This document shows, piece by piece, positions 1 through 64,000 of a stretch of DNA of 64,000 nucleotides (positions within the stretch are counted from its first letter, which is position 1; every line of letters begins with the position of its first letter). Both the position numbers and the translations under genes were made by a program. Where the stretch lies: the NCBI GenBank assembly GCA_013373625.1, contig JABXHM010000009.1, positions 1 to 64,000 of the forward strand, read 5' to 3'. The notes below the pieces were generated by a model that worked only from the letters and a program-made list of their open reading frames with translations, did no database searches and was not told the origin of the DNA. The DNA is from Alteromonadaceae bacterium. Lineage in GTDB: Bacteria; Pseudomonadota; Gammaproteobacteria; Enterobacterales; Alteromonadaceae.

Positions 1-59
1 GCGAACCTCTTTGATTCGCTGCTTCGGTGCCCTTAAGGCCCTGCCGAAGCGGGATGCGT

Positions 60-87
60 ATAATACGCTTTTCGTTTTTAGAGTCAA
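60..87 (-). promoter_or_regulatory. rRNA-type promoter, proximal of two
   Basis: Read leftward, a -35 element TTGACT (82-87) and a -10 element TATTAT (60-65) are separated by 16 nt. A GC-rich stretch follows the -10, the stringent-type discriminator typical of stable-RNA promoters. AT-rich sequence upstream could act as an UP element. No gene follows inside the window, so the product (rRNA or tRNA) is inferred. Confidence 0.6.
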
Positions 88-128
88 CATGTTTTTTGAA
101 ATAATTCTGAAAACTGCTTTCTCTTAAA

Positions 129-166
129 CTCACTTCAATGATGTTGTTAAACTCCCTTGAAGTGAG
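129..166 (-). other. leader hairpin with boxA-like sequence
   Basis: A 10-bp inverted repeat (129-138 and 157-166) lies where the distal promoter would start its transcript, so the first bases of that RNA could fold into a hairpin. Its loop, read leftward, contains GGGAGTTTAACAAC (143-156), similar to the boxA antitermination element of rRNA leaders. This supports an rRNA operon to the left, but it is inference. Confidence 0.4.
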
Positions 167-172
167 GCGCGC

Positions 173-200
173 ATTTTACGTATCTTTGCGCTTGCGTCAA
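173..200 (-). promoter_or_regulatory. rRNA-type promoter, distal of two
   Basis: Read leftward, TTGACG (195-200), a 16-nt spacer and TAAAAT (173-178) are followed directly by a GCGCGCC discriminator. This is the layout of a growth-rate-controlled rrn P1 promoter. It lies about 113 nt upstream of the second promoter and points the same way, out of the window. In E. coli an rRNA operon also sits close to clpB and pssA, which fits. Confidence 0.6.
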
Positions 201-212
201 TACTGATCTGAG

Positions 213-249
213 AAAAAAAATGAAAAACGCGACCGTTTGGTCGCGTTTT
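213..249 (-). terminator. rho-independent terminator of pssA
   Basis: A perfect 11-bp stem (224-234 with 239-249, loop 235-238) is followed on the minus strand by a U-rich tract (complement of 213-220). It lies about 30 nt beyond the pssA stop codon and separates pssA from the rRNA-type promoters. Confidence 0.85.
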
Positions 250-278
250 GTACAATCAGGCGAATCTACACCCTAATT

Positions 279-1121
279 TTACGTCTTATCTTTATCTGAC
301 TGCTCACTATTAGCGTCTGAGTCGGTATTTTCCGTTTCATTTTCATCATGAGTTGGCTTAGCGGTCTTAAAGTCAGCATCTTCCAGATGATCGCCCACTA
401 CATCGTTTAACGTAACCTTATCTACAGTTCTAAATGTATTGATTGGCCCAGCCAATGCGTACAATGCGAACACAAGGAACAATACGAGTGCAGGCTCTGT
501 TGCTACAACAATAAATATCAGCAATATAAGCAAAAGCGCTACAAAGGGTACTTTGCCATGCCAGTCTACTTCTTTGAAACTGTTATATTTAAAATTACTC
601 ACCATGAGTAAGCCCGACAAACCAGTCACCAGTGCTACGACTATACCTATATCGTTACCATTTATATCGTACTCGACTCCCAGCCAGACAAAGCCGCTGA
701 CAACTGCCGCCGCCGCGGGACTAGCTAACCCTTGGAAAAAGCGTTTATCAGCGATGCCTACTTGTGTATTAAAGCGAGCTAAACGCAGCGCCGCACCTGC
801 GACATAAATGAAAGCAGCAAACCAACCTAATTTACCCAGCTCACTTAATCCCCAATTATATGCAACCAATGCGGGCGCCATACCAAAGGACACCATATCA
901 GCCATAGAGTCGTATTCAGCACCAAAATCACTTTGTGTATTAGTAATACGTGCAACGCGACCATCGAGTCCGTCAAAAATCATTGCTACAAATATAGCGA
1001 CTGCTGCGGCTTCAAATTTACCGTTCATCGAGGACACCACAGCGAAGAAGCCTGAAAACAATCCTGCAGTTGTTAGCAAATTAGGCAGCAGATATATGCC
1101 TTTATGTTTACTTTCTGTCAT
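279..1121 (-). CDS. pssA: CDP-diacylglycerol-serine O-phosphatidyltransferase
   Basis: This integral membrane enzyme makes phosphatidylserine from CDP-diacylglycerol and L-serine, the first committed step to phosphatidylethanolamine. The CDP-alcohol phosphatidyltransferase signature is complete: D50, D53, G54, A57, R58, G67, D71 and D75 in the expected spacing. Several hydrophobic segments follow up to about residue 230. The last 35 residues are a hydrophilic acidic tail rich in Asp, Glu, Asn and Thr. The length of 280 residues suits the membrane-bound (type II) family rather than the E. coli PLD-like enzyme. It is a single-gene unit with its own terminator and is divergent from the next gene. 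Confidence 0.93.
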   Translation of the reverse strand: MTESKHKGIYLLPNLLTTAGLFSGFFAVVSSMNGKFEAAAVAIFVAMIFDGLDGRVARITNTQSDFGAEYDSMADMVSFGMAPALVAYNWGLSELGKLGWFAAFIYVAGAALRLARFNTQVGIADKRFFQGLASPAAAAVVSGFVWLGVEYDINGNDIGIVVALVTGLSGLLMVSNFKYNSFKEVDWHGKVPFVALLLILLIFIVVATEPALVLFLVFALYALAGPINTFRTVDKVTLNDVVGDHLEDADFKTAKPTHDENETENTDSDANSEQSDKDKT

Positions 1122-1393
1122 AGTTTTCTCTATTACTTACATCAACGTTTATTATTTCACATTCTTTGAAAAGTTTCTGTGGTTTTCAGCACAAGGGTGA
1201 TCTTAAGCCCAGGTGAAATAGTGGTTTACTATAATCACTTATCACTTCATATACCAAACAATGCTCTGCCAGATGATACAATTAACTTAATCTACGGGTG
1301 TAGAATAAGCCATGTTGAAGCTCATCTCATCCTAAAGTCGCTGTCGATTTCTTTTACATATATGACAGCCATTATTTGTAAATTGCTCTAACC

Positions 1394-1451
1394 CCTTGTA
1401 AAGCATTAAGTTAAAATTTTAGGCATGATTAATGCTTGAATCCTTACAAGG
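1394..1451. repeat. inverted repeat flanking the sigma-54-like site
   Basis: CCTTGTAAAG (1394-1403) and CCTTACAAGG (1442-1451) form a 9-of-10 inverted repeat bracketing the promoter. Sigma-54 activators usually bind about 100 nt upstream, so this could instead be a repressor operator or an RNA element near the transcription start. Function is unknown. Confidence 0.35.
1421..1436 (+). promoter_or_regulatory. candidate sigma-54 (RpoN) promoter
   Basis: AGGCATGATTAATGCT matches the -24/-12 consensus TGGCACGNNNNTTGCW at the invariant GG (1422-1423) and GC (1434-1435) with the right spacing, and at most other positions. The predicted start is near 1447, giving a leader of about 33 nt before the ATG at 1480. 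PEP-CTERM genes in other bacteria are known to be RpoN/PrsR controlled. The site is also partly palindromic (GCAT-N5-ATGC), so an operator is the alternative. Confidence 0.5.
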
Positions 1452-1479
1452 TGATTAGTGCAGAATGAGGAAGAGTTGA

Positions 1480-2361
1480 ATGAAGCTGTATTATACTAAA
1501 ACTGTCCTGGTAGTAGCCGCTCTGATTATCGCGACACCTAAAACTACCAATGCAACCTCTGGCTGTGACGTGAACGGATGTGATTCATGGCGAGCGGCTT
1601 CGACATATGATTTAACGAATTCTCAGGACGGGTACGGCATTAATTCAAGGGATGGTCAGGGCGTCTATGATAATAGTGTAGATCCAACAAACAGTACCGT
1701 TGTCGTCGATGGCGTCTCAATCTCTGTTACTGCCTGGTCAGATACTGGGGGTTCAAATGATAATATAGTTGATTCGGCCAGTTTGTCCGGGCCTTATGGT
1801 GAAGGTCTGGGTATTTTAAACAAAGATGAACAAAGCTTCGACGATCACAGCCACAACCACGCCATCGATAATGAAGGATATTTAGCTGACTATGATATGG
1901 TGCTCTTCTCCTTCTCTGAAGAAGTCCAACTCAGTGGGGCAACCTTTAGTTGGTTAGGCGGACATTCGTCGAGTCAGCAGGTGACTGTGGCAGGTTTAGC
2001 GGATACCAATCAACTTACCAGCGGCTCTGCAAGCTGGTCTGATATTGCAAGTTCAGTAGGCAACTCTTTAAAAGGGAGCTTTGGGATTACTGGAAACTAT
2101 GGCAACTATCACTCCGATTTTACCACCACTGGCTACTCAAAATACTGGCTGGTCGGTGCGTATAACTCAATATTTGCCTATGTTGATAACTTCTCCCAGG
2201 GCAATGATAAGTTTAAATTGTCGTCTATTGGCTTTAGCAAAGCACAAGGCTCGCCAAACGATGACAATCTAGAACCGGTTAACTCGCCAAGTACGCTTGC
2301 ACTAATGCTATTGGCGGGTAGCTTTGCTGTTTGGCAACGAAAGGCCAAACAGCTCAAGTAA
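1480..2361 (+). CDS. exosortase-dependent (PEP-CTERM-like) surface protein
   Basis: A predicted exported protein of 293 residues. Residues 1-25 form a signal peptide ending TTNA. The C-terminus has the three-part sorting signal of exosortase substrates: a short motif (NSPSTLAL, with NSP where PEP is usual), a hydrophobic span (about 273-285) and a basic end (RKAKQ). The mature region is rich in Gly, Ser, Asp and Asn with few charged-helix features, as expected for a secreted adhesin- or matrix-like protein. It resembles the XDP1-type exosortase-dependent proteins of Alteromonadales, though I cannot confirm the family. A GAGGAAGAG ribosome-binding region precedes the ATG. No exosortase gene is in the window, so sorting must rely on one encoded elsewhere. 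Confidence 0.75.
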   Translation: MKLYYTKTVLVVAALIIATPKTTNATSGCDVNGCDSWRAASTYDLTNSQDGYGINSRDGQGVYDNSVDPTNSTVVVDGVSISVTAWSDTGGSNDNIVDSASLSGPYGEGLGILNKDEQSFDDHSHNHAIDNEGYLADYDMVLFSFSEEVQLSGATFSWLGGHSSSQQVTVAGLADTNQLTSGSASWSDIASSVGNSLKGSFGITGNYGNYHSDFTTTGYSKYWLVGAYNSIFAYVDNFSQGNDKFKLSSIGFSKAQGSPNDDNLEPVNSPSTLALMLLAGSFAVWQRKAKQLK

Positions 2362-2825
2362 TACCGCGATATCCTGGCATTACGTAGGCATGCACAAACA
2401 CATGCTTACGTGCCCTCCGCCGACCTATTCACTCAACCTTCTGAAACACATCGCTCACCACATTCGGTGAAGCTGTATTTTTTAAAATACTGCGCGAATT
2501 CATACATTAGGTAACGGTACTTTCTGATACTTCAGTCACTACTATTAATATCTTTTTACAGCGGACCGCACAGTACTATTTTTCGCCATGCGAGCTATCG
2601 CTGTGCAGAGCGTCACGCCGACGCGCTTTTAAACAGGCGAGAAACTCAACTGCATCCATTCAGAATGCAGAGTTGAACTGATAATAATAAATCTACTTTG
2701 GTACGCTTCAGCTTTAACCCTAAAGCGTAGTAACATAAAACACAACGGATACACTTACAGGGGTGTGGTGTTTACAACACTTTTTGTTCACAATCTAAAT
2801 TATCCAACCGAGATTTATAAAAAAT
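2362..2825. other. intergenic region upstream of prsT
   Basis: This 464-nt gap shows no credible gene. It contains an imperfect hairpin just after the surface-protein stop (about 2375-2415), a hairpin around 2647-2675, and a 7-bp inverted repeat (2702-2708 with 2723-2729). The prsT promoter should lie near its right end, but no convincing -35/-10 or -24/-12 pair was found. Confidence 0.4.
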
Positions 2826-5615
2826 ATGCGTTTAACATTAGCTTTGTTAGTTGTTATGTCTCTGCAGGTTAGCCCCTTGTCGTTTGCAAGTTCAGAAGAT
2901 GATTATGAAAAGGCGCTCTCAGCTTATAATCAGGCATCTTATGACGATGCATTTATCCACTTAAAAAACAGCTTAAAACAGGATCCTGACAATCTCGCGG
3001 CAAAAATCTTAATGGGTAAGATTTTACTTATCAACGGTTACCTGAACGCTGCAGAAAGCGAATTCTATGAAGCTTTAGACCAGGGCGCAGACTTCAATCT
3101 GGTCGCCGAAGCACTCGGTAATTCACTGCTTTTTCAAAATAAATACGAAAGAATCATTAATTTCAGCGGCACCGAACAATTAGTTAATGAGCAAAAAATA
3201 AAATGGTTACAAATCCGTGCAACGGCATGCATTCGATTAGCACGCTTGGAATGCGCAAATACCGCATATAAACAAAGTTTAGATATCGATCCAACTTACA
3301 TACCGGCTTATAACGGCCTTGCCTCCGTTGCACTTTCTCAAGAAGACCTAGATAACGTCCAGCAATATTTGGACAAAGCGCTTAGTTATAATAGCGAGGC
3401 TGCGGTGACCTGGCGGCTTAAAGGCGAATTAGCACATGCGCGAAATGATTATGACAATGCGATTGGTTATCTGCAAAAAGCGTTAAGGTTGGATCCTGAC
3501 GATCCGATTACGCTGCGAAAGCTGGCGGATATCTACTTACAAAGTAATGATTTTGATAGCGCCAGAGCTTTTGTTGATGAAATTATTCAAAAAACACCTA
3601 ACGATCCTCTGGCTATACTGCTGAGCAGCTGGCTTGAAAGCAAGGATGAGAAACAGCTGATCAGTAATGCTCGCCTAGAGCAACTCAATGAGATTATGGC
3701 GAGCTTATCTCCAGAGCTTATTGCTGACCAGCCCGTGCTACTTTACATAAGCGGTTTAACGGCTTTCTTCCACGGTAATACTGAGCAAGCCAGTAGAGAT
3801 TTTTCTCAATATTTATTGAACAACCCCAACGACACTCAAGCTATCGTGCTATTGGCAAGAACATATCTGATGACACAACGAAATCGCCAAGCACTGATAT
3901 TATTAGAAAAGCACGAAAAGAAGTTACTTGACGATATAGAGTCAGCGTTATTACTTGGCGATTTATATTTAAAGCAAAACAAAACGTTTAAAGCACAACG
4001 CCTAAGCGACGAGCTCAGCGAACGATACCCCCAGGACCCAAGAGTTAGTTTGTATAAAATTCGCCTGATGGCCGTCCGGGGTAATATGGAACAAGCAATA
4101 GCAATCCTGGATAGTAGCTATGCGGAAAACCAGGATAATATTCCATTTCTGCTCACTTACAGCCTGCTAAAACTCAGAGAAGGTTCACTAAACGATGCGC
4201 TAAATAGTGCTGAAGCTATCTTATCGCTCTATCCGGATGATCCTGACTTTATTAACCTGAAAGCAGGAATATTAATTCGCCTTAAAGAATACGATGAAGC
4301 CCTGGACCTTATCCTCTTCGCTTTAGCAAAGAAGCCCGATTTATTTGCAGCAAAGTTTAATAAAGCCGCAATACTCAGCCGCCAGGAAGAGTTTGCCGCA
4401 TCGAACCTTGTGATAGAAGAACTCCTGGCGTTATCACCAAACCATCCCCAGTCACTTTTGCTGAAAGCACATAATATGGTCAAGCAGGGCGATGTAGGAA
4501 ACGCAATCTCACTTTACAACGACATTTTGGTTCTCGATTCCAGTTTCAATTTCGCCAGAATCGAACTGGCAAGGTTGTATCAGTCCGAAGGTGACTTCGA
4601 CAGAGCGATTTATCATATCGATCGACTACTTGTAGACGACTTCGATAACCCGGATTATTTATTGTTTAAAACCTCATTGCTTATTCAAAAGCGAAGTAAT
4701 GTTGAGGCCAAGAAAACGTTAGCCATTGTAGAGCACTTCACCAAGGAGTCGGTGTCATTGTTGATGCAACAGAGTGAACTCCAGCGGGCTGTCGATGATT
4801 TCCCGGGAGCGTTGAAATCATTAGATACCGCCTTGAACCTGGCACCAAACAACCAACGCCTGGCCTTAGAAAAAATAAAACTACTGATTGAAACCAATGA
4901 TCTGGATACTGCGAAAAAGTTATTAGACACGATGCAAAGTAACAGTGGTCAGAATGCGAATTACTGGTTAGTACTGGCGCTGTATCACAACCGACAAGGT
5001 GACATAAATCAGGCCACTGATGATTTACAACAAGCACTGAACATTGACCCTGATTTTTACCAAGCGCTGGTATTACTTTATGACTATGCGCTTAAGGGGA
5101 ATAACGAAGCTGCATTCACCTCACAATCTGAAAAAATCCTTAATAACTCCCCCGACAATATTCTTGCAAAAAATCTCCTTGCCCAGTTTTATTTTATTCA
5201 AGGTAATTTCGACAAGGCCACACCACTGTATACATCTTTGCTGCAAGAAGAACAGTTATTCAATAAACCAATAGTGTTAACCAAACTGGCGGTTATGAAC
5301 CTCACTACAGATATCGCACAAGCCAGGCAGTACATAACCCAGGCCTATGAATTAGACAGTAGTTCTCCCGAAATTCTGGATACTTACGGTTGGGTACTCG
5401 TGCAACAAGATCAGTTGGAAGATGGTTTAGGTATACTACGGCGTGCTTTTGCGCGCGACTCCAATAATCCTGAAACCCGCTATCATATTGGCTACACGCT
5501 GGCTAAATTGAACCGCAACAAAGAAGCAATAGATGAGCTGCGCAAAGCGGTTTCAGTGGAGCGTCCGTTTTATAGCCGAAGCAAAGCCCAAGCGTTGCTG
5601 GATAGCTTGTTATAA
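2826..5615 (+). CDS. prsT: PEP-CTERM system TPR-repeat protein PrsT
   Basis: A 929-residue exported protein made almost entirely of tetratricopeptide repeats, starting near residue 27 and running to the end. The length and architecture match the PrsT family linked to exosortase/PEP-CTERM systems, thought to act in the periplasm or at the envelope in polysaccharide or surface-protein export. Residues 1-22 form a signal peptide ending SFAS. Family members are usually lipoproteins, but no cysteine is seen at the cleavage site, so this one is probably a soluble periplasmic protein. It lies next to an exosortase substrate gene, which supports the assignment. It is convergent with clpB and shares a terminator with it. 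Confidence 0.8.
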   Translation: MRLTLALLVVMSLQVSPLSFASSEDDYEKALSAYNQASYDDAFIHLKNSLKQDPDNLAAKILMGKILLINGYLNAAESEFYEALDQGADFNLVAEALGNSLLFQNKYERIINFSGTEQLVNEQKIKWLQIRATACIRLARLECANTAYKQSLDIDPTYIPAYNGLASVALSQEDLDNVQQYLDKALSYNSEAAVTWRLKGELAHARNDYDNAIGYLQKALRLDPDDPITLRKLADIYLQSNDFDSARAFVDEIIQKTPNDPLAILLSSWLESKDEKQLISNARLEQLNEIMASLSPELIADQPVLLYISGLTAFFHGNTEQASRDFSQYLLNNPNDTQAIVLLARTYLMTQRNRQALILLEKHEKKLLDDIESALLLGDLYLKQNKTFKAQRLSDELSERYPQDPRVSLYKIRLMAVRGNMEQAIAILDSSYAENQDNIPFLLTYSLLKLREGSLNDALNSAEAILSLYPDDPDFINLKAGILIRLKEYDEALDLILFALAKKPDLFAAKFNKAAILSRQEEFAASNLVIEELLALSPNHPQSLLLKAHNMVKQGDVGNAISLYNDILVLDSSFNFARIELARLYQSEGDFDRAIYHIDRLLVDDFDNPDYLLFKTSLLIQKRSNVEAKKTLAIVEHFTKESVSLLMQQSELQRAVDDFPGALKSLDTALNLAPNNQRLALEKIKLLIETNDLDTAKKLLDTMQSNSGQNANYWLVLALYHNRQGDINQATDDLQQALNIDPDFYQALVLLYDYALKGNNEAAFTSQSEKILNNSPDNILAKNLLAQFYFIQGNFDKATPLYTSLLQEEQLFNKPIVLTKLAVMNLTTDIAQARQYITQAYELDSSSPEILDTYGWVLVQQDQLEDGLGILRRAFARDSNNPETRYHIGYTLAKLNRNKEAIDELRKAVSVERPFYSRSKAQALLDSLL

Positions 5616-5632
5616 TTTAAGCCAGTTAAAAT

Positions 5633-5664
5633 AAAAAAGCCGGTAATAAATTACCGGCTTTTTT
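5633..5664. terminator. bidirectional terminator between prsT and clpB
   Basis: A perfect 14-bp stem (5633-5646 with 5651-5664) with a TAAA loop has an A run on one arm and a T run on the other. It can stop prsT on the plus strand and clpB on the minus strand. Confidence 0.9.
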
Positions 5665-5695
5665 ATTTGGGCAGCATCCTGTCCGCTGGCCCTAG

Positions 5696-8266
5696 CTATA
5701 CAATAACCAACTGGTCACCGTCCAGATCGATCCTCACCGTTGATTCCGGTAACAAACTACCCGACAAAAGCTGCTGCGCCAGTGGATTTTCTATTTGCGT
5801 TTGTATAGCACGCTTCAGGGGACGTGCGCCAAACACCGGATCAAAGCCAGCATCGGCAAGCTTGTCCATCGCTCCGGCTGATAACTCCAGCTTGTAGCCT
5901 TTTTCGGCCAGACGTGCACGAAGCGAAGCCAGCTGTATTTTAGCAATCCGTTTAATTTGTTCTTTACCCAGCGGATGAAATACAACGATATCGTCGACAC
6001 GGTTAATAAACTCAGGGCGAAAATGCTGCCCCACCACATTCATGACCATGGATTTCATTTCTTCGTACTGACTTTCCTGATGCTTATCCTGGATAATGTC
6101 AGAACCTAAATTGGACGTCATAATCACCACGGTATTTTTAAAATCGACTGTTCGTCCCTGTCCATCCGTTAACCGGCCATCATCCAATACCTGCAGAAGG
6201 ATATTAAAAACATCCGGGTGTGCCTTCTCTACTTCATCCAACAAAATTACTGAGTACGGTTTGCGACGTACCGCTTCGGTCAGGTATCCGCCTTCTTCAT
6301 AGCCTACGTACCCCGGCGGTGCACCGACCAACCGTGCAACGGAATGCTTTTCCATAAATTCCGACATATCAATGCGAACCATGGCGTCTTCGGTGTCAAA
6401 CATAAAACCGGCTAACGATTTACACAGCTCAGTTTTACCTACCCCGGTTGGCCCCAGGAACAGGAAGGAACCAATCGGTTTATTAGGATCTGAAAGCCCG
6501 GCCCGCGACCGACGAATAGCATTAGACACTGCATTAACCGCCTCTTGCTGGCCAACCACCCGTTTGTGTAACACATCTTCCATACGCAGCAGTTTGTCAC
6601 GCTCACCTTCGAGCATTTTTGACACAGGAATGCCGGTCCAGCGAGAAAGCACATCGGCAATTTCTGCTTCTGTCACCCGGTTTTTCATGAGCAACGTTTC
6701 TTTTGACTCATTCTCGGCCGCTTTTTCGAGCTTCATTTCAAGTTCGGGAATGCGTCCGTATTGCAGCTCTGACATGCGGTTAAGATCAGAAGCTCGGCGA
6801 GCTATTTCTAAGTCTAATTTGGCTTGTTCCAGCTCAGACTTGATAGATTGCGTGCCCTGCATGGCTTCTTTTTCTTGTTTCCAGATTGTTTCCAGTTCGG
6901 CCGATTTTATTTCTGCCTGTTCGCGCTCTAACTCAATCATTTCAAGACGTTTATGGCTGGCATCATCGGTTTCTTTGGCCAACGCCTGCTCTTCCAGTTT
7001 TAACTGAATAATGCGGCGCTCAAGGCGATCCATATCTTCGGGTTTTGAATCTATTTGCAAACGAATAGACGATGCTGCCTCATCGATGAGATCAATGGCT
7101 TTATCAGGCAACTGGCGGTCACTAATATAACGGTGTGACAAGTTGGCTGCTGCCACAATGGCCGGATCGGTAATATCTACTGAATGGTGCAGTTCATAAC
7201 GCTCCTTCAGCCCTCGCAAAATAGCGATGGTATCTTCGACACTGGGCTCATCGACCACGACCTTTTGAAAACGACGTTCAAGCGCGGCATCTTTCTCAAT
7301 ATACTGACGGTACTCATCCAGCGTCGTTGCGCCAACACAATGCAGCTCGCCACGAGCCAACGCAGGTTTGAGCATATTACCGGCATCCATTGCACCATCG
7401 GATTTACCCGCCCCCACCATAGTGTGCAACTCATCAATAAACAGAATGACCCGCCCTTCTTCTTTAGACAGTTCAGCAAGTACTGCTTTTAACCGCTCCT
7501 CAAATTCGCCGCGGTATTTTGCACCCGCCACCAGCGAGCCCATATCCAGCGATAAAACACGTTTATCTTTTAACCCTTCGGGTACCTCGCCGTTAATAAT
7601 TCGTTGGGCGAGGCCTTCAACAATGGCGGTTTTACCCACCCCTGGCTCACCAATCAGTACCGGATTATTCTTAGTACGACGTTGCAACACCTGCACGGTG
7701 CGGCGAATCTCGTCATCGCGACCAATCACCGGATCAAGCTTGCCTTGTTCGGCGCGCTCGGTCAGATCGGTGGTGTATTTTTCTAAAGCCTGACGCACAT
7801 CCTCAGCATTGGGATCCGTGACTTTCTGCCCGCCTCGAATGGTATCGATAGCTGTCTCTATGGTGGCTTTAGTCACACCAAGATCGCGCAGGATATCGCC
7901 CAAGCGGCCTTTATCTTCGATAGCCGCTAAAACAAATATTTCTGAAGTGATGTAGTCATCTTTGCGCTGTTGTGCAATCTTGTCGCACAAATTCAACAGC
8001 ACAACACTTTCCTTGCTCAATTGCACATCGCCGCCTACACCCTCAACCCGGGATAAACGGTCGACGGCTTCGGCGAGCGCCGAGCGCAGGGCATTTACAT
8101 TGACACCCGCCTGATCAAGCATAGAGCGTACTGAACCGCCCTGCTGATTAAGTAACGCTGTCATCAAATGCACGGGCTGGATAAACTGATGATCTCTGCC
8201 CAAGGCAAGTGACTGCGCATCCGAGATCGCAACCTGGAACTTGCTGGTAAATCTATCTAAACGCAT
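5696..8266 (-). CDS. clpB: ATP-dependent disaggregase ClpB
   Basis: A cytoplasmic hexameric Hsp100 chaperone that, with DnaK, pulls proteins out of aggregates. At 856 residues it is within one residue of E. coli ClpB. Seen in order: the Clp N domain (about 1-145), the first AAA+ domain with Walker A GEPGVGKT (about 206-213), the coiled-coil middle domain rich in Glu, Lys and Leu (about 410-520), and the second AAA+ domain with GPTGVGKT (about 604-611). The ATG is preceded by AAAGAGG. A good sigma-32 promoter lies upstream. In E. coli clpB follows pgeF-rluD; here an M28 peptidase gene sits between them. Confidence 0.98.
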
Positions 8267-8307
8267 GGGAACCTCTTTTTACCGTGCTGAATAACCTTGC
8301 TCAATTT

Positions 8308-8334
8308 ATGGGTATGAACGTTTCGGGATTCAAG
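8308..8334 (-). promoter_or_regulatory. sigma-32 heat-shock promoter of clpB
   Basis: Read leftward, CTTGAA (8329-8334), a 15-nt spacer and ACCCAT (8308-8313) followed by AAAT match the RpoH consensus CTTGAA-N13-15-CCCCAT with one mismatch. The expected start is about 35 nt upstream of the clpB ATG. Heat-shock control of clpB is well established, so context supports the site. Confidence 0.8.
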
Positions 8335-8450
8335 TCGACTGAGCAAAATTCAGTCACTATTTTAAGTTTAGATAAAATTATCTTGCTGCAGATCAAATTT
8401 TCTGTGACAGAGGTTTTATCAGTAGTGCTTCGGTAACGCTATTTCCCATA

Positions 8451-8481
8451 CAAAAACGCGCCACTGAAAACAGATGGCGCG
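8451..8481 (-). terminator. terminator of the M28 peptidase gene
   Basis: A 7-bp GC-rich stem (8457-8463 with 8475-8481) is followed on the minus strand by five U residues (complement of 8452-8456). It lies 25 nt beyond the peptidase stop codon and upstream of the clpB promoter, insulating the two genes. Confidence 0.75.
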
Positions 8482-8505
8482 GTGCGTAACGATGACAATG
8501 ACGCG

Positions 8506-10122
8506 TTATTTATTGCCACCAAGGGTGGAGAAAAAGCTGTCTTCGTTCCAACTTGGCGTGATTGGCGTATTGGCAAGATCGCTCGCAATCGCGTAGTTAA
8601 TTTCTACAAACTGCGCCGCCCACTCGTAATCAATAGGTAAGTTAAGATCATCAGAGGGCATATGATAATGCTTAGCCAGGAAAGTTTGCGGCGATACGCC
8701 AAGGGCGTCTTTTACCTCTGCCGCCAGACTCGGTACTAAGAATACCGCCGGAACTCCCTGCTTCACAAAACTGTACTGATCGCTGCGCACAAAGATAGCC
8801 TGCTCGGGCATCGGATCGTCAATGAGCTTCATTTCATTTTTTAACAAGGTTTGACTGACCGACTTCTCAAGTGAACTATGGGTAGCACCAAAGGCAATAA
8901 TTTGATTAGTGCGGTAGGTTAATATAGGCATGTCCAAGTTAACATTAGCGACGATATTGTCAATCGGTACGGTTGGATAATGGGCATAGTATTCTGAACC
9001 TAACAGGCCCTTCTCCTCGCCGGTAACAAAGGCAAAAATAATTGAACGCTTTGGTTGGTTGTCGGCGTGATGAAACTCATGAGCGATTTCAAGCAACGTT
9101 GATACGCCACTGGCATTATCCATAGCGCCATTATTGATTGTGTCTTTAAGAACAGAATTTTTGCTGATACCGATATGATCAGAATGAGCGGTTAATATAA
9201 TGTATTCGTTTTTTAACTTTGGATCTGAGCCTTCAATAATGCCAATCACATTTGGACTCGTGGTTTCACTTAATACTGATTTTTTTTCAATCGATGCAGT
9301 CAACCCCAATGATCTGGATGTCAGAGGTTGATTGTTTTCAATTTTTTCGTAAATCGCTTCTAAATCGATACCGGCCATATCGAATAAACGTTTACCAGCA
9401 TCAATACTCAGTGTAGCGCCGCCCTTCAGTTGCGGATAGCCGTTAAATACATCACCGTCTTTGGTCAACCAGCGTGTGCGCGGAGTTTTAACGTAAAGCT
9501 TACGTTTTTCAAATGGCGATACCGACTCTGAAACAGGCGTACTCACTACAATCACGCCTACCGCCCCATATTTAACTAAACTGTCTGAAATTAAACGGCG
9601 ATAATGAGAGCCCTCTTCGCTGGGAAAATCGTGAGGTCGGTCAGACAAAATCACCGCAATTTTGCCTTTGAGGTCGACACCTTCATAATCATTGTAGTTA
9701 AGGTAAGGGGCATCTATACCAAAGCCAACAAACACAAGCTCTGCGGAAACGCTCGATGCCTCACTGTTGATATCAGCGCTCATGAGCATGTTTTGCATAA
9801 ACTCAAACTCAATTGACTCTGCGCCTTTTGACACCACGAGCTTGGGTGATTGCATGTCTAAGGTGGATTGTTTAAAGGGGACAACCTGATAAAAACTGCC
9901 ATTCTCCCCGCCCGGAGCAACGCCCATTTTTTGTAGTTCACTGGCAATATATAGCGATGCAAAATCATGACCGATGCTGCCAGTATCGCGACCAGCCAGC
10001 AAATCGTCAGCTAAAAGCATCATATGCCCTTTAAAACGCTCTGCCGAAGCGGCGTTAGCAGAGCCGGATTCTACAAATAAAAGGGATAGAACCACAATAC
10101 ACGAACGCAGACGCTTGTTCAC
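8506..10122 (-). CDS. secreted M28-family zinc aminopeptidase
   Basis: A predicted exported metallopeptidase of 538 residues. Residues 1-25 form a signal peptide ending SANA. A PA (protease-associated) insert spans roughly 130-260. The M28 catalytic domain follows, with the zinc-ligand motifs HSDHIG, a MDNASG segment, the catalytic pair in TGEEKGLLGSE, and NLDMP. The family removes N-terminal amino acids from peptides in two-zinc active sites, usually outside the cytoplasm, so a role in peptide scavenging is likely. It is a single-gene unit with its own terminator, placed between clpB and pgeF where E. coli has none. The exact substrate cannot be told. Confidence 0.85.
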   Translation of the reverse strand: MNKRLRSCIVVLSLLFVESGSANAASAERFKGHMMLLADDLLAGRDTGSIGHDFASLYIASELQKMGVAPGGENGSFYQVVPFKQSTLDMQSPKLVVSKGAESIEFEFMQNMLMSADINSEASSVSAELVFVGFGIDAPYLNYNDYEGVDLKGKIAVILSDRPHDFPSEEGSHYRRLISDSLVKYGAVGVIVVSTPVSESVSPFEKRKLYVKTPRTRWLTKDGDVFNGYPQLKGGATLSIDAGKRLFDMAGIDLEAIYEKIENNQPLTSRSLGLTASIEKKSVLSETTSPNVIGIIEGSDPKLKNEYIILTAHSDHIGISKNSVLKDTINNGAMDNASGVSTLLEIAHEFHHADNQPKRSIIFAFVTGEEKGLLGSEYYAHYPTVPIDNIVANVNLDMPILTYRTNQIIAFGATHSSLEKSVSQTLLKNEMKLIDDPMPEQAIFVRSDQYSFVKQGVPAVFLVPSLAAEVKDALGVSPQTFLAKHYHMPSDDLNLPIDYEWAAQFVEINYAIASDLANTPITPSWNEDSFFSTLGGNK

Positions 10123-10211
10123 AGATATCTCCTTGGTCGGGTAACGATAGTAATGTAAGCATAAGGGGAATATTATGTGACAGTTTGAAAGCTGTACAGA
10201 AATAAACGAAA

Positions 10212-10940
10212 TTAGGCAATGAGGCCAATTACACTGACCTGCCGGCCAGTATGAGAGAGCTGATTATGAGTCGCCTGTCGATGCGAGAAAAAGCGCTCAT
10301 CCTCATAAGTACATATCCCGGCCTGTGTCACATTTTTAACACCTGCAGCAAGCAGTTGATATTCTGCAACCAGGGGCAAGTTAAGCAAGTATTTTTCAGC
10401 ATTAGCTGAGCGTTTTAGTACTCCGGGATACTGGCTAAAATGCTGCGCAACCTGATGCGACACTTCGTAGCACTGCTGGCAAATCGCCGGTCCAATCCAC
10501 GCATAGATGTCTGGCGCACTTGTCGCTAACCTGGCCAGAGTATGGTCGATAATTTTCACTTTTAATCCCTGCCAGCCCGCATGCACCGCCGCTACCTCTG
10601 TTCCCTGCTTATTGCACAACAACACCGGCACACAATCAGCGGTCATTACGGCACAAAAGTGATCCGGCGTGCGGCTAATTGCTGCGTCAGCGGTGTTTTC
10701 CTCAGAGGGTAAATCAATCACCTGATGGCCATGTACCTGGTTAAGCCAATGCAGTTTATTGGCATACGGCAAGCGTTGCCGGTTGTTGGTCACCGCTGCA
10801 ATATCGTCGTGCACATGACACCCCAGATTTAACGATTGATATGGCTCGTCACTAACACCGCCATGGCGCGTAGTGCTGTAAGCAATGATATTAGAGGGTG
10901 CCGACCATTGCGGCAGCACCAAAGGTAAGTCAAAGTTCAT
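10212..10940 (-). CDS. pgeF: YfiH/PgeF multicopper-type purine nucleosidase-editing protein
   Basis: A member of the YfiH (DUF152) family. Members have been described as laccase-like polyphenol oxidases, as adenosine/purine nucleoside phosphorylases, and in E. coli as a peptidoglycan editing factor. The conserved metal-site motifs are present: ADCVPVLL, HAGWQG, and the IGPAICQQCYEV segment. The frame is open further upstream, but I chose the ATG at 10940 because MNFDLPLVLPQW aligns with the start of E. coli YfiH. With this start the gene overlaps the end of rluD by 11 nt, as is usual for this pair, so they are cotranscribed. Confidence 0.9.
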   Translation of the reverse strand: MNFDLPLVLPQWSAPSNIIAYSTTRHGGVSDEPYQSLNLGCHVHDDIAAVTNNRQRLPYANKLHWLNQVHGHQVIDLPSEENTADAAISRTPDHFCAVMTADCVPVLLCNKQGTEVAAVHAGWQGLKVKIIDHTLARLATSAPDIYAWIGPAICQQCYEVSHQVAQHFSQYPGVLKRSANAEKYLLNLPLVAEYQLLAAGVKNVTQAGICTYEDERFFSHRQATHNQLSHTGRQVSVIGLIA

Positions 10941-11913
10941 CAAGTCCATACTGCTGCGTATCAGCGCGGGTTGCTTCAATCAAATCTACCATATCCTGCG
11001 GCAAAGGGGCTTGCCAGGTAAGCCACTCTTCTGATTCCGGGTGGTAAAGCGACAACTGCGCAGCATGCAATGCCTGTCGTCTGAAAGATCGCAACATATC
11101 AGCAAACTCTTCACTCGCGCCTTTAGGTAAACGCCAACGTCCACCGTAAGCGGGATCACCCACTAGTGGATGCTTGATATGCGCCATATGCACCCGAATT
11201 TGATGGGTTCGGCCAGTCTCCAGCTTTAATCTTAAATGTGTATGCGCACGGAATTTCTCGATGACACGGTAATGGGTAACCGCGGGTTTACCCATTTCAC
11301 GCACTGCCATATGGGTTCGTTTAGTTTGATGACGACCAATCGGCGCATCGACCAGACCACCCGCAACCATAGTACCAAAGGCTAAGGCTTCATATTCCCG
11401 ACTCATTACTCGTGACTGAAGTTGTTCTACAAGGTGCGTTTGCGCGGGTACTGTTTTAGCGACAACCATTAATCCGGTCGTGTCTTTATCTAACCGGTGG
11501 ACGATTCCTGCCCGGGGCACTTTATCAATATCGGGCACATGCGCCAGCAAAGCATTAAGTAACGTACCATCGCGATTGCCGGCACCTGGATGCACAACCA
11601 AATCGGCAGGTTTGTTGATAATCAGGATATGTTCGTCTTCGAATACAATATCCAACTCAATGTCCTGGGCACTATGAGTCACCTGCTGAGTTATCTCAGC
11701 TTCAACGGCTATAGACTCGTCGCCAGTCATTTTTTGACGAGGAACTTTGCACACTTCGCCATTAACCGTTACATTACCGCCCAGAATCCATTCTTTTAGC
11801 TTTGAACGAGAATATTCAGGGAACAAATCGGCAACAACCTGATCTAACCTGAGTCCAAAGTGTTGGTAGTCAGTTTGCGCTGCTAAAGAAATCTGTGAAC
11901 TTTGTTGTACCAT
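10930..11913 (-). CDS. rluD: 23S rRNA pseudouridine synthase RluD
   Basis: It makes pseudouridines 1911, 1915 and 1917 in helix 69 of 23S rRNA, needed for normal 50S assembly. An S4 RNA-binding domain (about 18-80) is followed by the RluA-type catalytic domain with the HRLDKDTTGL motif; D142 is the expected catalytic aspartate. At 327 residues it is close to the E. coli enzyme (326). It is divergent from bamD and overlaps pgeF, the same arrangement as in E. coli. Confidence 0.97.
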   Translation of the reverse strand: MVQQSSQISLAAQTDYQHFGLRLDQVVADLFPEYSRSKLKEWILGGNVTVNGEVCKVPRQKMTGDESIAVEAEITQQVTHSAQDIELDIVFEDEHILIINKPADLVVHPGAGNRDGTLLNALLAHVPDIDKVPRAGIVHRLDKDTTGLMVVAKTVPAQTHLVEQLQSRVMSREYEALAFGTMVAGGLVDAPIGRHQTKRTHMAVREMGKPAVTHYRVIEKFRAHTHLRLKLETGRTHQIRVHMAHIKHPLVGDPAYGGRWRLPKGASEEFADMLRSFRRQALHAAQLSLYHPESEEWLTWQAPLPQDMVDLIEATRADTQQYGLDEL

Positions 11914-12085
11914 AACCGCCTAAAGAGAGAGAACACAAAAGGCAGATTATAACAGGTTTGCACCGTATGGACGTTTTCTTTTGGAGTTTATGTGGTGTTT
12001 GCGTTTAAGAGTACGTTAAAATACCCCTATACATACTGTAATGCTCTGCAGTAAATTTAAATATGTACCAGGAATTAGTAGTACT

Positions 12086-12850
12086 ATGAAAATAAACCGT
12101 TGCTTTGTACCGTTGATTGTCGGCCTTCTTCTTACGCTGGCTGGGTGCTCATCGTCTAACAAAGAAGAAGAAGTGATTAACGCCAACTTAGGCGCACAGG
12201 CACTGTATGACAGAGCAAGAGAAAGCATGGCAAATGGTAATTTTGCCGCCGCTTCCGACACGTTGAGTGCACTTGACTCGCGTTTTCCCTTTGGTCCATT
12301 GTCACATCAGGTACAACTGGATCTTATATACAGTTATTACAAATCAGCGAAAGTAGACCAAACTTTGGCCACTATCGATCGATTTATTCGCTTAAACCCC
12401 AATCATTCCGACGTTGACTACGCATACTATATGCGCGGCCTGACCAACATGGAAGCCGACCATAACTTGTTTCAAGAGCTAGTTGGCATCGACAACACAG
12501 ACCGGGATCCAAGTAAATCGAAGCAGGCTTTCGATGATTTCAGAAGACTTATTCAGCAGTATCCTGACAGTAAATATGCAGCTGATGCACGTCAAAGAAT
12601 GGTATTTATCAAGAACCGTTTGGCAAGTTATGAAATTTCGATTGCAAGATTTTACATGCGCCGCCAGGCCTTCGTTGCTGCAGCTAACCGTGGCCGCTAC
12701 ATACTTGAACATTACCCTGACTCAAACCAGGTACAACAAGCGCTCGAAATCATGGTGGAAAGTTATGATCAGTTAGACCTTCAGGAGCTACGTGACAACG
12801 CCATGAAGACCCTCAAACTCAACTATCCTGATAGTGAATTTATTAGTTAA
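12086..12850 (+). CDS. bamD: outer membrane assembly lipoprotein BamD
   Basis: An essential lipoprotein of the BAM complex that, with BamA, inserts beta-barrel proteins into the outer membrane. The signal peptide ends with the lipobox LAGC, so C20 is the lipidated residue. TPR-like helices fill the rest. I chose the ATG at 12086; the frame is open 45 nt upstream, but this start puts a basic residue pair right before the signal-peptide core. The product is 254 residues (E. coli 245). It is divergent from rluD. Its terminator lies inside the end of the convergent GGDEF/EAL gene. Confidence 0.95.
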   Translation: MKINRCFVPLIVGLLLTLAGCSSSNKEEEVINANLGAQALYDRARESMANGNFAAASDTLSALDSRFPFGPLSHQVQLDLIYSYYKSAKVDQTLATIDRFIRLNPNHSDVDYAYYMRGLTNMEADHNLFQELVGIDNTDRDPSKSKQAFDDFRRLIQQYPDSKYAADARQRMVFIKNRLASYEISIARFYMRRQAFVAAANRGRYILEHYPDSNQVQQALEIMVESYDQLDLQELRDNAMKTLKLNYPDSEFIS

Positions 12851-12881
12851 TACTGAGCTAACAAATGTTTTTAAAATGAAT

Positions 12882-15344
12882 TCATTGGGCAGTCACAGAC
12901 TGCCCTTTTTGTTTCTGTTGATTAACCCCTAAGAAATTAATAAATTCATCCATCGGCAACGGTTTACTGTATAAAAAACCTTGTGCATAACGGCATTTTT
13001 CTGATGCTAAAAACTGTAACTGTTGCGCCGTTTCAACTCCTTCAGCAACAACGTCACAACCTAAGTCGTCTGCAATTTTGATGATGCTTCTGGTTAAATT
13101 ACAACTCGATTGTTCTCCTGGAACACTTGCGATAAAGCTTTTATCAATCTTAAGTGTATCGATGGGCAATTTATTGAGGTAAGACAAAGACGAATATCCC
13201 GTGCCAAAGTCATCAAGCGCAAGTGTAAACCCGGCTTGCTTAAATGCCACCAGGGTTTCTAACTCAACATCAATTAATGCGGTTTCGGTCAACTCAAGCT
13301 CAAACTGACTCGCCGACAAGCCAAAATCATTAATCACCGATTGTAGGTCTGAACATAAATTATTGTTTATTAGCTGACGGGCAGAAATATTCACGGCCAG
13401 TTTGAACGATGACGACACTAACGGATTTATTTGCTGTAGCGCCTTACAGGCACTTAGCATAATGCTTTGTGTTAGTTGTTCAATCAATCCTGTATCTTCA
13501 GCCAGGTCAATAAAAATATCGGGCGATATACTTTGTTCGTCCGGCATAATCCATCTTGCCAGAACTTCAGCACCAACTACCCGTCCGTGTTCGATATCTA
13601 TTTTAGGCTGTAAATAGGCATTTATTTGCCCTGCACTTATTGCATTTCGTAGTGCACTTTCCATGGTTAATGACGACAAACGCGACTCAGTCATCACTGA
13701 CTGATAAACTCTGACAGTGCCTTTTCCTATACCTTTCGCCCAGTACAAAGCTGTATCGGCCTGTTGATAAAGCTCACTGGGCGATTGTGCATACTTGGGA
13801 TACAGGCTGATACCAATACAGCAATCGATATAGACTGGTACCGGACAGCCTATGTCATAGGGGTAGCTGAGTTGCAAACGAATAGCATTAGCTAGCTGTA
13901 TTACCGTAGCGCTTTCTTCCGGTTCTTTGTATAACAGTGAAAATTCATCTCCGCCAACACGAAACAAACGCGCACCAGCAGGCAGTATTGGCGACAGGCG
14001 ACGGCTTATATGAATTAACAACTTATCACCGTTTGAATGACCAAGACTATCGTTCACTTGCTTAAAGTTATCTAAATCGATAAGCAACAGACCATAAACC
14101 TTTTGATCATCGTTCTGGTCCAACGCTTGCGCAGATTCCAGTTCAGCCTGCAGTGCGCGACGATTAGGCAAATCAGTCAGCACATCATGATGGGCAAGGT
14201 GTCGGAGTTCTTCCCGTGCTTCCACCAATTCCGAGATATTGGTTAGCGTTGCCGTATAGCTCGTCAGTTGTTGTTGTCTGTTCTCAACTGCTACCAGGGT
14301 TAACAAGCCATATTGGAGCTTATCATTGTCTCGCCAGGCAACTTCGTCGGTCCAACTTTTAACTTCTTTTAAATGTTCAGTAATGACCTCTTGGGCGGAA
14401 GTCAGATCAAACAATCCCAGCAAACTCTGATCTTTTAATTCGTTAAGTTGTTGCTTATTAAATAGTGTTTGAAAAGCTTTGTTAGTGTTAATAATACAAT
14501 AGTGCTCATTAAGCACGGCAATGCCTTCTCGGCTTTGTTCAAAAACTGTCGTCGCCTGACGCAGTTGCTGTTCATTAGATTCCAGTTTAGCCACTATTTT
14601 ACTGCTGCTTGAAAGTAACAGCTGCCAATCGATCAGAGGATCCGACAAGGCTTTTTTCATTCTGTTTTTATTTGTCAGCATGAAACAAAACAAAAACAAC
14701 CCGAACGACAAAGCAATAATAACTTTACCATTGAGGTTACCAATTATTAATGTGAATACCTCGTCACTTAAACCAATGGCCAGCACAGGGAATAGCACAC
14801 CATCAACCAGGATCATGGCGACAAACCACAAAGAATATGCGGCACTTAACATTACGTAGTTCGATAGCAGCAACTTCAACCGGTCAAAAGTAATAAGTAA
14901 TATGTAAAGTTCGACAATGATGAGTACGGCACCAATAACGATTAACGGAATTGACACCTCAAATAATTCTGAGGGTGTGTTTAATGGGTTGCCGATGTCT
15001 GAAGCGACTAATATTTGAGAAATACTGGCGAATAAAGTGACCTTGAAGATACCTACCATCACAACCAGGCGCATGATATTACGTAGAATAAAGGCATCAT
15101 TTTCGATAAACGCCATCAAGACGCACGCCATGATGAACCCGCCATAAGCGAGTGTTCCACCCGAAATGTTGATTTCGCCAGGCAGCGTTACATTGTAAAC
15201 AGCGCCCAGAAAGCCGCCCATTAATAGCACTATGCTAATGTAAACATACAGAGAAACACGGCGGGTTTGTGGATTTTTTTCAAACGTAAGAGTGAGTGGA
15301 AATAAACAGTAAAGACCAAACTGCACTAAAAGCTGCGTAACCAT
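12882..15344 (-). CDS. membrane GGDEF-EAL cyclic-di-GMP protein
   Basis: An 820-residue inner membrane protein. About seven hydrophobic segments lie in residues 1-225, then a PAS-like domain (about 265-380), a GGDEF domain (about 390-550) and an EAL domain (about 560-810). The cyclase motif GGDEF is intact. The EAL signature reads EVLAR, a tolerated variant, and the catalytic motifs DDFGTGYSSL and VAEGVET are present. Both cyclic-di-GMP synthesis and breakdown are therefore possible; which dominates cannot be told. The membrane part is not an obvious known sensor class to me. Two PilZ receptors are encoded elsewhere in the window. Confidence 0.9.
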   Translation of the reverse strand: MVTQLLVQFGLYCLFPLTLTFEKNPQTRRVSLYVYISIVLLMGGFLGAVYNVTLPGEINISGGTLAYGGFIMACVLMAFIENDAFILRNIMRLVVMVGIFKVTLFASISQILVASDIGNPLNTPSELFEVSIPLIVIGAVLIIVELYILLITFDRLKLLLSNYVMLSAAYSLWFVAMILVDGVLFPVLAIGLSDEVFTLIIGNLNGKVIIALSFGLFLFCFMLTNKNRMKKALSDPLIDWQLLLSSSSKIVAKLESNEQQLRQATTVFEQSREGIAVLNEHYCIINTNKAFQTLFNKQQLNELKDQSLLGLFDLTSAQEVITEHLKEVKSWTDEVAWRDNDKLQYGLLTLVAVENRQQQLTSYTATLTNISELVEAREELRHLAHHDVLTDLPNRRALQAELESAQALDQNDDQKVYGLLLIDLDNFKQVNDSLGHSNGDKLLIHISRRLSPILPAGARLFRVGGDEFSLLYKEPEESATVIQLANAIRLQLSYPYDIGCPVPVYIDCCIGISLYPKYAQSPSELYQQADTALYWAKGIGKGTVRVYQSVMTESRLSSLTMESALRNAISAGQINAYLQPKIDIEHGRVVGAEVLARWIMPDEQSISPDIFIDLAEDTGLIEQLTQSIMLSACKALQQINPLVSSSFKLAVNISARQLINNNLCSDLQSVINDFGLSASQFELELTETALIDVELETLVAFKQAGFTLALDDFGTGYSSLSYLNKLPIDTLKIDKSFIASVPGEQSSCNLTRSIIKIADDLGCDVVAEGVETAQQLQFLASEKCRYAQGFLYSKPLPMDEFINFLGVNQQKQKGQSVTAQ
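12887..12910 (+). terminator. bamD terminator inside a convergent coding region
   Basis: A perfect 8-bp stem (12887-12894 with 12898-12905), a 3-nt loop and five T residues stop bamD transcription. The hairpin overlaps the last codons of the GGDEF/EAL gene (stop at 12882-12884), so those codons serve two purposes. Confidence 0.85.
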
Positions 15345-15482
15345 TTATAGTTCATCGAGATCGTCATATCTTTCCAGCATAGCAGGGCTACGCAATATGA
15401 CCATATGATAGGGCTATTTTGGCAGTGAATAGTATTTCTAACAGGTTGAAAGAAAAAACAAAGCCTGGTTATTAGTGGTATT

Positions 15483-15513
15483 CATTGAGCCCGGTACAAA
15501 GCCAGGCTCAATG
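15483..15513 (-). terminator. hairpin after chrR
   Basis: A perfect 9-bp stem (15483-15491 with 15505-15513) lies 3 nt beyond the chrR stop codon. There is no strong U tract right after it, so it may act weakly, with Rho, or as an mRNA 3' end stabiliser. Confidence 0.45.
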
Positions 15514-15516
15514 TGA

Positions 15517-16212
15517 TTATCTGAAGAAAAGATGACTGAAGGGGTTCAGTAATCTTGCAATACCTGACGTAAAGTGAAGCGGTTGATCAACGATACTAAA
15601 CACCAAACATCCTTCATTTGAGTTTGAATGTGGTGCATGCGTGTGTTCGCCGTTCAAATAAATAAAATCACCGGTATCATAGTCATTGACGCCGTCTGAA
15701 AACTCACCATCTATTACCAGTGTCATCTCAGACCCACGATGTGTGTGCTCAGGAACAGAGCCACCTTTACCCATATAAATAAAATTCGCCACGCCCTCGT
15801 AGCCAAGCTCAACAGGTGCTTGCCATAACTTACCGACAAGTGATGACCAGTTGCCACGCTTTTGCACTAACCTGTGTAACGTTTTGGGTAATTCAAACTT
15901 TCTACCATCCAGTTCGATGGTAGCAACTGCCTGGCCGTTTGATTGAGCCATGCGGCCACCAGAATAAACAGTTTCAGCAACGGGTTGCTGTGTGATATTC
16001 GCCAACATCACATCGAACTGCGGATCGTACTGCTCACTGATCGCTTCGAGCTCCAGCTCATGTGCGGCAAACTCTTCAGTTTGCGCCTCAACTTGTCCCT
16101 GACAGTACTGACACATATCACAGTGCGCAGACACCATTAACGATTCTGCGGGAGATAATGTACCCGATACAAACTGCTCTAAGAGCTCAGGTTTTGGATG
16201 AAACTTAATCAT
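15517..16212 (-). CDS. chrR: ChrR-type zinc anti-sigma factor
   Basis: A cytoplasmic anti-sigma factor of 231 residues that should hold the neighbouring ECF sigma factor inactive until singlet oxygen or organic peroxide releases it. The N-terminal ZAS zinc site is complete: H5, H30, C34 and C37. The C-terminal half is a cupin with H156, H158, E162 and a late His cluster (190-195), matching the second metal site of Rhodobacter ChrR that senses the signal. It overlaps the sigma gene by 8 nt, so the two are translationally coupled. Confidence 0.88.
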   Translation of the reverse strand: MIKFHPKPELLEQFVSGTLSPAESLMVSAHCDMCQYCQGQVEAQTEEFAAHELELEAISEQYDPQFDVMLANITQQPVAETVYSGGRMAQSNGQAVATIELDGRKFELPKTLHRLVQKRGNWSSLVGKLWQAPVELGYEGVANFIYMGKGGSVPEHTHRGSEMTLVIDGEFSDGVNDYDTGDFIYLNGEHTHAPHSNSNEGCLVFSIVDQPLHFTSGIARLLNPFSHLFFR

Positions 16213-16816
16213 GATCGCTTAACATACCTTTAAGACGCTGTAGGGCTAATCTGGTCCGCGACTTTACAGTACCTAACGGAATATCCAAATCATCAGCTAT
16301 TTCTTGTTGTGACTTACCATCGATATAAATGGATTCTATAACTACTTTCTGTTTGTCTGGCAGCGAATCGAACAAATGGCCAATCTGCTCCAAAGTAACC
16401 TGTTCATCAAGTGATTTTTCGTTCGCGTCCGGGGTTTGCTCGCATAACACAGGCCACAAATCATCCGCACAAATATCTTCTTTGCGGTTCTGTACTTTTC
16501 GCAACATATCAAACCGGATATTCCGGGCGATAGTAAAAATCCACGTAGAAGGCGATCCCTTCTCGGAATTAAAAAGATGTGCTTTTTGCCAAACATTAGA
16601 CATTGTGTCCTGCACCAGTTCCATGGCCAGTGCTTCGTTGCCCAGTTGCTTTAGGGCATACGAACGCAAACGCGGAGCAAAAAAACCAAATACTCGCGAG
16701 AAAGATGCTTTACAGCGCTCTTCCGCTACTCGCACTAGGTAGTCTGACATTTCAGTTGCACATTCTTTCGGTTCTATCGCACTGTTCTCGTGTTCCAATG
16801 GAATTCCAACAAGCAT
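16205..16816 (-). CDS. ECF RNA polymerase sigma factor, RpoE/ECF11 type
   Basis: A 203-residue group IV sigma factor with region 2 (about 40-105, containing ELVQDTMSNVW) and region 4 (about 140-195, with a clear helix-turn-helix QEIADDLDIPLGTVKSR). Pairing with a ChrR anti-sigma factor places it in the ECF11 group, whose best-known member is Rhodobacter sphaeroides RpoE, the singlet-oxygen response sigma. A TGATC-type promoter sits upstream, which suggests autoregulation. The start at 16816 is the first ATG; a later one at 16750 is possible. This is not the RpoE of the envelope stress system, which is encoded at 52811-53389. Confidence 0.9.
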   Translation of the reverse strand: MLVGIPLEHENSAIEPKECATEMSDYLVRVAEERCKASFSRVFGFFAPRLRSYALKQLGNEALAMELVQDTMSNVWQKAHLFNSEKGSPSTWIFTIARNIRFDMLRKVQNRKEDICADDLWPVLCEQTPDANEKSLDEQVTLEQIGHLFDSLPDKQKVVIESIYIDGKSQQEIADDLDIPLGTVKSRTRLALQRLKGMLSDHD

Positions 16817-16846
16817 ATTTTCGGTCCGATTTTTTTCCGTGTGTAG

Positions 16847-16876
16847 TGGTTACGCACCAAACACGGCGTTAGATCA
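16847..16876 (-). promoter_or_regulatory. candidate ECF11 promoter of the sigma-chrR pair
   Basis: Read leftward, TGATCT (16871-16876), exactly 18 nt, then TAACCA (16847-16852). The TGATC -35 element is the known signature of ECF11 promoters. The predicted start lies about 25 nt before the sigma gene. The same layout recurs at two other sites in this locus. Confidence 0.65.
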
Positions 16877-16888
16877 AAAAAGATTTAA

Positions 16889-17464
16889 TTATCGAACAAG
16901 GTTGTTTATATAGTTTAACACCTTGTCGCAATTTTGCTCGCTTAGAAAAGCTTGTTTGTTTTCTGCATCAACCGGCAGTAGCTCAAGCCATCGATAAATA
17001 ACCCAAAGTGGTTCTGAAAACTTTAATTCGGGGTACAATTTAGCAATTTCCGGATAACGTGAATAAATAACCTCCAGCTTTTCTCTCAGCGGCTCAATAG
17101 CGTCATCGTCAATGTTAGACGCCCAATCAGTGACCTGCTCGCATTCACCGGTGCGCAGCCCATCACTTTCTGTTTTTATGTTGGTCACCCTCACACAATA
17201 TTGACCTTCAACCTTGATACCTAACAAGCCATCTTCAAGTAGGTCGAAGTCAACAATTTTGCACATTGTGCCAATATCAAAAATATGTTGATTAGTACCC
17301 TGTTCACCGCGACTATTGAGCATACATAACACAAACCGGCCATCACCGGCGCAGGCTTCCTTAACCATACGTACATATCTGGGCTCAAAGATTCGCAGCG
17401 CCATGTGCCCACCCGGAAGTAAATGAGCTGAAAGCGGGAATAATGGAATATGAGCTTTACGCAT
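16889..17464 (-). CDS. LON substrate-binding-domain protein
   Basis: A 191-residue protein consisting of the LON N-terminal (substrate-binding) domain only; neither the AAA+ nor the protease part of Lon is present. It starts with the typical IPLFPLSAHLLPGG strand and has the RIFEPRYVRMV motif. Such stand-alone proteins are widespread and poorly understood. It lies just upstream of the sigma-chrR genes on the same strand (72-nt gap, no terminator seen) and has its own ECF11-like promoter. It is therefore probably part of this stress response; a link to ChrR turnover is only a guess. Confidence 0.85.
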   Translation of the reverse strand: MRKAHIPLFPLSAHLLPGGHMALRIFEPRYVRMVKEACAGDGRFVLCMLNSRGEQGTNQHIFDIGTMCKIVDFDLLEDGLLGIKVEGQYCVRVTNIKTESDGLRTGECEQVTDWASNIDDDAIEPLREKLEVIYSRYPEIAKLYPELKFSEPLWVIYRWLELLPVDAENKQAFLSEQNCDKVLNYINNLVR

Positions 17465-17508
17465 AATAAATATCTATAACCAGTAAGAAAGTTAACTAGA
17501 CGTTGGGA

Positions 17509-17538
17509 GAGATACGCTTTAATCAAAGCTTTGGATCT
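17509..17538 (-). promoter_or_regulatory. candidate ECF11 promoter of the LON-domain gene
   Basis: Read leftward, AGATCC (17533-17538), exactly 18 nt, then TATCTC (17509-17514). The first base differs from TGATC, so this is the weakest of the three sites. It is back to back with the promoter of the divergent operon. Confidence 0.45.
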
Positions 17539-17564
17539 AATCGGACAAAATTATACATAGAAGA

Positions 17565-17594
17565 TGATCTATCCGCTAATAGTGCAGGTATTAT
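17565..17594 (+). promoter_or_regulatory. candidate ECF11 promoter of the five-gene operon
   Basis: TGATCT (17565-17570), exactly 18 nt, then TATTAT (17589-17594). The predicted start lies about 23 nt before the GTG of the first gene. The site shares its -35 element and spacer length with the promoter before the sigma gene. Confidence 0.65.
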
Positions 17595-17623
17595 GAACAA
17601 TTGTTATTGCTGGAAACATTACC

Positions 17624-18073
17624 GTGTCGTTTAAGGAACAGTTCGTCAATTTATATCGTGATCTGGCTCTGATTGACGTCGAGGAATTAGCGTCAATATA
17701 TCATCCGGATGTTGTATTTATTGATCCGTTGACAACCCATCACGGTCTTGACGCTGTCAATGCCTACTTTGCAAGTTTGCTGGAATCTGCCGAGTCATGC
17801 CAGTTTGAAATAAACAGCTGGCTCAATATTGCCAACAACCAGCAGCCGCCTTCTTCAGCATCTGCTTACAGCGATGTGTTGGAGTGGACAATGAAGTTAA
17901 AGCTTTGCGGCAGGTCCAACTGGATCGACGTTTCAGGGGTCACATTGCTAAACGTCGTAAACGATAAAATCGTTTATCACCGTGATTATTATGATCTCGG
18001 CGAAATGGTGTATGAGCATATACCACTACTCAAACGTATTATTAAATTCATCAAAAAGAAGCTAACAACATGA
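17624..18073 (+). CDS. NTF2/SnoaL-like protein, first gene of ECF11 operon
   Basis: A small (149-residue) protein of the NTF2-like/SnoaL fold, starting with GTG. The pattern of an N-terminal helix (FKEQFVNLYRDL), the IYHPDVVFIDPL strand and a late YHRDYYDLGEM segment is typical. Proteins of this kind recur at the head of ECF11-controlled clusters next to an SDR, a flavoprotein, DUF1365 and a CFA-synthase-like enzyme. A substrate-binding or isomerase role is possible, but its function is unknown. The stop codon overlaps the next start (ATGA). Confidence 0.8.
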   Translation: MSFKEQFVNLYRDLALIDVEELASIYHPDVVFIDPLTTHHGLDAVNAYFASLLESAESCQFEINSWLNIANNQQPPSSASAYSDVLEWTMKLKLCGRSNWIDVSGVTLLNVVNDKIVYHRDYYDLGEMVYEHIPLLKRIIKFIKKKLTT

Positions 18074-18780
18074 AAACCATGCTAATAACCGGCGCGACAT
18101 CGGGGATCGGAGAGGCGCTGGCCAATCACGCTGCGGCGCGCGGATACCAGGTCATTGCCTGTGGTAGAAATAGTGAAAAGCTGAGCGAGCTGAGCCAAAG
18201 CCATAATATTTCTACACTGGAATTTGATGTGACCAAGATTGACTCGGTGACAGCGGCTCTAAAAGATATTCATTTTGATATCGCTGTGCTAAATGCCGGA
18301 ACCTGCGAATATGTTGATCTACCAGACTTTGAACCTGATATGTTCAGGCGGGTTTTCGAAGTGAACTTTTTTGGTATCGTAAATTGTATGAAGGCGCTTT
18401 TACCGTTAACAAAAGCAGGCAGCCAGCTCGTTATTATCGATTCAATGGCAAGGTTGCTGCCGTTTACACGCAGCCAGGCTTACGGGGCAAGCAAAGCAGC
18501 AGTACGGTACTTTACTGAGAGTATGAAAATCGATTTAAAACAATCCAATGTCATTGTGCAATCTGTCTCGCCCGGTTTTGTAGAAACGCCATTAACCGAT
18601 AAGAACGATTTTGAAATGCCAATGAAGATCACCGCGCCAGAAGCTGCCCAGGCACTACTAAAAGGCATCGAAAAGCGTCATAGTACTATATATTTCCCCA
18701 CCGTATTCGGCCTGATATTGCGTTCCCTTTCTCGGCTACCAGGTCGTATACAAGTTTGGCTTTCATCAAAATTACAATAA
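18070..18780 (+). CDS. short-chain dehydrogenase/reductase
   Basis: A 236-residue classical SDR. The nucleotide-binding motif TGATSGIG (7-14), the NAG strand (about 75-77), S125 and the catalytic pair Y138-K142 (YGASK) are all present, so it should be an active NAD(P)H-dependent oxidoreductase. The substrate is unknown; operon context suggests lipid or fatty-acid chemistry during photo-oxidative stress. It overlaps the upstream gene by 4 nt and is 24 nt from the next. Confidence 0.88.
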   Translation: MKTMLITGATSGIGEALANHAAARGYQVIACGRNSEKLSELSQSHNISTLEFDVTKIDSVTAALKDIHFDIAVLNAGTCEYVDLPDFEPDMFRRVFEVNFFGIVNCMKALLPLTKAGSQLVIIDSMARLLPFTRSQAYGASKAAVRYFTESMKIDLKQSNVIVQSVSPGFVETPLTDKNDFEMPMKITAPEAAQALLKGIEKRHSTIYFPTVFGLILRSLSRLPGRIQVWLSSKLQ

Positions 18781-18804
18781 CAACAGGACTCACAGGTTTG
18801 CAGT

Positions 18805-20076
18805 ATGACTAAAAGAATTGCCATTATCGGCTCCGGTATATCCGGCCTGACCTGCGCTTATCTACTTAACAAAGAAAATGCTATCACTGTTTACGAGGCG
18901 AATGACTACATTGGCGGTCATACTGCCACTAAAGACGTTAAGGTCGGTAACGAAAAAGCCGCAATCGATACCGGGTTTATCGTTTTTAACGACTGGACTT
19001 ACCCTAATTTTATTAAACTTCTGACGGCATTGGGAGTAGAGTACCAGCCTACCGAAATGAGTTTCTCTGTGCGTCACCTCGGTACTAACATCGAATACAA
19101 CGGCCACAATCTTAATACACTCTTTGCACAACGGAGCAATTTGCTGCGTCCGCGGTTCTGGAAGATTGTAAAAGATATCGTTCGATTCAATTCATTGTGC
19201 AAAGAAGTCCTCGACAGTAACACAGATACCAGCAACCAGACCTTGTCTTCGTTTATTAGTCAGCATGGATTCAGCGAAGCATTCAGCGAGCACTACATTT
19301 ATCCGATGTGTGCGGCGATCTGGTCAGCAAGCCTGGCACAAACCAAAGCGTTTCCATTGACGTTCTTTTTGCAGTTTTTTAATAATCACGGCTTATTAAA
19401 CATTAATGACCGGCCGCAATGGTTTACTATTAAAGGCGGCTCCAGAGAATACGTGCGGAAAATGGTCAAACCCTTCGAGCAACATATCCGCCTTAACACG
19501 CCCGTCAGGCACGTTGCCCATAGCGACAGTGAAGGTAATTGTGTTGTAGTGACAGACCATGAAGGTCATCAGGAAACATATGATGAGGTCATTTTTGCCT
19601 GTCACAGCGATCAGGCGCTGGCCATGCTTGCGCATCCAAATGATGCGCAAACGCGTATATTGGGTTCCATAGGTTATGCGGAGAATGATGTCGTGCTGCA
19701 TCATGACCAACAACAATTGCCTGAACGCAAGCTGGCCTGGGCGAGCTGGAACTATCGCCTTACGGGCGACCCTAAAGAACAGGAGCGACCTGCTGCAGTG
19801 ACTTATGACATGAATATTTTGCAGTGTCTGTCATCTGAGACCACCTATTGCGTGAGTCTGAATACACCTGATATTGCTGCCGACAAAGTCTTGGGTACCT
19901 ATCGATATGCACACCCACAGTTCAGTCCTGCGATGGTTAATGCCCAACAGCAACGTGAGGAAATTTGCGGTAAGGAGCATCTGCATTTTTGTGGTGCCTA
20001 CTGGTATAACGGTTTTCATGAAGATGGTGTAAGGTCTGCTTTGGATGTCTGCCAACGATTTGGAGCATCACTGTAG
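18805..20076 (+). CDS. FAD-dependent amine-oxidase-like oxidoreductase
   Basis: A 423-residue flavoprotein with an N-terminal Rossmann motif (G9, G11 and G14 in GSGISGL) and the overall shape of the NAD(P)-binding amine oxidase/desaturase superfamily. Close relatives lie in the RpoE-ChrR regulon of Rhodobacter, where such a flavoprotein is tied to unsaturated and furan fatty acid formation and to ChrR turnover; the exact counterpart is not certain from memory. Its stop codon shares a base with the GTG start of the next gene. Confidence 0.83.
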   Translation: MTKRIAIIGSGISGLTCAYLLNKENAITVYEANDYIGGHTATKDVKVGNEKAAIDTGFIVFNDWTYPNFIKLLTALGVEYQPTEMSFSVRHLGTNIEYNGHNLNTLFAQRSNLLRPRFWKIVKDIVRFNSLCKEVLDSNTDTSNQTLSSFISQHGFSEAFSEHYIYPMCAAIWSASLAQTKAFPLTFFLQFFNNHGLLNINDRPQWFTIKGGSREYVRKMVKPFEQHIRLNTPVRHVAHSDSEGNCVVVTDHEGHQETYDEVIFACHSDQALAMLAHPNDAQTRILGSIGYAENDVVLHHDQQQLPERKLAWASWNYRLTGDPKEQERPAAVTYDMNILQCLSSETTYCVSLNTPDIAADKVLGTYRYAHPQFSPAMVNAQQQREEICGKEHLHFCGAYWYNGFHEDGVRSALDVCQRFGASL

Positions 20077-20813
20077 TGGAAAGCACAATCTGTACTGGCA
20101 AAGTGGTTCACGAGCGATTTCGTCCCACTCAACATGCGTTTAAGTATGATATAGCCATGATGTGCCTGAATCTGGATGAAGTAAACCTCCTCGCCCACAC
20201 TGTTAAGGGCTTTTCCAATACGGGCAAAGCAGCCTTTGAATTTCGCCGCAGTGACTATCTTGGCGATCCGGCCAAGCCACTTAAACAATCCGTGTTGTTG
20301 AGAATGAATGAACTCAATGACGATGACGACACACTCAGCGGAGATGTCTTTTTGCTCGGTCAGGCGCGTCATTTCGGCTTTTATTTTAGCCCGGTAAACT
20401 TGTATTTCCTGCGCGCAAAACATACCGGCCTATTCACTCATATGCTCGCCGAGGTCAGCAATACTCCCTGGAATGAACGCCATCATTATCTGGTTAACCT
20501 GGCCAGTCAGGCTAACACGCCAAAAGCATTTCATGTGTCGCCATTTAACCCTATTGATATGGTCTATAAATGGCACATTCAGTCGCCTGCAAAAACATTT
20601 TCTGTAGGCCTTAGTTGTTACAAGGGCAACAAACATTTCACCGCTGAAATGCACTTAGAGCAAAAACCGTTAAACTCAAAGTCGATTAGAAACGTAATTA
20701 AAGCAATCCCTAATATGACGCTAAGAACTGTCATCGGAATTTACTGGCAAGCACTTCGCTTATGGTTAAAACGAACCCCAGTTTATTCACATCCGATAAA
20801 TAGTCAGGAATAA
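20076..20813 (+). CDS. DUF1365 family protein
   Basis: A 245-residue protein of DUF1365, recognisable from the start (CTGKVVHERFRPTQHAF) and from the NLYFL and WNERH segments. Its biochemical activity is unknown. DUF1365 genes are almost always found between an FAD amine-oxidase-like gene and a CFA-synthase-like gene, as here, which implies a shared lipid-modifying pathway. Start is GTG, overlapping the previous stop; the next gene begins 3 nt downstream. Confidence 0.85.
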   Translation: MESTICTGKVVHERFRPTQHAFKYDIAMMCLNLDEVNLLAHTVKGFSNTGKAAFEFRRSDYLGDPAKPLKQSVLLRMNELNDDDDTLSGDVFLLGQARHFGFYFSPVNLYFLRAKHTGLFTHMLAEVSNTPWNERHHYLVNLASQANTPKAFHVSPFNPIDMVYKWHIQSPAKTFSVGLSCYKGNKHFTAEMHLEQKPLNSKSIRNVIKAIPNMTLRTVIGIYWQALRLWLKRTPVYSHPINSQE

Positions 20814-20816
20814 ATC

Positions 20817-22070
20817 ATGGCCAATACTGAATCATCCATCGCACAGCCTTTGTCGTTCTCTTACCTGGACCGTTGCAGTCGTCAAATCTTTATTCGGCTG
20901 ATGCAGGCGTTACCGGAAGGCTATCTGGTGATTAAAGAAAATGATGAGCTGGTTGCACAATGCGGTAATCACAAGAGCGACCTCCATGCTGAAGTGAATA
21001 TACACTCTCCTAAAGCCTATAAAAAATTGTTATTGGGCGGCAGTGTGGCTTCAGGAGAAACTTACACTGATGGACTCTGGTCGAGCCCGGAACTTACCAA
21101 TGTCATACGTATTTTTGCACGTAATTTACCGACCCTCGACAAATGGGAGAATCGCTTTAGCTGGTTATCGTTTCCCATGGATAAAATCCAACATGTGATG
21201 CGCCGCAACACGCCTGACCAGGCAAAGAAGAACATCGCCGCACACTATGACCTGGGCAACACCCTGTATAGCCGTTTCTTGGACGAAAGCATGATGTATT
21301 CATCGGCTATTTACCCGGATCCCAATGCCAGCCTCGCTGAGGCGCAATATCACAAATTACACACTATATGCCAGAAGTTGCAACTGACACCTGACGATCA
21401 CCTGGTAGAAATTGGCACTGGCTGGGGCGGCTTAGCGATTCATGCGGCAAAGCATTTCGGCTGTCAGGTGACCACCACCACAATTTCAGAAGAGCAGTAT
21501 GCTTATGCTAGCGACTGGGTTAAGCGTGAAGGGCTCGATAATAAGGTCACGTTACTTAAAAAAGATTATCGCTTACTGGAAGGTCAATATACCAAGTTAG
21601 TGTCTATTGAAATGATTGAAGCTGTAGGTAAACCCTACCTGAATCACTTCTTCAATAAATGCGCCAGCCTGCTTACTTCTGATGGCTTAATGCTATTGCA
21701 ATCCATTACCATCGATGACCGCCGCTACGATAGTTATCACAAAGGTGTCGACTTTATTCAGAAACACATCTTCCCTGGCGGTTTTTTGCCGTCACAGTTA
21801 GTGCTTAATCAGCATATCAAACAAGCCAGTGACTTTTCTATCCGCGACTTACAGGATATTGGTTTGGATTATGCCAAAACATTACGAGACTGGTTTGTTG
21901 CCTTTACAGCCGCGCGCCAGGAACTGGAGGCAAACGGTTATGATGAACGTTTTGCCCGGATGTGGGAATATTATCTGAAATATTGCGAGGGTGGCTTTTT
22001 AGAACGTACTATCAGCACGGTACAACTGGTGCTGAGTAAACCACGATACGTCAATAACCTTACCCGCTAA
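20817..22070 (+). CDS. cyclopropane-fatty-acyl-phospholipid synthase-like methyltransferase
   Basis: A 417-residue SAM-dependent methyltransferase of the CFA synthase family, which adds a methylene from SAM to the double bond of membrane lipid acyl chains. The SAM motif VEIGTGWGGLA (about 197-207) and the AHYDLGN segment are clear. In ECF11 regulons this type of enzyme is a stress-induced lipid modifier; a UfaM-like role in furan fatty acids is an alternative to plain cyclopropanation. Last gene of the operon, with a hairpin spanning its stop codon. Confidence 0.88.
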   Translation: MANTESSIAQPLSFSYLDRCSRQIFIRLMQALPEGYLVIKENDELVAQCGNHKSDLHAEVNIHSPKAYKKLLLGGSVASGETYTDGLWSSPELTNVIRIFARNLPTLDKWENRFSWLSFPMDKIQHVMRRNTPDQAKKNIAAHYDLGNTLYSRFLDESMMYSSAIYPDPNASLAEAQYHKLHTICQKLQLTPDDHLVEIGTGWGGLAIHAAKHFGCQVTTTTISEEQYAYASDWVKREGLDNKVTLLKKDYRLLEGQYTKLVSIEMIEAVGKPYLNHFFNKCASLLTSDGLMLLQSITIDDRRYDSYHKGVDFIQKHIFPGGFLPSQLVLNQHIKQASDFSIRDLQDIGLDYAKTLRDWFVAFTAARQELEANGYDERFARMWEYYLKYCEGGFLERTISTVQLVLSKPRYVNNLTR

Positions 22071-22088
22071 ATCTGCGGGCAAGGTTTT
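22056..22088 (+). terminator. terminator at the end of the ECF11 operon
   Basis: A 12-bp stem with one mismatch (22056-22067 with 22075-22086) is followed by a short T tract. It overlaps the stop codon of the CFA-like gene and ends at the last codon of the convergent pomB. Confidence 0.6.
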
Positions 22089-23040
22089 ATGGGTTGCTTG
22101 AGGCGGCGTCCTCTTCCAGCACCGATATCGGTTTAGAACGAATAGGTTCGCCCTGATTAATATTAATCTCCACCCGACGGTTGCGGGCGCGCTCATCGGC
22201 AGTTTCGGGTTTTTCGATGAGCGGATCAGTTGCGGCTTTGCCTACTACTGACATACGGTTCTCTTCAAATCCTTCGGCCATACGCAGCTCTTCAGCAACG
22301 GCGACCGCCCGTTGAGAGGACAAATCCCAGTTTGAACGATATAGCTCGTTGGAAATCTGCTGTTGATCACTGTGCCCGGATATTTCTATTTTGCCAGGCA
22401 TATCTGCCAAAATTGCACCTATCCTGCGGATAACCGGCCGAAACTGAGGCTGTAAAAATGCAGAGCCCGCTGAGAAAGAGCCGTTCTCTTTAATCCGAAT
22501 AGTAATTTGCTGCCCCAAAGACTCCATTTCTATTGAGCCGTCGAGTATTTGTTTTTGTAGCTGCTGCGCAACTTTTTTCATCATTTCAGCCACTTGCTCT
22601 TCCGCGGCTGTTTGCTGTGGTGAAGCGGACTGTTCGGTAGCAGTTTGCTGAGACTGCCCGCCACGCTGAGTGCCACGCTGCTTTTGACGACCGCCTGCAG
22701 AATCTTCATCGCCAGCCTGAAATTCCAGCATTTGCTGGGTCATATCGATAGTTTGCTGTTGAATTGTATCAATGGGGGTTGGATCAGGTCGGCCTGGGCG
22801 AAACTCCATGGCAATCACACTGGTGCCTTTGGGAATGTCCTTCACTTCAATTTTATTTTGCACCCCAAAGGCAAACTTCATGGAGCCGGCAATTTGTTTA
22901 AACTTAAGTACATCCATTTCAGAAAACGCTAACAGAAGTACAAAAAAGCACATCAGTAGTGACATCAGATCAGCAAAGGTGCCCATCCACGCGGGCAGCC
23001 CCTCAGGAGGACATTTTGGACACTCTTCCTGCTGCGCCAT
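22087..23040 (-). CDS. pomB: flagellar stator protein PomB
   Basis: The B subunit of the sodium-type flagellar stator. It has one N-terminal membrane helix (about 18-40) with D24, the ion-binding aspartate, and a C-terminal OmpA/MotB peptidoglycan-binding domain (about 190-300, motifs GHSDQQ and NRRVEI). The linker is long and rich in Gln. With PomA it forms the channel that turns ion flow into rotation. It lies 3 nt after pomA in the same operon. Sodium rather than proton use is inferred from similarity to Vibrio and Shewanella stators. Confidence 0.92.
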   Translation of the reverse strand: MAQQEECPKCPPEGLPAWMGTFADLMSLLMCFFVLLLAFSEMDVLKFKQIAGSMKFAFGVQNKIEVKDIPKGTSVIAMEFRPGRPDPTPIDTIQQQTIDMTQQMLEFQAGDEDSAGGRQKQRGTQRGGQSQQTATEQSASPQQTAAEEQVAEMMKKVAQQLQKQILDGSIEMESLGQQITIRIKENGSFSAGSAFLQPQFRPVIRRIGAILADMPGKIEISGHSDQQQISNELYRSNWDLSSQRAVAVAEELRMAEGFEENRMSVVGKAATDPLIEKPETADERARNRRVEININQGEPIRSKPISVLEEDAASSNP

Positions 23041-23043
23041 ACG

Positions 23044-23808
23044 TTATTCTTCCTCGCCTGCTGCACCGCGTTTACTGGCGGCCAGATAGTTTTTGAGGAT
23101 CCCTTCTATAACACGGGGATTCTGACCATCAGCAATACCGACGATACCATCCAGAATTAACGATTGGTTGAGCTTTTCTTCGTTTAAGCGATTGCTGAGC
23201 TTGGCTGCAATGGGCAAACAAATAACGTTTGCCAGAAAGGCACCGTAGAGTGTTGTAAGCAAGGCTACCGCCATTGCAGGCCCAATGGCTTTGGGGTCGT
23301 CCATATTAGATAACATGGCCACCAACCCTATCAGGGTACCAATCATGCCCATCGCGGGTGCGACATCACCGAGCCCCTTAAAAATGGATACGCCGAACTC
23401 ATGACGCTCAGTTGTCATTGAAATATCTTTGGCCAGGGTCTCACGTACTACGTCGATATCATGACCATCGACGAGCATATCGACCCCTTTTTGCATAAAG
23501 GGGTTGGCAATTTCTGCCTCCTCAAGTGCCAAAAAACCGCCTTTTCGCGCAGCATCAGCCATCTCAACCACTTTTTCGATCAGATCTTCAGGCACATCTA
23601 TTTTGAACATAAATGCTTTACCCGCAATCTTACCGGCGCCAAAGAACTGGCCAAGAGTAAATTGCGACATAACAACGAAAAGACTGCCACAGAACACAAT
23701 TAGTACTGACGGTACATCGACGAACATGCTGAGATCCCCGCCGAGGATCATCGCCATCACAATAAAGCCGATGCCGCCTAACATACCTACCAGGGTTGCT
23801 AAATCCAC
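23044..23808 (-). CDS. pomA: flagellar stator protein PomA
   Basis: The A subunit of the flagellar stator, 254 residues, starting with GTG. Four membrane helices are visible: about 4-22, 30-50, 150-170 and 182-200. The cytoplasmic loop between helices 2 and 3 carries the charged residues that touch FliG. It is the length of Vibrio PomA (253). No other flagellar gene is nearby. A FliA-type -10 element lies about 150 nt upstream. Confidence 0.93.
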   Translation of the reverse strand: MDLATLVGMLGGIGFIVMAMILGGDLSMFVDVPSVLIVFCGSLFVVMSQFTLGQFFGAGKIAGKAFMFKIDVPEDLIEKVVEMADAARKGGFLALEEAEIANPFMQKGVDMLVDGHDIDVVRETLAKDISMTTERHEFGVSIFKGLGDVAPAMGMIGTLIGLVAMLSNMDDPKAIGPAMAVALLTTLYGAFLANVICLPIAAKLSNRLNEEKLNQSLILDGIVGIADGQNPRVIEGILKNYLAASKRGAAGEEE

Positions 23809-23961
23809 TTGATTCCCTCATTTCGTCATTTATTCAGGGCGTAACTGAATTAATGGTTTAACTATAGCTACTCTTTACAAACAATACAGACAAACGTCCA
23901 GATGAACTGTACTGGTAAGGTTAGGCTATAACAATCATTATGTTTAACTCTGTCTGCCATT

Positions 23962-23988
23962 TTATCGGCAGTTTATTTTTTTTCTATA
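23962..23988 (-). promoter_or_regulatory. candidate sigma-28 (FliA) promoter of pomAB
   Basis: Read leftward, GCCGATAA (23962-23969) is an exact match to the FliA -10 element, and TATA (23985-23988) stands 15 nt upstream where TAAA is expected. Motor genes are classic FliA targets. The same octamer also appears by chance in a few coding regions of the window, so confidence is moderate. Confidence 0.4.
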
Positions 23989-24134
23989 CTGAATATTATA
24001 ACCATTTCATCATCGTCGTTAACCTCAGGCAGTGCCATGGGCTGATCTTCGCCCAATTTTACCTCACCGGCTGTAAACCATTTGACCCCCGCGCGACCCT
24101 CGGTTAATGTGCCATCTTTACTCAGCCTGAGACA
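23973..24134 (-). pseudogene. orphan 53-codon open frame, possible gene remnant
   Basis: Between divergent pomA and xseB the minus strand is open for 53 codons, from just after an in-frame TAG (24135-24137) to a TAA (23973-23975). No ATG or GTG stands at a sensible place and no ribosome-binding site is seen. The translation reads like real protein, with a Gly-Val-Lys-Trp-Phe core, an acidic stretch and the C-terminal end EMVIIFSIEKK. It may be the tail of a decayed gene. I do not recognise the family. Confidence 0.3.
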
Positions 24135-24147
24135 CTAAGAGGGAACC

Positions 24148-24396
24148 GTGAGCGAAAAAGCCGCCCTACCCAACCAGTCATTTGAACAAACGATTAGTGA
24201 GCTGGAAGCCATCGTAACAGAAATGGAACAAGGTGATTTGCCACTCCATGATGCGTTGCAGAAATTTGAACGCGGTATAGAACTGTCACGACTGAGTCAG
24301 AAAGCCCTTGTGGATGCCGAACAAAAGGTCAGGATACTGACTGAACAAAGTGGTGACAGCCAGTTGCAAGACTTTTCTGCTGAACAAGAGGACTAG
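24148..24396 (+). CDS. xseB: exodeoxyribonuclease VII small subunit
   Basis: The small subunit of exonuclease VII, which degrades single-stranded DNA from both ends together with XseA. At 82 residues it is the usual size, with the family core FEQTISELEAIVTEMEQGDLPL followed by LEQ/ALQKFERGI-type helices (residues about 9-55). It starts with GTG after AGAGGGA. It is the first gene of the common xseB-ispA-dxs operon; one base separates it from ispA. Confidence 0.95.
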   Translation: MSEKAALPNQSFEQTISELEAIVTEMEQGDLPLHDALQKFERGIELSRLSQKALVDAEQKVRILTEQSGDSQLQDFSAEQED

Positions 24397-24397
24397 C

Positions 24398-25288
24398 ATG
24401 CTGTTAGCCTCTTTACACGAGCAAATTAAGCGTCGTATTAATGCCGGGCTTGAAGAAGCTGTCAATCAGTTACCCGACACAGCCACCTCGTTAAAACAAG
24501 CAATGTTATATTCGCTCACCAATGGCGGTAAGCGGATGCGCCCCTTATTAGTGCATTTAACGGGAAACATGCTGGATATTCCGGAAACTGACCAACGAAC
24601 CATTAGTATGGCCATTGAGTGTATCCATGCTTATTCTCTGGTGCATGACGATCTTCCGGCCATGGACGATGATGACTTACGCCGAGGCCAGCCAACATGC
24701 CACATTGCATTTGATGAAGCGACGGCTATTTTGGCCGGTGATGCGTTGCAAACTCAGGCCTTTTCTATTCTGGCTGAGTATCCAATGAGTGATTTCGCTA
24801 ATCAGCAACGGGCCAAACTGGTGGCGGTGTTAGCGCGGGCTGCGGGTTATCGTGGTATGTGCGGTGGTCAGGCCATAGACCTGGCAGCGACCGGCGATGC
24901 TATCGACGTGGCCAGTTTAAAACAGCTCCATCAGTTAAAAACAGGCGCACTGTTAACCGCTTGTGTAGAAATGGTATGCCTGGTGTCACCGGATATGTCA
25001 GCCAACCACCAGAGAGCACTCTGTCAATTTGCCCAAACAATAGGGCTGGCGTTTCAGGTTCAGGATGATATTTTAGATGTAACTGCCTCCACTGAGACCC
25101 TGGGTAAACCAAGTGGTTCAGACGTGGCACAGGGTAAAAATACATTTCCTTCGTTGTTAGGCCTGGATGGGGCCAAACAAGAGTTAGCAAAATTACATCA
25201 CGAGGCGCTTCAAGCCTTGCACGGTTTGCCCTACAATACCCAGTACTTAATTGCTTTTACGGATTTAATGGTCAGCCGTAATCATTGA
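24398..25288 (+). CDS. ispA: farnesyl diphosphate synthase
   Basis: It joins isopentenyl and dimethylallyl/geranyl diphosphate to make farnesyl diphosphate, the precursor of undecaprenyl phosphate and quinone side chains. Both aspartate-rich motifs are seen: [10 protein letters not shown] (about 84-93) and DDILDVT (about 223-229). The frame is open 48 nt upstream, but the ATG at 24398 has a good AGAGG site and sits one base after the xseB stop. The product is 296 residues (E. coli 299). Confidence 0.95.
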
Positions 25289-25317
25289 CCAGCACAACGC
25301 ATCAGAATAATAACAGC

Positions 25318-27180
25318 ATGACTTTAGATTTAGCGCACTACCCTACACTGGCTTTAGCCGGCACGCCTGACGCGTTACGCCGGTTACCTCAGGAAAAACT
25401 ACGCACGCTGGCCGATGAACTGCGCCAGTATCTGCTAACGTGCGTCAGTCAAAGCAGCGGCCATTTTGCCTCGGGTCTTGGCACGGTTGAATTAACCGTT
25501 GCGTTGCACTATATCTACAACACCCCTTTCGATCGGCTGATTTGGGATGTTGGCCACCAGGCTTACCCACATAAAATACTTACTGGCCGGGCCGCTGAGA
25601 TGTCAACGATCCGTAAGAAAAATGGTTTACACCCCTTTCCGTGGCCAGCAGAAAGTGACTATGACACCTTTGCTGTGGGTCATTCGTCCACATCAATCAG
25701 CGCAGCGCTTGGCATGGCCATCGCGGCCGAGAAAGAAGCCGAAGGCCGCAAGGTCGTTGCGGTTATCGGTGATGGCGCCATGACCGCGGGAATGGCGTTT
25801 GAAGCGCTTAACCATGCCGGTGATATCAGTAAAGATTTAGTGGTCATTCTTAACGACAATGAAATGTCGATTTCAGAAAATGTCGGCGCGCTCAACAGTC
25901 ACCTTGCCCGGTTATTAACAGGTAATTTATTTAATAGTATTCGTGATGGTGGCAAGAAACTGTTAAGCAACGTACCGCCCATAAAAGAATTTGCCAGCCG
26001 CGCCGAAGAGCATATAAAGGGTATGGTAGTACCGGGTACTATTTTTGAAGAACTTGGCTTTAACTATATTGGTCCAATCGATGGCCATGATGTAAATGGC
26101 GTGGTAGATACCTTGCGGAATATGCGGCGGTTTAAAGGCCCGCAGTTATTGCATGTAGTGACTCGCAAGGGCAAAGGTTATCCGGAAGCGGAAAAAGATC
26201 CCATCAAATTTCATGCTGTGCCCAAGTTCAACCCTGCCGATCAGGCATTACCAAAAGCCAAAGCGTCTAACCCGACTTTTTCTGCTATTTTTGGCAACTG
26301 GTTGTGCGATATGGCTAAGGTCGATCCTAAGCTAATGGCCATCACCCCAGCGATGCGTGAAGGCTCAGGAATGGTGGCTTTTTCGCAGCAGTTTCCGGAG
26401 CAGTATTTCGATGTTGCCATTGCAGAGCAACACGCAGTAACCCTGGGCGCTGGTATGGCGAAAGAAGGTTTAAATGCTGTCGTCGCCATTTACTCGACAT
26501 TTTTACAGCGTGCCTACGATCAGCTTATTCATGATGTTGCTTTGCAAAAACTGCCGGTGCTGTTTGCCATTGACCGTGCTGGTATTGTGGGCGCCGATGG
26601 CCCAACGCACCAAGGGGCGTTTGATATTGCGTTTTTGCGCTGTATACCCAATATGATTGTTATGACGCCTTCAGATGAAAACGAATGTCGTCAAATGCTC
26701 TACACCGGCCATAAAGCAAATTCGCCAGCCGCCGTCCGATATCCGCGCGGCGCAGGCAAAGGCATCGTGCCAGATACCGCAATGGCTGAAATGCAGATTG
26801 GGCAGAGCCGTACGCTGCGTAGCGGCGAACGTGTGGCAATCCTTAACTTTGGAACATTGCTCCCCTTTGCTGAAACTGCCGCCGAAGAACTCAACGCAAC
26901 CTTAATCGACATGCGCTTTGTTAAACCACTGGATACTGCTATTCTTGATAAGTTAACCGCAGACCATGACTATTTTGTCAGCCTCGAAGACGGCTGCATT
27001 ATGGGTGGCGCTGGCAGTGCAGTGGGCGAATATATTCTGCAGCATCAATTACCGGTTCGGTTAAAACAACTCGGACTGCCGGATGAATTTATTTTACAGG
27101 GTACCCAGGAAGAAATGTACGTGGAACTGGGCCTGGATGCTGAAGGCATCGTAAACAGTGTGAAGCAACTTACCCGCTAG
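25318..27180 (+). CDS. dxs: 1-deoxy-D-xylulose-5-phosphate synthase
   Basis: The thiamin-diphosphate enzyme that condenses pyruvate and glyceraldehyde 3-phosphate, the first and flux-controlling step of the MEP isoprenoid pathway. The ThDP-binding GDGAM...NDN region (about 152-183) and the transketolase-type C-terminal domains are present. The frame could begin at a TTG overlapping the ispA stop (25285), but the ATG at 25318 gives [13 protein letters not shown], which aligns with the E. coli start and yields 620 residues, the same as E. coli. Confidence 0.95.
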
Positions 27181-27219
27181 CCTGGCGGGTAAAAAAGCTA
27201 CACGCTAATCTGTATATCA

Positions 27220-27250
27220 CTCAACGCAGTGGCATAACCACTGCGTTGAG
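27220..27250. other. strong 13-bp hairpin between convergent genes
   Basis: A perfect 13-bp stem (27220-27232 with 27238-27250) with a 5-nt loop sits between dxs and the convergent membrane protein gene. No T tract follows in either direction, so it is not a standard rho-independent terminator. It may block 3' exonucleases or work with Rho. Confidence 0.55.
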
Positions 27251-27256
27251 CATCGC

Positions 27257-27706
27257 CTACTTATTCCAGGCTCTGAACAAGCCTTTCAGGCGATGTCGCA
27301 CCCAATTCTCTACTTCTTTCTTGCCAGTTTGCGTAACGTAGCAATGACCCGTCTTAAATACCGTTTTACCACTTTGCACGATCTTCAGCTTATAGCGGGA
27401 GCCAAAATAACTCACTCTTAGCGTATCAAGTTGTTCAATCGGATAAAAAACATCGCCATTGATTTTTAATTCATTGGTGTCAGCGTCGATAGTGATTTCT
27501 TTGGGTGAGCGGGCAAATTCATAAATTAGCCAGATCTGATAAAAAAACACTAACGGCCAGACCATCATAGCGGGTGCTAATTTGGCAACATTTTCATCAA
27601 TATTCTGCGGCAACGCTTGCCAGCCCCATAATGCAGCCACAACAATACCCACCAGTGCACCGTGCGCAATATAATCCAGCTTTCGGGTAAACGTTAAATT
27701 CTGCAT
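27257..27706 (-). CDS. hypothetical membrane protein
   Basis: I do not recognise this 149-residue protein. Two hydrophobic segments (about 14-32 and 44-64) are followed by a hydrophilic C-terminal domain of about 85 residues with beta-strand character, ending in a basic WVRHRLKGLFRAWNK-type helix. This resembles small bacterial PH-like or DUF-type membrane proteins that place a soluble domain in the cytoplasm. It is monocistronic, convergent with dxs and about 270 nt from pgpA. Confidence 0.6.
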   Translation of the reverse strand: MQNLTFTRKLDYIAHGALVGIVVAALWGWQALPQNIDENVAKLAPAMMVWPLVFFYQIWLIYEFARSPKEITIDADTNELKINGDVFYPIEQLDTLRVSYFGSRYKLKIVQSGKTVFKTGHCYVTQTGKKEVENWVRHRLKGLFRAWNK

Positions 27707-27976
27707 AGCAGCCTTTTATAAAGGTAAGTGTGAAGTTACGGTCTTAATGATAACAACTTGCGGATAATAGATTAATGTCAGGCTATGAGCATATCACAAG
27801 CATGACCGAAACGATTGCCCTGCCCACTCAGTGGGGCATATAACATGTCGTTTAAAGGATTAAGGACTGAGATGTGACATTCGTAGTAATAAAAAGCTGA
27901 TTCAAAGTGCTGGTAGAGTTGGCTAAGAAAAGCGGCAGGCGCAGATAACTGCCTGTGTAAGCGCTAAGTGCCGAGG

Positions 27977-28456
27977 TTAAACTAGCAGCATCAACCCATG
28001 AAGGCTTAAACAAGCCATGAGGCCGGCAACGATATCGTCAAGCATAATACCTAAGCCACCATGAATGTACTTATCAATTGGCTTTATTGGCCATGGTTTT
28101 AATATATCGAAAAAGCGAAACAACAAAAATCCGGCAACGACCGTTAATGGCGAAAGGGGTACCCAAAGAAACGTCAGCAGTATACCGGCCACTTCGTCCC
28201 ATACAATAGAGCCATGATCGTGTACCTGCATGTCACTGGCAGTTTTACCGCACAAGTAAATACCCAGTAGGCTCGCTATTACAGCCGCGATAAATAACGC
28301 TGAAGCATTGAGCCACACAAAGGGGAGCAGTAAGGGTAAAGCGGCTAAAGAACCAAAGGTCCCTGGCATCAACGGAATGAGTCCACTACCAAAGCCCAAC
28401 GCTAAAAAATGCACGGGATTTTTTAATGAAACTCGGGATCTGAGTATTTTATCCAT
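27977..28456 (-). CDS. pgpA: phosphatidylglycerophosphatase A
   Basis: A membrane phosphatase that removes phosphate from phosphatidylglycerophosphate to give phosphatidylglycerol. The family motif around GSGLIPLMPGTFGSL (about 20-34) and a conserved WDEVAG segment are present, with four hydrophobic spans. The frame is open 99 nt further upstream, but the ATG at 28456 overlaps the thiL stop by 8 nt and gives 159 residues, near the E. coli size (172). It is the last gene of the rib-nusB-thiL-pgpA operon. Confidence 0.92.
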   Translation of the reverse strand: MDKILRSRVSLKNPVHFLALGFGSGLIPLMPGTFGSLAALPLLLPFVWLNASALFIAAVIASLLGIYLCGKTASDMQVHDHGSIVWDEVAGILLTFLWVPLSPLTVVAGFLLFRFFDILKPWPIKPIDKYIHGGLGIMLDDIVAGLMACLSLHGLMLLV

Positions 28457-29423
28457 TGGTAAAGCGGTGTTCGTAGCCTGCTTCGTTATCCAGTTCGTAC
28501 TTTTCATCGTACAAGCGCAGATCCATCTGACCGGCATGGCCGGTGATCTGACCAATACAAGTCGCTTTTACATTGGCATTTGTCAGGGAAGTTTCCAGGT
28601 TGCCGCGCTGTTCTTCGTTTACGGCAAATACTAATTCATAGTCATCGCCAGCCGTTAAAGCATACCGATAAGCTTGTTGCGCGCCGACAGTATCAAACAA
28701 TGCGGAGGATACCGGCAAGCGGTCGACGTGAACCGTTGCGCCACAGCCTGAACTATTGAGGATATGAGACAGATCGGCGACCAGCCCATCAGACACATCA
28801 ATGCAGGCATTCGCTGTGCGACGCAATGCGGTACCGGCCATCACACGAGGCGTTGGAAAATAATGGCGATTTACCAGGTAATCACGATGTTTGTCGCTGG
28901 CTTGTACCTTGCCTTGCAAAATGTCCAGGCCCGCGCCAGCATCACCTAAATGACCCGTCACATAAATCCAGTCACCGGGTTTAGCCGTGCTTCGACGTAA
29001 TTCGGTGTTCGGAGGCACAAACCCCTGCGCCGTAATAGTCAGGGATAATGGCCCGGTAACGGTATCACCACCAATAAGCTGAACTGAATAGTATTCGGTT
29101 AACTCAAAAAGCCCTTTAACAAACTCGTCTATCCAATCCTCATCATAAGAGGGTAAGGACAACGATAAGCTTATCCAGGCTGGTTCAGCACCGGCTGCAG
29201 CCAGATCGCTGAGATTAACCGCTACAGCTTTGTAAGCGACAGACCGTGCAGGCGCGTCCGGCAAAAAATGGACACCGCTTATTAAGGTGTCGGTGGTTAT
29301 TGCAAGATGTTGATTTTCTGGCACCTTAGTGACAGCACAATCATCGCCTATTCCCAGCAGTACATCCTTTCGGGTATGACCACCTTGGGCAAAATACCGT
29401 TTTATCAGATCAAACTCTTTCAC
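28449..29423 (-). CDS. thiL: thiamin-monophosphate kinase
   Basis: It phosphorylates thiamin monophosphate to thiamin diphosphate, the active cofactor, used for example by Dxs in this window. At 324 residues it is the expected size (E. coli 325). The PurM/ThiL fold is shown by GIGDDCAV (about 22-29), the TTDTLISGVHF strand and the GGDTVTG motif. It sits 69 nt after nusB and overlaps pgpA. Confidence 0.95.
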   Translation of the reverse strand: MKEFDLIKRYFAQGGHTRKDVLLGIGDDCAVTKVPENQHLAITTDTLISGVHFLPDAPARSVAYKAVAVNLSDLAAAGAEPAWISLSLSLPSYDEDWIDEFVKGLFELTEYYSVQLIGGDTVTGPLSLTITAQGFVPPNTELRRSTAKPGDWIYVTGHLGDAGAGLDILQGKVQASDKHRDYLVNRHYFPTPRVMAGTALRRTANACIDVSDGLVADLSHILNSSGCGATVHVDRLPVSSALFDTVGAQQAYRYALTAGDDYELVFAVNEEQRGNLETSLTNANVKATCIGQITGHAGQMDLRLYDEKYELDNEAGYEHRFTNG

Positions 29424-29492
29424 TACAATCCGGAAGTTTTAATGTTGAACAACAACGAGCATGATGCCCACAAACTATGAAATCTAAATGAC

Positions 29493-29915
29493 TTAACCGC
29501 GCTCATCCCGACGCAAGGTCTTAACCGCTTTATCAAGTGCGCCATTAATAAATTTGTGGCTTTCCTCAGCCCCGAAAGACTTGGCGAGTTCTATCGCTTC
29601 ATTAATGATGACCTTGTATGGGACATCCATCTGCTGCGTTAGTTCAAAGGTAGCGAGGCGTAATATCGCTTTTTCGATAGGATCGAGTTCTTCAGGCAGG
29701 CGGCCTAAATAGGGCTTAATGGCGGTATCCAGTTGAGAAGCTTGTTTAACCACGCCACGCAACAATAACTGAAAATAAGGCATATCGACCTTTTTCATGT
29801 CGTTACTGGTGGCAAGGCTTAACTCAACCTGTTCAACCGCATTGTGGCTCATTTGCCATGAGTAAATGCCCTGAACAGCGAGTTCACGGGCACGACGACG
29901 AGGAGATACTTTCAC
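29493..29915 (-). CDS. nusB: transcription antitermination factor NusB
   Basis: It binds boxA RNA with NusE (S10) and supports antitermination in rRNA operons. The all-helical family core is complete, including RRRARELAVQGIYSWQ near the start. The start is a GTG at 29915: it follows AAGGAT, lies 10 nt after the ribH stop, and gives a 140-residue protein that aligns with E. coli NusB (139). The longer upstream open frame only overlaps ribH. Confidence 0.94.
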   Translation of the reverse strand: MKVSPRRRARELAVQGIYSWQMSHNAVEQVELSLATSNDMKKVDMPYFQLLLRGVVKQASQLDTAIKPYLGRLPEELDPIEKAILRLATFELTQQMDVPYKVIINEAIELAKSFGAEESHKFINGALDKAVKTLRRDERG

Positions 29916-29925
29916 AGAAATATCC

Positions 29926-30402
29926 TTATACCAGATCGTCGAGTGAAGACATAACATTGACCATTTCAAGGGCGCCAAGGGCAGCTTCAGAGCCTTTGTT
30001 ACCAGCCTTAGTGCCTGAACGCTCAATGGCTTGTTCAATTGAGTCGGTAGTGATCACACCAAAGGAGATAGGCAAACCGTATTCAAGTGATACCTGAGCA
30101 AGCCCCTTGTTGCATTCGCCAGCAACAAAATCAAAGTGCGGAGTACCGCCGCGGATCACCGCGCCCAGAGCAATAATAGCATCAAATTTCTTTGACTCTG
30201 CCAGCTTTTTGGCCGCAACGGGCAGTTCATAAGCGCCTGGTACACGTACCAAGGTAACATCATCATCGCTCACTTCACCGTGACGTTCCAGTGTATCCAG
30301 TGCGCCTTCCAGCAAACTTTCAACCACAAAACTGTTAAAACGTGACACAACAATCGCAAATTTCTTGCCCGTTGCGCGGATATTACCTTCGATAACCTGC
30401 AT
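29926..30402 (-). CDS. ribH: 6,7-dimethyl-8-ribityllumazine synthase
   Basis: It condenses the RibD product with 3,4-dihydroxy-2-butanone 4-phosphate, the penultimate riboflavin step, usually as a 60-subunit shell. Motifs around SRFNSFV, GAYELP and [14 protein letters not shown] are seen, including the conserved active-site His. The ATG at 30402 ([11 protein letters not shown]) matches the E. coli start and gives 158 residues. The upstream part of the open frame overlaps ribBA and is not used. Confidence 0.95.
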
Positions 30403-30463
30403 AGCCCAAACCCTGTATGAAAAACGGCGCGAAGTATACCACATCGGCGCCAAAACCCAATCG

Positions 30464-31564
30464 TTAGTCGTGAATATACTCAACAACTTCGAGTCCAAAC
30501 CCGGATAACGCGTGATATTTGATTGGTTTACTTAATAACCGCATTTTTTGCACGCCCATTGCTGCCAGAATCTGGCTGCCCACGCCAACAGTTCGTGATG
30601 ATCCCTGCCAGTTTTTCCCCACTGGTTGCTCACCACGATCTTCCGCTGCAAAACGGATTAACTGTGATTCAAGATCTTCTTCTTTTCCCAGCAATACTAA
30701 GACACCGCCACTATCGGCAATTTTCAGCATCGCATCAGGCAGCGTCATTGACCGCGAAATTCCCCTCGTTGAACCAAGCAGATCACTTAACGTGTTGTGT
30801 AAATGCACACGCACCAGTGTTGGCTCATCAGCCTTGATATCACCTTTTTGGAGGGCAAAATGCAGTTGATTATCGATAACGTCTTTGAATGTATGTAATT
30901 CAAAATCGCCATATTGGGTAGGTAACTGGCAAGTCGCCACTTTTTTAATGGTAGTCTCATTTAAGTTTCGGTACTCAATAAGATCGGCAATGGTACCAAT
31001 TTTAATATCATGCTCTTTGGCAAACGCCTCCAGTTGAGGGCGTCTTGCCATGCTGCCATCATCATTAAGGATTTCCACGATCACTGCTGCCGGTTCACAG
31101 CCGCCAAGACGCGCTAGATCAACCCCGGCCTCGGTATGGCCTGCGCGATTAAGCACCCCGCCATCTTTAGCGATGAGTGGAAATATATGACCCGGTTGCA
31201 CAATGTCTTTCGCCTGGGCATCAGATGCTACTGCTGCCAGAATCGTCGTCGCGCGATCAGCGGCTGAAATGCCGGTCGTGACCCCTTCGGCGGCTTCAAT
31301 TGATACCGTAAAGTTGGTTGAGAATTGCGCCTTATTACGATCAACCATTAATGGTAAATTAAGCAACTGACAGCGTTCAGCGGTCATCGGCAGACACACC
31401 AGACCACGTGCATGCTTGACCATAAAATTGATTGCTTCAGGCGTAATATGCTCGGCTGCCATAATAAGATCGCCTTCATTTTCGCGATCTTCGTCATCCA
31501 TCAGGATGACCATTTTACCTTGCCTGATATCTTCAATGATTTCTTCGGTAGTATTAAGTGCCAT
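30464..31564 (-). CDS. ribB: RibBA-type protein with degenerate GTP cyclohydrolase II half
   Basis: The N-terminal half (about 1-200) is 3,4-dihydroxy-2-butanone 4-phosphate synthase and looks active: [35 protein letters not shown]. The C-terminal half (about 205-366) has the fold of GTP cyclohydrolase II, but the three zinc-binding cysteines and the surrounding motif are missing (the region reads [17 protein letters not shown]). It is therefore likely inactive as a cyclohydrolase, as in the RibBX type, and a separate ribA should exist elsewhere. It lies between ribE and ribH. Confidence 0.88.
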
Positions 31565-31584
31565 AAATATAGTTTCTTGTAGGG

Positions 31585-32244
31585 TTATTTTTTTAAATAG
31601 CCATGTTCGGCGAGAAATTCCAGACTGATATCTTTTTTCTTATTTGCGGCGTTATCACCGAGCATCAGTCTTTCCAGGTAGCGGGCAATCACATCCACTT
31701 CCAGGTTAACCTTGGTACCAGTTTTGTAGGTTCCAAGCACGGTTTCCTGCAGCGTGTGTGGAATTATCCACAACATAAATTCACTGCCGTTAACTTTATT
31801 TACCGTCAAGCTTACACCATCAACGGTAATGCTGCCTTTATGGGCAATATAGCGGGCTAACTCATCGGGTGCTTTGATCCAGATCTCCACATAGTCACTG
31901 TGAGTAATCACCGCCGAGACCTCGCCGACGCCATCCACATGACCCGATACAATATGACCGCCAAAACGATCGCCAACTTGCATGGCTTTTTCCAGATTAA
32001 CCTGCATACCTGGTGAGTAGTGAGCAAAGCCCGTAAGGCGAATAGTTTCTGCAGACACATCGGCGCAGTAGTGATGTTGACTGAAATCCACTACAGTTAA
32101 ACATACCCCGTTGGTGGCAATACTATCGCCCAGGGCTACATCAGTCATATCGAGTTTGCCGCTGGCGACCTTCAGCCGTATAGCCTCACCGTGGTTTGTC
32201 ATCGACTCGATGGTACCCAGTGCTGCAACAATTCCGGTAAACAT
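31585..32244 (-). CDS. ribE: riboflavin synthase alpha subunit
   Basis: It dismutates two molecules of 6,7-dimethyl-8-ribityllumazine into riboflavin. Two tandem lumazine-binding domains are visible, each with a GVCLTV/GVSLTV motif (about 45-50 and 145-150). The ATG at 32244 (MFTGIV, the near-universal start of this family) was chosen over an upstream ATG at 32265. The product is 219 residues. It is 20 nt before ribBA. Confidence 0.95.
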
Positions 32245-32305
32245 AATACTAGTCTCAGTGTACATTTATGAGTGTAAGGCATGCGCAATTTCTCTGCAGT
32301 GCCCG

Positions 32306-33445
32306 CTATTGCTTCGTGTCAGTTACCAACTGATATGTCAGGCGGATGTCTTCAGCTATATGTCTGACGTCGGTTAATTTCAAGTGTGGTGCGTCGTTTA
32401 CTTGTTTATAGTCAGGCAAATTGACCATTGATATCCCTTTGTCACCCAACAATTTAGGCGCCTGGTAGACGATCAGCTCATCCACCAGACCTGCGCCTGT
32501 AAAGGCACCGGCTAAACCTGCACCGCCTTCGACCCATACCTCGTTAATGCCACGGGCGCCAAGTTCACGCAGCAGAGCGTCCAGATCAGTTTTGCCCGAA
32601 CTTGCAAGTGGCAGAGTAAGTTGTTCCACTTTGCTGGTAAAACCCGCCTGACAACACTGGTTCACAAGCAACACCGGATGTTCGTCAGTGAACATTTGCC
32701 GCTTTGGCGAAAGTTGTTGCTGCGAATCAATAACCACCCGCAGCGGCTGACGTACCGTTGCCAGCGGATACTCTTCAATTAATGCTTGTTCAGGGCGTAC
32801 TAACAAACTCGGGTCATCGCTACTGACTGTGCCACTACCGGTAATAATGGCACAACTTTGTGCTCGAAAACGCTGCACGTCACGTCGCGCTGCAGCACCG
32901 GTTATCCATTTACTGGCACCATTCGCCAACGCTATTTTACCGTCCAGGCTACTGGCCAGCTTCACCCTGACCCAGGGTAAGCCGGTCTCCATGCGCTTAA
33001 TAAAGCCAGGATTAAGTTTTATTGCTTGCTCAGTGAGTACATTCCGAGTGACATGAATACCAGCCGCCTCCAGACGAGCTATACCGCGTCCACTTACCTG
33101 CGGGTTGGGATCAGTCATACCTACGACGACCCTGACCACCCGGGCGCTCACCAGTGCTTCCGCGCAAGGAGGCGTTCTACCGGTATGACTACATGGTTCT
33201 AATGTGACATATGCGGTCGCGCCTGTAGCGTTATCACCAGCGCATCTCAATGCATGTACTTCGGCATGGGGCGTGCCTGCCTGTATATGATAGCCCTCAC
33301 CAACAGACTGATTATTTTTAACAATCACACAGCCGACACGGGGATTAGGCGAAGTGGTATAACGACCTTTCGCGGCTAACTGTATGGCGCGCGCCATCCA
33401 GTATTCATCGGTCTTTAGAAGGTGGTTTGGGGCAACAACTGGCAT
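32306..33445 (-). CDS. ribD: bifunctional riboflavin deaminase-reductase RibD
   Basis: It deaminates and then reduces the pyrimidine intermediate of riboflavin synthesis. The N-terminal cytidine-deaminase domain has the zinc motif HAEVHAL and PCSHTGRTPPC; the C-terminal domain is the NADPH reductase (VKLASSLDGKIA and the late WVEGGAGLAGAF). At 379 residues it is the usual size. It lies 5 nt downstream of nrdR, a very common pairing. Confidence 0.96.
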   Translation of the reverse strand: MPVVAPNHLLKTDEYWMARAIQLAAKGRYTTSPNPRVGCVIVKNNQSVGEGYHIQAGTPHAEVHALRCAGDNATGATAYVTLEPCSHTGRTPPCAEALVSARVVRVVVGMTDPNPQVSGRGIARLEAAGIHVTRNVLTEQAIKLNPGFIKRMETGLPWVRVKLASSLDGKIALANGASKWITGAAARRDVQRFRAQSCAIITGSGTVSSDDPSLLVRPEQALIEEYPLATVRQPLRVVIDSQQQLSPKRQMFTDEHPVLLVNQCCQAGFTSKVEQLTLPLASSGKTDLDALLRELGARGINEVWVEGGAGLAGAFTGAGLVDELIVYQAPKLLGDKGISMVNLPDYKQVNDAPHLKLTDVRHIAEDIRLTYQLVTDTKQ

Positions 33446-33450
33446 GGGAA

Positions 33451-33900
33451 CTAATCCCCGAGTCTGGCTATCTCTTCACCAAACTCTTTAATGTCTTCAA
33501 AGGAACGATACACTGAGGCGAAACGGACATAAGCGACTTTATCAAGCTCTTTCAGGGCATCCATGATCAGATTACCCAAAAACCCGCTTTCAACTTCCCG
33601 CTCACCGGTTGCGCGCAGTGTTGACTTTAGCTGCAACACACATTGCTCAACTTTTTCGGTGCTCACCGGTCGTTTTTCCAGTGCCCGTTGCAATCCTGCA
33701 CGCAGTTTTTCTTCATTGAATGGCTCACGGGTGCCATCGCGTTTTATGACTCGTGGCATAACCAGTTCGGCACTTTCAAAGGTAGTAAAGCGTTCATGAC
33801 AATCGGCACATTCCCGCCGACGACGAACCTGATGACCCTCGGCAACCAAGCGGGAATCAATAACTTTAGTTTCTTCTGCCGAGCAAAACGGGCAATGCAT
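33451..33900 (-). CDS. nrdR: transcriptional repressor NrdR
   Basis: An ATP/dATP-sensing repressor of ribonucleotide reductase genes. The zinc ribbon is complete (C3, C6, C31, C34) and the ATP-cone domain follows (about 49-139, starting at [11 protein letters not shown]). At 149 residues it matches E. coli NrdR exactly. It heads the riboflavin operon and lies 66 nt after glyA. Confidence 0.97.
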
Positions 33901-33922
33901 TAAACGCTCCTGTAAAACTTAT

Positions 33923-33945
33923 GGCCCGACGTTTTATGCCGGGCC
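33923..33945 (-). terminator. weak hairpin between glyA and nrdR
   Basis: A 6-bp GC stem (33923-33928 with 33940-33945) follows the glyA stop, with a few U residues some distance downstream. It may attenuate glyA transcription before nrdR rather than stop it fully. Confidence 0.4.
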
Positions 33946-33966
33946 TGCGGTGCAAGTCTCCGCCTG

Positions 33967-35223
<1,257 letters not shown>

Positions 35224-35585
35224 GAAGGCTCCTTACTGCGTTAGTGGGTCGCATCTAAATTTGAACGGCATATTCTAGTCATTTTACGTGCTATGTATAC
35301 TGCTTTATGGCTGATTTATGACAAATTCGAGGCTAATTTTTATTCGTGGCTGTCAACAGCCAGGTACATTTGCCAATTGGCTGTCAGAATCATCACCGGC
35401 AATTCGACGTTAAATTTAAACAGAAAAACCTAAGACACTGATATTCATAACAATACTATTGTTAATGTTGAACTTGCCATGAAAGCAATATTCAAAGCAA
35501 GCACAGACAACCTTTGTTCTAAGCAATAACAATCAAATATTTGGGCTTGATTTTTTTTATCAATAAATCATTAGGGCGTGTTGAC
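35224..35585. other. intergenic region glyA to lpxD
   Basis: This 362-nt gap holds no credible gene. It should carry the glyA promoter. It contains a 17-nt perfect palindrome, TAACAATACTATTGTTA (35448-35464), and a short hairpin (35347-35362) whose arm TGGCTGTCA recurs about 30 nt later. No binding protein is known to me for these. Confidence 0.4.
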
Positions 35586-36614
35586 CTAATCAGCGCGTTT
35601 TTCTAATTGTTTTACGCGGTCAAACAGTTTTTCAAGCTGACGATTGCGTACTGCATTTTTACGCCAATCCTTGTTTGGCTGAGCCGGTTGTCCTGAAGAA
35701 TACACACCCGGCTCATTGATATCGCTAATGACCATGGTGTAGCCGGTAATTTGTACTTTATCACAAATACTCAGGTGGCCCCCTATACCGCACCCACCAG
35801 CAATAACGACATACTTGCCAATGGTGGCACTACCGGCAATGCCGGTTGAACCACATATACAGCTATGATCACCAATGATGCAGTTATGCCCAATTTGTAC
35901 CTGATTATCAACAATAACGTTAGTACCAATGATCGTATCATCCAGCGCTCCACGGTCGATAGTGGTCGATGCGCCGATTTGACTGTCATCACCGATAACC
36001 ACCGAGCCGGTTTGCGGGATTGGCAGCCAAACACCGTTGTCATTGGCGTAACCAAAACCGTCTGCACCAATAACGGTTTGGCTATGCACACGTACGCGTT
36101 TACCGATACGAACACTATGATAAATGGTTACATTAGGGTGAATCACACTGCCATCACCGATATGTGTATTACGACTGATAACAGAGTGGGCGCCAATGAC
36201 CACATTATCGCCCAGTACAACCCCCTCTTCGACTACGCAATAAGGTCCCAGCGCCACGTTTTTACCCAAAATGGCAGTGTCCGACACCTGTGCAGTTTTA
36301 TGTTGCCCTGTTGCTACACCTGGTGTGGTATCAAAGATTTGAGCGATACGCGCAAAGGCTGCATGAGGGTTGCTATGCACTAAGGCTGGTAATGGGCAGT
36401 TCTCGGCTTCCTTGGCGTGCAATATAACCGCACCAGCCTGAGTACTTTGCAGTTGTGACCGGTACTTGCCGTTAGTTAAAAATGAAATCTGTGCCGGAGT
36501 GGCGCTGCTTAGCGTACTCACACCGGTTAACATTACTGAGCCATCGCCCTGGACATCCCCCCCAACCTGTTCAGCGAGTTGAGAAAGCGAGAGCGTTTTA
36601 GGTTGTGCAGGCAT
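35586..36614 (-). CDS. lpxD: UDP-3-O-acylglucosamine N-acyltransferase LpxD
   Basis: It adds the second acyl chain to UDP-3-O-acylglucosamine in lipid A synthesis. The N-terminal uridine-binding domain (about 1-100) is followed by a left-handed beta-helix of hexapeptide repeats (about 105-300) with the catalytic histidine in QIGHNC, and a C-terminal helical tail. At 342 residues it is full length (E. coli 341). In most gammaproteobacteria lpxD lies between skp and fabZ; here it stands alone, so it may be a second copy. Confidence 0.9.
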   Translation of the reverse strand: MPAQPKTLSLSQLAEQVGGDVQGDGSVMLTGVSTLSSATPAQISFLTNGKYRSQLQSTQAGAVILHAKEAENCPLPALVHSNPHAAFARIAQIFDTTPGVATGQHKTAQVSDTAILGKNVALGPYCVVEEGVVLGDNVVIGAHSVISRNTHIGDGSVIHPNVTIYHSVRIGKRVRVHSQTVIGADGFGYANDNGVWLPIPQTGSVVIGDDSQIGASTTIDRGALDDTIIGTNVIVDNQVQIGHNCIIGDHSCICGSTGIAGSATIGKYVVIAGGCGIGGHLSICDKVQITGYTMVISDINEPGVYSSGQPAQPNKDWRKNAVRNRQLEKLFDRVKQLEKRAD

Positions 36615-36916
36615 GAGAGTCCTTTAAACAAGCAGTGTTACTTAACTTAATTTGCATAGTTTACAAAAAAAATAATCTCTTGGCTCATAACTGATTGAAA
36701 AAATATGTGCTGTAATAGAACGTATTAATCTTTACAGTGGAGGCCGTGTTTATTTTGCTGTACAAATTTCCCGCTGAATAACGCACGCGCTATCGACTGC
36801 AATTAACTGCTCTGGAGCACAGCCAAAATAAACAGGCTTTAACGATGCTGCATACGGCTATCATGTAGCAGCGTCTTTGATTACAATAACCACTTTTGTA
36901 AAAGTCAGGACCAAGC
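36615..36916. other. structured leader region upstream of ettA
   Basis: This 302-nt divergent gap between lpxD and ettA holds two strong inverted repeats. The larger pairs 36743-36761 with 36819-36837 (about 18 bp with two single-base bulges, 57-nt loop). The smaller pairs 36842-36853 with 36863-36874 (12 bp with one mismatch and one G-U). Both would lie in the ettA 5' leader if transcription starts upstream, or in a separate small RNA. Confidence 0.5.
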
Positions 36917-38584
36917 ATGTCTCAATACGTATACTCCATGCACCGGGTAGGCAAAATTGTTCCGCCTAACCGTCAGATTCTTAAAGATATCTCGCTTAGC
37001 TTTTTCCCCGGCGCCAAAATTGGTGTGCTGGGCTTAAACGGTGCCGGTAAATCAACCTTACTGCGCATTATGGCCGGTGTGGATACCGAAATCGAAGGTG
37101 AAGCCCGCGCTCAGCCAGGCATTAATATTGGATATTTGCCGCAAGAGCCGCAACTGGACGAAAGCAAAGATGTTCGCGGCAATATTGAAGAAGCCGTGGC
37201 AGATGTTGCTCACGCCTTAAAACGTCTTGACGAAGTCTATGCGGCTTATGCTGACCCGGATGCCGATTTTGACGCTCTGGCAAAAGAGCAAGGCGAGTTG
37301 GAAGGTATCATTCAAGCCAAGGACGGTCACAATCTGGAGAATGCTCTGGAACGCGCGGCTGATGCATTACGTCTGCCGCCCTGGGATGCCGACGTTTCCA
37401 AGCTTTCCGGGGGAGAACGCCGCCGGGTTGCACTGTGCCGTTTATTGCTTGAAAAACCCGACATGCTATTGCTCGACGAACCTACGAACCACCTCGATGC
37501 TGAATCTGTTGCCTGGTTAGAGCGTTTTCTGCATGATTACGAAGGAACCGTAGTGGCCATTACCCACGACCGTTACTTCCTGGATAATGTGGCTGGCTGG
37601 ATCCTTGAGCTTGACCGTGGTCATGGGATTCCATGGGAAGGCAACTACTCAAGCTGGTTAGAGCAAAAAGATGCTCGCCTGGAACAAGAAGAACGTGCAG
37701 AGAACGCGCGTCAAAAGTCGATTAAGCAAGAACTTGAATGGGTACGTACCAACCCCAAAGGCCGTCAGGCAAAAAGCAAAGCAAGAATGTCACGGTTTGA
37801 AGAACTGTCCAGCGGTGACTATCAAAAACGCAACGAGACCAACGAGCTGTTTATTCCACCAGGCGAGCGTCTTGGCGACAAAGTGATTGAAATCGAACAT
37901 CTGCAAAAATCTTACGGTGATCGTCAGTTAATTGATGACATGACGTTTAAAGTACCCAAGGGTGCAATAGTTGGGATTATCGGCCCTAACGGCGCAGGTA
38001 AATCGACCCTGTTCAGAATGCTCAGCGGCAAAGAACAACCTGATAGTGGTAGCATTTCTATTGGCGACACGGTAAAACTGGCAAGTGTCGAACAGTTTCG
38101 CGATCATATGGATGGTAATAATACCGTGTGGCAGGAATTGTCAGATGGTCAGGATATTGTGCGTATTGGTAACTTTGAATTGAATAGCCGTGCCTATTGC
38201 AGCCGTTTCAACTTTAAAGGTACTGATCAGCAAAAGTATATTAAAGATTTGTCTGGTGGTGAACGTAACCGCGTACACTTGGCTAAACTGCTTAAGGCTG
38301 GTGGTAATGTCCTGTTACTCGATGAACCAACCAACGATCTGGATGTTGAAACACTGCGCGCGCTGGAAAATGCATTATTAGAGTTCCCGGGCTGCGCCCT
38401 GGTTATTTCGCACGATCGCTGGTTCCTTGACCGTGTTGCCACGCACATTCTTGACTATCGTGACGAAGGCAAAATTAACTTCTATGAAGGTAATTACATG
38501 GACTACGAAGCTTGGTTGAAAGCGAATTTTGGTCAGGATGTCGTTGAGCCACACCGTCTAAAATACAAGAAGATCAGCAAGTAA
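36917..38584 (+). CDS. ettA: energy-dependent translational throttle EttA
   Basis: An ABC-F ATPase that binds the ribosomal E site and gates the first elongation steps according to the ATP/ADP ratio. Two ABC domains are clear: Walker A GLNGAGKST (about 39-47) with signature LSGGERRR, and GPNGAGKST (about 355-363) with LSGGERNR, joined by a charged linker rich in Glu and Arg. There are no membrane segments. At 555 residues it equals E. coli EttA. The ATG follows GTCAGGACC. It has a long structured upstream region. Confidence 0.96.
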   Translation: MSQYVYSMHRVGKIVPPNRQILKDISLSFFPGAKIGVLGLNGAGKSTLLRIMAGVDTEIEGEARAQPGINIGYLPQEPQLDESKDVRGNIEEAVADVAHALKRLDEVYAAYADPDADFDALAKEQGELEGIIQAKDGHNLENALERAADALRLPPWDADVSKLSGGERRRVALCRLLLEKPDMLLLDEPTNHLDAESVAWLERFLHDYEGTVVAITHDRYFLDNVAGWILELDRGHGIPWEGNYSSWLEQKDARLEQEERAENARQKSIKQELEWVRTNPKGRQAKSKARMSRFEELSSGDYQKRNETNELFIPPGERLGDKVIEIEHLQKSYGDRQLIDDMTFKVPKGAIVGIIGPNGAGKSTLFRMLSGKEQPDSGSISIGDTVKLASVEQFRDHMDGNNTVWQELSDGQDIVRIGNFELNSRAYCSRFNFKGTDQQKYIKDLSGGERNRVHLAKLLKAGGNVLLLDEPTNDLDVETLRALENALLEFPGCALVISHDRWFLDRVATHILDYRDEGKINFYEGNYMDYEAWLKANFGQDVVEPHRLKYKKISK

Positions 38585-38681
38585 TTTTGTGCTGCTTTAC
38601 AGGTTATGCACTACACTCAATGAAGACGCTAATGCTCTGACTTGGGTTTGCATAACCTGAACAATGAATATCGAGGAATCA

Positions 38682-39080
38682 ATGTCGCAAGAAAAACGTC
38701 AGTTCCAACGTATTGCCATAAACCTACCCGGCGAGTTAGTTTTCAACGGTGAGACGGTCAGTACACAAGTTCAGGACTTGTCGATTCAAGGCATGCGTGT
38801 TCGTTTACCCGCGACGCCCCGCTCGGCTAATCAGGCTGTAACACTCACATTCAAAGCCAATGCTGAAAGTCCTTTGATCACCGTCAAAGGGAACATGACT
38901 AATATTTCTTCGCTGCCAGATGACGGTGAATCTGTCATAGCCGGCATTCAGCTGACTCACATCAGTGTTGAGGATATGAGCCAGTTGCGTCGCTTATTGC
39001 TGCTCAATAGCGGCCAACAAGATTTAGACACTAACGAATTGTCAGCTCTCCTTGACCAGATTGCCAAAGCGTTCAATTAA
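38682..39080 (+). CDS. PilZ domain protein, single domain
   Basis: A 132-residue cytoplasmic protein with one PilZ domain, the main cyclic-di-GMP receptor fold. Both ligand motifs are present: R6xxxR10 (RQFQR) and the DLSIQGMRV strand. It should therefore bind cyclic-di-GMP; the output is unknown. I chose the ATG at 38682, which has a good GAGG site, over one 18 nt upstream. Its stop codon overlaps that of the convergent radA by a few bases, so no terminator separates them. Confidence 0.85.
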   Translation: MSQEKRQFQRIAINLPGELVFNGETVSTQVQDLSIQGMRVRLPATPRSANQAVTLTFKANAESPLITVKGNMTNISSLPDDGESVIAGIQLTHISVEDMSQLRRLLLLNSGQQDLDTNELSALLDQIAKAFN

Positions 39081-40453
39081 GCCCAGTTTTCTAATGCTTC
39101 CAGCGCATCACTCAGTGTAGTAACCGGCACTACGGTTAACCCACTGATTTTTTGTTTTGGTGCATTGGCGTGAGGCACGATTGCGTGCTTAAAGCCATGT
39201 TTTACCGCTTCACTCAAACGCTCACTGCCATTGGGTACCGGACGGATTTCGCCCGCCAGCCCCACCTCGCCAAATACGATCAGTTCTCTGGGTAATGCCC
39301 GATTGCGAAAACTTGACACCATTGCGATTAACAAAGACAAATCGGCGGCCGTTTCAGACACTTTTACGCCCCCGACAACATTGACAAATACATCCTGGTC
39401 GTTCATTTGTACATTACCGTGGCGATGCATAACCGCTAATAACATCGACAAGCGGTTCTGATCGAGACCAACGGCGACACGACGAGGGTTACTTAACTGG
39501 GAATAGTCTACCAGTGCCTGTATCTCCACCAGCAATGGCCGCGTGCCTTCCCAGATGACCATGACCACAGAACCGGGAGCCTGACTGTCACCGCGACTTA
39601 AGAAAATCGCCGATGGGTTACTCACTTCTTTAACCCCCTTATCTGTCATACCGAATACACCGAGCTCGTTAACTGCCCCAAAACGGTTTTTATGGCTGCG
39701 TAAAGTACGAAAACGGCCATCGCTTTCTCCTTCCAGCATCATTGAGCAGTCAATACAATGTTCCAGTACTTTGGGACCCGCCAAACTGCCATCTTTGGTA
39801 ACATGACCAACAATGAACATAGCAATATGATGCTGCTTGGCGAAGCGGGTCAAATACGCGGCACTTTCACGCACTTGGGAAACACTGCCGGGTGCTGATT
39901 GAACATCACTGACATGCATCACCTGGATTGAGTCTATAACCATGATCTGCGGTTTTTTATGCAGTGCCAAATTACAAATGGTTTCCACATTCGTTTCAGC
40001 CAGCATCATCAGCTTATCGTCTGGCAACCCCAATCGCTTGGCACGCATGGCAACTTGCTGCAGGGATTCCTCGCCCGTCACATATAACGCCGAATGGTTT
40101 GCCGCCTGCTGACACATAACTTGCAATAACAACGTACTTTTACCAGCGCCCGGTGATCCACCGATTAAAATTGCAGAGCCGGGCACTATGCCACCGCCAA
40201 GCACGCGATCAAGCTCTTTCAAGCCAGAACTAAAGCGTGGCAAATCTTCCACATTAATTTCGTTCAGCGTTTGAATCTGACTGGCAGTCTGCCCGGCATA
40301 GCCGGCTAAATTGCCGCGTGCAGAGGTTTTAGCCGGGCTTACAACAAACTCTGAAATTGTGTTCCATGCTTTGCATTCACTACACTGACCTTGCCAGCGT
40401 GGAAATTCAGCGCCACAGTCTGAACACACATAAGCTGTTTTACGTTTTGCCAT
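39077..40453 (-). CDS. radA: DNA repair protein RadA
   Basis: A RecA-like branch-migration motor that helps RecA process recombination intermediates. The N-terminal zinc finger is complete (C10, C13, C24, C27). Walker A GGSPGAGKST (about 98-107), the RadA-specific SHKNRFG motif (about 253-259) and the C-terminal Lon-protease-like domain follow. At 458 residues it is close to E. coli RadA (460). It is divergent from the long PilZ gene. Confidence 0.97.
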   Translation of the reverse strand: MAKRKTAYVCSDCGAEFPRWQGQCSECKAWNTISEFVVSPAKTSARGNLAGYAGQTASQIQTLNEINVEDLPRFSSGLKELDRVLGGGIVPGSAILIGGSPGAGKSTLLLQVMCQQAANHSALYVTGEESLQQVAMRAKRLGLPDDKLMMLAETNVETICNLALHKKPQIMVIDSIQVMHVSDVQSAPGSVSQVRESAAYLTRFAKQHHIAMFIVGHVTKDGSLAGPKVLEHCIDCSMMLEGESDGRFRTLRSHKNRFGAVNELGVFGMTDKGVKEVSNPSAIFLSRGDSQAPGSVVMVIWEGTRPLLVEIQALVDYSQLSNPRRVAVGLDQNRLSMLLAVMHRHGNVQMNDQDVFVNVVGGVKVSETAADLSLLIAMVSSFRNRALPRELIVFGEVGLAGEIRPVPNGSERLSEAVKHGFKHAIVPHANAPKQKISGLTVVPVTTLSDALEALENWA

Positions 40454-40627
40454 ATTATTATTGGTTTCCCAGTGCTTTAGTATTATGATTCATCAAGGCA
40501 CCTCACAAAGAGGGATTTGCGTTTTGACGGGCATTTAGTGTACCACCGTACTCATGTCCTGCATCAAGTTGCCGATAAAACATTAATTATACTAAAAAGC
40601 GTTTAGGTACACAGCAAAACCTTGATT

Positions 40628-43177
40628 ATGACTCAGGACTTATCACAGTACGCATCACTTATTGAACAGCTTAAACCCATGGTAAAAGAACCTGAGTTCA
40701 ACCAGGTTCTGCAGCAAATTGCGGCGAGTGTTCCCAAAGAAAAGCGCTTTCTGCTTAAAATGGAGATGAAGCGTCTGGCACGTCCCTGCATGCGAGTCAT
40801 TGATTTACGTGATCAGGTTGACGGTGAATGCAGATTATACGAGTACGGCGGCATCAAACATTACCTGGATGACGTCGCCATCGAAGTATTTGAGCAGCAG
40901 GTCAGAATTTTTGGTCACTATTGTTTCGGTGTGTATGAAACGGTAATGGCCACTGAAAACAATTTTAAAGTCATTCGTGAAAAAGCCGAGGCGCAAAGAA
41001 ACGGTGATGCGCCGCCGCCCCCGCCAGAAAAGCTATCAGGTAATGTAAAAGTGTTCGATGTGCCCAATATTACCTTGTTAGAGTATGCTCAGCGTACTGA
41101 AGAGCGCATGAACTTTGCCGTGGCGTTGGAAGTGGTCACAGACACCAACAATAGCGTCAGAGCTACCAGTGTCGACATTTCAAGCCACGGCATGAAAGTC
41201 AAGGTACCAAAAGATTATAAGTTTACATTGGGGCAGGTTCTTGGCGTATATTTTCGCGGGCTGGAAAGTGAGTATGCGCTGGATAAAACGGCCTCAATTA
41301 AATACCAGTTAGTCAGTATAAGTCGCAAAGGTGACTTCCAGTTTTTGCAAATGAAACGCCTTGAAAGCGCACCGAATGATCCCTTTGATCAGTTTATCGA
41401 TAAATTTATTCACGGTAACAAACGGCGTTACAAAGTGAATATGGATAACACTGTTGACGCCATTATAAACAAGTCCTGTGAACAGTATTTTTCGCCCAGT
41501 TGTCCGACACTGCCCGTTTTTTTAGAGGTAAGCGAAGGCAAAGTCATTCCTCGTTTTGCCATGGCCAACGACTTAAACCGCCATATTCTGAGCTACTGGA
41601 ATGATGAGGAAGATGAACTGAGACTGGGTTACCTGATCTCAGGAAAGCGCTTGGAGCGATTACTCAAAAGCAATTATCGCTCTCCCGAAATGTATATTTA
41701 CAGCTTTAACCACATTCAAAATGGCAGAGTGTATTTTTATTCAGCAGCCCATGATGAACTCAACCGTGATCCGGGTTTAAAGCAATTATTTCTGGGCTTT
41801 GGTGCAAGAAAGGTAAGCTGGCGGGTGTTTAAAGTGGGACTTTGTAATATGTCCCCAGAGCAAGCTTATGCACCACTTTCTTTACCTGACGAAGTCGGTA
41901 CGAAAGTCAAAAGACAAAATGCCAAGCCGGCACCTCGCCTGATGGCAAAGCTCAAAAATCTCGCACATATTGCGCAAATCACAGACATAACGTCTGAGCA
42001 TGAACAAATGCTCTTTAGTCAGTTAAAAATTGATCGCAGCCGCCTCAAAGCACTTAAGATTTTTGGCCATGCGCGCAACAAAGTCCCCGCCGCAATAAAA
42101 TCGTTCCGATATAAATTTCAGGAACAGCGCATGGAGGCTCGCTACTTGCTGCGCACAACTGTGCAAGTATACGCCCGCGACCAGGATATCAGTGCGATCA
42201 GTGAAGACATATCAGTTAATGGTATGCGCATAGAGATTGACGGCGAGTACGATGGCGATATGAATATGCGGGTGGATGTAGGACTACCCAAATTGCAAAA
42301 GCTGTCTGCTAAATTTGATCTTACCCGACTGCAGTACCGGGTTGTTCATATCAGTGGCGATAGAAATGTTCTGCACCTTAGAACAGTTAATGGTGAAGAA
42401 GGTCTGCCAGCAAGACGCTTTTTTGCTGAACTGATTAAAAATAATAAGTCATCGCTTAAAACCTACCCCGATGAAGAAGAAATTCCGGGTATTGGCCATG
42501 CTTTACGCTGCATCAACGCCAAAAATCCCTCAACACTGGCTTTTGTTCTATCCAAAAATGGTAGTCGTTTTCAACCACAGGTTGGTGTACTCAGTGAACA
42601 TTCAAACCCGCGTCTTAAAGCATTGTTCAGTTATTATGCTGATCGCCAGAAAATGAACCTTGAACCGCTGTTCCGTGATCGCAATCTCGAAACCCCCTTC
42701 ATACAGCAGTCAATCAAGCGGGTTAAAAGCGAATTGCAGCCCGTCACGACTGAACTTCTGATTGCATTCAACCCTCAGGCACAAGACGCCATCGAAACAA
42801 TTGACGCCAGATATACCCACCGATTTACCTCTGATTCTGCCCGCAGGCAGTTTATCGAAGATGCAATGCACAACGGATTGTTTATTGCCATAAATGTCAC
42901 CATCTCAACGACCGGCAAACCGGACGTTGAGATGCTGCAATCGGAAATTAACTATATTAGCGTGTACGCCATTCACCGCGCTAAAGAATTAGAAGCTCGG
43001 CTATGGAGTATTAATGCTTGCGTTCACGCCGTGGATATTACTGATCAAGTATTAATGCGTTATAATTTCGGTGCTCAGGACATTGCAAAAAACCATCAGC
43101 TTGCAAAAGCACCAAGCACTGAGTCGGACAAGAGTTCAGAAACCAACGAAGACGAACCAGCGCCAGATGCCTCGTAA
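40628..43177 (+). CDS. large protein with two PilZ domains
   Basis: An 849-residue protein, apparently soluble, with two PilZ domains. The first (about 155-260) has an RxxxR pair in QRTEER and DISSHGMKVKV; the second (about 505-610) has RMEAR and DISVNGMRIEI. Both look able to bind cyclic-di-GMP. The N-terminal 140 residues and the regions after each PilZ domain match no fold I recognise; the last 40 residues are acidic and disordered. Similar long PilZ proteins exist in Vibrio and Shewanella relatives. The ATG at 40628 was preferred to an upstream TTG at 40622. Confidence 0.85.
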   Translation: MTQDLSQYASLIEQLKPMVKEPEFNQVLQQIAASVPKEKRFLLKMEMKRLARPCMRVIDLRDQVDGECRLYEYGGIKHYLDDVAIEVFEQQVRIFGHYCFGVYETVMATENNFKVIREKAEAQRNGDAPPPPPEKLSGNVKVFDVPNITLLEYAQRTEERMNFAVALEVVTDTNNSVRATSVDISSHGMKVKVPKDYKFTLGQVLGVYFRGLESEYALDKTASIKYQLVSISRKGDFQFLQMKRLESAPNDPFDQFIDKFIHGNKRRYKVNMDNTVDAIINKSCEQYFSPSCPTLPVFLEVSEGKVIPRFAMANDLNRHILSYWNDEEDELRLGYLISGKRLERLLKSNYRSPEMYIYSFNHIQNGRVYFYSAAHDELNRDPGLKQLFLGFGARKVSWRVFKVGLCNMSPEQAYAPLSLPDEVGTKVKRQNAKPAPRLMAKLKNLAHIAQITDITSEHEQMLFSQLKIDRSRLKALKIFGHARNKVPAAIKSFRYKFQEQRMEARYLLRTTVQVYARDQDISAISEDISVNGMRIEIDGEYDGDMNMRVDVGLPKLQKLSAKFDLTRLQYRVVHISGDRNVLHLRTVNGEEGLPARRFFAELIKNNKSSLKTYPDEEEIPGIGHALRCINAKNPSTLAFVLSKNGSRFQPQVGVLSEHSNPRLKALFSYYADRQKMNLEPLFRDRNLETPFIQQSIKRVKSELQPVTTELLIAFNPQAQDAIETIDARYTHRFTSDSARRQFIEDAMHNGLFIAINVTISTTGKPDVEMLQSEINYISVYAIHRAKELEARLWSINACVHAVDITDQVLMRYNFGAQDIAKNHQLAKAPSTESDKSSETNEDEPAPDAS

Positions 43178-43181
43178 ATCA

Positions 43182-44285
43182 TTACTGTAAATAGGCTAGC
43201 ATAGTATCCAGACCGGAATAACGAATGGCCACATCTGCTTGCGCATTTACCACTGGTTTTGCTTCAAAAGCGATACCCAGGGCAGCGACACCCATCATTT
43301 TCAAATCATTAGCGCCATCGCCCATGGCAACAGTTTGGGACATTGGGATCTGCCACTTTGTCGCTAAGTCCTGAACGGTTTGCGCCTTAACTTCTGCATC
43401 CACAATATCGCCAACCACCTTTCCGGTTAGTATGCCATCAACGTGTTCAAGCTCGTTCGCTCTTGAGGTATCCAGTCCCAAGCGGTGCTCCAGATAACCG
43501 GCAAAGTAAGTAAAACCGCCAGAAGCAATGGCTATCTTCCAACCGTGCAGCTTGAGCACGTTCAGTAAGTTTTGCAGACCAGGCATAAGGGGAATGGCAG
43601 ACCGGATTTGCGCCAGTTGACTGACCTTAACACCTTTCAGGCATTCAACCCGAGAGCGCAAACTCTCTTTAAAATCTAACTCGCCACGCATAGCTCGCTC
43701 GGTAACAGCAGATACCTGCTCTCCCAACCCTGCCAGCTTGGCTATTTCATCAATACATTCGATTTGAATAACCGTGGAGTCCATATCCATAACGAGTAAA
43801 CCTGGCTCACTCAAAACAGGCATATTGCGGTTTACCAGCGCAACGTCACAATGATAACTGGCAGCCGCTGAGTCGATCGCCTGATTAACGCGCTGCTTAT
43901 CTTCATCAATATTTGTTACGTTAAACACTACCACCGTTTCTGCGACCAGACTGTCATGCGCATGTAATGACATTGCCGCCAGTTTTATAACCGGCTCAAG
44001 TAGCGCAGCGATGCCTGCCAATTGCCCGGCAGTAAGCGCCTGGCAGCTAACGAGCAACTGTTGTTCAGTGAGGTTGGCAGCAACGTTCGGAACCACATTG
44101 TTGTAGGTATTATCCCAGCTAAGATTCTGATATTCTTCCAATAGATGACGTAAATACGACGCGCTGTCTAGTTGCGCATTACTGAGTGCTAATTGATCCA
44201 AAATGCAATTTCCCAATCCGGCATTGTGAGGTTTATGTTCTGATCCTAACGGATACCGACGCTTGGGGAAATGCGTAGTTTGCAA
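43182..44285 (-). CDS. serB: phosphoserine phosphatase
   Basis: A HAD-family enzyme for the last step of serine synthesis, which feeds GlyA in this window. The catalytic motif DMDST (167-171), the ASGGFTYFAGYL segment and the late MGDGANDLKMM motif are all there. The N-terminal 150 residues are the less conserved ACT-like region. At 367 residues it is longer than E. coli SerB (322), by about 40 residues at the N-terminus. It is divergent from a YtjB-like gene, as in E. coli. Confidence 0.94.
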   Translation of the reverse strand: MQTTHFPKRRYPLGSEHKPHNAGLGNCILDQLALSNAQLDSASYLRHLLEEYQNLSWDNTYNNVVPNVAANLTEQQLLVSCQALTAGQLAGIAALLEPVIKLAAMSLHAHDSLVAETVVVFNVTNIDEDKQRVNQAIDSAAASYHCDVALVNRNMPVLSEPGLLVMDMDSTVIQIECIDEIAKLAGLGEQVSAVTERAMRGELDFKESLRSRVECLKGVKVSQLAQIRSAIPLMPGLQNLLNVLKLHGWKIAIASGGFTYFAGYLEHRLGLDTSRANELEHVDGILTGKVVGDIVDAEVKAQTVQDLATKWQIPMSQTVAMGDGANDLKMMGVAALGIAFEAKPVVNAQADVAIRYSGLDTMLAYLQ

Positions 44286-44321
44286 TAAGTTAGCAAATTT
44301 TTATACTTTAGAGGCCAAAGC

Positions 44322-44714
44322 GTGTCCCTCAGACCTACTTATTATTTTTTAAGCGCTTGTCTCATCATCGCTATTTCGGCAAGACTGCTGTGGAAAGTCT
44401 TGTCGGACTTTCACGAACCTGCGTCAGGCACTTCAATTGGCCAACATTACAGCCGAATTGTGGCCGCTGAAGTGGTGTCGAAAAATAATGAGGAGTTACA
44501 GCGTTTGCTAAGCAGTTTGGTAGCAGACGAATTGATTGTGCAAGCAGCGATTTATACGCCTGCAGGCGAGCGTATTGGGTTACAGGGTGACACGCGTAAC
44601 ATACCCATTCTTGTTCGTAACACCCCACAACTGCAGATTTCGATGGTAGAAATATACCATCAGGGCGACCTTGTTGGCTATTTGCAGTGGTTAACGCGCC
44701 CAAACACCGATTGA
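44322..44714 (+). CDS. short YtjB/SMP-like membrane protein
   Basis: A 130-residue protein starting with GTG, with one N-terminal membrane helix (about 7-25) and a periplasmic domain. In E. coli the gene divergent from serB is ytjB (smp/ahpA), encoding a 214-residue protein with two membrane helices. The present product matches its first half (the AAIYTPAGERIGLQG strand and a late GYLQWLTR strand) and stops where the second helix should begin. Its last 37 nt overlap the convergent tatD. It is either a natural short form or a truncated gene. Function is unknown. Confidence 0.65.
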   Translation: MSLRPTYYFLSACLIIAISARLLWKVLSDFHEPASGTSIGQHYSRIVAAEVVSKNNEELQRLLSSLVADELIVQAAIYTPAGERIGLQGDTRNIPILVRNTPQLQISMVEIYHQGDLVGYLQWLTRPNTD

Positions 44715-45460
44715 TAATTGCTGTCAGTTTGTTCACTCACCGCTGCCAAGGTAGTGTTGTGCAGTTGGGCCAGCGCTGTAGCGACCTCAGCCAGAAAAAC
44801 CGGCGAATTTCTACTGCCCTGTCGCCCCGCTAACGGCATATCTGGCGCATCAGTTTCAAGTAACAAATGATTGATATCAGTTTTACCTATTGTTTGCCGT
44901 GTTTTCTTTGCACGTGCATAGGTAATAGTGCCCCCTACGCCAAGCCTGAAGCCTAAATCGATATAGCTCTTAGCGACCTGTTCGCTGCCGGAAAACGCAT
45001 GGACCACACCGCCACCGGAAAACTGACAGCGTTTAAGCGATTCAATTAACAGATGATGTGAACGGCGATGATGCAAAATTACCGGCAGGTGATGCCGTGC
45101 AGCAAGCCCCAGCTGTTCTTCAAACAGGTATTGCTGCTTATCAAGCGGCGTATCAATACTGGCATCTATTCCTATCTCTCCCACCGCTACCAGCGCGGCT
45201 GAACGGCCGGTGTCGGCCAGTCTGTCGGCGAGTGTCGTCAATGCCTTATCGGCTTGAGTGGGAAAAAAGTAAGGATGTAAGCCAAATGCAATATCTAAAC
45301 AAGAGATCCGCTGCGCCATCAGACACTGCTTACGCCAGCCTGACTCTGTGGTTCCGGGTATTAACATACGCCGAACTCCCTGCGCCTGACTCTCTGCTAC
45401 CACCGCCTCCCAGTCGTTGGCAAAAGCCGGTAAGTCGAGGTGGCAATGAGAATCTATCAT
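44678..45460 (-). CDS. tatD: TatD-family metal-dependent DNase
   Basis: A TIM-barrel hydrolase of 260 residues with the metal motifs DSHCHLD (3-9), VGEIGID (about 93-99), LHHRR, HAFSG and LLETDAPD. Relatives TatD, YcfH and YjjV act as DNases or deaminate/hydrolyse small nucleic-acid substrates; which paralogue this is cannot be settled, but the position next to serB recalls yjjV in E. coli. It overlaps pdxH by one base and is probably cotranscribed with it. Confidence 0.88.
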   Translation of the reverse strand: MIDSHCHLDLPAFANDWEAVVAESQAQGVRRMLIPGTTESGWRKQCLMAQRISCLDIAFGLHPYFFPTQADKALTTLADRLADTGRSAALVAVGEIGIDASIDTPLDKQQYLFEEQLGLAARHHLPVILHHRRSHHLLIESLKRCQFSGGGVVHAFSGSEQVAKSYIDLGFRLGVGGTITYARAKKTRQTIGKTDINHLLLETDAPDMPLAGRQGSRNSPVFLAEVATALAQLHNTTLAAVSEQTDSNYQSVFGRVNHCK

Positions 45461-46098
45461 CAGGGCATCAGGCGCTGGGTTGTCCAGCTTTCATGCGCTT
45501 TTTTGGTGTACTCGAAACGATCGTGAAGTCGGTCTTCGCCACCTTGCCAGAACTCTATCTGACTGGGTTTAACCCGAAAACCGCCCCAAAAGTCAGGCAG
45601 AGGAACAGCCTTTTGCGCAAACTTATCTTTCATTTGCTGAAACTGCGTCATCAGCAGCTCGCGGCTTGATATTGGCTGGCTTTGTTGTGATGCCCAGGCC
45701 GCCAGTTGAGAGTCTTTCGGCCGTGACAGAAAATATTTGGCATTTTGTGCCGCAGAGAGCTTTTCTGCTACGCCGCAGATTCGCACCTGTCGCTCCATAA
45801 AAAACCACGGAAAATGAAGCGAAATACGAGGGTTACCAGCCAACTCCCGAGCCTTGCGACTACCCAGGTTAGTATAAAAAACAAACCCGTCTTTATCGTA
45901 GTCTTTGAGCAATACAATGCGTTGTGAGGGTTGACCGTCAGCGTCCACCGTAGCAACTGTCATGGCAGTAGGATCCGGTATACCCGCGTTAATGGCATCG
46001 CCTAACCAGACTTTAAACAAATCGATGGGGTGCGCTGTTAAATCAGTATCACTCAGGCGCCCCTGGCTGTACTGGCGACGCATATCGGCAATGCTCAT
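45460..46098 (-). CDS. pdxH: pyridoxamine 5'-phosphate oxidase
   Basis: An FMN enzyme that oxidises pyridoxine or pyridoxamine 5'-phosphate to pyridoxal 5'-phosphate. At 212 residues it is close to E. coli PdxH (218). The FMN-binding segments [10 protein letters not shown] and the C-terminal RLHDRFEY-like end, reading [11 protein letters not shown] here, are typical. It follows era after 9 nt, a place where most gammaproteobacteria have recO and pdxJ. Confidence 0.95.
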
Positions 46099-46107
46099 AA
46101 CATATCC

Positions 46108-47037
46108 TTAGTCTTCGCCGTAGCCAAGTGAACGTAAAGCGCGTTCATCATCAGCCCAGCCTGATTTTACTTTTACCCATAATTCCAGAAACACCTTATT
46201 GTCGAACAAACGTTCCATGTCTAATCGGGCTTGCTCACCAATTGTTTTCAGGTGCTTACCGCCTTTGCCAATAACCATCCGCTTTTGGGTTTCACGCTCT
46301 ACCAGTATCAGGCCGTTAATGCGGTATACACCGTTATCGCCCAGTTTAAACTGCTCTATTTCAACGGTGGTTGAATAGGGTAATTCATCGCCGGTAAAAC
46401 GCATGAGTTTTTCGCGAATTATCTCGGCCGCCATGAAACGGCTGGAACGATCGGTGATATAGTCTTCCGGAAAATAAAACTCACTCTGTGGTTGTCGCAG
46501 CCTGACCAGATCGCGAAGTCGTTCTACCTGCTTTCCTTGCTTGGCACTAAGAGGCATAACTTCTTCAAACTCATGCATTGCCGATAATTTTTGCAGTTGG
46601 GCAATCAGTGACTCTTCATCACTCACCTTATCCAGCTTATTCACCACTAAAATGCAGGGTAAACCTGACTGTTTCACCTTATTCAATACCAACTCGTCAT
46701 CCGTGGTCCAGCGCGTGCCTTCCACCACAAATAAAATCAGGCTGACCTCAGCAAGTGAGCTTGACGCTGCGCGATTCATCAGACGATTGATAGTGCGTTT
46801 TTCTTCGGCATGTAAGCCTGGTGTATCGATGTAAACCGTTTGACAATCACCGTCGGTATCAATACCCAGGATGCGGTGTCGGGTAGTCTGAGGCTTACGT
46901 GAGGTGATACTCACCTTTTGCCCTAACAAACGATTAAGCAGGGTTGATTTACCCACATTAGGGCGCCCTACAATGGCCACTAAGCCACAACGCGTATCCG
47001 CTTCAGGCAATAAATCGGGAAGTTCAGAATCAGTCAT
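46108..47037 (-). CDS. era: GTPase Era
   Basis: An essential GTPase that binds the 3' end of 16S rRNA and helps 30S assembly. G1 is GRPNVGKST (about 24-32), G3 is DTPG, G4 is NKLD; a C-terminal KH domain contains [10 protein letters not shown]. The ATG at 47037 overlaps the rnc stop by 8 nt and gives 309 residues (E. coli 301); the 63 nt of open frame upstream lie inside rnc and are not used. Confidence 0.97.
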
Positions 47038-47713
47038 TACAGAGTATCTCCAGCGCCTTACGGGCTGCCTGTTGTTCGGCTTTACGGCGGCTTGTGCCAA
47101 CGCCTTTCATGGGGTTATCCATCGACTCAATACGGCAATGCACCTCGAAAGTCTGATCATGATCCTGCCCCATAATATGCACGACTTCATACACAGGCAA
47201 AGGTAGCTTGCGCGACTGCAAATACTCTTGTAGCCGGGTTTTCGCATCCTTGGGGTGTTCGTTAGGATCGAGCTTTTTTATACGTGTCTGCAGCAGTCGC
47301 AATATCACCTCGGAGGTCGTATCCAAACCGGCTTCTAAGTATATTGCGCCAAATATAGCTTCCATTGCATCGGCAATAATTGAGCCGCGACGATGACCGC
47401 CGCTTTTCAGCTCACCCGGGCCTAATTTAAGCAATTCACCGACATCAGCCTCACGACCGAGTTCGGCCAGTGTATCGCCCTTCACCAGAGAAGAACGCAT
47501 ACGGGTAAGCTTGCCTTCCGGTACGGTCGGGAAACGACTGTATAGGGCTTGCGCAACAATCATTCCCAACACAGCGTCACCTAAAAACTCAAGGCGTTCG
47601 TTATGTTGTTTGGCCGCGCTGCGATGGGTCAGAGCCTGTTTCAGCAAGCTCTGGTCGACAAATTGATAGCCCAGATACTTAGATAACCTGGCGTAGCGAT
47701 CAATACCGAGCAT
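47030..47713 (-). CDS. rnc: ribonuclease III
   Basis: A double-strand-specific endoribonuclease that processes rRNA and many mRNAs. The signature [13 protein letters not shown] (about 38-50) with its catalytic acidic residues, and a C-terminal double-stranded RNA-binding domain (about 155-224) are present. At 227 residues it is one longer than E. coli RNase III. It overlaps lepB by one base and era by 8 nt. Confidence 0.97.
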
Positions 47714-48615
47714 TATTCGATGCCGCCTACCCGACTAAACCGCACACCTGACGGAATCCATGATGGTAACCAACTGTCTTTGTCGCGTTCAAACTCAAAG
47801 CTGATCCAAATGGCAACGGCCTGACCCACTAGGTTTTCATCGGGTACAAACCCCCAAAAACGACTATCACGACTGTTGTCACGATTATCACCGAGTACAA
47901 AATACTGATTTTCCGGAACAATCCACTCATTCATCTTAGTACCGGGTTGGGTATAAAAATTCGATGGATGGGCTTCCGAGACCGGATGCTGCAAAATATC
48001 GTGTTTAACGTCACCGAGAGTTTCTGTTACGCGTTTTAGTGGCGCCAGATTTTGCACAAACTCGCCACTGTTCACAAACTCCTGAACCATGACTTGTTGC
48101 GGTGCACAGTCCTGACCGGTAACACACGTTGGTTTAATATAGACTTTTTTATCGCGGTAAATAACGGTATCACCGGGTAAACCAACCACTCGCTTTATGT
48201 AGTCAATGGAGGGGTCTTCCGGGTATTTAAATACCACGACATCACCACGCTGGGGTTTACCTGTGTCGATAAATTTGTGACGAAAGACCGGATCCTTTAA
48301 ACCATAGGCGAATTTCTCAACTAAAATAAAGTCCCCGACTAACAGGGTAGGCATCATTGAACCCGAAGGAATTTGAAAAGGTTCATATAAAAATGATCGT
48401 AAAACCAATACAAACGCAATAACCGGAAAAATTTGCTGCGCTGTATCCACAATATAGGGCAGCTCTTCGCTTGGCGGTAAGGCTGACTCCCCATGTCCGG
48501 CCAATGCTTCACTCCGAGCCTTGCGCCTGGGCGCAAACAACAATGCATCGACAAGCCAGATTAGGCCTGAGCCCAGGGTTAGGATTACTAATAAAATTGA
48601 GAAATAATTTGCCAT
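47713..48615 (-). CDS. lepB: signal peptidase I
   Basis: The membrane peptidase that removes signal peptides from secreted proteins. Two N-terminal membrane helices (about 3-20 and 58-78) are followed by the catalytic serine in PSGSMMPTLLVGDF (about 88-101) and the catalytic lysine in DYIKRVVGLPGD (about 142-153). The GDNRDNSRDSR box is also present. At 300 residues it is slightly shorter than E. coli LepB (324). It is tightly coupled to lepA and rnc. Confidence 0.97.
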   Translation of the reverse strand: MANYFSILLVILTLGSGLIWLVDALLFAPRRKARSEALAGHGESALPPSEELPYIVDTAQQIFPVIAFVLVLRSFLYEPFQIPSGSMMPTLLVGDFILVEKFAYGLKDPVFRHKFIDTGKPQRGDVVVFKYPEDPSIDYIKRVVGLPGDTVIYRDKKVYIKPTCVTGQDCAPQQVMVQEFVNSGEFVQNLAPLKRVTETLGDVKHDILQHPVSEAHPSNFYTQPGTKMNEWIVPENQYFVLGDNRDNSRDSRFWGFVPDENLVGQAVAIWISFEFERDKDSWLPSWIPSGVRFSRVGGIE

Positions 48616-50411
48616 TACTTTGATACCTTCAATACGGCCAGGAACGCATCTTGTGGAAGCTCCACATTACCTACCTGTTTCATCCGTTTTTTACCTTCCT
48701 TTTGCTTTTGCAGCAGTTTTTTCTTACGGCTCACGTCACCGCCATAGCACTTGGCGATAACATTTTTACGTAACTGTTTTACGGTACTACGGGCGACAAT
48801 GTGATTCCCAATGGCAGCCTGAATTGCAATATCAAACATTTGCCGTGGAATAAGTTCGCGTAATTTCTCAACTAAATCACGTCCGCGGAATTGGGCATTT
48901 TCTTTGTGCGTAATGATCGCCAGTGCATCAACACGTTCGCCATTGATAAGAATATCCAGGCGCACCATATCTGAGCTTTGGAAGCGTTTAAAGCTGTAGT
49001 CCAACGACGCAAAACCGCGGCTGGTTGATTTAAGCCTGTCAAAGAAGTCTAGTACCACTTCGGCCATTGGCAACTCATACACCACCGCGACCTGCTTACC
49101 GTGGTAACTCATATTCGTTTGCATGCCACGCTTTTCAACACATAACGTTATTACGTTACCGAGATATTCCTGCGGTACTAATATACTGGCTTCCACCATC
49201 GGCTCACGAATTTCTTCGATATCGTTAATGGCAGGCAGCTTGGATGGGTTATCCACTTCAATGACTTCGCCATTGGTTTTTAATACCTGATAATTTACTG
49301 TCGGCGCAGTGGTAATCAAATCCAGATCATATTCCCGTTCAAGGCGTTCCTGAATAATTTCCATATGCAGCATGCCGAGGAATCCAATACGAAAACCAAA
49401 GCCCAGAGCCGCAGAACTTTCTGGCTCAAAAAATAACGAAGCATCATTGAGACTAAGCTTATTCAGTGCATCACGAAAGTCTTCGTAATCATCAGAGCTA
49501 ACCGGGAACAGCCCTGCATAAACCTGTGGTTTTACCTTCTTAAAACCAGGTAGCATTTTGTCTGCGGGTGACTTGGCCTGGGTAATGGTGTCACCGACTG
49601 GCGCGCCATGAATTTCTTTGATACCGGCGATAATAAAACCAACCTCACCGGCTTTGAGGGTTTTACGCTCAACAGGTTTCGGCGTAAACACACCAATTTT
49701 GTCGGCCTGATGCACCTGACCATTTGACATGATCTGGATTTTGTCTTTCACGTTAAGCTGGCCTTCGACGATGCGTACCAACGAGACAACCCCCTGGTAA
49801 TTATCGAACCACGAATCAACGATAAGCGCCTTAAGTGGCACGTCCAGATCGCCTTCTGGCGGTGGAATTTGCTTAACAATAACTTCTAACACATCTTCGA
49901 TACCAATGCCGGTTTTAGCCGAACAATGCACGGCATCCAAAGCATCAATACCAATAATATCTTCAATTTCTTCAGCGACCCGATCAGGCTCTGCCTGAGG
50001 CAGGTCGATTTTATTCAGAATCGGGACAACTTCCATATCCATATCAATCGCGGTATAACAGTTTGCAACCGTTTGCGCCTCAACGCCCTGTCCGGCATCA
50101 ACCACCAACAGCGCCCCTTCACACGCCGCCAATGAGCGCGACACTTCATAGCTAAAGTCTACGTGCCCTGGCGTATCGATAAAGTTGAGCTGATAGGTTT
50201 CGCCGTCCCGCGCTTTATAATCGAGCGTTACGCTTTGCGCCTTAATGGTAATTCCCCGCTCTCTTTCTAAATCCATGGAGTCCAGGACCTGCGCAGCCAT
50301 TTCTCGCTCAGTTAAGCCCCCGCAATGTTGAATCAGCCGATCCGACAAGGTCGACTTGCCGTGGTCAATGTGCGCAATGATAGAGAAGTTGCGTATGTGC
50401 TTATGTTGCAT
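48615..50411 (-). CDS. lepA: elongation factor 4 (LepA)
   Basis: A ribosome-associated translational GTPase that affects initiation and back-translocation. G1 lies in AHIDHGKST (12-20), G3 in DTPGHVD, G4 in NKID, followed by the EF-G-like domains and the LepA-specific C-terminal domain. At 598 residues it is one shorter than E. coli LepA. It is 182 nt downstream of rseC, so it may have its own promoter in addition to read-through. Confidence 0.97.
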
Positions 50412-50593
50412 AATGCTTGGAAATTACCTACAAAATTTATTTGTTCAATCGCCTGCCGATATAGCCGTATTTTGAGAAAGCCGAATCGCCCAGACACCGT
50501 TCGAGGATGCGGATTTTACCTACTTATTGCCGTAAAAGCGAATATCAGGCTTAACTATTCACCAATGAACTAAGTTAGTTTACAACCGAGGGT

Positions 50594-51043
50594 TCACAGT
50601 GGCAGATCATTATCAGGTTGCTGACTAATGATCACTGGCTCAAAGCGGCCATGTCGCTGACGTTTGAAAAAACGCGACACCAGCCACAGACTGCCACTGG
50701 CAGACAGTAGTGCAACAACAAACACAACAAGCTCGTGCCACGAGGTCAATTGGCTAAGCAACACCGCACTACCGACAAGGCTCATTAGGGGGACGATATA
50801 CAACAGCCAGGAAGCTAACAAAACACGTTGCTCAGGGATGCCTATTGTGACGTTATCTCCGACCCTAAGCGGCAGCGGTGAGCGCAGTGAAAGGAATTGT
50901 TGGCGGGGAGTAAACGCTTTGGCCACCGCACTGGTGCCGCAGTCACTGCTTACCTGACACTGGCTGCACCCTGTTTTAACCGAAGCGCTAACGGTAATTA
51001 AATCATCGTCTACGGCTACGACAGTGGCTGTTTCGGTAATCAT
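50594..51043 (-). CDS. rseC: sigma-E regulatory protein RseC
   Basis: A small inner membrane protein of 149 residues that modulates sigma-E activity and is linked to reducing systems such as the Rsx complex. The cysteine cluster GCSQCQVSSDCG (about 25-36) and two membrane helices (about 78-98 and 103-122) are diagnostic. It immediately follows rseB, with no gap. Confidence 0.93.
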   Translation of the reverse strand: MITETATVVAVDDDLITVSASVKTGCSQCQVSSDCGTSAVAKAFTPRQQFLSLRSPLPLRVGDNVTIGIPEQRVLLASWLLYIVPLMSLVGSAVLLSQLTSWHELVVFVVALLSASGSLWLVSRFFKRQRHGRFEPVIISQQPDNDLPL

Positions 51044-52123
51044 TCAGGTCCCAACAGCACGCAGTGAATGGGCTATTTCGTAAGCAGTCGCTGGCGGCAC
51101 TTTACCAATGACGGTAATTTGTATTTGCCCGGTTGTAAGAGATAAAAATGTGTTGGTAGAGTGGCGCAGCACCACATCTGAATCAAGCGAATCCTGGGCA
51201 GGCTGAACATACACCGACACATCAACCATACCGTCACTGAACAACTTATATTCAACAACCTGTCCGGTCATCGCGAGACGGCGGGTTTCGCGCTTAATTT
51301 CTTCCATGCCCACAGGCATAAACTGAACTTCCCACTGGTGCTGACGTGTTTTGGGTGTCATTGCCACCGCACTTGGCAATGCCTGTGGATTAATTTTGGC
51401 AAAGTACGGTGCAGGCTCAAGACTAATTTTCAGACCGGTCACCTGGACTTGTTCAAGCAACGCACCTTGTAAATCTACCATGTTGAGTTTGAGCAACATG
51501 CCGGTTTCTTCGTCGAGCCATAACTGATAATTATAGCGTTTGTTATCACGGCTAACGATTCGCAGTTGCTGTGCAGGCCGCCCGGACACACGGGTTCGAC
51601 CAATGGTAATAAATTGATACGCATCCACCAGCGCCTCTGGCTCATACAACAAATCACTGGGCAGCGGACCTGTGATAGCATCGGCGTAAATGCTGTAAGG
51701 CTGTACATCCGGCTCAAATACACTGACCACATTGCCAAGCCGAATCATTTCTTGTCCGGGGCCATTTTGTAAATTCAGCTGCTCTGCTTCCAGGCCGTTT
51801 TCAAGTACCGCATGACGCCACAAATAAGGAATGACTTCCTGACCAGGGCGAGTGAGCACAAATGACACTTCAAAGTTGGATTGGCGATTCGCGTCGGCCA
51901 GCCGTTGTAACCACTCTAACCCATTGAGCGACAATCTTTCTGTAGCGTCACTGTCGGCAGGATTGCCTGGCGAGTCTGCCGACGGCTCAGATGATTCTTT
52001 GTCACTGTCACTTTGTTGCGATACGGCTGCTGCGGGGTTTACCACTAACAGGCCTGCCACAAATAACAAACGCACTGCCAGAGCAGTGCGTTGTTTAATA
52101 AAACGCATCGTTAATGTCTTCAT
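51044..52123 (-). CDS. rseB: sigma-E regulator RseB
   Basis: A periplasmic protein that binds the periplasmic part of RseA and shields it from DegS, and that also senses mislocalised lipopolysaccharide. Residues 1-34 form a signal peptide ending PAAA. The MucB/RseB lipoprotein-like fold follows, with an unusual Ser/Glu/Asp-rich stretch (about 36-65) before the folded part. At 359 residues it is longer than E. coli RseB (318), mainly through that stretch. The start overlaps the rseA stop. Confidence 0.93.
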   Translation of the reverse strand: MKTLTMRFIKQRTALAVRLLFVAGLLVVNPAAAVSQQSDSDKESSEPSADSPGNPADSDATERLSLNGLEWLQRLADANRQSNFEVSFVLTRPGQEVIPYLWRHAVLENGLEAEQLNLQNGPGQEMIRLGNVVSVFEPDVQPYSIYADAITGPLPSDLLYEPEALVDAYQFITIGRTRVSGRPAQQLRIVSRDNKRYNYQLWLDEETGMLLKLNMVDLQGALLEQVQVTGLKISLEPAPYFAKINPQALPSAVAMTPKTRQHQWEVQFMPVGMEEIKRETRRLAMTGQVVEYKLFSDGMVDVSVYVQPAQDSLDSDVVLRHSTNTFLSLTTGQIQITVIGKVPPATAYEIAHSLRAVGT

Positions 52124-52713
52124 TAAGGCTGGTTAGCTTCAGGATCCATTAATTGTTTTGATTGCTCTTCGGCTTGCTTTAGCTTTAATTGCTGCTCATG
52201 GTCAGCAATTAACGCATTAATCTGACGACGCTTTTGCAATTTTGTGTCGTTATCGACGCTTTGCATATTCCCCACAATATTGCTTTGTTCCAAGCTGACT
52301 GGCGCCATACCAGCCTGCGGAATGCCAAAGGTTTGGTAGGTCGTAAACGGTTCTTCCGGAGCTGGAAGGTTAGCCTGCTGAACACCTAATATGACCGCCG
52401 CAGCCACTGACGCTGCCACTGCAAACTGACCAGACTGACGTACCAAAGGCACAATTTTGCCAATTACGGGCAGTGATTTCCATTTTGACCTCGGGGCCAA
52501 TACGGTTGCTTCGTTATCTAACGCTGCCGCAACCTGAGCAGTAATATCAAATTCTGGCATGACCGAAGCCTCTTTACGTAATCCACTACGGATCACATGG
52601 TAGCTCCGCCATTTTGCCAGTAATTCACTATCGTTTTTAATAGTGTCTACGAACTCACTTTCATTGAGTTCGCCATCCATAAAAGCCGATAATTTTTCGT
52701 GTTGCTGCGTCAT
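52123..52713 (-). CDS. rseA: anti-sigma-E factor RseA
   Basis: A single-pass inner membrane anti-sigma factor. The cytoplasmic N-terminal part (about 1-90, with KLSAFMDGELNE) binds sigma-E; a membrane helix (about 97-114) and a periplasmic tail follow, which DegS and RseP cut under envelope stress. At 196 residues it is slightly shorter than E. coli RseA (216). It lies 97 nt after rpoE. Confidence 0.94.
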   Translation of the reverse strand: MTQQHEKLSAFMDGELNESEFVDTIKNDSELLAKWRSYHVIRSGLRKEASVMPEFDITAQVAAALDNEATVLAPRSKWKSLPVIGKIVPLVRQSGQFAVAASVAAAVILGVQQANLPAPEEPFTTYQTFGIPQAGMAPVSLEQSNIVGNMQSVDNDTKLQKRRQINALIADHEQQLKLKQAEEQSKQLMDPEANQP

Positions 52714-52810
52714 ATTGTACTTTCCTGGTTACGCCCGACTGATTTATACACAGCCATTAGACCACCGTTTCAAATTCTACTTTAACTTATCCTGGCCCTA
52801 AAGCTCAATA

Positions 52811-53389
52811 TCAAGTTTCCAGTAATGGTTGAATGACTTTATCTATTGCTTCCCTGGCTCTGAATATCCTTGAACGTACGGTTCCGACAGGACAAGCCAT
52901 TACATTTGCAATATCTTCATAACTGAGCCCTTCGATTTCTCGCAGAGTAATTGCCATACGCAAATCATCTGGTAGCTTTTCCATTGCGTTATATAACGTC
53001 GACTCCAGTTCATCGGTCAGCACACTACGTTCTGGTGAAGAATGCTCTTTTAAAGCATCGCTGCCTTCAAAGTAATCTGCATCTTCAGCATCTACATCAC
53101 TCGCCGGCGGCTTACGCCCCTGTGCCACGATGTAATTTTTTGCACTGTTAACGGCAATGCGATACAACCACGTGTAAAATGCACTGTCGCCCCGAAAATT
53201 CGGTAACGCCCGGTAGGCTTTAATAAAAGCTTCCTGCGTGACATCAGCTACATCGCCGGTGTTTTTCACATAGCGCGATACCAAATGCATTACTTTATGC
53301 TGATAGCGCGTTACGAGTAAGTTAAACGCATTTTTATCGCCCTGCTGGACGCGTTCAACCAACTGTTGATCAGTTATCTGCTCGCTCAT
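52811..53389 (-). CDS. rpoE: envelope-stress sigma factor RpoE
   Basis: The extracytoplasmic sigma factor that responds to misfolded outer membrane proteins, with targets such as bamD homologues. Region 2 (about 20-85, DVTQEAFIKAYRAL) and region 4 (about 130-185, EGLSYEDIANVMACPVGTV) are clear. At 192 residues it is one longer than E. coli RpoE. It heads rpoE-rseA-rseB-rseC and has a matching autoregulatory promoter. Confidence 0.96.
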   Translation of the reverse strand: MSEQITDQQLVERVQQGDKNAFNLLVTRYQHKVMHLVSRYVKNTGDVADVTQEAFIKAYRALPNFRGDSAFYTWLYRIAVNSAKNYIVAQGRKPPASDVDAEDADYFEGSDALKEHSSPERSVLTDELESTLYNAMEKLPDDLRMAITLREIEGLSYEDIANVMACPVGTVRSRIFRAREAIDKVIQPLLET

Positions 53390-53442
53390 TCGAGCTATTT
53401 CTCCTACTAACTAAATCCCAAACAGCTCATGCAAGCAATTGA

Positions 53443-53469
53443 GTAGACTTCGTGTTTTGCAAAAAGTTC
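53443..53469 (-). promoter_or_regulatory. sigma-E autoregulatory promoter of rpoE
   Basis: Read leftward, GAACTT (53464-53469), 16 nt and TCTAC (53443-53447) match the sigma-E consensus GGAACTT-N16-TCnnA. It lies about 55 nt upstream of the rpoE start. Autoregulation of rpoE through such a promoter is established in enteric bacteria. Confidence 0.75.
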
Positions 53470-53615
53470 GCAAAGAGTGTGATCTTTTTTTATTAAACCG
53501 AGCTAATCAACCTGTTAATATTGAAAAACCACGCTGGTATGGTGTTTAACCTTTTACGTTTGCGCCGAGTTTTATTAGACTTGCCAGAAATCACGCATTG
53601 TGAACCTTACACTAC

Positions 53616-55301
53616 ATGAATTCAAATTCTTCTTCATCTACTTCAACGGTTGTTGCCGGCGACGCCAACATTGAGCATAGCTGTGACGTACTCATTATTG
53701 GCTCCGGCGCTGCCGGTTTGAGCCTGGCCCTTTCTCTCGCTAATTACTGTCGTATAATCCTGGTGAGTAAAAGCGACTGTAATGAAGGTTCAACGCGCTA
53801 CGCTCAGGGTGGCATTGCAGCGGTGTTCGATGAACGCGATTCCATTGAGTCTCACGTGCAGGATACATTAGAGGCGGGTGGTCATTTATGCGATGAAGAA
53901 GTTGTTCGCTTCACGGCGCAAAATGCCAAGAGCGCAATGGAATGGCTGATCGAGCACGGTGTCCCCTTTGATCAGGAAAATAGCGATAACGGTAATAATC
54001 GTTATCACCTTACGCGCGAGGGCGGTCATAGTTACAGGCGCATATTGCACGCCGCAGACGCAACCGGCGAAGCCCTGCAAATTACCTTAAACGATGCGGT
54101 ATCACAGCACCCTAACATTCATATTTTCGAGCGTTATAACGCTATCGACTTAATTAAAAGTGAGCATACAAATAATCACTGCAAAGGTGTCTATGTCTGG
54201 AACCGAAAGCGTCAGCAGGTAGAAGTAATTCGCAGCCGCTTTATAACGCTTGCTACCGGCGGTGCCAGTAAAGTCTATCAGTATACGTCTAATCCGGATA
54301 TCGCCAGCGGTGACGGTATTGCCATGGCCTGGCGTGCTGGTTGCCGGGTCGCTAATATGGAATTCAACCAGTTTCACCCGACCTGTTTATTTCACCCTCA
54401 GGCGCGCAACTTTTTGATTTCGGAGGCGTTACGTGGTGAAGGGGCAAAGCTTGTGCATGCCGACGGTACACCGTTTATGGAAAAGTTTGATGCTCGTAAA
54501 GAACTTGCCCCACGCGATGTCGTGGCGCGTGCCATTGACTACGAAATGAAACGCCTTGGCGCTGACTGTATGTATTTAGACATTAGCCACAAGCCAGCCG
54601 ATTTTATTGTAAAACATTTTCCTAATATTTATCGGCGCTGCCGCTCACTCGGTATTGATATTACCCGCGAGCCTATTCCGGTAGTGCCAGCAGCGCACTA
54701 CAGTTGTGGCGGAGTCATGACCGATATCAATGCCCGCACAGATCTGGATAATGTTTATGCAGTAGGCGAAGTCGCTTATACCGGCCTGCACGGGGCCAAT
54801 CGCATGGCATCAAATTCGTTGCTGGAGTGCGTAGTGTTTGCCCGCTCGGCGGCAGAGCATATACTGGCTCGTTTAGATGAGCCCGCATCTGAAGAGTCCA
54901 TTTCGCCCTGGGATGAAAGTAAAGTCACCAACTCAGACGAAGAAGTAATTATTCAGCACAACTGGCACGAGTTACGCTTATTTATGTGGGATTATGTTGG
55001 CATAGTGCGGACCAACAAACGCCTTGAGCGGGCCATGCGAAGAATTAAACTGCTGGAACAGGAAATTACCGAGTATTATTCAAACTTTCGTGTCAGTAAT
55101 AACCTGTTGGAACTGCGCAATCTGGTCACCGTGGCAGAACTCATTGTTCGTTGTGCCATGCAACGCAAGGAAAGTCGGGGCCTGCATTATAATCTCGATT
55201 ACCCTGAACGCTCTGCATCAGGTAAAGCGTCAGTACTGACCCCGTTAAAGTCCAATAGTACGCCAGAACCCGGCAAGCTGACTGGCGGTTTTGAGCAATA
55301 G
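53616..55301 (+). CDS. nadB: L-aspartate oxidase
   Basis: A flavoprotein that oxidises L-aspartate to iminoaspartate, the first step of de novo NAD synthesis. The FAD motif [11 protein letters not shown] (about 29-39), the [14 protein letters not shown] segment, NQFHPT and the [13 protein letters not shown] segment are present. At 561 residues it has an N-terminal Ser/Thr-rich extension of about 20 residues over E. coli NadB. It is divergent from rpoE. nadE, the last step of the pathway, is about 4 kb away. Confidence 0.95.
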
Positions 55302-55303
55302 GG

Positions 55304-56155
55304 TTACTCGCCTGCAATGAAACCCTGCACAAAGGTTTCAGCATGCTCTGTGTGGCTGGTTGACTGCAAAGAGAAACAATGACCTTCACCGCCAGAGCCA
55401 GCGAGTAAATCCACTTCAGCAGGCACAAGTATGGGGCGCTTGAAGGAGAACGACAGTGCCTCTCCCCGGAGTTGCTGCCGCGTATCGAAAGCAGCAATTG
55501 CGCGTGCGCTGGAGAACATACCGTGCACGATGGCACGTTTGAAACCAAACATACGTGCCGTTAGTGCACTTAAATGTATAGGATTAACATCGCCAGAAAT
55601 CCACGCGTAGCGGCGCACATCAGCAGGACTGAATGACAACGTCGCCACGTTGGTATCATTCATAATAACCCCATTATTATGTCCTTCATAAGGGGCTAAA
55701 CCATGTATTTGGCCAGCACGCCGCATTAAGTAGGTACCAGTGGCGTCGTAAACCCGCCTACCCCGTTGTGAAGCGGTAACCTGAACAACCACTGCCAGCC
55801 CTTTGCGGTGCTGATAAACCTGATTAAATCGCGCTACCATTTCGCAGGGAATATCGACCCTGGCATCAGCGTATTCAGCAACAACGTTATCCAAATGCAC
55901 CAGCCCCAGCAACGCAAACGGACTTTTCGGATGGGATAATAGCTTAAGCTGTAACGATAACGATCGCACTTGCCAGTAAAGCGGGTGCACCAATATTGGA
56001 TTGTCCCATTTCACCAATTTACAGTAGCGCTCATAGTGCTTAACGTTGGGTAAAAACGTTTGCCACATCACCGGGGCACGCTGCAATGACTCTAAACTGG
56101 CAGCCGTTACAGGAACGCGTTTTTTAAGTATTGCTTTAGTGTACAAATTAACCAA
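55304..56155 (-). CDS. MaoC-like hydratase
   Basis: A 283-residue hot-dog-fold protein. The C-terminal half has the MaoC/R-hydratase motif (YAWISGDVNPIHL and GFKRAIVHGM, about 195-225) with the catalytic Asp and His; the N-terminal half is a degenerate second hot-dog. Such proteins hydrate enoyl-CoA or enoyl-ACP; the exact substrate is unknown. It is convergent with nadB, only 2 nt apart, and follows ygfX directly. Confidence 0.82.
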   Translation of the reverse strand: MVNLYTKAILKKRVPVTAASLESLQRAPVMWQTFLPNVKHYERYCKLVKWDNPILVHPLYWQVRSLSLQLKLLSHPKSPFALLGLVHLDNVVAEYADARVDIPCEMVARFNQVYQHRKGLAVVVQVTASQRGRRVYDATGTYLMRRAGQIHGLAPYEGHNNGVIMNDTNVATLSFSPADVRRYAWISGDVNPIHLSALTARMFGFKRAIVHGMFSSARAIAAFDTRQQLRGEALSFSFKRPILVPAEVDLLAGSGGEGHCFSLQSTSHTEHAETFVQGFIAGE

Positions 56156-56596
56156 TCAGAGAATTCCTTGCCGAAATATAATTCTGGCCAACCGCCGATA
56201 GCTGAGTTCGCTGGTTTGCTTACGAAAAATCCATAGCCTTTTGCGCCGGCCTGTGAGTTCGCTCACCATGACTACATATAATGCAAAAGGTAATAATTTA
56301 GAGCGACCTTCAATTTGCCATGCTTCGTGACTGTCGGCACCTTCATCCACAACCGGCAGCCACCGGCCAGACTCTGTGACCGCTATCTGCTGTTCCGGGT
56401 TCGATTGTTCTTGTGATTTGCGCAACGGATAACACCAGAACAGTACGAGTGAAATAATGCACAAAAGCAGTGTCCATTCGAACTGTTCGCTAAGCATCAC
56501 CACAATTATAAATGCAGCAGCGCTCAGTAACAGACGCGCCCTCCACCAGCACGCCGTATTAGCCAGGCTAACGTTATACTTTGACTCGGTTAACAA
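56156..56596 (-). CDS. ygfX: YgfX family membrane protein
   Basis: A 146-residue protein with two close membrane helices (about 20-55) and a soluble C-terminal part, matching YgfX (CptA), the usual partner gene of sdhE. In E. coli it was proposed as a toxin acting on FtsZ and MreB, with SdhE as antitoxin; later work stresses SdhE's role in flavinylation. It overlaps sdhE by 23 nt, as in E. coli. Confidence 0.83.
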   Translation of the reverse strand: MLTESKYNVSLANTACWWRARLLLSAAAFIIVVMLSEQFEWTLLLCIISLVLFWCYPLRKSQEQSNPEQQIAVTESGRWLPVVDEGADSHEAWQIEGRSKLLPFALYVVMVSELTGRRKRLWIFRKQTSELSYRRLARIIFRQGIL

Positions 56597-56852
56597 CGGT
56601 TGCCACTAACTTGGCTAATTCTGGATCTTCACAACGTTGATGGCCCATAAACCAGGCAAACAAGTCAGGATCGTCGCATGCTAATAACCGCTCAAAGGTT
56701 TCTTTATCCTGTTCCGACAGTTCATTAAAGGCTTCTTCTACAAACGGCAGCAATAATACATCCAGCTCCAGCATGCCGCGACGGCACGCCCATTTTAATC
56801 GAGCATAACGTTTTGCAGTAAACATAACAGGTTGATTCTGTGTAATTGACAT
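56574..56852 (-). CDS. sdhE: FAD assembly factor SdhE
   Basis: A small protein that helps attach FAD covalently to succinate dehydrogenase and fumarate reductase flavoproteins. The signature RRGMLELD (24-31) is present and contains the essential RGxxE. At 92 residues it is close to E. coli SdhE (88); the ATG at residue 10 (MFTAKRYAR) is a possible alternative start. It is divergent from ygfZ, the same arrangement as in E. coli. Confidence 0.92.
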   Translation of the reverse strand: MSITQNQPVMFTAKRYARLKWACRRGMLELDVLLLPFVEEAFNELSEQDKETFERLLACDDPDLFAWFMGHQRCEDPELAKLVATVVNRVKV

Positions 56853-57023
56853 GATCGCAAATATATCACGGTTGGTGGGAGGTTGATACTGACCTAAAGC
56901 CCCTTCGGATCGGTTTTATATTAGTATAAATCACGCTTAACCAAAGTCCCCCTTGATCTTCGTTTATTGCGCCCCACATAGTTACCAGACTGCTGATAAA
57001 TTACCAATGAGCGTGCTTATTAT

Positions 57024-58019
57024 ATGCAACCACAACAAGTAATGCCTGCTAACCTGAATGACCTGCCGGCCAATTTTGTCGTTCCTTTGGACGCTATGGC
57101 AGGGGTCCAGCTAACTGGTGAGGACGCCAGCACTTTCCTGCACAGCCAGCTTACTGTCGACGTTAAGAAACTGGCAGAGGGCCAGGTTCGCCGCACTGCC
57201 CATTGTGACTTCAAAGGTAAGAGCTGGAGCATCAGTTTACTCGCGCGTAGTGCATCAGCTTTTATATTGTTAGCCCCGCAGGCAGCGTTGAACGCGACTA
57301 CGGCGCAGCTACAAAAATATGGTGTATTTTCTAAAATCACCATTGCTCAGAACCAACCCGACTATCGCTATTTTTGCGTCACTGGTGACGCTGCCAAAGC
57401 ACAGCTCAAAGCCCTCTTCCCGACGTTGCCCGACACCGCGCTGACGTTATCAGAATCACCGGCAGGTATGTGTTTACAACTCGATTATCCGGCAGAGACC
57501 TTATTAGTGGGCATTCATTCACATCAGGTTGAAACATTCGAAGAATTAATGGCCCAAAGTGATATTGGCTTTTACGCAGAGGCTGTCTTTGCTGCGCGAC
57601 AAATTCAATCGGGTATTCCATGGTTAACCGCTGAATCTCAGGTTAATCAATATGTACCGCAAATGATGAATCTGCAGGCGCTTAACGCGATTGATTTCAA
57701 TAAGGGCTGCTACATGGGCCAGGAAGTTGTGGCCCGAACGCGCTATTTAGGTAAAAACAAACGCGCAGCGATGGTGTTTAAACTGAATACGGCATTGTCT
57801 TCAGTTCAGACAACCAATGACGAGGCTGTGCAACTGGAAAAGCAAGCTGGTGAACACTGGCGCTCGGGGGGGACGATACTACAACTCGCCGAACTGGGCG
57901 AAGAGACCTGGATACTGGCAATTGTAAACAATAACACCACTTTTGATGACGTCTTCCGGCTTTCGACTTTTACCTCGGCAGAGTTGATCCATTGTGACTT
58001 GCCGTATACGCTAGATTAA
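57024..58019 (+). CDS. ygfZ: folate-binding protein YgfZ
   Basis: A tetrahydrofolate-dependent protein related to GcvT that supports assembly or repair of certain iron-sulfur enzymes such as MiaB. The family signature KGCYMGQE (about 229-236) is complete, followed by RTRYLGKNKR. At 331 residues it is close to E. coli YgfZ (326). It is followed by an FKBP gene 48 nt downstream. Confidence 0.95.
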   Translation: MQPQQVMPANLNDLPANFVVPLDAMAGVQLTGEDASTFLHSQLTVDVKKLAEGQVRRTAHCDFKGKSWSISLLARSASAFILLAPQAALNATTAQLQKYGVFSKITIAQNQPDYRYFCVTGDAAKAQLKALFPTLPDTALTLSESPAGMCLQLDYPAETLLVGIHSHQVETFEELMAQSDIGFYAEAVFAARQIQSGIPWLTAESQVNQYVPQMMNLQALNAIDFNKGCYMGQEVVARTRYLGKNKRAAMVFKLNTALSSVQTTNDEAVQLEKQAGEHWRSGGTILQLAELGEETWILAIVNNNTTFDDVFRLSTFTSAELIHCDLPYTLD

Positions 58020-58067
58020 TAACTGGTTAATTCCAACATTCACTTTAGAACCACTAAGGTAGGTAAT

Positions 58068-58547
58068 ATGCAAATTTCTCCAAATAGTGTCGTAACGCTA
58101 CACTACACAGTAAGCACTGAAGACGGCACGGAGCTGGACTCTTCAACGGGTGGCGAGCCACTCTCTGCACTGCTGGGCAGTCGTTTTTTGATTAGTGGGC
58201 TTGAAGATGCGTTACAGGGAAAATCATCCGGCGAGAAATTTGAAGTGACCATTGAGCCAGAAAAAGCGTACGGTGAGCGACTTGATCATTTGGTACAAGC
58301 AGTGCCTGCAACCATGTTTGACGGCATGGATGTAGAGCCTGGCATGCAGTTTCGGGCGACTACCGATGCCGGGGAGCAATCTGTCATTGTTGTAGAAAAA
58401 ACCGATGACGAAGTCATTATCGATGGCAACCATCCACTGGCAGGCATTGCCCTGACCTTTTCGGTTGAAGTGCTGGATGTGCGCGAACCGACCCAGGAAG
58501 AGCTCACTCATGGCCACGTTCATGGACCAGGTGGTTGTAACCACTAA
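58068..58547 (+). CDS. FKBP-type peptidyl-prolyl isomerase, SlyD-like
   Basis: A 159-residue prolyl isomerase of the SlyD/FkpB class. The FKBP half-domains surround an inserted flap (about 70-125). The C-terminus is rich in His and contains one Cys (HGHVHGPGGCNH), a short version of the metal-binding tail of SlyD. Ligand residues such as Y13 and the F in the second half look conserved. It may act as a folding helper or nickel/zinc chaperone. It has a bidirectional terminator after it. Confidence 0.87.
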   Translation: MQISPNSVVTLHYTVSTEDGTELDSSTGGEPLSALLGSRFLISGLEDALQGKSSGEKFEVTIEPEKAYGERLDHLVQAVPATMFDGMDVEPGMQFRATTDAGEQSVIVVEKTDDEVIIDGNHPLAGIALTFSVEVLDVREPTQEELTHGHVHGPGGCNH

Positions 58548-58560
58548 CATGCCGTCAGGC

Positions 58561-58598
58561 AATAAAAAGCGGCGTGCTTAGCACTCCGCTTTTTTATT
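58561..58598. terminator. bidirectional terminator between FKBP gene and glnB
   Basis: A long hairpin pairs an A-rich arm ending AAAAAGCGG (58564-58572) with CCGCTTTTTT (58586-58595), with an inner GTGC/GCAC stem. T and A runs on the two sides let it work for both converging genes. Confidence 0.88.
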
Positions 58599-58621
58599 CG
58601 AATCGGCTTTATCAGGTTAAG

Positions 58622-58966
<345 letters not shown>

Positions 58967-59800
58967 TTACTCATCGTAAATAGTAGGAATAGGAACACGT
59001 TTGTGTTGTGTACGATTATAAATATACAGTAACTTTTCGGATACTTCCGGTGCAACCGCTTTATTTTCGAGAAAATCATCTATTTGATCATAGGTGAGTC
59101 CCAGTGCTTGTTCATCGGCTTTTTGCGGTGTGAGAGTTTCCAAATCAGCCGTGGGCGCCTTACGGATGATGTTTACCGGCGCACCTAAGTGCTCAGCAAC
59201 CTGGCGAACCTGACGTTTACTCAATCCAAAAAGTGGCGCCAGGTCGCACGCTCCATCACCATATTTGGTGTAAAAACCGGTTATATTTTCGGCAGAGTGA
59301 TCAGTACCTAATACCAGGCCGTCCAGCATACCCGCTATTTCGTATTGAATAACCATGCGCGTACGCGCTTTGACGTTTCCTTTCACAAAATCCTGTTTCG
59401 CTTCATCGGCGGGTAACAGACCGGCTGAATCCAGCGCAGCTGCCGTCTCCTGATGAATGGCATCAGCACCAGGTTGCACATTCACAGCAATAGATTTTGA
59501 TGGCTTGATAAAATCGATAGATGCCTGGGCATCCGCTTCATCGGCCTGCACATTGTAAGGTAATCGAACAGCGATAAACTGATAACGCTCATGATGCTCC
59601 TGGTTAAGCTCATCAACGGCCAGTTGCGCCAACCGGCCAAGGGTACACGAGTCGATGCCACCGCTAATCCCCAGAACCAGAGCGTTCATGCCTGATTGCT
59701 TCAGTTGCTGCTTAATAAAGTCCACCCTGCGTGCAACTTCAAATTGCACGTCGATACTCGGTAACACTTTCATTTCTTCAATAACTGCTTGTTTATCCAT
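58967..59800 (-). CDS. nadE: ammonia-dependent NAD synthetase
   Basis: It amidates nicotinic acid adenine dinucleotide to NAD using ammonia and ATP. The PP-loop SGGIDS (about 46-51) is clear; there is no glutaminase domain, so free ammonia is the nitrogen source. At 277 residues it is near E. coli NadE (275). Its coupling to glnB is notable because PII proteins are known to control some NAD synthetases. Confidence 0.95.
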
Positions 59801-60044
59801 TAGATAATCCAGAGTGTTTTAGGTTCCTGTATACAGTCTACGTTAAAATTGGTGAACTTGTCAGTAAGTGCGTGTGCGCTACACTTGATTTAAACCAATT
59901 CATTCGGGCCCCCCATAATGATCAGCCTATCACTTTCACCTGAGTCTATTCTAAGCACATACCTGCGTGTAGAAAACAATAAGTGACATCCTCTAGGACG
60001 GGTTAAACTATTATTGAGATAATTCGAGCATAAGACCATCAAAA

Positions 60045-60587
60045 ATGCGCCAAACCGGATATACCTTAATAGAGTTAATGATTACGATCGCCGTGCTTAG
60101 CATCGTTGTGGGTATTGTTGTTCCTGGTGCCAGAGGATTCATAAATCATTCGCTGCTAAGTAAAGAAGTTAACGAAATCAGTGCGCTGTCACGTCTGGCA
60201 AGATTCAGCGCGATGGAAGAACAAACCAATATCGTATTGTGCCCTACCACAAATTACGCCCAGTGCGGCACAGATTGGACGCAAGGTAAAATGGCATTTG
60301 TCGATCTCAACGGCAACGGTGACAGAAGCACAAACGAGACCATTATTGGGGCCACAGAAGCACTGCACAGCTCGGTATCGGTTACAGCGCCCGGGCAGTC
60401 GATACTCTTTAATCGCCGGGGCGGCGCTAACGTCACAACGACACTCATATTTTGCGACGAAACCAGTGACGCTGACAAGGCCATGGGCCTGATAATTAAC
60501 GGTTACGGTAAAATTGCAGTGGCACAAGATAGAAACAACGACGGAACCAAAGAAGACCACGCAGGTAATGCCCTCACCTGTGCCTAG
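60045..60587 (+). CDS. type IV pseudopilin, FimT/GspH-like
   Basis: A 180-residue minor pilin or pseudopilin. The N-terminus has the prepilin signature TGYTLIELM with cleavage after G5 and E at position +5, then the hydrophobic helix (about 6-30). The C-terminal domain has two Cys near the end (FCDE and LTCA), consistent with a disulfide. It lies on the opposite strand from pilE and pilY1, facing them. In most relatives fimT/fimU is on the same strand, so this module has been rearranged. Confidence 0.88.
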   Translation: MRQTGYTLIELMITIAVLSIVVGIVVPGARGFINHSLLSKEVNEISALSRLARFSAMEEQTNIVLCPTTNYAQCGTDWTQGKMAFVDLNGNGDRSTNETIIGATEALHSSVSVTAPGQSILFNRRGGANVTTTLIFCDETSDADKAMGLIINGYGKIAVAQDRNNDGTKEDHAGNALTCA

Positions 60588-60900
60588 GGCGTGTTGATCT
60601 TTGCTGTCAGGCAAAACCGTTAGTCTATTTTCCCCTGTCAGCTTTATCAGGCCAGTTGTATTACGCGCCCTGAATAACTAACCAGATCTGATAAGCTTAC
60701 CTGACGGATAGCGTCATAAAGCGGAGTGTCCTGACATTCAGTATGTTACCAGAACTTACCGCGTTTTTAGGATCAGGTAATGTTCAGGCGGCTTGCCCAA
60801 ATACCGCTGTAAAGGACGTGCTTTGCTGAAATCAGCAGGCAACAAAGACACTACTTATCCTCAGTGCCCGCATTTGCTCAGACCAGCTGTATCTACAGCA
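60588..60900. other. gap between fimT and pilE, possible rearrangement scar
   Basis: This 313-nt stretch shows no credible gene on either strand. Several short inverted repeats occur, such as CCTGACAT/ATGTTCAGG-type arms around 60731-60785. The sequence TAGGGCGTGTTGA at its left edge recurs at the 3' end of lpxD. It could be a decayed mobile element, but no transposase trace was seen. Confidence 0.3.
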
Positions 60901-61362
60901 TTAGCAGGACCAGCAAAACTCTGCGTTGCCGATGCTTCCATCGCTATTTTTATCCCAGCCTTTGCGGCCATCGCTATAAATGACAATTATGCCGTCGTCA
61001 GCCTGAGGGGAACCACTGACCGGCGTGGCACGAAGCTCGAAGTTATTACCGTCGGTACTCACCGAGTGAATTGTTAACGTATACTTTTTCTTTGCGGCGG
61101 GCTCAGTGGACGGCGAATGCGTTGCGAAAATCGCTGGTGCTCCGGTGTCTGAGCCTCCCGCGGCCGCGCCTTTATAACTGAACGTCGTGGCATAATGACG
61201 CTCCATCGCTGAGGCAAAACTCATCAAGTCTGCCTGTGCTGTGCCGCGGTTAGTTTTCACCATCATCGATTGATACGACGGATAACCTACCGCGGCGATG
61301 ATGCCAATAACAGCAATAGCAATCATTAATTCAATAAGCGTAAAACCCTGCTGGTGTTGCAT
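60901..61362 (-). CDS. pilE: type IV minor pilin PilE
   Basis: A 153-residue minor pilin. The class III prepilin signal QGFTLIELM (5-13), with E5 of the mature protein, is followed by the conserved hydrophobic helix. The globular part ends with SCWSC-like two cysteines (FCWSC), likely a disulfide. In Pseudomonas and relatives PilE is the last gene of the fimU-pilVWXY1E operon and primes pilus assembly with PilY1. It lies 5 nt downstream of pilY1. Confidence 0.9.
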   Translation of the reverse strand: MQHQQGFTLIELMIAIAVIGIIAAVGYPSYQSMMVKTNRGTAQADLMSFASAMERHYATTFSYKGAAAGGSDTGAPAIFATHSPSTEPAAKKKYTLTIHSVSTDGNNFELRATPVSGSPQADDGIIVIYSDGRKGWDKNSDGSIGNAEFCWSC

Positions 61363-61367
61363 TGTAG

Positions 61368-64000
61368 TTATTGCTCCACATCAGATGACCAGCCACCACG
61401 CATCACGCGTTGATAGCGGCCAAAAATATTTTGGCTCAGGCACTCAAAGTCTGAAGTACAGGCTTCCTCATTGCCATCTTCATCAACGGCAACCACCGCC
61501 GATACACACTCAGTGCCTAAACATATTGTTGGGTTAACCGCATCTTCAATCAATATTTTAGTATCCGGCGCGATACCTGTCTGCGTTAACTGAGCATACC
61601 GATCACTTGCCGTGTAATCTCCGTCCTGATTGAGATCACCAGCGGCGTTACCGTCAATTAAATTCACCAGATAGGCGCGACTGTTTCCTGCCGGCGGCGC
61701 GCAATCACTGGTGCTGCTTGCTGCCGGTACGTAACTGGTAAAAAACACTTTGTAATTAACAATGACCGGCGACGATAGAATTTTTTCGCCAGCAGTCTGC
61801 ATGGTGATATACCAACCCTGTTTACTTTCGTAATCACTAATCGCAACGCTGCGGGTTGCCTCGTTACTAGCGGTTAAACTATGGGTTGTCGCGTCAAATA
61901 AGTTGTTTTCGGTAATAGTTGTCGGAAAACTGAATTTGCCGTTGTCGTCGAGCGTGAATACACCTTCATCTTTGAGCATATAAAAACGGTCATTTACCAC
62001 AGTATCCAAAGGGTTTGCCCGCCAACCACTACCAATCACGACCGCATAAAAGTTTTGTCCCCCCTGGGCCACTTCAGAGACATCCACACCATAATAGAAA
62101 TGACGATTGTCGCTACTGCCGCTGCCAGCCAGATCGGCGATACGCTGACCTTTAATGAAATCGGCACCTGACTCACCATTGTAAACATCAAACCGGAACA
62201 CCTGTCCTCCCATGTCTGTCGCGTATAAGTGGTCGGCAAAACCATCGTTATCGCGATCTATTGCCGCAATATGACCCGGAATAGCGTATTGCATTTCGGC
62301 AATATTGACATCAGCCCCGCTGTTAGAGGCCTTCCACAACAACGCGCCGGTGTCGGCATTAAATATCATTACGGCATTGCCGACCACATCGGTAGTTCTG
62401 ACGTTATTGGTGTCTTGTGTCTCGTCGTAGCCGCCGCCAATAACCATCACATTATACGCTGTACCCCCTAATTTCATTTTGGTTAAAATAGGTCGTGACC
62501 AACTCTGGCCCAGCTTTTCAAGCCCTGCGGTGCCCCCCTCAATAGCGTAGACTAACGATGGCGAGGTTTTGGAGGTAATGTCAAAGACGTAATAATTTCG
62601 ACCGCCACGACGCATGCCCACATACAAGTATTTTTTACCGTCAAACTCTCTGAGTACCATATGCCCATCGAGCCCGTAGATATGCTTGTAGCTGGAATTA
62701 TCCTGATAAAAATCCTTTACATTTACCAGCAGAGATTTCGGCGCTACCGAATAGTATTCACTCCCGGTTGCGGCATCGAAAGCATGTAAAAATCCGTGGT
62801 TAGTGGCAATGAAAATAACTGAATCGTTATTACCATAGTTAACAATAACGGGTTGTGAGTGAATAGGATCGCCCATTTGCAAACGCGTTTCAGTAATATC
62901 GCCGTCACCATCATAGTCGCGAAGATCGACACCACGTGCCCACTTGAGCAGATTTTCACGAAGGCCCTGTGGATCAGCGTCGCCGTCGGTTCCCATTGTC
63001 GCAGTGGTAATTGCACTGTTATTTTCATGTAGTTGGTTGGCACTGGATACAATGCTGCCGGGTCCATCAAAAAAGTACACATTGCGGCTCGGTGGCAATA
63101 ATGAAGCGGCACCGCCGGCTCTGACATCAGCACCATCCTGAAACAGTGACCAGTAACTGTGTGAACTGTCGGCAAAGAACCCGGTGTTATCATCAATTGC
63201 CGCTAAGCCGTTGCGATCAAATACCTTATCACCGTCAATGCGATATTTCTTTAAATTGCCTGGCCACAGCGTCCCCTCTGCAGGCTTAAACAACGCGTAG
63301 TATAATTCATCCTGGTGGGTCAGCCGGTTAAGCTGATTCACCGCTACCCCAGGCGAAACAAAGGTGGCGTTAACATCTTTAACCGCTCGCAAAATGGTCT
63401 GAAAGGCGGCCAGTAAATCTTCAGAGTTATCAGCAGTGTAAAAGCCGCCGCCACTTTGTAACGCGAGCTGATATAGAAAGTTATTGGCATAATTATTGGC
63501 CGCAAAGCCAATCGTATGCGTGGTTACTTTGGCACCAATAACAGACGTAGAAGCCTTACTGATATTTGACACTAAATCCAAACCACAAAGCTCGCCTGAA
63601 TTTGCCGACTTGCACGCTGTACCCAGCATGGCCTGAATCTTAGATGCACTATGATTGTTATTGGCCTCACCGTCTGAAAGCAGCACAATATGGTTGTTGG
63701 TCTGACACTGTAAATCCTGCACCGGGCTAATATATTCTGCGCCACTGGGAATGTACTCAGTAATACAGTCGCTGTCACTGAGGTTTTCAGCGGAACAACC
63801 ATAAGGCAGCACGGAGTCTGCACCCGTGTAAGAATCTCTGTGGCTCACCCGGGTACTACGGCGTACTGACGAGGACACCGATGAATTGCCGCGACTCAAA
63901 CCATAGTCTACAGATCGGCCACCATAATAGCGTGCCGCTTCATAAAGCGTATCAACTATCGGCGTTAAGCCATTGGCCGATAAATCATCGACCTGACTAA
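61368..64000 (-). CDS. pilY1: pilus tip adhesin PilY1, 5' end beyond window
   Basis: The 3' part of a PilY1 gene; the frame stays open to the right edge, so the start lies beyond position 64000. About 877 codons are visible. A von Willebrand A-like part near the edge (TPIVDTLYEAARYYGG, then HIVLLSDGEANN) is followed by the seven-bladed propeller typical of PilY1. EF-hand-like calcium loops are seen (DRDNDGFAD, DYDGDGDIT, DLNQDGDYT). PilY1 is a calcium-controlled tip adhesin and surface sensor that also helps pilus extension. It forms an operon with pilE. Confidence 0.93.
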   Translation of the reverse strand, partial: SQVDDLSANGLTPIVDTLYEAARYYGGRSVDYGLSRGNSSVSSSVRRSTRVSHRDSYTGADSVLPYGCSAENLSDSDCITEYIPSGAEYISPVQDLQCQTNNHIVLLSDGEANNNHSASKIQAMLGTACKSANSGELCGLDLVSNISKASTSVIGAKVTTHTIGFAANNYANNFLYQLALQSGGGFYTADNSEDLLAAFQTILRAVKDVNATFVSPGVAVNQLNRLTHQDELYYALFKPAEGTLWPGNLKKYRIDGDKVFDRNGLAAIDDNTGFFADSSHSYWSLFQDGADVRAGGAASLLPPSRNVYFFDGPGSIVSSANQLHENNSAITTATMGTDGDADPQGLRENLLKWARGVDLRDYDGDGDITETRLQMGDPIHSQPVIVNYGNNDSVIFIATNHGFLHAFDAATGSEYYSVAPKSLLVNVKDFYQDNSSYKHIYGLDGHMVLREFDGKKYLYVGMRRGGRNYYVFDITSKTSPSLVYAIEGGTAGLEKLGQSWSRPILTKMKLGGTAYNVMVIGGGYDETQDTNNVRTTDVVGNAVMIFNADTGALLWKASNSGADVNIAEMQYAIPGHIAAIDRDNDGFADHLYATDMGGQVFRFDVYNGESGADFIKGQRIADLAGSGSSDNRHFYYGVDVSEVAQGGQNFYAVVIGSGWRANPLDTVVNDRFYMLKDEGVFTLDDNGKFSFPTTITENNLFDATTHSLTASNEATRSVAISDYESKQGWYITMQTAGEKILSSPVIVNYKVFFTSYVPAASSTSDCAPPAGNSRAYLVNLIDGNAAGDLNQDGDYTASDRYAQLTQTGIAPDTKILIEDAVNPTICLGTECVSAVVAVDEDGNEEACTSDFECLSQNIFGRYQRVMRGGWSSDVEQ

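Follow-up and report, generated by a model that had tools for sequence, protein, structure and literature searches.

Analysis of a 64,000-nt stretch of Alteromonadaceae DNA (hereafter the window) points to a locus that we read, with a probability of about 0.88, as the RpoE-ChrR (ECF11) singlet-oxygen, or photo-oxidative stress, locus of an Alteromonas-type bacterium, with three local promoters and at least two more elsewhere in the genome. On this reading the locus would be a clear example of a singlet-oxygen response outside the classical phototrophs, with a LON-domain gene as its probable feedback gene. In the mechanism that we propose, the sigma factor would read its own promoter (autoregulation), the promoter of the LON-domain gene, which is probably first in a LON-sigma-chrR unit and would thus supply a second feedback promoter, the promoter of a divergent SnoaL-SDR-FAD-DUF1365-CFA operon, and at least two promoters elsewhere, those of a DUF4397 lipoprotein gene and a photolyase gene. 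These promoters would form conserved grades: those of the sigma gene, the lipid operon and the DUF4397 gene mostly keep the initial TG of the -35 element, while those of the LON gene and, with few exceptions, the photolyase gene lie one base away. Such an off-consensus -35 may set the basal level or threshold of the LON and photolyase genes and, at LON, may limit the gain of the sigma feedback loop.

In the RpoE-ChrR family, ChrR holds the sigma factor until singlet oxygen or hydroperoxide releases it, and the free sigma factor directs RNA polymerase to promoters of the form TGATCC-N16-CGTA. DUF1365 is a core gene of the RpoE-ChrR regulon. The genes and predicted promoters of the locus are as follows:

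15517..16212, minus strand: ChrR zinc anti-sigma factor, 231 aa (TIGR02451, 159.5 bits, cut-off 124.5; Cupin_7), overlapping the sigma gene
16205..16816, minus strand: RpoE-type ECF sigma factor, 203 aa (Pfam Sigma70_r2/r4; NF008890, 343.4 bits, cut-off 284)
16849..16876, minus strand: predicted ECF11-type promoter of the sigma gene (-35 TGATCT 16871-16876, N16, -10 CGTAAC 16849-16854)
16889..17464, minus strand: stand-alone LON substrate-binding-domain protein, 191 aa (PF02190, E 1.6e-24, residues 6-189)
17511..17538, minus strand: predicted ECF11-type promoter of the LON-domain gene (-35 AGATCC 17533-17538, N16, -10 CGTATC 17511-17516)
17565..17592, plus strand: predicted ECF11-type promoter of the divergent lipid/flavoprotein operon (-35 TGATCT 17565-17570, N16, -10 GGTATT 17587-17592)
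17624..18073, plus strand: SnoaL-like protein, first gene of the divergent operon (Pfam)
18070..18780, plus strand: short-chain dehydrogenase, SDR (Pfam)
18805..20076, plus strand: FAD-dependent amine-oxidase-family protein (Pfam)
20076..20813, plus strand: DUF1365 protein (Pfam)
20817..22070, plus strand: cyclopropane-fatty-acid-synthase-like (CFA) methyltransferase (PF02353, E 1.9e-80)

Regions 2 and 4 were both found in the sigma protein, as expected of an ECF-type factor. Its top model, NF008890, bears just the general name 'RNA polymerase sigma factor', and no ECF11-specific model was among the matches; we assign it to the ECF11, or RpoE-ChrR, kind because of its ChrR partner and the promoter motif, which bears out the class originally predicted for it. 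The ChrR protein scores above the TIGR02451 cut-off and carries an N-terminal zinc site (H5, H30, C34, C37) and a C-terminal cupin zinc site (H156, H158, E162, H192), with all of these residues invariant among 14 sequences and in agreement with the ligands listed in the available text of PMC6852236. The core targets CFA, flavoprotein and SDR stand behind a single site and would be co-transcribed. For the LON-domain protein, the Pfam search gave no domain besides PF02190, and the top solved chains were 7cay and 1zbo; that it acts in the turnover of ChrR or of oxidised proteins is no more than a guess. On the chrR strand, downstream of that gene, the window also encodes a GGDEF-EAL protein whose N-terminal domain is a VUPS sensor (12882-15344, minus strand).

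The original prediction described three promoters with an identical 18-nt spacing, and reading of the sequence recovers these pairs exactly, with -10 hexamers TAACCA (16847-16852, minus strand), TATCTC (17509-17514, minus strand) and TATTAT (17589-17594, plus strand). The published -10, CGTA, begins 2 nt before these hexamers, and in the published frame all three sites have N16. Written this way, the three predicted sites fit the published RpoE-ChrR (ECF11) promoter TGATCC-N16-CGTA and match in register the motifs published for Shewanella and Vibrio cholerae. The RpoE2 promoters of Shewanella are given as TGATCC-N16-CGTAAT/ATT, with starts mapped for rpoE2 and pgpD (PMC4336711, in the portion available). 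In the window, the sigma start codon lies 32 nt downstream of its own site, the LON -35 (AGATCC) is one base off TGATCC, and the SnoaL-operon promoter has a non-consensus -10 (GGTA).

Chance matches to a short motif would be the simplest explanation of three such sites, and the bare motif is indeed common: across the 5.09 Mb of the genome TGATCT-N18-TA has 135 matches, against 29 for its reversed form, and the stricter TGATC-N16-18-CGTAW has 41 (16 reversed), a large majority of them inside ORFs. Three of the 41 strict matches lie outside ORFs of at least 100 aa with an ORF start close downstream, and we rejected the genome motif scan as proof on that ground. These three plausible matches precede the sigma gene, the DUF4397 lipoprotein gene and a subtilisin-like gene; on direct reading, the match before the subtilisin-like gene sits inside an inverted repeat. 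The genome-wide scan that had been proposed as a check was thus nearly uninformative alone, and we therefore turned to orthologous loci, where the sites recur before the same genes far above controls. Since the sites are conserved at the same places in dozens of relatives, position by position and well beyond what shuffled, reversed and other-gene controls give, they are more than chance matches, an explanation that we regard as scarcely credible.

A search with the sigma protein gave a match at E<=1e-20 in 175 of 196 family genomes, from which a first set of 80 loci was fetched (77 with sigma identity of at least 54% plus three lower). LON, sigma and ChrR genes were adjacent in all 77 of the former, and no LON match was found in the three lower-identity loci. 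Sites were sought 15-90 nt before the start, with a spacer of 15-17 and a mismatch cost of at most 2, in 78 loci (the window and 77 relatives); they were present before sigma in 67/78, before LON in 72/78 and before SnoaL in 46/72. Shuffled upstream sequences gave about 7-8%, reversed upstream sequences 2/78, 7/78 and 3/72 for the same three genes, and the downstream SDR and FAD genes 4/71 and 7/76. The second set, which overlaps the first in part, comprised the window and the best 80 of 506 relatives by LON search, with LON-sigma-ChrR adjacency in 80/80 of the loci kept and sites at the same cost before sigma in 57/81, LON in 71/81 and SnoaL in 65/73. The closest named relatives by LON search were Alteromonas oceani, A. 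alba, A. lipolytica, Marisediminitalea and uncultured Alteromonadaceae records, and in the 11 nearest named relatives among the best 80 of 506 (L111-L121) all three sites were kept in 11/11. Conservation before orthologues, which the original prediction had named as its support, thus holds at all three sites, the autoregulatory one included; fixed spacing holds for the three window sites, all N16, while spacers of 15 or 17 also occur in relatives within the 15-17 range searched. The distance limits excluded matches about 160-210 nt upstream of SnoaL in L092-L106, which by coordinates lie inside the photolyase gene that precedes SnoaL there. The relatives tested form one family, and Shewanella, Vibrio and Pseudomonas were compared through papers only. 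As a class-wide partner of ChrR, the LON-domain gene did not hold up: a LON-type protein was found in 99 of 274 class genomes and ChrR in 10 of 274, and the two were neighbours, by listed coordinates, in 2 of the 10 ChrR-bearing genomes (G000, G001).

In the window, the LON and sigma genes are co-directional with 72 nt between them, a gap for which no terminator-like site was called. Because LON, sigma and chrR run in one direction without such a site between LON and sigma, the three transcripts foreseen in the original prediction are probably not separate units, although the sites through which they would answer to the sigma factor are conserved; LON probably heads a LON-sigma-chrR operon, with its promoter also reading into sigma and chrR. 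After deduplication (120 loci out of 158), the sigma gene's own site, at a cost of at most 1.5 and within 60 nt, was present in 69 of the 73 loci whose LON-sigma gap is below 100 nt and in 15 of the 47 whose gap is wider. Autoregulation through this site therefore agrees with the conserved site before sigma in most loci of the first set, but is not universal, since the site is missing in 36/120 loci, among them those of seven same-genus genomes (L031-L037), A. marina, A. portus and A. genovensis. The LON site is present in 34 of these 36.

In many Alteromonas (L031-L037, L164, L167-L170 and others) the LON site is kept, the sigma gene's own site is missing and the LON-sigma gap is longer. There the LON promoter is the only ECF11-type promoter seen for sigma. 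LON, sigma and chrR are probably read together, and the LON promoter would give the feedback.

Conserved sites also occur elsewhere in the genome. A DUF4397 lipoprotein gene (contig C46:50180-51547; loci L210 and L023) is preceded, about 30-36 nt before its start, by a perfect TGATCC-N16-CGTAAT. A search of 59 genus genomes found the protein in 30, and across these 30 loci, the genome of the window included, site cost was at most 0.5 in 25, 1.5 in two and 2.5 in one, with no site in two. At a cost of at most 1.5 this amounts to 27/30 loci, compared with 1.4% of shuffles (0.07% at cost 0.5), and the gene is likely a further regulon member; no paper holding both DUF4397 and 'sigma factor' was found in open-licence PMC. 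The photolyase gene on contig C43 was found in 59/59 genus genomes, with a site at cost <=2 in 30/30 of the best 30 of these loci versus 14.6% of shuffles, a modest per-locus excess over chance. Outside the genus, 41 family genomes matched and 40 were fetched, with a site within 10-110 nt in 25 and none in 15. The regulon is thus not self-contained, as had been proposed, because the DUF4397 lipoprotein and photolyase genes elsewhere carry conserved sites.

The photolyase gene on contig C43 belongs to a cluster (L208:5279-11031) that also has genes for a photolyase-related DPRP protein and a zinc metallopeptidase-like product and, divergently oriented, a second photolyase/cryptochrome-like gene. 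The more distant loci (L090-L107) contain, in 18/18 cases, a further photolyase gene within the locus itself, between LON and SnoaL and before SnoaL, and its product is 32-38% identical to the photolyase of the window genome.

Much of this arrangement has published counterparts. In Shewanella oneidensis, TGATC(C/A)-N16-CGTA promoters precede rpoE2-chrR, the LON-domain gene SO_1987, a cfa operon and photolyase genes, and transcripts of chrR and SO_1987 rose in RT-PCR when RpoE2 was expressed (PMC4336711, in the portion available). As in the window, SO_1987 is next to rpoE2-chrR by locus number and has its own RpoE2-induced promoter, TGATCA-N16-CGTAAT, and cfa and photolyase are among the RpoE2 targets; by locus number, however, these two targets are placed away from rpoE2-chrR (same portion of PMC4336711). 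The lipid operon of the window is instead divergent from LON, and the DUF4397 lipoprotein is a further candidate. The RpoE-ChrR system of Rhodobacter sphaeroides likewise pairs the sigma factor with a ChrR bearing both zinc sites (PMC6852236), and its core targets include SDR, flavin-containing amine oxidase, phrB and cfaS (PMC6852236; Table 2 of PMC5507510), but no LON-domain gene is mentioned for the core regulon in the available text of PMC6852236, and rpoHII is also an RpoE target there (PMC3441632, available part). Pseudomonas syringae PSPTO_1043/1042 has the consensus TGATCCn16CGTA and a phrB-cfa locus whose phrB promoter is likewise one base off (aGATCC); its sigma and lipid genes lie in separate loci, and no LON-domain gene is among the rows of Table 3 that were compared (PMC5507510). 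Vibrio cholerae SigE-ChrR shares the TGATC-N16-18-CGTAW motif and a blue-light response, with CFA synthase up under blue light; it differs in that the hypothetical gene VC2303 shares the ChrR operon, and promoter grades are not mentioned in the available part of PMC5241685. Neither the motif, nor the LON neighbour, nor most of the gene set is therefore new. Alteromonas was not mentioned among the matches listed in a search of titles and abstracts in open-licence PMC.

What appears to be new is that one target promoter seems to stay exactly one letter short of the ideal among the relatives compared. For this count, sites were located by ATC at -35 positions 3-5, a spacer of 15-17 and GTA in the -10, with positions 1-2 ignored. 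Sites were located before LON in 111 of 120 deduplicated loci, and their mismatches to TG were none in 0, one in 110 and two in 1. The corresponding numbers were 79, 4 and 2 for sigma (85/120 located), 68, 2 and 1 for the SnoaL operon (71/109) and 25 with none and 1 with one for DUF4397 (26/30). For photolyase, 29 of the best 30 of 59 genus loci gave a site, all 29 with one mismatch, and outside the genus (25/40 located) 2 had none, 22 one and 1 two; one mismatch thus accounts for 51 of 54 located photolyase sites overall, a rule with exceptions, given the non-genus sites with none or two. The only two full-TGATC photolyase promoters located (L302 and L308, in genomes G075 and G033) belong to one genus (g33). 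Shuffled sequences gave 3.5-4.3% matches, more than half of them with two mismatches. The nine LON loci missed include sites farther upstream and degenerate ones, and a wider window gave 114 LON sites, with 0 TG and 1 double mismatch.

The LON site could conceivably be read by another sigma factor, or need an activator, and merely resemble an ECF11 site, as its complete lack of TGATC at the 111 located sites and the A-rich start of its spacer, where that of sigma is T-rich, might suggest. We consider this unlikely: the site shares the register, the CGTA -10 and the locus of the others, the LON-domain gene of Shewanella is induced by RpoE2 (PMC4336711), and variants with AG, CG or TA at positions 1-2 respond to the RpoE-ChrR-type factor of P. 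syringae (PMC5507510; both papers in the portions available). On overexpression of that factor, phrB (aGATCC) rose 14-fold, katG (TaATCt), which is also expressed sigma-independently, 41-fold and an acetyl-CoA acetyltransferase gene (cGATCg) 11-fold (PMC5507510, Table 3), so that all three kinds of -35 variant can work.

A more substantial alternative, though still a tentative one, is that positions 1-2 of the LON -35 are merely relaxed, compensated by a better -10 (gCGTAA), and that shared ancestry makes the pattern look strict. Such mixing and matching among ECF promoter elements has been published for sigma-E and sigma-W (PMC5333181, available part). The LON -10 is CGTA in 101 of 115 sites, with G before it in 61% and A after it in 61%, while the TGATC-bearing operon has a poor -10, and single-position tests on the LON -35 were only moderate. 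Relaxation should, however, sometimes yield TG and sometimes two mismatches, which the counts of 0 and 1 in 114 hardly show, and the DUF4397 promoter combines a full -35 with a full -10; the idea accounts for a relaxed -35, not for the absence of a perfect LON -35 among located sites. The tree statistics were computed on a single FastTree protein tree with simple models. Position 1 of the LON -35 requires at least 23 changes by parsimony, and changes between TA and the other variants number at least 7. When the two positions were simulated independently with matched rates and frequencies, 1 run in 5000 was as extreme on both counts (singly, P(TG) 0.0054 and P(double) 0.037), and the probability of no T among 97 tips with G was 0.0065 with uniform bases, 0.0005 with AT bias and 0.073 if T is rare at 10%. 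An earlier simulation on a looser site set gave 0/2000, but was biased against double mismatches because site choice included the graded bases; the one TG (L101) and one double mismatch (L049) among the 115 LON sites of that set look like doubtful assignments.

The LON -35 pattern thus suggests selection for an off-consensus promoter. The fuller claim, to which we give even odds, is that across Alteromonadaceae stabilising selection keeps the LON promoter, and largely that of photolyase, exactly one base off the ideal -35, allowing neither a perfect site nor a doubly mismatched one, and that feedback gain and basal level are fixed in this way. In the published SO_1987 site, the one Shewanella promoter compared, the departure from TGATCC is at position 6, whereas LON in the window departs at positions 1-2 (PMC4336711, available part). 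A single mismatch need not mean a simply weaker promoter, given that the one-mismatch phrB promoter of P. syringae gave the largest response among four reporters (70- to 100-fold) and that TGATC promoters there range from 2- to 107-fold (PMC5507510, including Table 3); off-consensus may instead mean tighter, with low leak and a large fold change. No paper with graded ECF11 promoters as its subject was found among the titles and abstracts listed from open-licence PMC. If the exactly-one-mismatch rule survives experiment, the question of why promoters are not perfect becomes a one-base question.

Two other causes of the LON pattern were considered. One, that the -35 boxes of LON and the divergent operon keep a set distance from each other, was rejected, the gap ranging from 4 to 92 nt in 77 loci. 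Dam methylation is not favoured, judging from the letters, as the TAATC variants are without GATC and TGATC itself has it. Of 81 sites before the SnoaL operon, 13 have C as the first base of the -10; this base has changed at least 19 times and looks unconstrained rather than avoided.
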